A stretch of DNA of 32,203 nt. Source: Bacteroidales bacterium (GTDB lineage: Bacteria; Bacteroidota; Bacteroidia; Bacteroidales; F082). How positions within the stretch are numbered: the stretch's first letter is position 1; every line of letters starts with the position of its first letter. The translations under genes and the position numbers were made by a program. This document shows positions 1 through 32,203 of the stretch, piece by piece. The notes under the pieces were generated by a model, which ran no database searches, had not been told where the DNA came from, and saw nothing but the letters and a program-made list of their open reading frames with translations. Location of the stretch: NCBI GenBank assembly GCA_015488735.1, contig WFNG01000059.1, positions 1 through 32,203 on the forward strand. The letters are read 5' to 3'.

Positions 1-152
1 ACCACCAGCCGGATATTTTTTATCTCGAAAGTAGCGGTATATGACAACACCACCAGCTGTAGGATAGGTATCAGGATGATGATGGGCAACATGGATTTAT
101 CTCTGAAAATCTGGATAAATTCTTTTTGTAATATGTAGCGTATCGTTCTCAA
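1..152 (-). CDS. ABC-2 type permease, N-terminal fragment (cut by window edge)
   Basis: The reading frame leaves the window after about 50 codons. The visible N-terminus (MRTIRYILQKEFIQIFRDKS, then a hydrophobic helix MLPIIILIPILQLVVLSY) aligns by eye with the start of the permease just upstream (KEFLYIFRDYRTMLILFGMPLAQ), so it is a second ABC-2 permease of the YbhR/YbhS kind. The start is a TTG at 152; the next in-frame ATG (92) would remove the conserved amphipathic KEF..IFRD segment, and a stop lies six codons before the TTG. It sits 19 bp after the stop of the first permease and is the last visible gene of the exporter operon. Inferred role: the partner half of the membrane channel. Confidence 0.8.
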   Translation of the reverse strand, partial: MRTIRYILQKEFIQIFRDKSMLPIIILIPILQLVVLSYTATFEIKNIRLV

Positions 153-171
153 TGTTTTGTAACTTTAATGG

Positions 172-1275
172 TTATTCCTCCAACCGAACACTAAATCGTT
201 TTATACTCATTCCTACAAAGACGACAGTCATACCAAGAATAATCAGTGTTTCTTTCCAGAAGTAGGTAATGCCAATCCCTTTCAGCATGATATTTTTAAT
301 GATAATGATAAACCATTTCCCGGGCATAATATCACTCAGGATTTGTAAAACAACAGGCATATTTTCGATGGGGAAAATAAATCCGGATAACAAGATTGTT
401 GGCAACAGCAGGCCAAACATGGAAAGCATCATGGCTTGCTGCTGGGTTTTGCTAACCGTTGAAATAAGAATACCCAGCGAAAGCGACATAATAAGGAAAA
501 GCAGACTTTCGCCCAGCAACAGGGGAACACTGCCACGTATGGGCATTCCGAAAACAAACTGAGACAAAAGCAAAATAATAATCAGGTTGATAAAAGACAA
601 CACCACATAAGGAATAACTTTTCCAATAATAATAATTCCCGGTTTAATAGGTGAAACCAACAGCGCTTCCATGGTTCCCAACTCCTTTTCGCGAACAATG
701 GTAATGGAAGTCATCATGGCGGATACCAGCATAAGGATAACGGTAATAATGCCGGGAACAAACATAAAAACACTTTTTAATTGCTGGTTGTAAAGCATGG
801 TACTTTGAACATCGACCCGTATTGGTATTTTCCCTTCTTCTAACAGGTTGTGAAACAAATACGTATCGATGATCCCCTTGGTATAAGAGTTTAAAATATT
901 AGCTGTATTGGGGTTGGAGGCATCCAAAATCAGCTGTACATGAGCTTTTCCTTCGGTTGTCATTTTTTTTGCAAAATCTTTTTCAAAAACCACCACCTCT
1001 TTTATTTCGCCTTTGCGAAATGCAGGTTTAATCTGCTTATCCGATTTCAGGTAGCTATCGAGGATAAAATAGTGTGATGACAGTAGTTTACGGGTAATTT
1101 CGCGGGTTACCACGTCTTTAGAATGGTCGAGGATGGCAATATGGGCATTGTTTATGTCGTTGGTGATGGCAAACCCGAAAAGCATAATCTGCGCCAGTGG
1201 CATCCCAAAAAGGATGAGCATGGTGCGGTAGTCGCGAAATATGTACAGAAACTCTTTTTTAATAAATGCCCACAT
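172..1275 (-). CDS. ABC-2 type permease (YbhS/YhhJ-like) of exporter
   Basis: Inner-membrane subunit of an ABC exporter, 367 residues, the usual length for this family. A first membrane helix (about residues 19-37) follows the amphipathic KEFLYIFRD segment. A soluble domain of about 130 residues, expected in the periplasm, comes next. The rest is hydrophobic: a helix at about 168-194, the typical ABC-2 coupling sequence VREKELGTMEALLVSP, then further helices to the C-terminus. In E. coli, YbhS and YbhR work with the ATPase YbhF and adaptor YbhG to export cationic dyes and some antibiotics; the substrate here cannot be read from the sequence. The gene lies 79 bp after the second ATPase, with a stem-loop in the gap, and 19 bp before another permease. 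The ATG start is well supported by homology of the N-terminus. Confidence 0.92.
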   Translation of the reverse strand: MWAFIKKEFLYIFRDYRTMLILFGMPLAQIMLFGFAITNDINNAHIAILDHSKDVVTREITRKLLSSHYFILDSYLKSDKQIKPAFRKGEIKEVVVFEKDFAKKMTTEGKAHVQLILDASNPNTANILNSYTKGIIDTYLFHNLLEEGKIPIRVDVQSTMLYNQQLKSVFMFVPGIITVILMLVSAMMTSITIVREKELGTMEALLVSPIKPGIIIIGKVIPYVVLSFINLIIILLLSQFVFGMPIRGSVPLLLGESLLFLIMSLSLGILISTVSKTQQQAMMLSMFGLLLPTILLSGFIFPIENMPVVLQILSDIMPGKWFIIIIKNIMLKGIGITYFWKETLIILGMTVVFVGMSIKRFSVRLEE

Positions 1276-1334
1276 GGCTTGTTATATTTGTTTTAAATGC
1301 ATCTGTTTTTATAGTACTTATCATTGATAAAAAT

Positions 1335-1351
1335 CAGCCAATAATTGGCTG
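1335..1351 (-). terminator. stem-loop inside exporter operon, possible attenuator
   Basis: CAGCCAA - TAA - TTGGCTG forms a perfect 7-bp stem with a 3-base loop directly after the stop of the second ATPase gene. On the minus strand it is followed by ATTTTTA, so it looks like a weak intrinsic terminator or an RNA end-protecting hairpin. The permease genes lie downstream on the same strand and no convincing promoter is seen in the gap, so partial read-through is the likely outcome. Confidence 0.4.
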
Positions 1352-1354
1352 TTA

Positions 1355-2095
1355 TTATTCTACGTTTCTGGCAATTTTCAGAAAAACGTCATTCATATTG
1401 TCTGTCTGATAGTTCTTTTTCAAATCACGGGGACGTCCTAAAGCCTTTATCTCTCCTTCCGACATAATAGACACCCGCTCGCAATATTCTGCTTCGTCCA
1501 TATAGTGCGTGGTAACGAAAACCGTGATTCCGTTGGCGGAAGCCTCGTAAATCATTTCCCAAAACTGTCGCCGGGTAATGGGGTCAACGCCGCCGGTAGG
1601 TTCATCCAGAAATATTATATCGGGTTTGTGTATGCTTGCCACTGAAAAGGCAAGTTTTTGTTTCCATCCCAGTGGAATATTTTTCAATAGCATATTTTCA
1701 TAGCTGCGCATATTCAGCTTGTCAAGGAAAAACAATGTTCTGTTGCGGATTTCTTTGCTGCTCAGGCCATAAACGCCACCGTAAAAACGAAAGTTCTCTT
1801 TTACGGTCATGTCGTTGTAGAGAGAGAAAAACTGGCTCATGTAGCCAATACGCTTTTTCACTGTTTCCGGATTTTTATTCACATTTACACCGGCAACCAC
1901 AACTGTTCCCGAAGTTGGATTTGACAAACCGCAAAGAATTTTAATAGCGGTGGTTTTTCCAGCGCCATTGGCACCAAGAAAACCGAAGATCTCCCCTTTG
2001 TAAACATCAAAAGTAAGATGTTTGTTGGCTTCGAAGCTGCCAAATTTTTTCACAAGGTCGTGTACCTCTATTATTTTTTCTCTGCTGTCGTTCAT
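1355..2095 (-). CDS. ABC transporter ATPase, second half of a split YbhF-like pair
   Basis: Cytoplasmic ATPase of the exporter, 246 residues, one nucleotide-binding domain. Visible motifs: Walker A GANGAGKTT (41-49), Q-loop Gln88 (YMSQ), Walker B IIFLDEP with catalytic Glu165, and the switch histidine His197 (TTHYMDEAE). The ABC signature is not LSGGQ but PLGWK (141-145); the same LPLGWKQ form is, from memory, usual in the C-terminal half of YbhF-type ATPases, so this is a family trait and not damage. The start codon overlaps the stop of the upstream ATPase gene by 4 bp (ATGA), a sign of translational coupling and of heterodimer assembly. In E. coli YbhF both domains are in one chain. Confidence 0.93.
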   Translation of the reverse strand: MNDSREKIIEVHDLVKKFGSFEANKHLTFDVYKGEIFGFLGANGAGKTTAIKILCGLSNPTSGTVVVAGVNVNKNPETVKKRIGYMSQFFSLYNDMTVKENFRFYGGVYGLSSKEIRNRTLFFLDKLNMRSYENMLLKNIPLGWKQKLAFSVASIHKPDIIFLDEPTGGVDPITRRQFWEMIYEASANGITVFVTTHYMDEAEYCERVSIMSEGEIKALGRPRDLKKNYQTDNMNDVFLKIARNVE

Positions 2096-3018
2096 GAGGC
2101 GTTTGTGTTATTCATTAATGCCAGAAAACAATCTTCTATCACAGGTTTTATCTGTTTCACGGTGATTTCGCGATAACCTTTTCCGGAGAGGTAGGCCGTA
2201 ATATTCTCCTTTGTTTTCTGTGTTCCTGCGTGGCTTACCAAATGAATATTTTCGCCAAACCGGTAGGCTTGTGTTTTTTTTTCAAAGGCAGCAAGATTAT
2301 TCAGTAAAGTGTACATATTCTCTGTCTTAACGGCAAATAGGTTTCCCTCAAAATCATCAATAATGTGCTGCGGGGTATTCAGGGAAAGTAGTTTTCCTGA
2401 TTGCATGAGGGCAACACGGTCGCACAGTGCCGCCTCATCCATGTAGGGAGTAGAGACCAAAATAGTGATATCCTTTTTCTGCATTTTTTTCAATAATTCC
2501 CAGAACTCTTTACGGGATACGGCATCTACACCTGTGGTGGGTTCGTCCAGTACCAGCAGCCGTGGTTTGTGAATCAGCGCACAGGAAAGTGCCAGTTTCT
2601 GTTTCATTCCTCCTGACAAAGCACCTGCCCGCCTGTTTTTAAATGGCGCAATCTGTTCGTAAACATCTTTAATAAGATCGTAGTTTTCTTTAATAGTTGT
2701 ACCGAAAAGTTTGGCATAAAATTCCAGATTTTCCTGAACGGTGAGGTCCATGTACAAAGAAAAACGTCCGGGCATGTAGCCTGTTATTTTTCTGATTTCT
2801 TTATAATTGTTCACCACATCCCATTGGTTAATATGCACTGTTCCGCTATCGGCAAGAATCAGGCTGGTCAGAATCCGGAAGAGCGTAGTTTTGCCCGCAC
2901 CGTCAGGGCCGATAAAGCCGAAAAGCTCGTTAGGCTGAATATTAAGGCTTATATCTTTCAGCGCTTCAGCCTTTTCAAAGGTTTTAACCAGATTTTTTAT
3001 GTTTATTGTTACGGACAT
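2092..3018 (-). CDS. ABC transporter ATPase, first half of a split YbhF-like pair
   Basis: Cytoplasmic ATPase, 308 residues: a nucleotide-binding domain of about 215 residues followed by a C-terminal extension of about 90. Walker A is GPDGAGKTT (37-45), the signature is a good LSGGM (134-138) and Walker B is LLVLDEP with Glu159. Two conserved catalytic positions are changed: the Q-loop Gln is Gly84 (YMPGRFSLY) and the switch His is Pro191 (STPYMDEA). With the partner ATPase, which has these residues but a poor signature, this predicts one normal and one degenerate ATP site. It begins the inner-membrane part of the operon, 106 bp after the DUF2147 gene, and has a clear AGGAG ribosome-binding site, rare in this window. 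Confidence 0.93.
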   Translation of the reverse strand: MSVTINIKNLVKTFEKAEALKDISLNIQPNELFGFIGPDGAGKTTLFRILTSLILADSGTVHINQWDVVNNYKEIRKITGYMPGRFSLYMDLTVQENLEFYAKLFGTTIKENYDLIKDVYEQIAPFKNRRAGALSGGMKQKLALSCALIHKPRLLVLDEPTTGVDAVSRKEFWELLKKMQKKDITILVSTPYMDEAALCDRVALMQSGKLLSLNTPQHIIDDFEGNLFAVKTENMYTLLNNLAAFEKKTQAYRFGENIHLVSHAGTQKTKENITAYLSGKGYREITVKQIKPVIEDCFLALMNNTNAS

Positions 3019-3022
3019 ATTG

Positions 3023-3027
3023 CTCCT
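3023..3027 (-). promoter_or_regulatory. AGGAG ribosome-binding site and nearby inverted repeat
   Basis: AGGAG lies 4 bases before the ATG of the first ATPase gene (CAAT spacer), one of the few good Shine-Dalgarno sequences here. Just upstream, CCTTATT - TTGTC - AATAAGG (3034-3052) can fold into a 7-bp stem. It could protect a processed transcript end or tune translation; its role is inferred. Confidence 0.45.
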
Positions 3028-3124
3028 GTTTTCCCTTATTTTGTCAATAAGGAAATGTAATAATGATAGATAATTAAATAATTTCCCAGACCTGTTAATG
3101 ACTGGTCTGAAAGTTGGTTAAGAA

Positions 3125-3595
3125 TTACTTTTTAACAACGCGCGTCCAGTAAACCGTTCTTCCCAACAGACTTAATCCGATATAACCACGAATTTTAAGG
3201 CGGTTTTTATTCTTTTCATTTGGAAATTTCATATAGCAACTGTAGGTCTTTCCCTTTTTGGGGTCATAAATAGTTCCATCTTCCCATTCATTATCACCAT
3301 CAAAAACAAAGTTTTCCAACAATTTCATTCCCATTACAGGTCTGTTGCGCAAGGCAGGATTTTCGTTTTTATCATCTACTTTGGGCTTACCCGTAATGCT
3401 GTCAATAGGGGTTTCCAGCCAAATTATTTTTCCAAAATACTTATCCCCATCTTTGTAAATCTGCACATGAGAGTCTTTGTCCTGTGTAAGCCAAACACCA
3501 ACAATATCGTTGGCTTTCACATCCTGAGCCTGAACATTTGTAAACGGGGTTATTAATAAACCCAACAGCACAATTGCAATACTTGAAATTTTCAT
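3125..3595 (-). CDS. secreted DUF2147 family protein
   Basis: A small exported protein of about 156 residues. It has a signal peptide (MKISSIAIVLLGLLITPF, with cleavage expected near NVQA/QD) and then the DUF2147 fold: DIVGVWLTQDKDSHVQIY, KYFGKIIWLETP, PVMGMKLLENF, WEDGTIYDPKKGKTYSC and LKIRGYIGLSLLGRTVYWTR are typical of that family. DUF2147 proteins are predicted periplasmic or outer-membrane-associated; their biochemical role is unknown. The gene lies between the adaptor and the ATPase genes on the same strand, so it may be an accessory of the exporter or simply co-expressed. An upstream in-frame ATG at 3637 would add 14 residues; I prefer 3595 because it gives a standard signal peptide and leaves the palindromes at 3615-3645 outside the gene, but either is possible. 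Confidence 0.85.
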   Translation of the reverse strand: MKISSIAIVLLGLLITPFTNVQAQDVKANDIVGVWLTQDKDSHVQIYKDGDKYFGKIIWLETPIDSITGKPKVDDKNENPALRNRPVMGMKLLENFVFDGDNEWEDGTIYDPKKGKTYSCYMKFPNEKNKNRLKIRGYIGLSLLGRTVYWTRVVKK

Positions 3596-3614
3596 CGCTA
3601 ATAATTTTTTAATG

Positions 3615-3645
3615 AATAAATATTTATTTCGAATCATCGTGATTC
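3615..3645. promoter_or_regulatory. two adjacent palindromes ahead of the DUF2147 gene
   Basis: AATAAATATTTATT (3615-3628) is a perfect 14-bp palindrome. Two bases on, GAATCA-TCG-TGATTC (3631-3645) is a perfect 6-bp inverted repeat with a 3-base spacer. They lie in the 95-bp gap between the adaptor gene and the preferred DUF2147 start. Candidate operator or RNA fold; AT-richness means the first could be chance. Confidence 0.35.
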
Positions 3646-3690
3646 ACAGCATAAAAGTAATTATTTTTTGAGATAAAATACAACATGGCT

Positions 3691-4620
3691 TTAATTACTT
3701 TGGTGTGAGGCAATTCTGAATTCGCCCGGCATGCCTATTTTTAAGGCTCCATTGGCATTGGAAACTTTTATTTTTACTGCATATACCAGGTCAACGCGTT
3801 CCTGTTTGGTCTGGATAGTTTTGGGTGTAAATTCTGCTTGCGACGATATCCACAAAACTGTTCCATTTACCTCGTTATCAGCGGTTTTGTTTTTGTCGTA
3901 ATAGACGTTCACCTTTTGTCCGATTTTGATATGGCTGAGCTGACTTCCGCTAATAAATGCCCGGAGTTCCAATGTTTTAAGATTGGCGATTTTGTATAAC
4001 GGTTTGCCGGGAGTTGCCAGCTCTCCTTTTTCGGCATATTTTACCAAAACGGTACCTTCCACAGGATTTGTAATTAAACTTTGACGGATACTTTCGTTTA
4101 CCTGTGCAATTTGAGCATTAATACTCTGCAGCTCTGTATAAACATTATTTTTCTGGGTTTGAATGGCTTTGATTTGTTTCTTGTTTAAAGCCACTAACCC
4201 GTTAATGTCGTCCAGTTGCTTTTGTGTGGCCGCCTTGCTGCGAAAAAGATTCTGAACTCGCCGCTGGTTAATTTCGTTAATTTTTAACTGCTGTTGTTGT
4301 ACGGCAATGGAAGCATGGATATTGTCTAACCTGGAAGCTACAACTTTCTTTTGATTTTGCAATACCGCTTTCTTCAGGTTTAGCTGAGTTGTATCTACCA
4401 GCCCCACAACCTGGCCGGCTTTTATCCGGTTTCCCTGCTCCACGTTAAATTGCAATAATTGGCCCATGGTTTGCGATGAGACGATCACCTCGGCATGGGC
4501 ATCAAAGTTTCCGTAACCGTCCGAAAGCGTTCCCTGATTTGAACAGGAAGACAAAAGAGCTACGGCCAATCCGGCCAGGATGAACAAGCTGTTTCTTTTT
4601 ATAATTTTCATATTTTTCAT
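3691..4620 (-). CDS. HlyD-family membrane-fusion lipoprotein (YbhG-like adaptor)
   Basis: Periplasmic adaptor that links the inner-membrane ABC transporter to the TolC channel, 309 residues. The N-terminus is a lipoprotein signal with lipobox LSSC (Cys26). A biotinyl-lipoyl half-motif (VIVSSQTMGQLLQFNVEQGN, then AGQVVGLVDT) is followed by a long Gln/Lys-rich coiled-coil hairpin at about residues 75-185. The second lipoyl half (ITNPVEGTVLVKYAEKGELA, then GKPLYKIANL) and a beta-barrel domain (LELRAFISGSQLSHIKIGQK) follow. This order is standard for HlyD/YbhG. It starts 3 bp after the stop of the TolC-type gene and so is cotranscribed with it. ATG at 4611 (Met4) is an equally possible start. Confidence 0.93.
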   Translation of the reverse strand: MKNMKIIKRNSLFILAGLAVALLSSCSNQGTLSDGYGNFDAHAEVIVSSQTMGQLLQFNVEQGNRIKAGQVVGLVDTTQLNLKKAVLQNQKKVVASRLDNIHASIAVQQQQLKINEINQRRVQNLFRSKAATQKQLDDINGLVALNKKQIKAIQTQKNNVYTELQSINAQIAQVNESIRQSLITNPVEGTVLVKYAEKGELATPGKPLYKIANLKTLELRAFISGSQLSHIKIGQKVNVYYDKNKTADNEVNGTVLWISSQAEFTPKTIQTKQERVDLVYAVKIKVSNANGALKIGMPGEFRIASHQSN

Positions 4621-4623
4621 TTT

Positions 4624-5904
4624 TTATAAATTTCCGATGGCTGTTAAATACTGATATTTGGCAAACAGGAGCTGAAGTTTATGTGCCTGCATGGTTAGTT
4701 GTGCTTTTACTTCTTTGTTAAGCTCAATCAAATAGGAAGTGGTGGTGATGGTTCCGTTTTTAAGCTTGTTGTTGGCTGCATCTACCACATTTTTTTGTAA
4801 CACAAGAATGTCTTTATCTGTTTTAATCAGCTTTTCAAATTTCTGAATGCCTGATAGTTGTTTTTCCAGGCTTGCACGCAGTGACTGGTTAAAAGTTTCC
4901 TGTTCGGTTTGAATAATGTCAGATTGAATGTTTAGGATTTGCTTTTCGTGTTTTACGCGGTTCCAGTCGAAAATATTCCAGTGAAGTCTTATTCCGGCCA
5001 TATAATAAGTGTCGAAATTATTGTTTAGCATATCATATCCGGGACGGCCATATCCGGCCTGGCCGAAAATTTTAAAAACCGGCATGCGTTTTACGGTGGT
5101 CATTTTTTCCAGTGCCGACAGTTTTGATTTTTGCAGCCCCAGCATTTTATATTCCGGACGGTTGTTAACGAAAGTATAGGCTGTTATGTTTGCTTTGGGT
5201 ATTAGCAGTTCTTTTGCCGAGGAGATGCTTAAATGGGTGAGCTGGTTCATGGAGCCGATAAGCCCCTTTTGATCCTCCGATTTTTCAATAATTTGTTGTT
5301 CGGCTATCTTCTTGTTTACCTTTAATGCATCCACGTCCGATTGTAGTAAAATCCCGTTACGGAGTGCTGCTTCCGCGTCTTTTATACGGGCATCCAAATC
5401 GTTCACCAGTACATGTAACGCATTCAAATTGGCTTGCAGAAAAAGAATATTGAAATAAAGGATGTTTACCTGTTTTTTTAACTCGAATGTTTTAATTTTT
5501 ACCTGCTGGTCAGAGATTTTATAATCTGCCGTTTGTACTTCTTTCTGATTTTTGGTCAGGCCGCCATCCCAAATGAGCTGATCCAAATCGAAATTGATTT
5601 TATACCAGTCTTTGCTTAAGACCGGCATGTTAAAATTGGGGATGGGCGGGGCGGGGACTTTGGTTACATCCGACTGGTACGAAGCTTGTCCGTTGAGGTT
5701 CAGCTGTGGCAGATAATTCTTTTTTATGTTGTTTTCCTCCAGCGTGTACTTGCTTTGGTTTAGCTGCAACTGTTTTTGTGTGGGGAAATTTTTCACTGCT
5801 TCCTGAAGACACTGTTGCAGGGAAAACTTTTGCTGTTTTTCCTGGGCGGAGAGAATAGCCGGGAGAAACAGAATGAGGCTGATATATAAAATGGTCTTGT
5901 TCAT
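4624..5904 (-). CDS. TolC-family outer-membrane efflux channel
   Basis: 426 residues with a signal peptide (MNKTILYISLILFLPAILSA, cleavage before QEKQ). Two outer-membrane efflux repeats of long Gln/Lys/Asn-rich helices are visible. The first starts at FSLQQCLQEAVKNFPT and includes LNLNGQASYQSD; the second includes FKIFGQAGYGRPGYDM and MAGIRLHWNIFDWNR, typical strand segments of TolC barrels. It should form the trimeric outer-membrane exit duct for the ABC exporter encoded downstream. It lies 12 bp after the TetR-type gene and 3 bp before the adaptor gene, so one transcript covers regulator, channel and adaptor. Confidence 0.93.
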   Translation of the reverse strand: MNKTILYISLILFLPAILSAQEKQQKFSLQQCLQEAVKNFPTQKQLQLNQSKYTLEENNIKKNYLPQLNLNGQASYQSDVTKVPAPPIPNFNMPVLSKDWYKINFDLDQLIWDGGLTKNQKEVQTADYKISDQQVKIKTFELKKQVNILYFNILFLQANLNALHVLVNDLDARIKDAEAALRNGILLQSDVDALKVNKKIAEQQIIEKSEDQKGLIGSMNQLTHLSISSAKELLIPKANITAYTFVNNRPEYKMLGLQKSKLSALEKMTTVKRMPVFKIFGQAGYGRPGYDMLNNNFDTYYMAGIRLHWNIFDWNRVKHEKQILNIQSDIIQTEQETFNQSLRASLEKQLSGIQKFEKLIKTDKDILVLQKNVVDAANNKLKNGTITTTSYLIELNKEVKAQLTMQAHKLQLLFAKYQYLTAIGNL

Positions 5905-5916
5905 TTTGGGAGGTTT

Positions 5917-6531
5917 TTATGGCTGTAAAGATTTTTTTAAAAAAGAAATGATATGCTGTTTTCGTTCATACAGAAAATTTTCGATACCGGCCGGATGTTC
6001 GTCAAAGAATACTTTTTCCAGTAACGGACGGCCAATATAGGGAAACACGCACATTCCAAGCATATCGATAAGCAAATGCTCCGGAGCGATATTACATATT
6101 TTCTTTTGTGCAATATTTTTTTCCATCATGTGTTTATATCCCGGAACATTCAATTTAATTTTTTCGGTAAACTGGCCTGTTTTTTCCGGGTGGCTGTTGA
6201 TTTCATTAAAAATGAAATTAGGAATAAACGGGTTGCTTTGCAGGGTGGTGAGGTAGTTGTCCACAAACGTTTCAATAAAAACAAAAACATCGCCATCTTC
6301 GAGAATACTTTCGTTAATGACATCAAATACGCTACTCAAAGCATTTTCAAATATGTGGTTAAATAATTTCTCTTTGCTCCGAAAATAGTAATGCAGCAGC
6401 GCTTTGTTGATGCCGGCTTCGTTGGCAATCTCCTGCATGCGGGCCCCTTCGAGACCTTTTCTGATAAAAACGGTTCGTGCTGCTTCGAGAATCTGCTGCT
6501 CTGTATTGTGTTTTGTATTTTGCTTATCCAT
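5917..6531 (-). CDS. TetR/AcrR-family transcriptional regulator
   Basis: DNA-binding repressor of 204 residues. The N-terminal TetR helix-turn-helix is clear: QQILEAARTVFIRKG, then the recognition part ARMQEIANEAGINKALLHYY (residues 30-49), followed by FRSKEKLF. The C-terminal ligand domain is not assignable by eye. As first gene of the exporter operon its likely role is to repress the operon and release on binding an exported compound, as CecR does for ybhGFSR in E. coli. The region before its ATG has a palindrome and a consensus -7 box, consistent with autoregulation. It is transcribed away from the DUF3098 gene. Confidence 0.93.
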   Translation of the reverse strand: MDKQNTKHNTEQQILEAARTVFIRKGLEGARMQEIANEAGINKALLHYYFRSKEKLFNHIFENALSSVFDVINESILEDGDVFVFIETFVDNYLTTLQSNPFIPNFIFNEINSHPEKTGQFTEKIKLNVPGYKHMMEKNIAQKKICNIAPEHLLIDMLGMCVFPYIGRPLLEKVFFDEHPAGIENFLYERKQHIISFLKKSLQP

Positions 6532-6533
6532 AC

Positions 6534-6554
6534 GGTTTAACCAAATGGTTTAAA
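6534..6554. promoter_or_regulatory. candidate TetR operator
   Basis: AACCA-AA-TGGTT (6539-6550) is a near-perfect palindrome, embedded in two direct copies of GGTTTAA 13 bp apart (6534-6540 and 6547-6553). It lies between the predicted transcription start and the ATG of the TetR-type gene, the usual place for an autoregulatory operator. Binding is inferred. Confidence 0.5.
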
Positions 6555-6562
6555 TGATTGGA

Positions 6563-6591
6563 CAAAAATAGAAATTATTTTTAAGATACAA
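6563..6591 (-). promoter_or_regulatory. promoter of the exporter operon
   Basis: On the minus strand a perfect Bacteroidota -7 box TATTTTTG (6563-6570) is preceded, 18 bp upstream, by a TTG that can serve as -33 element (6589-6591). Transcription would start near 6556, immediately before the candidate operator. Confidence 0.5.
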
Positions 6592-6759
6592 GTTTTTTTA
6601 TGAAAAAATTTTTAAATTAAAATTAAGGTATTGATAATGAGTTTAATACAATGGAAAAAATTTGTAATGGAAGGATATTTCCGGGTATTGCGGACATGTC
6701 TTTTTGTAAAAATTTTTTAAAAAATTCTCAATAACGGTCTGCCCGCCATGATTTTCTAT

Positions 6760-6767
6760 TATTTTTG
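6760..6767 (+). promoter_or_regulatory. -7 box for DUF3098-uppP-truB
   Basis: TATTTTTG matches the Bacteroidota consensus TAnnTTTG; no good -33 TTG is seen at the right distance. An AT-rich 16-bp perfect palindrome (6711-6726) lies upstream. The box contains the TTG that otherwise looks like a start codon at 6765, so translation must begin downstream, at the ATG at 6786. Confidence 0.5.
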
Positions 6768-6785
6768 ACAAAAATTAATCCGGTT

Positions 6786-7049
6786 ATGGTACACAACAAA
6801 CAGGGAAAAATTACAGGTAAAGAAAAAGGCCTGCAACTTGCCTTTCAAAAAGAGAATTACACCTATATGTTTATCGGACTGGCATTACTGGTTCTTGGGT
6901 TTTTGCTTATGATTGGCGGAGGCTCGGATACAACCACAAAATTCAGTCCTGCTATTTTTGACTTTCGCCGACTTACGCTGGCACCAATCCTGATTCTTGC
7001 CGGCTATGGTGTTGAAATTTATGCCATCATGAAGCGACCAAAAAATTAA
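6786..7049 (+). CDS. DUF3098 small membrane protein
   Basis: 87 residues with two membrane helices, at about residues 29-43 (FIGLALLVLGFLLMI) and 62-79 (LTLAPILILAGYGVEIYA). They are joined by a GGGSD...FSPAIFDFRR loop and followed by a short basic tail (IMKRPKN). This pattern is characteristic of DUF3098, a Bacteroidota family of unknown function often found next to uppP and truB, in many genomes after ftsX. Here no ftsX precedes it. A TTG at 6765 lies inside the -7 box, so the ATG at 6786 is chosen. It is 18 bp before uppP and is presumably cotranscribed. Confidence 0.88.
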   Translation: MVHNKQGKITGKEKGLQLAFQKENYTYMFIGLALLVLGFLLMIGGGSDTTTKFSPAIFDFRRLTLAPILILAGYGVEIYAIMKRPKN

Positions 7050-7067
7050 CAACCTAAACCCTTATTT

Positions 7068-7859
7068 ATGACTTGGTTTCACGCCCTCATACTTTCTATT
7101 GTTGAAGGTCTGACTGAATTTTTACCGGTATCGTCCACCGGACACATGATTCTCATGGAAGGTATTCTGGGAATGAAAAGTAATGATTTTATCGAGGCCT
7201 TTATTGTCAACATTCAGTTTGGTGCTATCCTCTCGGTAGTAGTTTTGTATTGGAAGCGCTTTTTTCAATCGTTAAGCTTTTATTATAAACTGTTTGTCGC
7301 TTTTCTGCCTTCTGCCGTTATCGGCTTGTTATTTATTCATTATATTAATGAGCTGCTGCAGAGTGTTTATGTGGTGGCCGTTATGCTAATTTTAGGTGGA
7401 ATAATTCTGGTTTTTGTAGATAAGTGGTTTAAGCATCCGGCCAAAAATCAGGAAGTAACTTACAAAAAGGCTCTTGTTGTCGGGTTATACCAGATATTGT
7501 CTATGATACCGGGGACCTCCCGGTCGGCAGCGACCATTATTGGGGGTATGACACAAAAACTATCGAGAAAAACAGCGGCTGAATTTTCTTTCTTTCTTGC
7601 TGTTCCTACTATGTTTGCTGCATCAGGATATAAATTACTGGAAAGTTACCTTAAGAATCACCATGTTATTAACGCCGGGAACATTGGATTTCTTTTGTTT
7701 GGAAATGTAGTAGCTTTTGTGGTCGCCCTTTTTGCCATAAAATCATTTATCAGTTATCTGACAAATCACGGGTTTAAGATTTTTGGTTATTACCGTATTG
7801 TGGTTGGGTTAGTTATCCTTATTCTCTATGCATTTGGCGTTAACTTAAGTATTTCCTGA
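7068..7859 (+). CDS. uppP: undecaprenyl-diphosphatase UppP (BacA)
   Basis: Inner-membrane enzyme that removes one phosphate from undecaprenyl diphosphate, recycling the lipid carrier for peptidoglycan and O-antigen synthesis; extra copies give bacitracin resistance. 263 residues, the normal length. The two family signatures are present: EGLTEFLPVSSTGH (residues 13-26, holding the catalytic Glu17 and His26) and PGTSRSAATIIGG (from about 148). The rest is hydrophobic with about eight helices. It lies between DUF3098 and truB and its stop overlaps the truB start by one base, a layout conserved in Bacteroidota. Confidence 0.97.
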   Translation: MTWFHALILSIVEGLTEFLPVSSTGHMILMEGILGMKSNDFIEAFIVNIQFGAILSVVVLYWKRFFQSLSFYYKLFVAFLPSAVIGLLFIHYINELLQSVYVVAVMLILGGIILVFVDKWFKHPAKNQEVTYKKALVVGLYQILSMIPGTSRSAATIIGGMTQKLSRKTAAEFSFFLAVPTMFAASGYKLLESYLKNHHVINAGNIGFLLFGNVVAFVVALFAIKSFISYLTNHGFKIFGYYRIVVGLVILILYAFGVNLSIS

Positions 7860-8560
7860 TGGCTTTTAACTTTTGGGATGGCGAAATACTTTTGGTTGAT
7901 AAGCCACTAGGCTGGACATCTTTTGATGTGGTTAATTCGCTCCGTTACTTTATTTGCAAGACGTATAAAATTAAAAAGTTAAAAGTTGGCCATGCCGGGA
8001 CACTTGATCCCATGGCCACAGGGTTATTAATTATCTGTACCGGTAAAATGACCAAGCAGATTGACCGGTTTCAGGGAATGGATAAAGTGTATGTAGGTCA
8101 GATGTGCCTTGGAGCAACAACGCCATCCTATGATAAGGAAACGGAACCCGACCGGCAATTTGATATTTCGAAACTTGATATAAATATTCTGAAAGAAAAA
8201 AGCAGACTGTTTTTGGGCGATATTGACCAGATTCCTCCTCTCTATTCTGCCATAAAAATAAAAGGGGAGCGTGCTTATAATCTGGCCAGAAAAAAGGAAG
8301 ATGTTAAGCTAAAATCAAGAAGGGTGACTATCCATCAATTCGACATTGTGAATTACAATCCACCCGATGCCGGATTTTATGTCCGTTGCAGCAAAGGTAC
8401 TTATATCCGGTCGCTGGTGCGTGATTTTGGTGAAAGTCTTGACAACGGAGCCTATCTTACTGCCTTGAAGCGTACACAAATTGGAACTTATTCTTTGTCT
8501 GATGCCTGGAGCCTGGAATCTGTTAAAGAGACTATATTGCGGGAAGCCAAAGAAAATTAA
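7859..8560 (+). CDS. truB: tRNA pseudouridine-55 synthase TruB
   Basis: Converts U55 to pseudouridine in the T-loop of tRNAs. 233 residues. The catalytic motif GHAGTLDPMATGLL is present with Asp50 as the nucleophile; KPLGWTSFDVVN near the N-terminus, IPPLYSAIKIKGERAYNLAR and the RCSKGTYIRSL segment are further family blocks. It is shorter than the E. coli enzyme (314 residues) because the C-terminal PUA-type domain is missing, as is usual in Bacteroidota. The ATG shares one base with the uppP stop (TGATG), implying translational coupling. It converges on the MlaF gene with only 19 bp between the stops and no obvious terminator. Confidence 0.97.
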   Translation: MAFNFWDGEILLVDKPLGWTSFDVVNSLRYFICKTYKIKKLKVGHAGTLDPMATGLLIICTGKMTKQIDRFQGMDKVYVGQMCLGATTPSYDKETEPDRQFDISKLDINILKEKSRLFLGDIDQIPPLYSAIKIKGERAYNLARKKEDVKLKSRRVTIHQFDIVNYNPPDAGFYVRCSKGTYIRSLVRDFGESLDNGAYLTALKRTQIGTYSLSDAWSLESVKETILREAKEN

Positions 8561-8579
8561 TCTGTATCATCTGCTATTG

Positions 8580-9326
8580 TTAACGTTTGATTCTGCGGGT
8601 AAGTTCTGTGGCAAAGACAAAATCGTTAAGCTCTTTTTTATCAGTTTTAAGAATTGTTTCTTTATCTCCTTCCCAGCATAGCTTTCCGTGATTGATAAAG
8701 CAGATTTTTTCTCCAATCTGCAATACGGAATTCATATCATGGGTATTAATAACGGTGGTCATGTTAAACTTTTTGGTCAGGCTGGAGAGGAGTTCGTCAA
8801 TTCGCTCTGCCGTTTTAGGGTCTAGTCCGGAGTTGGGTTCATCGGCAAATAAGTATTTGGGCATAAGCGATATAGCACGGGCAATGGCTACGCGTTTAAC
8901 CATGCCTCCACTCAGCTCCGCCGGATACTTATTGTTGCTGCCGGTAAGGTTAACATTCTCAAGAACAAAGTTCACCCGTTCTTTTTTTTCTTTAATTCCC
9001 ATTTCAGTAAACATATTGAGCGGGAACATGATATTGTCTTCCACTGTGAGCGAATCGAACAAGGCACCACCCTGAAACAACACCCCCATTTCCTGACGGA
9101 TATGCTTTCTTCTTTTATCAGAGATATTGGAAAAACGCCGGCCATGAAAGTCAACCTCGCCACTGTCCACATCATACAAGCCAATACAACATTTCATAAG
9201 AACGGTTTTTCCCGAACCACTTTGCCCGATAATCAGGTTTGTTTTTCCCTCTTCAAAGGTTGTGCTTATATTGTTGACAATTAACTGATTTCCAAAACTT
9301 TTAGATATATTTTTTACTTCAATCAT
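8580..9326 (-). CDS. MlaF-type ABC ATPase (phospholipid/MCE transport)
   Basis: ATPase of a lipid-trafficking ABC system that maintains outer-membrane asymmetry or moves lipids across the envelope. 248 residues. Walker A GQSGSGKTVLMK, Q-loop LFQGGALFDSL, signature LSGGMVKRVAIARAI, Walker B YLFADEPNSGLDP and switch His in INTHDM are all intact. The GGALFDSLTVEDN segment is typical of MlaF/Ttg2A. The start overlaps the stop of the upstream permease gene by 4 bp (ATGA). No MCE-domain (MlaD) gene follows here; it must lie elsewhere if present. Confidence 0.94.
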   Translation of the reverse strand: MIEVKNISKSFGNQLIVNNISTTFEEGKTNLIIGQSGSGKTVLMKCCIGLYDVDSGEVDFHGRRFSNISDKRRKHIRQEMGVLFQGGALFDSLTVEDNIMFPLNMFTEMGIKEKKERVNFVLENVNLTGSNNKYPAELSGGMVKRVAIARAISLMPKYLFADEPNSGLDPKTAERIDELLSSLTKKFNMTTVINTHDMNSVLQIGEKICFINHGKLCWEGDKETILKTDKKELNDFVFATELTRRIKR

Positions 9327-10063
9327 GTGAGCAGAAGTTGGGTAAGAATTAAATCGGAGAAGATAATTAAAATGCTGCTTACAACGATGGCTTCGGTACT
9401 GGCTTGCCCCACTTCTACCGAACCTCCCTTTACGGTGTAGCCTTTATAGGCAGAAACGGAAGTAATAATAAAAGCAAACACAACTGTTTTAATCATGGCA
9501 TAAGTCAGGGTAAAAGGATCAAACCACGATTGAATGCCAATAATATAATCGGCGGAAGGTATTAAGCCTGTTATAATACCCATAATCCAGCCCCCCAGGA
9601 TACCGAGAAAAATTGAATATACAATTAACACTGGAAAATAGAGCATGGCAGCGACTATTTTGGGTAATACGAGAAAATTTGGGGGGTTAACTCCCATAAC
9701 ACGAAGGGCATCAATTTGTTCGGTGATACGCATAGTGCCAATTTCGGAAGCAATACGCGAACCCACTTTCCCGGCGAGAATCAGACTGATAATAGTAGGC
9801 GAAATCTCCAATACCAGCATTTGCCGTGTGGAAAAACCAATGGTCGATTTGGGAATAAATGGAGAATCAATGTTATAAGCCATTTGAATGGCGATAATGG
9901 CACCTGTAAAAAGGGAAATAATAGAAATAATACTTATGGAGTCTACTCCCAGTCGCTTAAAATCATACAACAACTGACGCCGGAATACGAAACCTTTGTC
10001 AGGCCTTTTAAAAGCCTGAAGTACCATAACAACATATTCGCCTATTTGATATAATATATTCAT
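9323..10063 (-). CDS. MlaE-type ABC permease
   Basis: Integral inner-membrane permease of the MlaE family, 246 residues, the normal length. Recognisable blocks: GVDSISIISIISLFTGAIIA, then the strongly conserved LEISPTIISLILAGKVGSR with IASEIGTMRITEQIDALRVM (the MlaE signature region), followed by NFLVLPKIVAAML and a C-terminal helix. It pairs with the MlaF-type ATPase whose gene overlaps its end. On the minus strand a near-consensus -7 box (TAATTTAG) lies about 15 bp before the start. The substrate is expected to be glycerophospholipid by family. Confidence 0.95.
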   Translation of the reverse strand: MNILYQIGEYVVMVLQAFKRPDKGFVFRRQLLYDFKRLGVDSISIISIISLFTGAIIAIQMAYNIDSPFIPKSTIGFSTRQMLVLEISPTIISLILAGKVGSRIASEIGTMRITEQIDALRVMGVNPPNFLVLPKIVAAMLYFPVLIVYSIFLGILGGWIMGIITGLIPSADYIIGIQSWFDPFTLTYAMIKTVVFAFIITSVSAYKGYTVKGGSVEVGQASTEAIVVSSILIIFSDLILTQLLLT

Positions 10064-10232
10064 AATATGATGGGGCTAAATTACAGAATTTTGTTGAACA
10101 TTGTTTTTATTTTACTGTCCTTTTTATTTCTGAAGGGTTATAACGAAATAAAGAAACAGAAATGTTTTTTCCATGTGTAAAGAAATAATACCGATTTTTG
10201 CCCGTTTAAATAAATGTAAAAAGTTAAATATT

Positions 10233-10418
10233 ATGGAAAAACACAACGAAAAACATTGTCTCTTCTGCAAAAAAGACTCGGAGCAGGTTCCGCTGGTACA
10301 ACTTTCTTTTAAAGGGAAAAACTATTGGATTTGTCCACAACATATTCCCGTTTTAATTCACGACCCATCCCAACTGGAAGGAATGATTCCCGGGGCCCAA
10401 AACATGCAGGCAGGATAA
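10233..10418 (+). CDS. small zinc-ribbon-like protein
   Basis: 61 residues. A CxxC pair (Cys9, Cys12; CLFCKKD) and a second pair CPQH (Cys34, His37) are spaced as in a one-zinc ribbon; between them are short strand-like segments (VPLVQLSFKGKNYWI). The C-terminal part, IPVLIHDPSQLEGMIPGA, is well formed and looks conserved rather than random. A longer frame begins at an ATG at 10173, but the 20 extra residues (rich in Lys/Cys, no domain) are unlikely to be coding; the ATG at 10233 is chosen. Function unknown; a metal-binding or RNA-/protein-binding role is a guess. It is a single-gene unit between mlaE (divergent) and an outer-membrane protein gene. Confidence 0.75.
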   Translation: MEKHNEKHCLFCKKDSEQVPLVQLSFKGKNYWICPQHIPVLIHDPSQLEGMIPGAQNMQAG

Positions 10419-10467
10419 ATATTTTGCCTCAATAAACGGCTGCAACTATTGGAATTTTGAAAAAAAC

Positions 10468-10498
10468 TTGTACAGGTAAAAAGTTTTATTTATTTTTG
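10468..10498 (+). promoter_or_regulatory. consensus Bacteroidota promoter
   Basis: TTG (10468-10470), 20-bp spacer, TATTTTTG (10491-10498). This is the clearest -33/-7 pair in the window and lies 42 bp before the ATG of the outer-membrane barrel gene. Confidence 0.7.
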
Positions 10499-10540
10499 AC
10501 AAACAAACAAAACAGTTATCTCATTTAAAATCTTTTAATT

Positions 10541-11167
10541 ATGAAAAAAATTACCTTATTTTTAGTGGCTGTTCTCATGAGTGGGATTACGTATGGACAG
10601 TTCCATATCGGGCCGCAAATAGGCTATACAGCCTCAAAGCTTTCTTATAAAGGATCGGATATTTCCAATGGCCTAAAACACAACATGCTGGTAGGTGTGT
10701 TTATGCGTATCGGGAAAAAGATTTATGTTCAGCCTGAAGTGAATTATATGACTCAGGGAAGTGTTTTTAAATTTCCCTTAATCGGAGGAAGTTCATCTGT
10801 TGTTGAGCAAAATGTCAATCTGAAATCTATTCAGGTTCCTTTGAGTATTGGATGGCAGTTTGTGAATTTGAAAATTATTAAGCTTAGGGTATTTGGCGGT
10901 GCAACAGCCAATTTTATTGTGGATAAAACCATTGATACTAAAAATGGTTCTCCCAAAGACTATCTTCTTCCCCAGGATTTTAATAACATCCAGTGGCAAT
11001 ATCAGCTGGGGGTAGGCGTTGATATTTTGATGTTTGCTCTTGATGTTAAATACTACGGCGGAATAAACGACCTTTTCAACGGTACGGTTAAATACGATGG
11101 GGCATCTCATTCTGTTACCGGAGCTTCCAACGTATTTGAAGTAACGCTTGGATGGAAAATTTTATAG
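10541..11167 (+). CDS. outer-membrane beta-barrel protein (PorT-like/porin family)
   Basis: 208 residues. A signal peptide (MKKITLFLVAVLMSGITYG, cleavage before QFHIG) is followed by alternating amphipathic strands: HIGPQIGYTASKLSYKG, NMLVGVFMRIGKKIYVQPEV, SIQVPLSIGWQFVNLKIIKL, WQYQLGVGVDILMFALDVKY and a last strand SNVFEVTLGWKIL. This pattern is that of the small eight- to ten-stranded outer-membrane barrels common in Bacteroidota. No transport or adhesion role can be assigned. It has a consensus promoter and a strong terminator, so it is monocistronic. Confidence 0.88.
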   Translation: MKKITLFLVAVLMSGITYGQFHIGPQIGYTASKLSYKGSDISNGLKHNMLVGVFMRIGKKIYVQPEVNYMTQGSVFKFPLIGGSSSVVEQNVNLKSIQVPLSIGWQFVNLKIIKLRVFGGATANFIVDKTIDTKNGSPKDYLLPQDFNNIQWQYQLGVGVDILMFALDVKYYGGINDLFNGTVKYDGASHSVTGASNVFEVTLGWKIL

Positions 11168-11186
11168 ATTTGAGCGCTATCATAAC

Positions 11187-11223
11187 AAAAAAATGTCGGT
11201 ACATTTGTGCCGGCATTTTTTTG
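11187..11223 (+). terminator. strong intrinsic terminator
   Basis: The arms 11187-11202 and 11207-11222 form a 16-bp stem (two G-U pairs, otherwise perfect; core GTCGGTAC / GTGCCGGC) around the loop ATTT, with the run of seven T at the end of the right arm. It lies 20 bp after the outer-membrane barrel gene. Confidence 0.85.
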
Positions 11224-11259
11224 TTCCTTTTTTGTTTTAATGTCTGATTTGTTTTGGTT

Positions 11260-12267
11260 ATGAAAAAACAATTTTCAATTTCTTTTTTCCTTTTAGCTTT
11301 TCTTTCGGTCGTGTTGTTTTCATGCCATAATGCCAACCGGAACGTGCCGGTGGTTCCCGAAAGCAAATTACCCAAAGTGCAGGTGAAAATTCATCGTTAT
11401 GGGAAAGCACTTTTTAGCATAGATCTGAAAAATTTCAAAGCGGGATTAAAAAAAATAAAGCCTGAATTTCTTCCGTTTTTGAATGCCAACCTTAACGACA
11501 CAGCTCATTTAAATCAGCTTTATCGTTATGTTACTGATACACAAATTCAGTATGTCTATCACAAAACCATGCAGGTTTTTCCCAATCTGAACACCTTTAA
11601 AAAGCAACTGCAATCGGCTTTTGCACATTTAAAATATTATTATCCATTGTATCATTTGCCTGAAGTTTACACCTATGTTTCCGACATGTACTACGAGCAA
11701 CCCGTTATGAAACGGGGTAATACAATAGTTATCGCTTTGGATGATTATCTTGGAGAAAAATTCCCGCTTTATACGGATTTAAACATTCCGCAATATCATC
11801 GCCATTGTATGGCTAAGGAAAATATGGTTGTTGATGTTGTACGGACAATATACAGTAGCTCTTTTCAGCAAAAAGTTTATCCTAAAACATTGTTGGATAA
11901 TATGTTGGAAGCAGGGAAAGAGCTCTATTTTATTGACGCCATGTTACCCGGAATTCCGGATACACTTAAAATATGCTATACGGGAAAACAGCTGCAATGG
12001 ATAAAGAAAAACAAAAAACAGGTATGGGCTGTAATGGTGAAAAACCGGTTTTTATATTCCACCGATTACATGCTTATCAACAAAATGATGCAACCTGGTC
12101 CTTTTAGCGATGGCTTTTCGCATGCTTCACCACCGGCTATGGCACGATGGTTTGGATGGCAAATGGCGCGAAAGTACATGCATGACCACCCAAAGATGAC
12201 ACTTCAAAAATTCCTGAAAATGAAAGATGCCCAGACCTTTCTCGAAGATTCAGCTTACAAACCCTGA
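11260..12267 (+). CDS. gldB: GldB-family lipoprotein
   Basis: 335-residue lipoprotein with signal MKKQFSISFFLLAFLSVV and lipobox LFSC (Cys22). The body matches the GldB family as I know it: KVQVKIHRYGKALFSID at the start, IVIALDDYLGEKFPLY in the middle, AGKELYFIDAMLPGIPDTLK, then YTGKQLQWIKKN, LYSTDYMLINKMMQPGPF and MARWFGWQMARKYM. GldB is needed for gliding and type IX secretion-linked motility in Flavobacterium, but homologues are widespread in non-gliding Bacteroidota, so gliding should not be assumed. The start is the ATG at 11260, not a TTG six bases upstream. Its 3' end overlaps the end of the glycyl-tRNA synthetase gene by 13 bp on the other strand. Confidence 0.85.
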   Translation: MKKQFSISFFLLAFLSVVLFSCHNANRNVPVVPESKLPKVQVKIHRYGKALFSIDLKNFKAGLKKIKPEFLPFLNANLNDTAHLNQLYRYVTDTQIQYVYHKTMQVFPNLNTFKKQLQSAFAHLKYYYPLYHLPEVYTYVSDMYYEQPVMKRGNTIVIALDDYLGEKFPLYTDLNIPQYHRHCMAKENMVVDVVRTIYSSSFQQKVYPKTLLDNMLEAGKELYFIDAMLPGIPDTLKICYTGKQLQWIKKNKKQVWAVMVKNRFLYSTDYMLINKMMQPGPFSDGFSHASPPAMARWFGWQMARKYMHDHPKMTLQKFLKMKDAQTFLEDSAYKP

Positions 12268-13790
12268 TTATTCTGAGTCAGACTTTTGGCCACAATTCCG
12301 GAAATTTCATTCATTGGAATCCGTTCCTGTTTCATACTGTCGCGCTCGCGCAGTGTAACCGTGTTGTCTTCCAGCGTTTGATGGTCAACGGTTATACAAT
12401 AAGGTGTTCCGATGGCATCGTGGCGACGGTAACGTTTTCCAATGGTATCTTTTTCTTCATAGAAACACATGAAATCACTTTTCAGATTATCCATGACTTC
12501 CCGTGCTTTTTCCGGTAGCCCGTCTTTTTTAGTCAACGGGAAGACAGCAATTTTGTAAGGTGCCAGAAATGGCGGCAACTTCATAACTATGCGTTGTGTT
12601 CCGCCTTCCAGATTTTCTTCGGTGTAGGCATTGCTAAGGATTGCGAGAAACATACGGTCGAGGCCGATGGAGGTTTCTATGACGTAAGGCACGTAACTTT
12701 CGTTGATTTCCGAATCGAAATAACGTAGTTTCTTGCCTGAATATTTTTCGTGCGCACTCAGGTCGAAGTTGGTACGCGAATGAATCCCCTCCAACTCTTT
12801 GAAACCCATGGGAAATTCAAATTCTATATCGGTAGCAGCGTTGGCGTAATGTGCCAGCTTATCGTGGTCGTGAAAACGGAATTTTTCTGCCGGGATGCCG
12901 GTGGAGAGATGCCAGTTCATGCGTTTTTCCTTCCACGATTTGTACCATTCCATTTCAGTGCCGGGGCGTACAAAAAACTGCATTTCCATCTGCTCAAATT
13001 CGCGCATACGAAAGATAAACTGCCGGGCTACAATCTCATTCCGGAAAGCTTTTCCTGTTTGGGCAATGCCAAACGGGATTTTCATTCTGGAAGTTTTCTG
13101 CACGTTCAGGTAATTGACAAAAATTCCCTGGGCTGTTTCGGGGCGAAGATAAATTTCAGAAGCACCGTCTGCAGTAGAGCCCATCTGAGTGGAGAACATC
13201 AGGTTAAACTGTCGCACATCTGTCCAGTTTTTGGAACCTGAAACCGGATCGGCAATACCCAAATCTTCAATAAGCTGTTTGATGGCTGCCATATCCGAAC
13301 GATCCATAGCCGGATAAAGACGAGCCTTTATCTCTTCCATCTTTTGGCGGTTAGCCACCACCCGCGGGTTAGTTTCCTGAAATTGTTTTTCATCAAAACT
13401 CTCACCAAAACGTTTTCGTGCTTTGGTAACTTCTTTGTTGATTTTAGCTTCTATTTTGGCGAGATAATCTTCTACCAGCACATCAGCACGGTAGCGTTTT
13501 TTTGAGTCTTTGTTGTCTATCAGCGGATCGCTAAAGGCATCTACATGGCCCGAAGCCTTCCAAATGGTAGGATGCATGAAGATGGCTGCATCGAGGCCCA
13601 CAATGTTTTCGTGCATTTGCACCATGGCTTTCCACCAATAATTGCGGATGTTTTTTTTCAACTCCACACCGTTTGGGCCGTAATCGTATACGGCACTCAG
13701 CCCGTCGTAGATATCGCTGGAAGGGAAAACAAATCCGTACTCTTTTGCGTGTGCAATAATTTTCTTTAATAAATCTTCTTGTTGTGCCAT
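12255..13790 (-). CDS. glyQS: glycyl-tRNA synthetase (class II, single-chain homodimer type)
   Basis: Charges tRNA-Gly with glycine. 511 residues. N-terminal class II motif 1 region (YGFVFPSSDIYDGLSAVYDY, GPNGVELKKNIRNYWW) and the block LRPETAQGIFVNY are seen; motif 2 is FGIAQTGKAFRNEI with REFEQMEMQFF; motif 3 is VIETSIGLDRMFLAIL. The C-terminal anticodon-binding domain contains PPFLAPYKIAVFPLTKKDG. This is the eukaryote/archaea-like alpha2 form, not the alpha2beta2 GlyQ/GlyS form of E. coli; it is the normal one in Bacteroidota. Its end overlaps the gldB end by 13 bp tail-to-tail. Confidence 0.97.
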   Translation of the reverse strand: MAQQEDLLKKIIAHAKEYGFVFPSSDIYDGLSAVYDYGPNGVELKKNIRNYWWKAMVQMHENIVGLDAAIFMHPTIWKASGHVDAFSDPLIDNKDSKKRYRADVLVEDYLAKIEAKINKEVTKARKRFGESFDEKQFQETNPRVVANRQKMEEIKARLYPAMDRSDMAAIKQLIEDLGIADPVSGSKNWTDVRQFNLMFSTQMGSTADGASEIYLRPETAQGIFVNYLNVQKTSRMKIPFGIAQTGKAFRNEIVARQFIFRMREFEQMEMQFFVRPGTEMEWYKSWKEKRMNWHLSTGIPAEKFRFHDHDKLAHYANAATDIEFEFPMGFKELEGIHSRTNFDLSAHEKYSGKKLRYFDSEINESYVPYVIETSIGLDRMFLAILSNAYTEENLEGGTQRIVMKLPPFLAPYKIAVFPLTKKDGLPEKAREVMDNLKSDFMCFYEEKDTIGKRYRRHDAIGTPYCITVDHQTLEDNTVTLRERDSMKQERIPMNEISGIVAKSLTQNNQGL

Positions 13791-13810
13791 GATGTTAAAT
13801 TTGAAGTGCG

Positions 13811-13818
13811 CAAAATTA
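13811..13818 (-). promoter_or_regulatory. -7 box for glycyl-tRNA synthetase
   Basis: On the minus strand TAATTTTG, followed by C, matches TAnnTTTG and lies 20 bp before the ATG. No clear -33 TTG is present. Confidence 0.45.
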
Positions 13819-13867
13819 CAAATATTCGGAGATACACAGGTTTTTTCTTTTTGGAATAGGGGTATAG

Positions 13868-13972
13868 ATGAAACACGTTACTTCCAATGACGAAATCATA
13901 ATGAAAGACCACAGACTGGTTAAGGTAAATGAAGAAAAAATTCTTGTCTTCATACCTGAACGGGACAAGTAG
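13868..13972 (+). CDS. possible 34-residue small ORF
   Basis: An ATG-TAG frame of 34 codons in the 258-bp gap between the diverging ends of two minus-strand genes. The peptide starts MKHVTSNDEIIMKDHRL and ends ILVFIPERDK; it is charged, has no membrane helix and is not recognised. Codon choice looks plausible but no ribosome-binding site or promoter box is evident. It could be a real small protein, a remnant of a larger gene, or chance. Confidence 0.25.
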   Translation: MKHVTSNDEIIMKDHRLVKVNEEKILVFIPERDK

Positions 13973-14048
13973 CTTTAGGAGAAACTTTAAATTCAGATTT
14001 TGATGTCAGAATGTAGATTTAAACTTCCGGTTTCCGACTTCTAAAATT

Positions 14049-15125
14049 TTACTTCTGATTAAAAATCCTGGTCTGTCGTTGAATAGATTCTTTGTGAATC
14101 AGGTTCAGCAGTTTTTTTAAAAAATGTTCATCCAGCCCCAGATGGGTGCCTATAGACAGCCTGTCGGTGATGATTCCCGCCCAGCGTTTCATTTGTAAAA
14201 TAGTGATGTTGTTGTCGCGTTTGTAATCACCAATTTCTTCAATAATCTCCAGCCTCCTGGCAAGAATCTGAAGCATTTCGCCATCCAATTTATCAATTTC
14301 GGTACGTAGTGTTTCCAGTTTGTTTTCAAAATCAGGATTTCCCGTACGTTTTCGTAAGATAAGGTTGTGCAACAGTTTATCCAGCGTATTGGGGGTAATC
14401 TGTTGGGCAGCATCGGTGAGTGCATTTTCCGGATTTTCGTGAACTTCGAGCATGAGGCCATCCATTTCGAGGTCAACTGCTTTTTGAGAAATCTCCTGCA
14501 GCAGGTCGCGACGACCGCAAATATGGCTGGGATCAACAATAATGGGAAGTTGAGGTACCAGCCGTTTCAGCTCGATGGGAATTTCCCACATGGGGGCATT
14601 GCGGAAAAGAGATTTCTCAAAATAATGAAAGCCGCGATGGATGGCAAGAAGTTGCTTTATGCCGGCAGTGTTTACCCGCTCCAATGCGCCAATCCACAGT
14701 TTCAGATCTGGAATAATGGGATTTTTTACCATCACTGTTACGGGAGCTCCTTTCATGGCTTCTGCCAGTTCCTGAACCAAAAACGGGTTTACAACGGTTC
14801 GTGCCCCGAGCCAGAGAATATCTATTCCGTATTTCAGCGCAAGCTCCACGTGGCCGGCACGAGCTACCTCAACGGTGGTTAATAATCCGGTTTCATCTTT
14901 TACCCTTTTTAACCATTGCAATCCCTGTTCGCCCACACCTTCAAAAGCACCGGGGCGGGTACGTGGCTTCCATAACCCGGAACGAAAAACTTTTACTTCC
15001 GGAATTTTGGCTATCTGGCGGGCTGTCCGCATAACCTGTTCTTCACTTTCGGCGCTACATGGCCCGGCAATGACGAGTGGAAATTCTTCCGGTTGCCAAA
15101 GGTTACCCTGTGCGGCTATGTCCAT
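14049..15125 (-). CDS. bifunctional DAHP synthase / chorismate mutase
   Basis: Joins the first step of the shikimate pathway (phosphoenolpyruvate + erythrose 4-phosphate to DAHP) with chorismate to prephenate conversion. 358 residues from the ATG at 15125. The N-terminal aldolase domain shows LVIAGPCSAESEEQV, VFRSGLWKPRTRPGAFEGVG, VMVKNPIIPDLKLWIGA and IVDPSHICGRRDLL; the C-terminal part from about residue 258 is a helical AroQ-type chorismate mutase (LRTEIDKLDGEMLQILARRL, KRDNNITILQMKRW). This fusion is known in Bacteroidota such as Prevotella and Porphyromonas and allows prephenate to inhibit the synthase. A frame upstream from a TTG at 15161 is rejected because it runs through the promoter's -7 box. 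Confidence 0.95.
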   Translation of the reverse strand: MDIAAQGNLWQPEEFPLVIAGPCSAESEEQVMRTARQIAKIPEVKVFRSGLWKPRTRPGAFEGVGEQGLQWLKRVKDETGLLTTVEVARAGHVELALKYGIDILWLGARTVVNPFLVQELAEAMKGAPVTVMVKNPIIPDLKLWIGALERVNTAGIKQLLAIHRGFHYFEKSLFRNAPMWEIPIELKRLVPQLPIIVDPSHICGRRDLLQEISQKAVDLEMDGLMLEVHENPENALTDAAQQITPNTLDKLLHNLILRKRTGNPDFENKLETLRTEIDKLDGEMLQILARRLEIIEEIGDYKRDNNITILQMKRWAGIITDRLSIGTHLGLDEHFLKKLLNLIHKESIQRQTRIFNQK

Positions 15126-15141
15126 ATCTGTACTCACACTG

Positions 15142-15170
15142 CAAAAATAAACATTTGACAACAGTCACAA
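15142..15170 (-). promoter_or_regulatory. promoter of DAHP synthase/chorismate mutase
   Basis: Minus-strand TATTTTTG (15142-15149), followed by C, with a TTG 18 bp upstream (15168-15170). The predicted start of transcription is only about 10 bp before the ATG at 15125. It overlaps the promoter of the DEAD-box gene on the other strand. Confidence 0.55.
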
Positions 15171-15186
15171 TAGTTTTGTACTTTTG
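15154..15186 (+). promoter_or_regulatory. promoter of DEAD-box helicase gene
   Basis: TTTG (15154-15157), 21-bp spacer, TACTTTTG (15179-15186), followed by C. Both elements match the Bacteroidota consensus. It interleaves with the divergent promoter of the aromatic biosynthesis gene. Confidence 0.65.
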
Positions 15187-15224
15187 CCCCCGAAAGAACC
15201 CACTATTTTAGGACGTACATTTAC

Positions 15225-16493
15225 ATGAAATTTCAAGAACTTAATTTATCCGATACCCTGCTGGAAGCCATTTCATTTATGGGTTTTGAGGAGGCTACCC
15301 CGATTCAGGAACAAGCCATTCCGGCCATTATGGAACACAAGGACCTGATTGCCTGTGCGCAAACCGGAACAGGAAAAACAGCCGCTTTTATTTTACCTGT
15401 TTTGAATGAGCTTACCGATCACAACAAGCATCAAACCAAAGTGTTGGTGATAGTTCCAACTCGCGAACTGGCGCTTCAGATTGACCAGCAGATACAGGGA
15501 TTTTCTTATTTTACCCCGGTTGAATCCATTGCGATTTACGGTGGCGGCTCCGGCTCCGAATGGGATCAGCAAAAAAGAGCACTTACTTCCGGAACAGAGA
15601 TTATTGTGGCTACGCCGGGCAAACTCATCTCCCATTTGAACATGGGTTATGTAAAATTTGAACATTTAAGATATCTTATTCTCGATGAAGCTGATCGCAT
15701 GCTGGATATGGGCTTTTATGAAGATATTCAAAAGATTATTACCTATCTGCCCAAAGAACGGCAAACGTTGATGTTTAGCGCCACCATGCCATCAAAAATA
15801 AAACAGCTTGCGGCAAAAACGTTAAACCACCCGGTGGAGATAACCATTGGCATGTCAAAGCCTGCCGAGGGGGTTTTGCAGGCAGCATATCTTACTTTCG
15901 AGAACCAGAAAACACCGCTGATTATTGATTTAATTACTGATAAACCGGAGGTGAAAAGTATTTTAATTTTTAGCTCTACCAAGAAAAAGGTGGGTGACAT
16001 TGTGCGGGGTTTGCGTGGAAAAGGTTTTAACGTGGAAGGTATTTCGTCTGACCTGGAACAAAGCCGGCGGGAAGAGGTGCTGCGTGGATTTCGCTCCAAG
16101 CGTACGCGGGTTCTCGTAGCAACGGATGTGCTTAGCCGCGGTATTGATATCAAAGACATTGACATTGTTATAAACTACGATGTTCCGGGCGATGCCGAAG
16201 ATTATGTACATCGTGTGGGCCGTACTGCCCGCGCCGCTTCATCAGGTCTGGCTATTACGCTTATAAACGAACGGGATATGATGAGCTTTCGCCAGATTGA
16301 AGAACTTATCGGAAGCGAAGTGATGAAACTGCCTCTGCCTTCTGCCCTTGGCGATGGTCCAAAATGGAATCCAAAATCTGTTCAGCGCACCTTCCGTGGA
16401 AAAGGCGGTAATTTTCACGGAAAGGGGAAACCGCGTAGAAAAGATAACAGAAGAAACGACAACCACAGGAAAGACACTAGAAAAGAACGATGA
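15225..16493 (+). CDS. DEAD-box ATP-dependent RNA helicase (RhlE-like)
   Basis: Cytoplasmic RNA helicase that remodels RNA duplexes in ribosome assembly or mRNA decay. 422 residues. All motifs are present in order: Q motif (FEEATPIQEQAIP), I AQTGTGKTA, Ia PTRELA, Ib TPGKL, II DEAD (LDEADRMLDMGF), III SAT, V ATDVLSRGIDI and VI HRVGRTAR. The C-terminal tail of about 35 residues is very basic (Gly/Lys/Arg/Asn-rich), typical of RhlE-type helicases, and would bind RNA non-specifically. It converges with the APS kinase gene, with 12 bp between stop codons. Confidence 0.96.
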   Translation: MKFQELNLSDTLLEAISFMGFEEATPIQEQAIPAIMEHKDLIACAQTGTGKTAAFILPVLNELTDHNKHQTKVLVIVPTRELALQIDQQIQGFSYFTPVESIAIYGGGSGSEWDQQKRALTSGTEIIVATPGKLISHLNMGYVKFEHLRYLILDEADRMLDMGFYEDIQKIITYLPKERQTLMFSATMPSKIKQLAAKTLNHPVEITIGMSKPAEGVLQAAYLTFENQKTPLIIDLITDKPEVKSILIFSSTKKKVGDIVRGLRGKGFNVEGISSDLEQSRREEVLRGFRSKRTRVLVATDVLSRGIDIKDIDIVINYDVPGDAEDYVHRVGRTARAASSGLAITLINERDMMSFRQIEELIGSEVMKLPLPSALGDGPKWNPKSVQRTFRGKGGNFHGKGKPRRKDNRRNDNHRKDTRKER

Positions 16494-16505
16494 ACTATTT
16501 CCCGG

Positions 16506-17126
16506 CTATTTTTGATTTTTATTCTTATACCAGGTGATTTCCGGTAATATAAAATCCAGACATTTCTTTACTGATGCTTCAATACTCAGCCGGTCGGTTC
16601 TTATTTCAATATCGGGATGTAATGGCGGTTCAAAAGGGGCATCAATACCGGTAAATTGTTTTATCTCCCCGGCACGTGCCTTTTTATATAACCCCTTTAC
16701 ATCGCGTTGTTCGCATACATTTAGTGGCGCATTAACAAACACTTCTATAAAATTTTCCAATCCGATAATCTCTTTTGCCATTTGACGGATAGCAATGGAG
16801 GGGCTTATGAAGCCGTTAATACAGATAATTCCACAGCTCAAAAATAATTTGGAGACTTCTGAAATACGGCGTATGTTCTCAAAGCGATCTTCTTCCGAAA
16901 ATCCCAGGTTGTTGTTGACACCGGTTCGGATATTGTCGCCATCCAAAACCTGCGTCAGGAACCCGCGTTTGCTCAATTCTTTTTCAATATGCCTCGCTAT
17001 TGTTGTTTTTCCTGCACCTGATAATCCTGTTATCCAGATTACTTTGGCATGTTGCCTCAGCCGATCTTCCTTGTCAGAGCGATTCAGTATCTGATGAAAT
17101 ACAGGATGAATATTTTTTGATACCAT
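16506..17126 (-). CDS. cysC: adenylyl-sulfate kinase CysC
   Basis: Phosphorylates adenosine 5'-phosphosulfate to PAPS, the donor for sulfate reduction or for sulfotransferases. 206 residues. P-loop GLSGAGKTT (34-42) follows VIWIT; DGDNIRTGVNNNLGFS and RFENIRRISEVSKL bind APS; FISPS carries the conserved Ser; VNAPLNVCEQRDVKGLYKKA and FTGIDAPFEPPLHPDIEI complete the family pattern. No sulfate adenylyltransferase (cysDN), PAPS reductase or sulfotransferase gene is in this window, so its partner genes must be elsewhere. Its own promoter is predicted, so it seems a single-gene unit. Confidence 0.96.
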   Translation of the reverse strand: MVSKNIHPVFHQILNRSDKEDRLRQHAKVIWITGLSGAGKTTIARHIEKELSKRGFLTQVLDGDNIRTGVNNNLGFSEEDRFENIRRISEVSKLFLSCGIICINGFISPSIAIRQMAKEIIGLENFIEVFVNAPLNVCEQRDVKGLYKKARAGEIKQFTGIDAPFEPPLHPDIEIRTDRLSIEASVKKCLDFILPEITWYKNKNQK

Positions 17127-17509
17127 GGATTCGGGATTAAATTAACAGAACAAATATAAACAGATAATTTTGTGTGGCAGAAGTTATTAATAATTTGAAG
17201 GCTGTTTGAGGGTTTTTAGACAGTCTGACGGCCTTGGCTATGCGTAGTTTGGGATTTTGAAACGATTAATTTTTTATTTACCTATATTTTCATTTGATAC
17301 ATAAATGTCATAGTTACAGTTAATTGTGGCGTACGATATGAGCCTTTGTTGAACTCAACCTCCGGTAGCTAAAGCCGATAATACTGAACAATTCCTGCCA
17401 TTATTACAACATGGAGATATTGGGATATTTGCTCATAACTTAGTTTTTTAATAGCGAGCAAATTATTAATCTGGTCAATTTATATATACAATTAATTTGT
17501 CACTTATAA
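17127..17509. other. 383-bp gap without a supported gene
   Basis: Holds the cysC promoter at its left end, then a possible stem-loop region (17200-17236; AAGGC/GCCTT outer and CTGTTT/AGACAG inner stems) and AT-rich sequence. A plus-strand frame at about 17360-17450 reads as protein-like for some 28 codons but has stops and no start. No tRNA, repeat or known RNA family was recognised. A decayed gene or an unrecognised RNA are possible. Confidence 0.4.
17151..17158 (-). promoter_or_regulatory. -7 box for cysC
   Basis: On the minus strand TATATTTG matches TAnnTTTG and lies 24 bp before the cysC ATG. No clear -33 element. Confidence 0.45.
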
Positions 17510-18274
17510 TCATTGTCTAAATGTCGATTTACTTATAGCATGCTTGGTGCTAACGTCCTGATAAACCCTTTTAATGAATTTTTTCTCAACAAGATAATAA
17601 AATGTAAAAACCAACATCTGGTTTAAAGCAGCCACAACCAAACCATCAGGAGATTGGTACCAGATAGCAACAGCGTAAGCCGGTAACTGACCAATACCAT
17701 ACATGGGATTGCTAAAATATTTATATGGGCCGGTAACAACAAAATCTGTTATTTTTCTTCCAAGAAACATGTCTTTCCAGTAGTAAATATCAATTGTAAC
17801 CACTTTTGCAGCCAGTACTTTTACGGTAAACCCGCCAATAAATAATATTGCTGTTATAATGAATATCAGGTATTTATCAACAAAACTAAACAGATTTCCC
17901 GGATTAGCAGAGGCAATGTATCCGATGCTGGCGGCATTATTAAAAAACAAAAAGCCCACCAGTGTCTCAAAATTAAGGTATCCCTTGTCTTCGCCCCATT
18001 TTTTAACAAACCAGTGACGGAGGCCATCTTTAGAAAGCACCACGGTAATAAAACCTATGTACAACACTTCACTAATTAAAAAGTAAAAAATGCCAAGTTC
18101 AGGATTATGAGGCAGAAAAACATTCAGCATCACAACAAAGGCAAGGGAGACAACCATTAAAATATCCCTAAAAAAATCAGCATTTTGAGGGACATAGCCA
18201 GCCATGGAAATCAGTAAGATGATAAAATGATAAGTCTGCTTAAACAGGTTTGGTTTAATATTGTTTTTTGTCAA
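17510..18274 (-). CDS. membrane methyltransferase-like protein (PEMT/ICMT superfamily)
   Basis: 254 residues with several membrane helices (at about 12-27, 38-55, 62-79, 107-121, 132-155 and 208-228). The diagnostic part is near the C-terminus: VVTGPYKYFSNPMYGIGQLP, close to the GPYRYxRHPMY motif of phospholipid N-methyltransferases and isoprenylcysteine carboxyl methyltransferases, followed by a helix and VEKKF where the family has a conserved Glu. It should use S-adenosylmethionine at the membrane; the substrate is not known. The frame begins with TTG (18274); the first ATG (18205) would cut into the first helix, so TTG is preferred with some doubt. It is a lone gene between a long gap and the divergent transaldolase. 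Confidence 0.75.
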   Translation of the reverse strand: MTKNNIKPNLFKQTYHFIILLISMAGYVPQNADFFRDILMVVSLAFVVMLNVFLPHNPELGIFYFLISEVLYIGFITVVLSKDGLRHWFVKKWGEDKGYLNFETLVGFLFFNNAASIGYIASANPGNLFSFVDKYLIFIITAILFIGGFTVKVLAAKVVTIDIYYWKDMFLGRKITDFVVTGPYKYFSNPMYGIGQLPAYAVAIWYQSPDGLVVAALNQMLVFTFYYLVEKKFIKRVYQDVSTKHAISKSTFRQ

Positions 18275-18487
18275 TTTTTCAAATTATAATATGAAGACTA
18301 CAATCTTTTTCTAATTACGTTTACCGCCAACAAATATACAATTTATCCTAAATGGATTTATTTTCTATAGATTTACCATGGGGATATAATTTCTTGACTT
18401 CCAGGATATTTTAAATCATCTACCTGTTTAAAAACGGAAATACTCATAAAGAAAACATACACTGCTGTTTTCTTAACGAAGTTCGGT

Positions 18488-18495
18488 TATCTTTG
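18488..18495 (+). promoter_or_regulatory. -7 box for transaldolase
   Basis: TATCTTTG matches TAnnTTTG, 21 bp before the ATG. The -33 region is weak (TGTTT near 18465). Confidence 0.5.
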
Positions 18496-18516
18496 ATGTC
18501 TGAAAAATTATAGTCT

Positions 18517-19473
18517 ATGAACACACTTGAACAATTAAAGAAATACACTACCGTTGTTGCAGATACCGGTGATTTTCAATCTATTGAAAAATACAAGCCA
18601 CAGGATTCCACTACTAATCCGTCGCTCATATTACAGGCGGCTATGGATCCAAAATACAAATGGCTGGTGGATGACGCCGTAAATTATGCAAAAAAAGCCA
18701 ACGGTGACGAGAAACAGAAGCTGCGTGAAGGGTTGAAAAAGACTTTTGTAAACTTTGGTGCTGAGATACTAAAAATTGTTCCGGGAAGGGTTTCCACCGA
18801 AGTAGATGCACGACTTTCGTTTCGGATTTATGATACCATTTCGTATGCCAAAGGGCTGATTCGTCTATACGAAAAGTCAGGTATTTCGCGGGAAAGGATA
18901 CTTATAAAAGTTGCCGCAACATGGGAAGGCATTCAGGCAGCAGAAATCCTTGAAAAAGATGGTATTCACACCAACCTCACCTTACTTTTTTGCCTGACCC
19001 AGGCAGTTGCCTGTGCCGAGGCAAGTGTAACACTGATCTCCCCCTTTGTAGGACGTATTCTGGATTGGTACAAAAAAGAAAAGGGAGTTGACCACATTCC
19101 TGCTGAACAGGATCCGGGAGTTTTGTCCGTTCACGAGATTTACAATTATTATAAGAAATTTGATTATCCAACCGAAATTATGGGAGCCAGTTTCCGAAAT
19201 AAAGAAGAGATTATAGCACTGGCAGGATGCGATTTACTGACCATCTCACCAAAATTACTGGAAGAATTAGAAAACGCGAACGAACCACTGAAACCTGTGT
19301 TAACACCGGAGAATGCCACGAAATCTAAAATGAAAAAGGTCAACCTGAACCAGATGGCTTTCCGCTGGCACATGAATGAAAATCCCATGGCCAACGAAAA
19401 ACTTTCGGAAGGAATTCGCCGTTTCAGCAACGACATCCGCTCACTGGAAAAATATATCCGCGAGCAACTCTAA
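18517..19473 (+). CDS. tal: transaldolase
   Basis: Pentose phosphate pathway enzyme that transfers a dihydroxyacetone unit from sedoheptulose 7-phosphate to glyceraldehyde 3-phosphate. 318 residues, as in E. coli TalB. The N-terminal block TTVVADTGDF...DSTTNPSLIL is typical. The Schiff-base lysine is Lys131 in ILIKVAATWEGIQAAEIL, and HTNLTLLFCLTQA, SPFVGRILDWYK and EIMGASFRNKEEI follow in the expected order. It is monocistronic, with its own -7 box and a strong terminator. Confidence 0.97.
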   Translation: MNTLEQLKKYTTVVADTGDFQSIEKYKPQDSTTNPSLILQAAMDPKYKWLVDDAVNYAKKANGDEKQKLREGLKKTFVNFGAEILKIVPGRVSTEVDARLSFRIYDTISYAKGLIRLYEKSGISRERILIKVAATWEGIQAAEILEKDGIHTNLTLLFCLTQAVACAEASVTLISPFVGRILDWYKKEKGVDHIPAEQDPGVLSVHEIYNYYKKFDYPTEIMGASFRNKEEIIALAGCDLLTISPKLLEELENANEPLKPVLTPENATKSKMKKVNLNQMAFRWHMNENPMANEKLSEGIRRFSNDIRSLEKYIREQL

Positions 19474-19493
19474 AGCGGTCGTTTCACTTTGAA

Positions 19494-19528
19494 AAAATCC
19501 GGTGAATATTCGGTAATCACCGGATTTT
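19494..19528. terminator. bidirectional intrinsic terminator
   Basis: AAAATCCGGTGA (19494-19505) and TCACCGGATTTT (19517-19528) form a perfect 12-bp stem around an 11-base loop, with A-rich left and T-rich right flanks. It sits between the converging ends of transaldolase and the YitT-family gene and can serve both. Confidence 0.85.
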
Positions 19529-19535
19529 CTTTTTA

Positions 19536-20429
19536 TCAGCATTCAAGTTTTGTTCCCAGCGATTTAAATCCTTCCCCAAGAATTTCATTGGAATTCAGAA
19601 CGGTGACAAAAGCATGCGCATCTACTCTATGTATAAATTCCTGTAAAAGGGCTACTTCTCTTCGGTTAACCACAGTGAAAATAATCTGTTTTTCCTTTTG
19701 GTTATACATTCCTTTTCCGGCAATAAAGGTTCCCCCTCTGTTCAGGTCATGAATAATCTTCTCTCCTATTTCTTCAAATTTGTCAGAAATAATAAAAAGT
19801 ACTTTATCATAATTTAATCCTTCGAGAATGGTGTCGAGTACTTTTCCGGTAATAAAAATAACAATAAGGGAATAGAGTGGTATTTTCCAGTCCTTGAATA
19901 CAATTAACCCGAGCAGTACGATGGTGGAATCAACCATAATCATCAACTGCCCTACAGGCAGATGCGTGTATTTACTGATAATCATGGCAACAATATCACT
20001 TCCTCCGGAGGTGGCCTTCGACTTAAAAATAAGTCCCAGTCCGACACCCAGAAACAACCCGCCGAAAATGGAAGACAGCAGTGCATCGCCATGGACCAAC
20101 GGCTCGTAACCGTATAAATAAGTAATGCCATCGTTAAAAAATGCTGTCAGCACAAATCCCACAACCGTTTTTACACCGAAGCGGGGACCGAGAACTTTGA
20201 TACCGATAATAGTCAGCGGAATATCAAAAGCCAGTGCCATAAGACCCACCGGCGTTCCCAACACATAATGCAACACGATGGAGATGCCGTACACGCCTCC
20301 CGGAACAATTTTATAAGGTGTAATAAACAAAACAAAACCAGATGCGAGGATAAATGACCCCACGATAATAAGTGTGTAATCAATAAGCCATTTCTTACTG
20401 AATACCTTTTGTTTACGAAGAAAAGCCAT
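19536..20429 (-). CDS. YitT-family membrane protein (DUF161/DUF2179)
   Basis: 297 residues. The N-terminal two thirds hold five or six hydrophobic helices with Gly-rich loops (GGVYGISIVLHYVLG, IFGGLFLGVGLGLIFKSKAT, SGGSDIVAMIISKY) as in the YitT membrane domain. The C-terminal DUF2179 domain is soluble (RGGTFIAGKGMYNQKEKQII, then FTVVNRREVALLQEFIHRVD and FVTVLNSNEILGEGF). Members are widespread; a transport or sensing role has been proposed but none is established. It ends in the terminator shared with transaldolase and has its own consensus -7 box. Confidence 0.92.
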   Translation of the reverse strand: MAFLRKQKVFSKKWLIDYTLIIVGSFILASGFVLFITPYKIVPGGVYGISIVLHYVLGTPVGLMALAFDIPLTIIGIKVLGPRFGVKTVVGFVLTAFFNDGITYLYGYEPLVHGDALLSSIFGGLFLGVGLGLIFKSKATSGGSDIVAMIISKYTHLPVGQLMIMVDSTIVLLGLIVFKDWKIPLYSLIVIFITGKVLDTILEGLNYDKVLFIISDKFEEIGEKIIHDLNRGGTFIAGKGMYNQKEKQIIFTVVNRREVALLQEFIHRVDAHAFVTVLNSNEILGEGFKSLGTKLEC

Positions 20430-20465
20430 AGCCGGTATTTTTTAAATTGTCATTTTAAAAGCCGG

Positions 20466-20473
20466 CAAAAATA
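20466..20473 (-). promoter_or_regulatory. -7 box for the YitT-family gene
   Basis: Minus-strand TATTTTTG, followed by C, 36 bp before the ATG. A TTTG at 22 bp upstream could act as a slightly distant -33 element. Confidence 0.5.
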
Positions 20474-20524
20474 TCACCTTTCACCATGCAAAAAACAAAA
20501 TAAAAAAAATAATTTTCTCCCGTA

Positions 20525-20956
20525 TCAGTGTTGAATTTTTGCCAGGGCATCGGCAACAATCTGTGTGTGGTCAAAAGCAAGTAAAGGAAGTTGACCTATG
20601 GAAAACCATTGGGCTTTACGGGCATCATCTCCGGCTTTAATAAGCTGATTGTCTGTAACAATTCCCGTAAAGGCGATGGAAATAGTCCTGTGCCGCGGAT
20701 CGCGGTCGGGAGCGCTGTAGGCTTTTAGCTGTTCCAGCGTAACATTTTGCAATCCGGTTTCTTCCATTAGTTCACGCTGGGCAGCTGCTTCGAGTGTCTC
20801 ATTCATATCCATAAATCCTCCGGGGATAGCCCAAAATCCCTGAAAAGGTTCACGATCACGCTGAATGAGTAAAAGCTGTAAAACCTCTTTTGTCTTTTTA
20901 AAAACCAACATGTCAACAGTTACTGCCGGACGGGGATACCTGTAAGTATAAGACAT
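20525..20956 (-). CDS. Nudix hydrolase
   Basis: 143 residues. The Nudix box, pattern Gx5Ex7REUxEExGU, is exact: GGFMDMNETLEAAAQRELME followed by ETGL. The fold starts with YRYPRPAVTVDMLVF and includes LLLIQRDREPFQGFWAIPGG, and YSAPDRDPRHRTISIAFTG lies after the box. The PRPAVTVDMLVF start and the DRDPRHRTIS segment resemble the ADP-ribose/NrtR-type Nudix domains of Bacteroidota, but without a C-terminal winged helix it is probably an enzyme and not a regulator. The substrate is probably a nucleoside diphosphate derivative; the exact one is unknown. Confidence 0.93.
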   Translation of the reverse strand: MSYTYRYPRPAVTVDMLVFKKTKEVLQLLLIQRDREPFQGFWAIPGGFMDMNETLEAAAQRELMEETGLQNVTLEQLKAYSAPDRDPRHRTISIAFTGIVTDNQLIKAGDDARKAQWFSIGQLPLLAFDHTQIVADALAKIQH

Positions 20957-21002
20957 AAATACAATTTTTTGACGAATATATCAAAAATTTATGATATGCC
21001 CT

Positions 21003-21431
21003 TTAATGTTCCGGACGGCGTGGCATCGTCTGTCGTGGATGCATGGGACGGGAATTTATCGGTTTGTTTCTCATAAAATGCATACGGCGTCGTTCCATCA
21101 TTTCCAACCGCTTAGCCTGAACAGGCGAAAGAAAAGGTTTTAAATCGTGATGCAGATTTTTCATAAGTTGCTGCTGCTGTTGGCGAAAACGCATCATGTT
21201 TTCACGGTTTTTTTGACCGTATTCTTCAAGAACAGGTTTCATGTTTTTCAATTGTTCCGGAGAGGGATGCAACAGGTGCCTGAACTCGTATCGGAATCCC
21301 TGGTTTGTATAATATCTTTGCATGCGGTTCACCCGACTGTGTATGAGTCTTCCACTTACTAAAAATCCCAGCACAAAGCCAATCAGTAAAACAACAACAA
21401 AAGCAAGCGTGTATTTTAATTTTGTATTCAT
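21003..21431 (-). CDS. membrane-anchored Spy/CnrX-like periplasmic protein
   Basis: 142 residues from the ATG at 21431; a longer frame would overlap the previous gene and is rejected. A single N-terminal membrane helix (about 8-26, AFVVVLLIGFVLGFLVSG) anchors a helical periplasmic part. That part has LTXXQ-like turns (LHPSPEQLKNMKPVLEEY and LSPVQAKRLEMMERRR) and is rich in Gln, Met, Arg and His; the tail is Pro/Arg/His/Met-rich. This matches the heavy-metal-sensor/chaperone superfamily of CnrX, ZraP, Spy and CpxP. It is third in a sigma, anti-sigma, sensor series, the same set of functions as CnrH, CnrY and CnrX. Inferred role: sensing metal or envelope damage and controlling the anti-sigma factor. 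Confidence 0.8.
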   Translation of the reverse strand: MNTKLKYTLAFVVVLLIGFVLGFLVSGRLIHSRVNRMQRYYTNQGFRYEFRHLLHPSPEQLKNMKPVLEEYGQKNRENMMRFRQQQQQLMKNLHHDLKPFLSPVQAKRLEMMERRRMHFMRNKPINSRPMHPRQTMPRRPEH

Positions 21432-21447
21432 AACAATGTTTTTTGTC

Positions 21448-21828
21448 TTAAAAAATACTGAGTAATCCCAAATCAGGAGCATAGCCGTTGATGCCCAAAA
21501 GGCTGTTCAGATTCAGGCTTCCATCTATAAAATAAACGGTTATCAAAACCAAAATAATGGCTGCAACTCCCGAAAGCGCAACCATACGAAAAACCGCAAG
21601 AAAGGCAAACCCTTTTTCCCCTGCAATATGCTGCATCAACCGTTGAGTGAATCCGGCAGAAAAATCAACATCAAAATCAGCTATTTCAGCCCGCATATTA
21701 TCCAGTGAGTTTTTCTCCCGCCGCAAGGCATCAGAGCTTTCCAGTGCTGTTTTTAATTTTTTGTTATCCGATGTGTTTAACGGCGCATCGTATGAACGTA
21801 ACAACAATTGTTTTACATTTTCCATCAT
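21448..21828 (-). CDS. putative anti-sigma factor, single membrane helix
   Basis: 126 residues: a soluble, charged N-terminal part (about 1-75), one membrane helix (about 78-100, FRMVALSGVAAIILVLITVY) and a short tail of 25 residues that would lie in the periplasm. It begins one base after the stop of the ECF sigma gene (TAA-G-ATG) and precedes the Spy-like gene by 16 bp, so its role as membrane-bound anti-sigma factor is inferred from position and topology. No HxxxCxxC zinc anti-sigma motif is present. The start has two consecutive ATGs (21828 and 21825). Confidence 0.75.
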   Translation of the reverse strand: MMENVKQLLLRSYDAPLNTSDNKKLKTALESSDALRREKNSLDNMRAEIADFDVDFSAGFTQRLMQHIAGEKGFAFLAVFRMVALSGVAAIILVLITVYFIDGSLNLNSLLGINGYAPDLGLLSIF

Positions 21829-21829
21829 C

Positions 21830-22372
21830 TTATTTCTCCAGTCTTTGCAATATCGGTTTAAGTTTCTCCTGTGCTCTTGCCAGTCGTGAAAGTACGGTGC
21901 CGAGAGGTAAATTTAATAATTCGGCGGTTTCTTTAGTCGAAAAGCCCTGTATAATTCGCAACACAATCACGGTTCTGTATTTAATTTCCAACTGTGCCAG
22001 TGCTTTTTCCACCAGCTCAGCGTTGTCACTGTCGTGATAAGAACGTTCGTCTGCATGAAAGCTTTCGTGTTTCGTTTCGAGGCTCAGCCAGCGGTGCGAT
22101 GTTCTTTTTTTCAACTCGTTTAATGACAGGTTAATGGCTATCCGGGTGAGATATGTTCCCAACGCGGCATCGCCCTTGTATTGATGCATAGAACGGTAAA
22201 AACGCAAAAAGGTATCTTGTCCTATATCATCTGCGTCAGCACGGTTACCCAGCATTCCTACTATGACTTTTGCTACCATTATCCGATATTTATTTACAAT
22301 CGTTTCAAAAGCATTCTGGTCTCCTGACATCGCGGCTTTCACCAGGGAAACATCATCCGCATATTTATCCAT
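21830..22372 (-). CDS. ECF-type RNA polymerase sigma factor
   Basis: 180 residues. Region 2 is visible as NAFETIVNKYRIMVAKVIVG with ADADDIGQDTFLRFYRSMHQ, the core-binding and -10-recognition helices; region 4 as LAQLEIKYRTVIVLRIIQGF with STKETAELLNLPLGTVLSRL and ARAQEKLK. This is the two-domain ECF layout. The ATG at 22372 is preferred over a TTG four codons upstream (22384). It heads a three-gene unit with the anti-sigma and Spy-like genes and probably transcribes it. Confidence 0.94.
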   Translation of the reverse strand: MDKYADDVSLVKAAMSGDQNAFETIVNKYRIMVAKVIVGMLGNRADADDIGQDTFLRFYRSMHQYKGDAALGTYLTRIAINLSLNELKKRTSHRWLSLETKHESFHADERSYHDSDNAELVEKALAQLEIKYRTVIVLRIIQGFSTKETAELLNLPLGTVLSRLARAQEKLKPILQRLEK

Positions 22373-22452
22373 CACCTTTTCCAAAAAGCTTCTGTTTTAT
22401 TATTGACAATCAAAAAGCATGTTTTATTCCAAAATATCTTTTTGTTTTATGC

Positions 22453-22460
22453 CAAATATA
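22453..22460 (-). promoter_or_regulatory. -7 box for the sigma cassette
   Basis: Minus-strand TATATTTG matches TAnnTTTG and would give a leader of about 75 bases. No good -33 TTG. An ECF-type autoregulated promoter could also exist in the same gap (22373-22673) but I cannot identify one. Confidence 0.4.
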
Positions 22461-22603
22461 CGCTAAAATTACCGGTATAAGTTATTCCTTCCGGAGCAAA
22501 CGCATCATAATTCAGACTTATTCGGATTTGCAATTCGAATGTTGAAGAACAAAATGGTGTCAACAAAAATGTGTTTTCCCTGTTATTTTGGGCTGAAAGC
22601 GAG

Positions 22604-22648
22604 GCGGCCACTAATTCACGAATCTTTTCTTCGTGAATTAGTGGCCGC
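22604..22648. repeat. perfect 19-bp inverted repeat (REP-like palindrome)
   Basis: Left arm 22604-22622 (GCGGCCACTAATTCACGAA) and right arm 22630-22648 are exact reverse complements around the 7-base loop TCTTTTC. It lies 26 bp after the end of the serine palmitoyltransferase gene. No T run follows on either strand, so it is not a normal terminator. The core resembles TTCGTGAATTxGTGGC, which I recall as a common dispersed palindrome in Bacteroidota and other genomes; REP-type origin is inferred. Confidence 0.75.
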
Positions 22649-22673
22649 AGTTATCGTCTGGAAAAATTTATTT

Positions 22674-23873
22674 TTAGGAATAAATACCAATCTCTTTTCC
22701 CGCAGCATGGATTTTATCGATGGCTTCATCAATTTGCGATATAGAATGTGTTGCCATCAGGGCAAAGCGCAACAGTGAATCTTCAGGTCGTACAGCCGGC
22801 GTTATAACGGGATTAATGAAAACGCCCTTTTCCAACAATATTTTTGAAATGATAAAAGCTTTGGTATTATCGCGGATATAGATTGGGATAATAGGCGTTT
22901 CCGAATTTCCGATATCCATTCCCAATTCAATAAATCTTTTTTTAGCATGATGGGTGTTTTCCCAAAGTTTTTCCACATGTTCAGGTTCAGTCTCAATAAT
23001 GTCAAGTGCGGCAATAACACTGGCAGCAGCCGCCGGAGGCAGACTGGCACTAAAAATCATCGACCGGGCATTGTGCTGCAGATAGTTAATTAAATCTTTA
23101 CTACCGGCTATAAACCCGCCAATGGAAGCCAGCGATTTGCTGAAAGTTCCCACGATCATCTCCACTTTGTCATCAAGGCCATAATGGTTCACTGTCCCCG
23201 TCCCGTTTTCACCAAGAACGCCCAATCCGTGGGCATCATCAATCATAACCGAAGCATCATATTTCTCTGCAAGCTGTACAATTTTATCCACATGGGCAAC
23301 GTCGCCTTCCATACTAAAAAGGCCATCGGTAACAATTAGCCTGAGGGAGTCGGGGTTGGTATTTTCCCCAAGATTTTTCAACACTTTTTCAAGAGAGTCC
23401 ATGTCGTTGTGACGATATTTTAAAATCCGTCCAAACGAAAGACGTGTACCATCGATGATTGAAGCATGGCTTTGCTCATCGATAATAGCCACATCATTTC
23501 TTCCTACAACAGTGGGGATGGCGCCAAGATTAGATTGAAATCCCGTGGAAAAAGCAAGCGCAGCATCTTTGTTTACAAAGCGTGCCAACCGGTGTTCCAG
23601 CTCGACATGAATATCCAGTGTTCCGTTCAAAAAGCGTGAACCGGCAGTTCCTGTTCCGTATTTTTTTATGGCAGCAATGGCTGCTTCTTTTACTTTCGGA
23701 TGGCTGGTAAGGCCGAGATAACTGTTGGAACCGAACATGGAAACTTTGTGCCCATCAATCTGAACCTCGGCGTCCTGCCCCGATTCAATAACTCTGAAAT
23801 AAGGATAGACCCCGAGATTTTTATACCTTTGAGGTTCAGTAAATCTTTCAGCGCGTTTTTGTAAATTACTCAT
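22674..23873 (-). CDS. spt: serine palmitoyltransferase (PLP-dependent alpha-oxoamine synthase)
   Basis: Condenses serine with palmitoyl-CoA to 3-ketosphinganine, the first step of sphingolipid synthesis. 399 residues. It follows the Bacteroides enzyme closely as I remember it: GVYPYFRVIESGQ, VSMFGSNSYLGLTSHP, GTGTAGSRFLNGTLDIHVEL, DEQSHASIIDGTRLSFG, DGLFSMEGDVA, MIDDAHGLGVLGENGTG, GTFSKSLASIGGFIAG with the PLP lysine Lys246, and FSASLPPAAAAS. Related KBL and BioF enzymes share the fold, but the YPYFR N-terminus and the FINPVITPAVRPEDSLLRF end favour serine palmitoyltransferase. Sphingolipids in the membrane fit a Bacteroidota host. It is a single-gene unit. Confidence 0.92.
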   Translation of the reverse strand: MSNLQKRAERFTEPQRYKNLGVYPYFRVIESGQDAEVQIDGHKVSMFGSNSYLGLTSHPKVKEAAIAAIKKYGTGTAGSRFLNGTLDIHVELEHRLARFVNKDAALAFSTGFQSNLGAIPTVVGRNDVAIIDEQSHASIIDGTRLSFGRILKYRHNDMDSLEKVLKNLGENTNPDSLRLIVTDGLFSMEGDVAHVDKIVQLAEKYDASVMIDDAHGLGVLGENGTGTVNHYGLDDKVEMIVGTFSKSLASIGGFIAGSKDLINYLQHNARSMIFSASLPPAAAASVIAALDIIETEPEHVEKLWENTHHAKKRFIELGMDIGNSETPIIPIYIRDNTKAFIISKILLEKGVFINPVITPAVRPEDSLLRFALMATHSISQIDEAIDKIHAAGKEIGIYS

Positions 23874-23925
23874 TCTGTATCTATTACGTTAATATCCTTT
23901 TAGAAAAAAATTTTTCAAAACCTTG

Positions 23926-23933
23926 CAAAGCTA
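23926..23933 (-). promoter_or_regulatory. -7 box for serine palmitoyltransferase
   Basis: Minus-strand TAGCTTTG, followed by C, exactly TAnnTTTG; 52 bp before the ATG. The -33 region is weak. Confidence 0.45.
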
Positions 23934-24066
23934 TTTAAAAATGATTTAAAAGTAACACTTTTTAATAAAAATCGACAGAATTGCCCTTTTAATACTGTAA
24001 AGAAACGTGTTGCATTGCCAAAAAATAACAGAACCCTGACAAGAAGGCGTCCGTTTCCGGAAAATT

Positions 24067-25086
24067 TTATCGGGCAGCCTCAAACTGTTTTAAAAAGCGG
24101 AGATCATTTTCAAAGAATAAGCGTAAATCGTTTACCTGATATTTTAACATCGTTATTCTTTCTATTCCCATTCCAAAAGCAAAACCCGTATATTTTTTAT
24201 TGTCGATATGACAGGCTTCCAACACATTTGGATCTACCATACCACATCCTAAGATTTCCACCCATCCTGTATATTTACAGATGTTACAGCCTTTGCCTCC
24301 GCAGATATTACAAGAAACATCCATTTCTGCCGATGGCTCTGTAAAGGGGAAATAGGATGGACGAAAACGTATTTTGGTATTTTCTCCGAAAAGCTCGCGG
24401 GCAAAGTAAAAAAGTGTCTGTTTCAAATCGGTAAACGATACATTTTCATCCACATAAAGGCCCTCCACCTGATGAAAAATGCAGTGTGCACGTGCAGAAA
24501 TAGCTTCGTTACGAAACACGCGGCCGGGGGAAATGCTCCGAATGGGTGGTTGTGTTTTTTCCATCACCCGCACTTGTACCGACGAAGTGTGTGTACGCAG
24601 TGCAAGATCGGGGTCTTTTTCTATAAAAAAAGTATCCTGCATGTCGCGGGCAGGATGATCTTCGGGAAAATTAAGTGCTGTGAAATTATGAAAATCATCC
24701 TCAATCTCAGGACCTTCCGAAACTGAAAAACCTATTCTGGAAAAAATATCAATAATCTCATTCCTTACAATGGAAAGAGGATGCCTTGTTCCCATAGGAC
24801 TTAAAGCGGGCAAACTTAAATCAAAGCCACTGTCCTGCAAATCCGATTGTTGATCCAGCGTATCTTTAAGGCTGACAATTTTATTCTGAACAGATTGTTT
24901 CAGGGTATTGATAAGCTGACCCATTTCGCGACGTTCTTCCGGAACCACCGTTTTAAAATCGGCAAACAGTGCGGGAACCAGCCCTTTTTTACCTAAAAAT
25001 TTTATTCTGAAAGTTTCAAGTTGTTCCAGGCTTTCAGCAGAAAACCCCTCAACCTCTTTCAAAAGGGCATTTATTTTATTTTTCAT
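24067..25086 (-). CDS. pheS: phenylalanyl-tRNA synthetase alpha subunit
   Basis: Catalytic subunit of the alpha2beta2 enzyme that charges tRNA-Phe. 339 residues. An N-terminal coiled coil (residues 1-90) precedes the catalytic domain: HPLSIVRNEIIDIFSRIGF, EGPEIEDDFHNFTALNFPED, HPARDMQDTFF, LRTHTSSVQVRVM and PGRVFRNEAISARAHCIFHQ with VEGLYVD. The Cys-rich loop CNICGGKGCNICKYTGWVEI precedes GCGMVDPNVL, and FGMGIERITMLKY is motif 3. No pheT gene is adjacent; the neighbour is a cyclophilin gene whose end is 16 bp upstream, so the two are probably cotranscribed. Confidence 0.97.
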   Translation of the reverse strand: MKNKINALLKEVEGFSAESLEQLETFRIKFLGKKGLVPALFADFKTVVPEERREMGQLINTLKQSVQNKIVSLKDTLDQQSDLQDSGFDLSLPALSPMGTRHPLSIVRNEIIDIFSRIGFSVSEGPEIEDDFHNFTALNFPEDHPARDMQDTFFIEKDPDLALRTHTSSVQVRVMEKTQPPIRSISPGRVFRNEAISARAHCIFHQVEGLYVDENVSFTDLKQTLFYFARELFGENTKIRFRPSYFPFTEPSAEMDVSCNICGGKGCNICKYTGWVEILGCGMVDPNVLEACHIDNKKYTGFAFGMGIERITMLKYQVNDLRLFFENDLRFLKQFEAAR

Positions 25087-25102
25087 TCTATTATTTTTCT
25101 GT

Positions 25103-25735
25103 TCAGTTTTCCAAAATAGAAATAGTCATGGTAACGGGCTCCAAAGGCTTGTTATGTGCATCGGTTTTAACAGAAGCTATTTTATCCAGTACATCAAAAC
25201 CGGAAAGCAACTCGCCAAATACCGTGTAGCCGCCATCTAAATGCGGTGTACCACCAAGGGTTTTGTATGTTTCTCGTTCTTCCTTGGTAAAAACATGTCC
25301 TGTGCTGGCTGTTACAGCATCCAGGTATTGGTCATCCACTACCTGTCCTTGCACAATATAAAATTGCGAGCCACTGGAGCGCTTTTCCGGGTTTACATTA
25401 TCGCCCATCCGGGCAGCCGCAAGAGCACCCTTTTTATGAAAATGGTTAGGAAGAATTTCGGCAGGAATAGTATATCCGGGATCAACACGCCCATCTTTAT
25501 TCCCCCCTCCCTGAATCATAAAATCTTTAATTACACGATGAAAAGTAGAGCCATTATACCAGCCCTCTTTAATTAGTTTAATAAAATTGTCGCGATAGAG
25601 CGGTGTATCGTTGTACAAAACTGCCATCATGTCCCCGAATTTGGTGTGGATAACAACAATTGTTTCGGGTTTATTCTTATGAGCCATAACTGATAAACTT
25701 AAAAAAAGTCCAAATATGAAGATTAATTTTTTCAT
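25103..25735 (-). CDS. exported cyclophilin-type peptidyl-prolyl isomerase
   Basis: Speeds proline cis-trans isomerisation during folding. 210 residues with a signal peptide (MKKLIFIFGLFLSLSVMA, cleavage near HKNK), so it should act in the periplasm. Cyclophilin blocks are in order: FGDMMAVLYNDTPLYRDNF, FHRVIKDFMIQGGG (with the catalytic Arg), NPEKRSSGSQFYIVQGQ, GGTPHLDGGYTVFGELLSG and FDVLDKIASVKTD. The region of about residues 80-110 (ILPNHFHKKGALAAARMGDN) is typical of Bacteroidota forms. It is followed 16 bp later by pheS. Confidence 0.95.
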   Translation of the reverse strand: MKKLIFIFGLFLSLSVMAHKNKPETIVVIHTKFGDMMAVLYNDTPLYRDNFIKLIKEGWYNGSTFHRVIKDFMIQGGGNKDGRVDPGYTIPAEILPNHFHKKGALAAARMGDNVNPEKRSSGSQFYIVQGQVVDDQYLDAVTASTGHVFTKEERETYKTLGGTPHLDGGYTVFGELLSGFDVLDKIASVKTDAHNKPLEPVTMTISILEN

Positions 25736-25761
25736 TCTGTAAAGCTTTTGCTTTCAGCGTG

Positions 25762-25769
25762 CAAAATTA
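25762..25769 (-). promoter_or_regulatory. -7 box for cyclophilin-pheS
   Basis: Minus-strand TAATTTTG, followed by C, matching TAnnTTTG, 26 bp before the cyclophilin ATG. Confidence 0.45.
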
Positions 25770-25817
25770 GCAAAAAGTAAAGATACGGAGAAACAAAAAG
25801 CCCCGGGTAGCAAAAGG

Positions 25818-26402
25818 TTATCCCTGCTCTTTACGGGCCGCCATAAAACACTGTCTGCAAAGTGGTTCGTAAGCATCTGTTTCCCCCAGCACCACAAGGT
25901 TGTCGTCTTTTACAGTACGATGCGAATAATTGGCAAGATTTCCGCATCGAATACAGATAGCATGAACTTTAGTAACATATTCGGCGATAGCCATGAGCTT
26001 GGGGATGGGGCCAAACGGGTTGCCCAGATAATCCATGTCGAGGCCGGCTACAACCACCCGTTTTCCACGCATAGCAAGATCATTACATACCGATACCAAC
26101 TCTTCACCAAAAAACTGGGCTTCATCGATACCGACGACTTCAAAATCTTCGGCATAGAACAAAATCTGAGATGCATTCTCCACAGGTGTGGATGAAACAG
26201 CCTTGGCATCGTGCGAAACCACATCGGTCTCATCATAACGTGTGTCCACTGACGGCTTAAAAATCTCCACTTTTTGCCTGGCAATACGCGCACGGTTCAA
26301 CCGGCGAATAAGTTCTTCGGTCTTTCCGGAAAACATGGAACCACAAATCACTTCTATCCAACCGGCACGTACAGAATTGTTTCGGTCTTTTTCGAGAAAC
26401 AT
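25818..26402 (-). CDS. tdk: thymidine kinase
   Basis: Phosphorylates thymidine to dTMP in nucleotide salvage. 194 residues, type II (tetrameric) form. P-loop [16 protein letters not shown]; Walker B-like [10 protein letters not shown]; lasso-loop [19 protein letters not shown]; a zinc-binding structure from CIRCGN and CRQCF; and ASYSHR-like NYSHRT. The sequence closely follows Bacteroides tdk. It has a -7 box and is divergent from the acidic-protein gene and rsmI, a neighbourhood I recall from other Bacteroidota. Confidence 0.97.
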
Positions 26403-26439
26403 GAATTAAATGTTAATTTTCTTACTATTTTTGAAAGGA

Positions 26440-26447
26440 CAAATTTA
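26440..26447 (-). promoter_or_regulatory. -7 box for thymidine kinase
   Basis: Minus-strand TAAATTTG, 37 bp before the tdk ATG. A plus-strand TATTTTTG (26426-26433) lies beside it and could serve the acidic-protein gene with a long leader of about 117 bases. Confidence 0.45.
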
Positions 26448-26556
26448 ACCAAATCTGTTTAGTATTTGCCGGAGGTAATGAGCATTTTTTCTGTTTTTTT
26501 CCGTTTCGTTATTTCGATGGTATTGGTATTATTTCCAAACAGATAAAAAAGACATT

Positions 26557-27360
26557 ATGGATAAAGAATCATTGCTCACTCAGATAAAAACAGCTTTAGA
26601 AGAGCTTCTGAACCAAACACAAAAGCTGGAAAAAAGAGAACAACCGCCGCATCAGATTGACAAAGACCTGCTATTGGAAAAAACACGGTCGTTATATGAG
26701 CAGATGATGGCACTGGAAGATGTTAGCAGGGAAGAAAAGCCACCGGAACCAAAACCGGCAACAGAAAACGAAACGCCTGCAGAGCTTGAAACAGAAGAAA
26801 AAGTAGTAGAAAAAGAAGGGACTATTACCGAAATGTCATCATCTGAAGTTGAGAATAGCGGTCGGGCAGAACCTAATGAAACAGCTCCGGAGCCGGAAAA
26901 GAAACCCGAACCTGAAAACATGCCGAAAGCAGAAGAAATGCCGGAAGAATCACGAAGGACTGAAGTGCAGGCCGAAAAAGATAATACACCGCCAGAAAAG
27001 GAAAAAAGACCTGTTGACGCACCCAAAACAACACTGGACCTTTTTTCAGAAGCACCTCCCGAAACGCTGGGCGATTCCCTTACTTCTGTAAAAAAGCCGG
27101 TATTGGCTGACAGCCTGCAAATGAACGGCATAAGCGATTTGCGTGAAGCCATCGGTATTAATGATAAATTTTTGTTTATTAATGAACTTTTCAACGGCGA
27201 TCTGGAACGTTACAATAAGGTCATTGACGAACTAAACGGTTTTTCAGGATTATCCGGCGTACAGACATACCTGACCGAATTGCAAGTGCAGTACCAATGG
27301 GACGAACAGGGAAGCGCTTACCAAAAGTTGAATATTTTGCTGGAAAGAAAATTCGTCTGA
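26557..27360 (+). CDS. acidic Glu/Pro-rich protein with a conserved C-terminal helical domain, function unknown
   Basis: 267 residues in three parts. Residues 1-60 are helical and charged (LLTQIKTALEELLNQTQKLE, LLLEKTRSLYEQMMAL). Residues about 61-175 are low-complexity Glu/Pro/Lys repeats (EPEKKPEPENMPKAEEMPEE is typical) and should be disordered. Residues about 183-267 form a well-built domain: SDLREAIGINDKFLFINELF, NGDLERYNKVIDELNGFSGL, QVQYQWDEQ and a basic end. That last domain recurs in Bacteroidota hypothetical proteins as I recall them. It is 13 bp before rsmI and probably cotranscribed. No signal peptide. A scaffold or adaptor role is only a guess. Confidence 0.85.
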   Translation: MDKESLLTQIKTALEELLNQTQKLEKREQPPHQIDKDLLLEKTRSLYEQMMALEDVSREEKPPEPKPATENETPAELETEEKVVEKEGTITEMSSSEVENSGRAEPNETAPEPEKKPEPENMPKAEEMPEESRRTEVQAEKDNTPPEKEKRPVDAPKTTLDLFSEAPPETLGDSLTSVKKPVLADSLQMNGISDLREAIGINDKFLFINELFNGDLERYNKVIDELNGFSGLSGVQTYLTELQVQYQWDEQGSAYQKLNILLERKFV

Positions 27361-27373
27361 AAACCTTACTGAA

Positions 27374-28051
27374 ATGGCCAAACTATATCTTGTTCCCACC
27401 CCCATCGGCAACATGGAAGACATTACCCTAAGGGCAATGCGTATCCTCAAAGAGGTTTCAGTAATTCTTGCCGAGGACACGCGTACAACAGGAAACCTGT
27501 TGAAACACTACGATATACACAACAAATTACAGGCTTATCATATCCACAATGAGCATAAAATACTGGACAGTATTGTTCATCGTCTTTTGGATGGAGAAGA
27601 AATGGCACTGGTGAGCGATGCCGGGACGCCTTCCGTTTCCGATCCGGGGTTTTTACTGGTGCGTGAATGTCTGAAAAATGGCATCCCGCTGGAGACACTG
27701 CCCGGAGCAACCGCCTTTGTCCCGGCACTGGTAAACTCAGGATTTCCCTCCGACCGTTTCTTTTTTGAAGGTTTTCTTCCCCATAAAAAAGGGCGTCAGA
27801 CACGCCTGAAAGAGTTGGCACAACTGTCACACACGCTGATTATTTACGAATCACCCCACCGACTGGTGAAAACACTGGAACAGTTGTCTGAATTTTTTGG
27901 TAAGGAACGTCCTGTTGCCGTCTCCCGTGAGCTGACCAAAATACACGAAGAAACTATCCGTGGCACGCTAACCGAAGTTCTCCGGTATTATAAAGACAAA
28001 ACCATAAAAGGAGAAATCGTGATTGTGGTGGGACAGGTTGGAGATTTGTAA
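27374..28051 (+). CDS. rsmI: 16S rRNA 2'-O-methyltransferase RsmI
   Basis: Methylates the ribose of C1402 in the 16S rRNA decoding centre. 225 residues, a tetrapyrrole-methylase fold. The N-terminal signature LYLVPTPIGNMEDITLRAMR is diagnostic; AEDTRTTGNLLKHYDI, VSDAGTPSVSDPGFLLVREC, LPGATAFVPALVNSGFPSDR and FEGFLPHKKGRQTRLKEL follow. It is shorter than the E. coli enzyme (286) because the C-terminal domain is missing, which is common in Bacteroidota. It follows the acidic-protein gene closely. Confidence 0.95.
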   Translation: MAKLYLVPTPIGNMEDITLRAMRILKEVSVILAEDTRTTGNLLKHYDIHNKLQAYHIHNEHKILDSIVHRLLDGEEMALVSDAGTPSVSDPGFLLVRECLKNGIPLETLPGATAFVPALVNSGFPSDRFFFEGFLPHKKGRQTRLKELAQLSHTLIIYESPHRLVKTLEQLSEFFGKERPVAVSRELTKIHEETIRGTLTEVLRYYKDKTIKGEIVIVVGQVGDL

Positions 28052-28106
28052 AATAAAGCACAACCCGCTCCAACTTATGACAGTCCCTTTGTATCGGGTA
28101 TTTTCC

Positions 28107-28114
28107 TAATTTTG
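28107..28114 (+). promoter_or_regulatory. -7 box for manA
   Basis: TAATTTTG, followed by C, 19 bp before the ATG; matches TAnnTTTG. A TTTG at 28088-28091 is only 15 bp upstream, too close for a normal -33 element. Confidence 0.4.
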
Positions 28115-28133
28115 CTCAAAACAAAACACTGTT

Positions 28134-29114
28134 ATGAATACAATATATCCGTTAAAATTTCAGCCCGTTTTTAAAGATAAAATCTGGGGCGGCCGGAAAA
28201 TAAAAGATGTCCTTGGTATGGATTTCGGAAAGCTGCCCAATTGTGGTGAAGCCTGGGTAGTTTCCGGCGTGGAAGGTAATCCCACACTGGTAAAAAACGG
28301 TTTTTTGGCCGGCAACGAGCTGAATGAGCTGGTGAGTATTTACATGGGCGATTTGGTAGGTGATGATGTGTATGACAAATTCGGTGATGAGTTTCCGCTA
28401 CTCATAAAATATATTGATGCCAACGACTGGCTTTCTATCCAGGTGCACCCGGATGATGAACTGGCAGCAAAACGAAAAATAGGGCGGGGAAAAACCGAAA
28501 TGTGGTATATTATTGAAGCCGAAAAAAACGCGGAGCTCATCAGTGGTTTTAGTAAAAAGGTGGACAAAGAAACCTATCAGAAGTACTTGAACGAAAATAA
28601 GTTAAAAGAAATACTCAACTTTGAAAAAGTAGAAAACGGAGATGTCTTTTTTATCCCGGCAGGTCGTGTCCATTCTCTCGGCCCCGGCATTTTGCTAGCC
28701 GAAATTCAGCAAACTTCCGACACAACTTACCGTATTTACGACTGGGACCGTATTGATGCCAATGGCATGAAACGTGAACTCCACACCAAAGAAGCGTTGG
28801 ATGCCATTGATTTTAAGGTTGCTGAAGCCTACAAAAACCACTACAAACCGGTAAAGAACAAAACTGTATCGCTGGTAAGCAGCCCTCAGTTTACCACTAA
28901 CCTGCTGGAATATGACAAACCCATGCGAAAAGATTTTGAAGAACTTGATTCCTTTGTTATTTACATGGGTGTTGAAGGGCATAGTGTCCTGAAATGGGAC
29001 AATGGGGAGGAAGAAATTGCATTGGGCGAAGCGGTGGTCATTCCCAATATCATTAACAACATCGAGCTGAAGCCTTTGGGAAAAGCAAAATTGCTTGAAA
29101 TTTATTTGGTTTAA
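28134..29114 (+). CDS. manA: mannose-6-phosphate isomerase (type I)
   Basis: Zinc enzyme that interconverts mannose 6-phosphate and fructose 6-phosphate, linking glycolysis with GDP-mannose synthesis. 326 residues, the compact form also seen in Bacillus. YPLKFQPVFKDKIWGGRKIK and the EAWVVSG segment are family starts; the metal site includes SIQVHPDDELA, WYIIEAE and PAGRVHSLGPGILLAEIQQT with TTYRIYDWDR. The C-terminal cupin half (FEELDSFVIYMGVEGHSVLK, ALGEAVVIPNIIN-like) is intact. It is followed 18 bp later by the DUF4442 gene. Confidence 0.95.
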   Translation: MNTIYPLKFQPVFKDKIWGGRKIKDVLGMDFGKLPNCGEAWVVSGVEGNPTLVKNGFLAGNELNELVSIYMGDLVGDDVYDKFGDEFPLLIKYIDANDWLSIQVHPDDELAAKRKIGRGKTEMWYIIEAEKNAELISGFSKKVDKETYQKYLNENKLKEILNFEKVENGDVFFIPAGRVHSLGPGILLAEIQQTSDTTYRIYDWDRIDANGMKRELHTKEALDAIDFKVAEAYKNHYKPVKNKTVSLVSSPQFTTNLLEYDKPMRKDFEELDSFVIYMGVEGHSVLKWDNGEEEIALGEAVVIPNIINNIELKPLGKAKLLEIYLV

Positions 29115-29132
29115 TCTCAAAAGCATACACTT

Positions 29133-29645
29133 GTGAAATGTTTCGAAACAAACAAAAAAGAAAATTTTTTATCAAGAATAAAACGGTTTGGATTTAATAT
29201 TTTCCCCGCTTATCACTGTTCAGGAGGAAAAGTCAGGTTTATCTCCGACGACTGGAAAGAAATTCACGTTTCTATTAAACTTAATTTCATTACCAGAAAT
29301 TATGTGGGAACCGTTTTTGGTGGTGGCTCTTATTCTGCCCTCGACCCCATGTATATGATTCAGCTAATTCAAAATCTGGGACCGGATTATGTGGTCTGGG
29401 ACAAGGAGGCTACCGTGAAATTTATACGTCCTATCAAACGCCGGGTTTGCGCCCGATTTCTGATTACCGACAAAATGATTACCAAAATTAAAGAAACCAT
29501 AGCCGGACAAAAGGAGATGACCCTGATGCTGCCGGCATACTTTGAAGACAAAACGGGGAAAAAATACGTGGAAGTGGATAAAAAATTGTATATCGCTGAC
29601 AAAGCCTTTTACAAAGAAAAAAGGGAACGAAAAAAAGGTAAATAG
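29133..29645 (+). CDS. DUF4442 (PaaI-like hot-dog) protein
   Basis: 170 residues. The middle, YVGTVFGGGSYSALDPMYMI with QLIQNLGPDYVVWDKEATVK, is typical of DUF4442 proteins, which belong to the hot-dog thioesterase clan and may hydrolyse or bind acyl-CoA. FIRPIKRRVCARFLITDKMI and the C-terminal strand EDKTGKKYVEVDKKLYIADK complete the fold. The start is GTG (29133), since no in-frame ATG occurs before the conserved core. It lies 18 bp after manA and converges with the GNAT gene. Substrate unknown. Confidence 0.85.
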   Translation: MKCFETNKKENFLSRIKRFGFNIFPAYHCSGGKVRFISDDWKEIHVSIKLNFITRNYVGTVFGGGSYSALDPMYMIQLIQNLGPDYVVWDKEATVKFIRPIKRRVCARFLITDKMITKIKETIAGQKEMTLMLPAYFEDKTGKKYVEVDKKLYIADKAFYKEKRERKKGK

Positions 29646-29670
29646 AATAATAATACGCAGATATATTCCT

Positions 29671-30123
29671 TTAATCTTTCATCCACTCAAACAATCGGTA
29701 ATGTTCACCATCCATGCCGAGCTTACGATAAACCGCCATGGCTTGTTTGTTTGTTTTATCCACATAAAGGCGGATTCCGGCCACATTGCCATCTTCAGAA
29801 GCCCATTTTTTAATGTGTGAATACATCTCTTTATAAACACCCTGATTCCGGTACTCCGGAAGCACATATACCGACTGTATCCAAAGCACTGTTTTGTTAC
29901 GCCAGTCGCTCCATTCGTAGGTAATAAGCAGAGAGGCTATCACTTTACCCTCCTCTTCAGCCACAAAATACTTACCCTTTTCCGCATCGCGTAACACATG
30001 CATAACACCCTCGTTTATTGTTTCTTCATCCAAAACAAGGCCTTCTGTATCCTTGGCCATTTTCATTTGAAAGCCGACAATTATATCCCGGTTTTCTTCT
30101 GTAGCCATCCTGATTTGTACCAT
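29671..30123 (-). CDS. GNAT-family N-acetyltransferase
   Basis: 150 residues from the ATG at 30123; a TTG start at 30156 would add 11 residues without homology. GNAT elements are visible: EEEGKVIASLLITYEWSDWR (strands 2-3), WIQSVYVLPEYRNQGVYKEM with the acetyl-CoA pyrophosphate loop RNQGVYKEM (consensus RxxGxA/G, here with Val), then VAGIRLYVDKTNKQAMAVYR and KLGM. The acceptor is unknown. It is divergent from the PurF-like gene with 56 bp between the starts. Confidence 0.9.
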   Translation of the reverse strand: MVQIRMATEENRDIIVGFQMKMAKDTEGLVLDEETINEGVMHVLRDAEKGKYFVAEEEGKVIASLLITYEWSDWRNKTVLWIQSVYVLPEYRNQGVYKEMYSHIKKWASEDGNVAGIRLYVDKTNKQAMAVYRKLGMDGEHYRLFEWMKD

Positions 30124-30132
30124 GATTTTTAA

Positions 30133-30140
30133 TAATTTTG
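30133..30140 (+). promoter_or_regulatory. -7 box for the PurF-like gene
   Basis: TAATTTTG matches TAnnTTTG, 39 bp before the ATG at 30180. It contains the TTG (30138) that otherwise looks like a start codon. It shares the 56-bp divergent gap with the GNAT gene. Confidence 0.5.
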
Positions 30141-30179
30141 ACAAATAAATATTCAAAGATAAAATTATCTTACAAACGA

Positions 30180-32081
30180 ATGAGCGAACCTATAAAACAT
30201 GAGTGCGGTATTGCCCTCGTGCGGCTCCTGAAACCACTGGAATTTTACCAGGGAAAATACGGAACCACGCTGTACGGATTACAAAAACTGCATCTGCTGA
30301 TGCAAAAACAACACAACCGCGGACAGGATGGTGCCGGCATGGCTTGTGTGAAATTTGATCTGCCACCGGGAAAAAAATACATCAACCGCATCCGTTCCAA
30401 CAGTGCCACACCTATAAAAACTATTTTCAACAAAGTGTATGACGAACTGGAAATCATCCGACAACAACATCCAAAACGGCTCGATGATGTGGAATGGCTG
30501 AAAAATAACGTGACTTTTACCGGGGAACTTTTTCTCGGACATTTGCGATACGGCACCTACGGCGGCAACGATGTGAAAAATCTGCATCCGCTCAAAAGGG
30601 CCAACAACTGGAAAACCCGCAACTTGTTGCTCGCCGGCAATTTCAATATGACCAACAATGATGAACTACTGGAACACTTAATCGGTTTAGGGCAGTATCC
30701 GCAAGAGACTTCCGACACCATTACCGTGCTGGAAAAAATCGGCCATTTTTTGGACGAGGAGAACGAACGGCTTTATCGAGAACTGAAAAACAGGGGTATT
30801 TCTAAAAAAGAGGCCACCGATGAAATTATAAAAAAACTTGATTTACTGCCCATTCTGCGTGAATCTGCCAAGCGGTGGGATGGTGGATATGTCATCAGCG
30901 GACTGCTCGGACATGGCGATGCTTTCGTGATGCGCGACCCGGCCGGTATTCGTCCCGCTTTTTATTATGCTGATGATGAAATTGTGGTGGCAGCATCAGA
31001 ACGTCCTGTCATTCAGACGGCTTTGAATGTTCCGATAGAAAAAATACGTGAGTTGGAACCGGCTCACGCCCTGATTATCCGGAAAAGCGGAGAGCTTATT
31101 AACGAGGCTTTTATGAAACCATTGCCTAAAAGGGCCTGTTCGTTCGAGCGCATCTACTTCTCACGTGGAACCGACAAAGATATTTATCTCGAACGGAAAA
31201 AGTTAGGAAATCTGCTGGGAAATTCTGTTTTGGAGGCCATCGACTACGACCTGAAGAATACGGTCTTTTCCTATATTCCCAACACGGCTTCTGTGGCTTT
31301 TCAGGGGTTGGTTGAACAGTTGAATGATTTTACTGCCGGGCAGATAAAGGGAAAGATCCTTTCAGAACAAGGCAAACTCTCTAAAGAACGGCTTGATGTT
31401 ATATTCTCCGACCGGCCACGTGTGGAAACTATTGCCGTAAAAGATGCTAAATTGCGCACTTTTATTGCCGCTGATAGCCAGCGTGATGACCTCGTGGCCC
31501 ATGTCTATGACGTAACTTATGGCATAGTCCGCAACAACATCGACACGCTGGTGGTGCTGGACGATTCCATTGTGCGCGGTACCACACTCAGGCAGAGTAT
31601 TATCCGTATCCTCGACCGGCTGCATCCAAAAAAAATGCTGATTGTTTCCTCGGCCCCGCAAATCCGTTATCCCGATTGTTACGGCATCGACATGGCCCGG
31701 CTGGGAGATTTTGTGGCTTTTCGGGCTGCTATCGCGCTGCTTAAGGAACACCACCTCGAAAACATCATTAACGAGGTATATGCCAAAGCCAAAGCACAGG
31801 AAAACCGGCCCAAAGAACAGATTATCAACCCTGTGAAAGACATTTACAAGCCCTTTACACCACAGCAGATTTCAGATAAAATTGCGCAACTCGTTACCTC
31901 TCAGGAGGTGAAAGCCGAAGTTGCCGTGATTTACCAAAGTATTGAAAACCTGCACCAGGCCATCCCCCATCACAAAGGCGACTGGTACTTTACCGGCGAC
32001 TATCCCACACCGGGAGGCAACAAAGTGGTGAACCAGGCTTTTATCAATTATGTGGAAGGACGAAATGAGCGGGCATATTGA
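30180..32081 (+). CDS. purF: PurF-like amidophosphoribosyltransferase, long divergent form
   Basis: 633 residues, against about 505 for E. coli PurF. The N-terminal glutamine amidotransferase domain starts after an 8-residue leader that would be removed to expose Cys9 (HECGIALV, compare EECGVFGI in Bacillus). HLRYGTYGG keeps Arg123 of the usual HVRYST. The oxyanion region HNGNLTN reads GNFNMTN, so Asn154 is kept but the next Gly is Phe155. The phosphoribosyltransferase domain has an excellent PRPP loop LVVLDDSIVRGTTLRQ (458-469 core) but lacks the usual VVPDSG and YVGRTFI segments (PNTAS and other sequence instead). In Bacteroidota such long forms are annotated as PurF; it may be a paralogue with a different role. 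No other purine gene is near. Confidence 0.85.
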   Translation: MSEPIKHECGIALVRLLKPLEFYQGKYGTTLYGLQKLHLLMQKQHNRGQDGAGMACVKFDLPPGKKYINRIRSNSATPIKTIFNKVYDELEIIRQQHPKRLDDVEWLKNNVTFTGELFLGHLRYGTYGGNDVKNLHPLKRANNWKTRNLLLAGNFNMTNNDELLEHLIGLGQYPQETSDTITVLEKIGHFLDEENERLYRELKNRGISKKEATDEIIKKLDLLPILRESAKRWDGGYVISGLLGHGDAFVMRDPAGIRPAFYYADDEIVVAASERPVIQTALNVPIEKIRELEPAHALIIRKSGELINEAFMKPLPKRACSFERIYFSRGTDKDIYLERKKLGNLLGNSVLEAIDYDLKNTVFSYIPNTASVAFQGLVEQLNDFTAGQIKGKILSEQGKLSKERLDVIFSDRPRVETIAVKDAKLRTFIAADSQRDDLVAHVYDVTYGIVRNNIDTLVVLDDSIVRGTTLRQSIIRILDRLHPKKMLIVSSAPQIRYPDCYGIDMARLGDFVAFRAAIALLKEHHLENIINEVYAKAKAQENRPKEQIINPVKDIYKPFTPQQISDKIAQLVTSQEVKAEVAVIYQSIENLHQAIPHHKGDWYFTGDYPTPGGNKVVNQAFINYVEGRNERAY

Positions 32082-32089
32082 AAAGTAAA

Positions 32090-32106
32090 TCAGGCTTTAT
32101 GCCTGA
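32090..32106 (+). terminator. short hairpin after the PurF-like gene
   Basis: TCAGGC - TTTAT - GCCTGA forms a perfect 6-bp stem 8 bp after the stop codon. It is followed by AAAATAC and not by a T run, so it is a weak terminator at best. Confidence 0.4.
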
Positions 32107-32146
32107 AAATACATGTGTAAAAAATCAAAGCTATTATGAAAAAGGT

Positions 32147-32154
32147 TATCTTTG
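32147..32154 (+). promoter_or_regulatory. -7 box of the next gene
   Basis: TATCTTTG matches TAnnTTTG and lies 24 bp before an ATG at 32179. The -33 position has no TTG. Confidence 0.4.
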
Positions 32155-32178
32155 GAATACATAAGCACTAAATCCAAA

Positions 32179-32203
32179 ATGAGAATAACCGAAAGAAAAT
32201 ATC
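32179..32203 (+). CDS. possible start of a gene cut by the window edge
   Basis: An ATG followed by seven codons (MRITERKY) runs out of the window 24 bp after a consensus -7 box. Too short to identify. Confidence 0.35.

Follow-up and report, generated by a model that had tools for sequence, protein, structure and literature searches.

Two overlapping genes of a Bacteroidales bacterium probably encode the halves of an ATPase heterodimer with unequal ATP sites. One composite site, here called site 2, contains every canonical catalytic residue and would hydrolyse ATP; the other, site 1, has lost several of them and most likely holds ATP as a clamp, with very slow hydrolysis or none. The initial annotation had proposed such a division into one canonical and one degenerate site and it stands, as all of the losses line the site built from the Walker A, Q-loop and switch of the first chain (chain 1) and the signature of the second (chain 2). 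The asymmetry was also suspected to be a family property, and it is indeed common to the 184 pairs of chains compared, E. coli YbhF and RbbA among them. Judging by the residues concerned, it most likely represents a variant of the ABC exporters already known to have a degenerate site, an unusual one in that the catalytic Glu is retained.

The gene cluster and its two ATPases

The window, the whole stretch of 32,203 nucleotides that was analysed, is an entire contig, one of the 262 that make up the 2.88 Mb genome. The elements of a YbhF-type cluster are found together at one end of it (Table 1), with an HlyD-type adaptor, two nucleotide-binding domains (NBDs), two ABC-2 type permeases and a TetR-type gene nearby; the second permease is present as a fragment, whose likeness to the first was judged by eye only. 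The two ATPase genes would thus supply the heterodimer of a tripartite YbhF-type ABC-2 exporter, comprising a TetR regulator, TolC channel, HlyD adaptor, two ATPases and two permeases. Similar surroundings are found in those named loci of relatives that have full flanks (47 of 80), where HlyD matches occur in 47/47, TolC matches in 46/47 and two permeases in 46/47. A DUF2147 match is present in only three of these 47 (L114, L124 and L129), and on a Mucilaginibacter plasmid (L224) the slot is occupied by a glutathione peroxidase.

Table 1. Positions of the genes and residues discussed, in the numbering of the window
Feature	Position	Strand	Basis or remark
Probable N-terminal part of second permease, cut by contig end	1..164	-	open frame in reverse complement
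First ABC-2 type permease (ABC2_membrane_3)	172..1275	-	ORF list, domain search
Chain 2: ABC ATPase, 246 aa, NBD without comparable extension, altered signature	1355..2095	-	Pfam ABC_tran, 98.6 bits
Chain 1: ABC ATPase, 308 aa, NBD followed by a C-terminal extension (roughly residues 226-308)	2092..3018	-	Pfam ABC_tran, 97.4 bits; AlphaFold2 model; Foldseek
DUF2147 protein gene	3125..3637	-	slot between HlyD and ATPase genes
HlyD-type periplasmic adaptor	3691..4620	-	profile matches
TolC-type outer membrane channel	4624..5904	-	profile match
TetR-type regulator	5917..6531	-	profile match
Chain 1, Asp39 codon, Walker A GPDGAGKT	2902..2904	-	Asn in chain 2, in 5/5 single-ATPase relatives and in 7/7 outgroup ATPases
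Chain 1, Gly84 codon, Q-loop position	2767..2769	-	alignment
Chain 1, LSGGM signature (134-138), canonical, would serve the working site	2605..2619	-	sequence
Chain 1, Glu159 codon, catalytic Glu, kept	2542..2544	-	sequence
Chain 1, Pro191 codon, switch (H-loop) position	2446..2448	-	alignment
Chain 2, Asn43 codon, Walker A GANGAGKT	1967..1969	-	sequence
Chain 2, Gln88 codon, Q-loop	1832..1834	-	sequence
Chain 2, IPLGW (140-144) in place of LSGGQ signature	1664..1678	-	alignment
Chain 2, Glu165 codon, catalytic Glu	1601..1603	-	sequence
Chain 2, His197 codon, switch	1505..1507	-	sequence

The open reading frames were re-read, and Gly84, Pro191 and LSGGM (134-138) in chain 1, Gln88 and His197 in chain 2, and the catalytic Glu residues E159 and E165 are all where they had been placed; the reported 4-bp overlap of the genes is likewise present, at 2092-2095. 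The signature of chain 2 is altered as described, although the quoted PLGWK (141-145) lies one residue late, and it is IPLGW (140-144) that aligns with LSGGM. The earlier list of changes also omitted one, an Asp at residue 39 in place of the Walker A Asn. Chain 1 therefore bears three of the four changes at the degenerate site, and chain 2 contributes the altered signature.

The missing Gln and His of chain 1 are not displaced nearby, there being no Gln in residues 78-94 and no His in 183-200. In an AlphaFold2 model of chain 1, calculated from an alignment of the window protein with 24 relatives (mean pLDDT 91.1), residue 191 lies right behind strand 185-190 and residue 84 two residues past strand 79-82, so that both sit, in the predicted structure, where the switch and Q-loop are expected. 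Misalignment is ruled out by the alignment, the positions in this model and the relatives with a matching pattern. Nor is the absence of these residues a matter of chance, as both are missing in all 146 distinct pairs of the window's own clade.

The C-terminal extension is present in chain 1 only (2092-2343 in the window) and is covered in the fold match by 4yer and the ABCA chains. Chain 2 stops after its NBD (end at 1355-1420); both chains have open frames of roughly 300 aa or longer in a more distant Bacteroidota clade.

Conservation and nesting of the losses

The 184 pairs comprise 146 from the window's own (close) clade, 17 from the distant Bacteroidota clade and 21 of a third set. The phylum search covered 198 genomes, the window's own included, 115 of which held a chain 1 match at E up to 1e-45; a match of at least 47% identity was counted by eye in 75 other genomes, and 71 of the 75 were fetched. 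Named loci were the best 80 of at least 592 confirmed relatives in a contig scan seeded with LSGGMKQK and LDEP[TG][TV]GVD. Both chains were obtained from 78 of these, fused in none, and after removal of three duplicates and three loci without a full core pair, 74 remained, which together with the 71 and the window make up the close clade. As a consequence of the seed patterns, conservation of the chain-1 signature and Glu among the named loci is partly built in by the selection; in the 71 search-derived loci, which were not chosen by motif, both are kept in 71/71. The distant pairs were picked from weaker matches among those listed (36-45% identity to chain 1), and the third set consists of E. 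coli YbhF, RbbA and 19 plasmid-borne loci chosen for variety. Since relatives were chosen by their likeness to chain 1, the close clade is over-represented. One of its pairs (L171) stands in a record titled Desulfobulbaceae; this label is probably wrong, as the genomes drawn from the phylum concerned look identical to the set of the phylum search. Four further loci were read and kept outside the counts: L218 and L234, which resemble YbhF, L241, which resembles RbbA, and L224, which resembles the close clade.

Two changes are found throughout. Asp replaces the Walker A Asn in 183/183 readable chain-1 sequences (146 close, 17 distant, 20 of the third set), and the switch His is lost in 184/184, its replacements being Pro (142), Ala (2) and Ser (2) in the close clade, Pro in all 17 distant pairs, and Ser (7), Ala (10) and Pro (4) in the third set. 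The signature Ser of chain 2 is lost in 177 of the 184 pairs (close 146/146, distant 13/17, third set 18/21) and retained in seven. Loss of the Q-loop Gln is narrower, at 147/184: it affects 146/146 close pairs (Gly 141, Glu 4, Asp 1), 0/17 distant pairs and 1/21 of the third set, the single case being L231 of Bacteroides finegoldii, which itself belongs to the close clade. Chain 1 retains its catalytic Glu in 183/184 pairs, with Asp in L122 as the exception, and its Walker A Lys in 183/183 readable sequences. The Walker B motif of L122 (chain 1 from 4001) is LDDP, and no other of the 184 pairs has this replacement; the locus comes from a metagenome-assembled genome (MAG), and the change may be an error.

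Every loss counted lies in site 1. In site 2 the Lys, Gln, Glu and Asn of chain 2 are kept in 184/184 pairs, its His in 183/183 readable sequences and LSGG of chain 1 in 184/184. The residues, their conservation and their grouping into composite sites are evident from the alignments, as is the nesting of the losses, which is without exception: the pairs with Asp and without His (184, one Walker A being unreadable) include those that have lost Ser (177), which include those that have lost Gln (147), which in turn include the one that has lost Glu.

Relatives with a single NBD provide a reference. L238, L243, L245, L246 and L247 keep the Asn, Gln, signature Ser, Glu and His in 5/5 cases in the stretch read, and the annotation of three of the five lists one ATPase and one permease behind an HlyD gene, the records of the other two being unannotated there. 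These ATPases presumably act as homodimers, and would have stayed canonical because one chain forming both sites could not afford such losses.

A column scan of 62 chain-1 against 62 chain-2 cores found 11 columns that separate the chains at the cut-offs used. Three of these are canonical catalytic positions, namely residues 39 and 191 and residue 141 of chain 2, where the departure is Pro141, and all three line site 1. The canonical state at these positions is found in the single-ATPase relatives and the outgroup rows, respectively, as Asn in 5/5 and 7/7 (residue 39), His in 5/5 and 6/7 (residue 191) and Ser in 5/5 and 7/7 (chain-2 residue 141). The remaining eight include Phe21 of chain 2, Phe126 of chain 1 and the residue after the signature. 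Residue 84 is absent from the list, Gln being retained by the majority of chain-1 rows from other clades.

A tree was calculated after the columns of the Gln, the signature and the switch had been taken out, while that of Walker A stayed in. Both chains group with their counterpart halves of YbhF, and the chain-1 rows, including the first half of YbhF, form one clade (support 92/94); support is 99/98 for close chain 1 and 100/99 for close chain 2. The chain-2 rows do not form a single clade in the free tree, and forcing them together gave a slightly better fit (2.85 log units, p-AU 0.54). In the free tree the single-ATPase relatives join chain 2 of RbbA (76/75) and the outgroup branch has little support (58/33); a tree with chains 1 and 2 as one clade and the singles outside is not rejected (p-AU 0.45). 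A single-ATPase homodimer may have come first and been duplicated later, a plausible history that the tree, which gives no firm root for the singles and the two chains, does not prove. On this tree the fewest changes needed are one for Gln, one for His and six for the signature Ser, so that there is little independent evidence for the order of the losses. Loss of the Q-loop Gln is, by these sequences, an added step on one Bacteroidota branch.

A probable working and a probable degenerate site

The two chains are expected to pair head to tail. Site 2 would be formed by the Walker A of chain 2 with Asn43, Gln88, Glu165 and His197, together with LSGGM of chain 1, and would be hydrolytic. Site 1 would combine the Walker A of chain 1 and its Asp39, Gly84, Glu159 and Pro191 with IPLGW of chain 2. 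It retains the parts that bind ATP and Mg, these being the Walker A Lys and the Walker B Asp and Glu, but the elements for sensing the gamma-phosphate and closing the pocket appear to be gone. With Asp39 present and the His, partner Ser and Gln all lost, site 1 is expected to bind ATP with scarcely any hydrolysis. It may then hold ATP as a clamp, occupancy and rates being matters of inference, and one hydrolysis per cycle, at one site, would drive transport.

The significance of Asp39 is suggested by ABCA4, in which the Walker A Asn (N965, N1974) touches the gamma-phosphate and the opposing D-loop; its replacement by Asp severely reduces basal ATPase activity and abolishes stimulation by substrate, according to passages of PMC11405800. 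Chain 1 naturally carries the residue to which a disease-linked, inactivating change leads in human ABCA4.

It has to be considered whether Glu159, with Asp39 or other groups replacing the lost residues, could still support catalysis at site 1, such that both sites turn over. The near-universal retention of the Glu and of the Walker A Lys would fit this, and since loss of the Glu is described as the hallmark of a degenerate site elsewhere (excerpts of PMC7544095), its presence makes slow hydrolysis at site 1 possible; sites with Asp for Glu also seem still able to hydrolyse, although far more slowly than the transport cycle (parts of PMC7756269). The ABCA4 exchange nevertheless has its severe effect alone, and the close clade is in addition without Gln, His and partner Ser, and full turnover at both sites is regarded as unlikely. 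If site 1 is a clamp, its changes might be a selected state or simply the neutral decay of a dispensable site. The nested losses are as in stepwise decay, and six changes of the signature Ser are counted on the tree. Against this, the derived states are nearly invariant in the close clade (Gly84 in 141/146, Pro191 in 142/146, LPLG of chain 2 in 137/146) and Asp39 is found in every readable chain 1, which leaves neutral decay a minority reading, less improbable than turnover at both sites. Fast divergence of chain 1 was also considered as proof of decay and is weak evidence: the two cores diverge to a similar degree in the close clade (mean identity 0.666 and 0.672), chain 2 being the more similar in 1637 of 3000 sampled locus pairs, and each of the other two sets shows slightly stronger conservation of chain 2 (104/136 and 131/153 locus pairs, three loci left out).

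The degenerate-site reading also presupposes that the chains pair with one another. The overlap of 4 bp had been taken as a sign of obligate pairing; the overlap itself is there, but as evidence it is weak, as it is possible in only 27 of 145 close-clade relatives and 12 of 17 distant loci have the genes far apart. That the chains serve as separate homodimers might be argued from their separate genes and from these gaps. In the close clade the nearest chain-2 ATG lies -40 to +30 nt from the chain-1 stop in 123/145 relatives, but 36 to 554 nt after it in 22/145; in the distant clade (L081-L097) the genes adjoin in 5/17 loci and lie more than 1.3 kb apart within one cluster in 12/17, with a TolC-like match between them in seven and no match to the window's proteins in five. 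Yet both genes keep one order within about 0.6 kb in 145/145 close relatives and lie on one strand between the HlyD and permease matches in 17/17 distant loci, and the fusion of the NBDs in YbhF, RbbA and L231 supports pairing. A homodimer of chain 1 would have neither Asn nor Gln nor His in its two sites, and one of chain 2 would have no proper signature in either, and the homodimer reading, which is highly improbable, is rejected because each would miss essential elements twice over. Least credible of all is a misassembly, pseudogene or misalignment in one MAG. The window is a single contig of a much-divided assembly, but the same pattern recurs in 71 relatives fetched from other genomes and in a further 74 on named contigs, and the predicted structure places the residues as expected; the probability of an artefact is practically negligible.

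Taking site 1 as a degenerate clamp, it may be suggested, tentatively and with less confidence than the clamp itself, that the degenerate site of YbhF-type exporters loses its residues in a set sequence: first the Walker A Asn (replaced by Asp) and the switch His at the base of chain 1, then the signature Ser, then Gln on one Bacteroidota branch and finally Glu in one genome. Asp39 and Glu159 would then mark a selected, non-hydrolysing ATP clamp and not a worn-out site.

The fused locus L231 (3956-5446, on a B. finegoldii plasmid) carries both NBDs in one protein, annotated as a CDS of 1470 nt; it has Gly at the Q-loop and Pro at the switch and is apparently without the C-terminal extension of chain 1.

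Relation to known transporters

YbhFSR has been studied as an exporter of drugs and cations. Like the window, E. coli has an adaptor, two NBDs, two permeases and a regulator gene in one cluster (YbhFSR, YbhG and CecR), the CecR regulator being presumably of TetR type; the ybh stretch viewed has no TolC gene, whereas the window has one. YbhF shares the Walker A Asp, the lost switch His and the altered partner signature, all in one composite site, and differs in its fused NBDs, its retained Q-loop Gln and a Ser at the switch. The suggestion in the initial annotation that fused YbhF shows the same changes is therefore not sustained for the Gln: YbhF and RbbA lose the switch His and the partner Ser but keep this residue, as do 17/17 distant and 20/21 third-set pairs. 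Identity to YbhF is 35% for chain 1 and 45% for chain 2, and in place of the single polypeptide of YbhF the NBDs are split in the window and in 78/78 named loci with both chains. On the sequence evidence, the window system would resemble YbhF in its working without being a strict ortholog of it.

RbbA (YhiH) has the same polarity of its degenerate site, with Asp in Walker A, Ala at the switch and PLGIR in the second NBD. Unlike the window it combines the NBDs and a permease in one protein and keeps the Q-loop Gln, and the cut-off of the RbbA equivalog NF033858 (1050 bits) is not reached by chain 1 (221.5), chain 2 (270.8) or the permease (236.5).

Degenerate-site type I exporters such as TmrAB, MsRv1273c/72c, the ABCC proteins and CFTR likewise have one consensus and one degenerate site, with the changes spread over two NBDs; TM287/288 is another. 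In these exporters the catalytic Glu is typically replaced (PMC7544095, PMC7756269), in contrast to its retention here, where the permeases are of ABC-2 type; TmrB, for example, has D500 at this position (part of PMC8277102). As far as the relevant passages of PMC7756269 go, the degenerate site of full-length human ABC proteins is always NBS1, an altered NBD2 signature is common to all human degenerate sites, and Glu to Asp is the next most frequent change. The NBS1 polarity inferred for fused YbhF agrees with these human proteins. Of the features that define a degenerate site, the altered partner signature is found here (IPLGW, with Ser absent in most pairs) and replacement of the Glu is not (Glu159). 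Yeast Pdr5, whose active site consists of NBD2 and the C-loop of NBD1 in the excerpted text of PMC8421411, shows similarly strong asymmetry, but in its inactive site the catalytic Glu is replaced by Asn, and it is a single full-size eukaryotic protein.

The best sequence matches in the PDB are ABCA3, ABCA4, ABCA1 and ABCA7. A Foldseek search with the chain 1 model placed TM_1403 (4yer) at the top, followed by ABCA4, ABCA7 and NosDFYL, with 4yer and the ABCA chains matched over almost the whole length. No YbhF structure appears among the PDB matches listed (the best 60 of 270 and best 60 of 126 by sequence, and the best 50 by fold). The ABCA proteins are not models of the asymmetry: ABCA3, unlike the pair described here, has Asn, Gln and His in both NBDs in the alignments, and ABCA4 needs hydrolysis at both NBDs (passages of PMC11405800).

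In excerpts of the YbhF papers (PMC7190983, PMC9951867) the conserved motifs are said to be there, in the case of E. coli within each NBD region, and neither asymmetr- nor degenerate appears anywhere in PMC7190983. No remark on the asymmetry of YbhF was found in the portions of the open-licence PMC literature accessible, though one may exist elsewhere, and no mention of GPDGAGK was found in the open-licence PMC literature. Should one of the sites indeed be non-hydrolytic, the family would couple energy to transport through the other alone, and mutants or inhibitors would have to be aimed at the C-terminal half of YbhF or at chain 2. The family offers living stages in the decay of a site, with the single-ATPase relatives as intact controls, and the purpose of a degenerate ATP site becomes testable with a protein of E. 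coli K-12.

Some loci are themselves broken. In L225 and L227, from Peptoclostridium and Octadecabacter plasmids, the ATPase genes are interrupted by frame changes. Scans of viral contigs yielded one truncated YbhF, on the viral-collection contig L234; this YbhF-like gene (1-1563) ends before the second switch and diverges from YbhF right after the D-loop of NBD2, possibly marking a phage insertion in ybhF.
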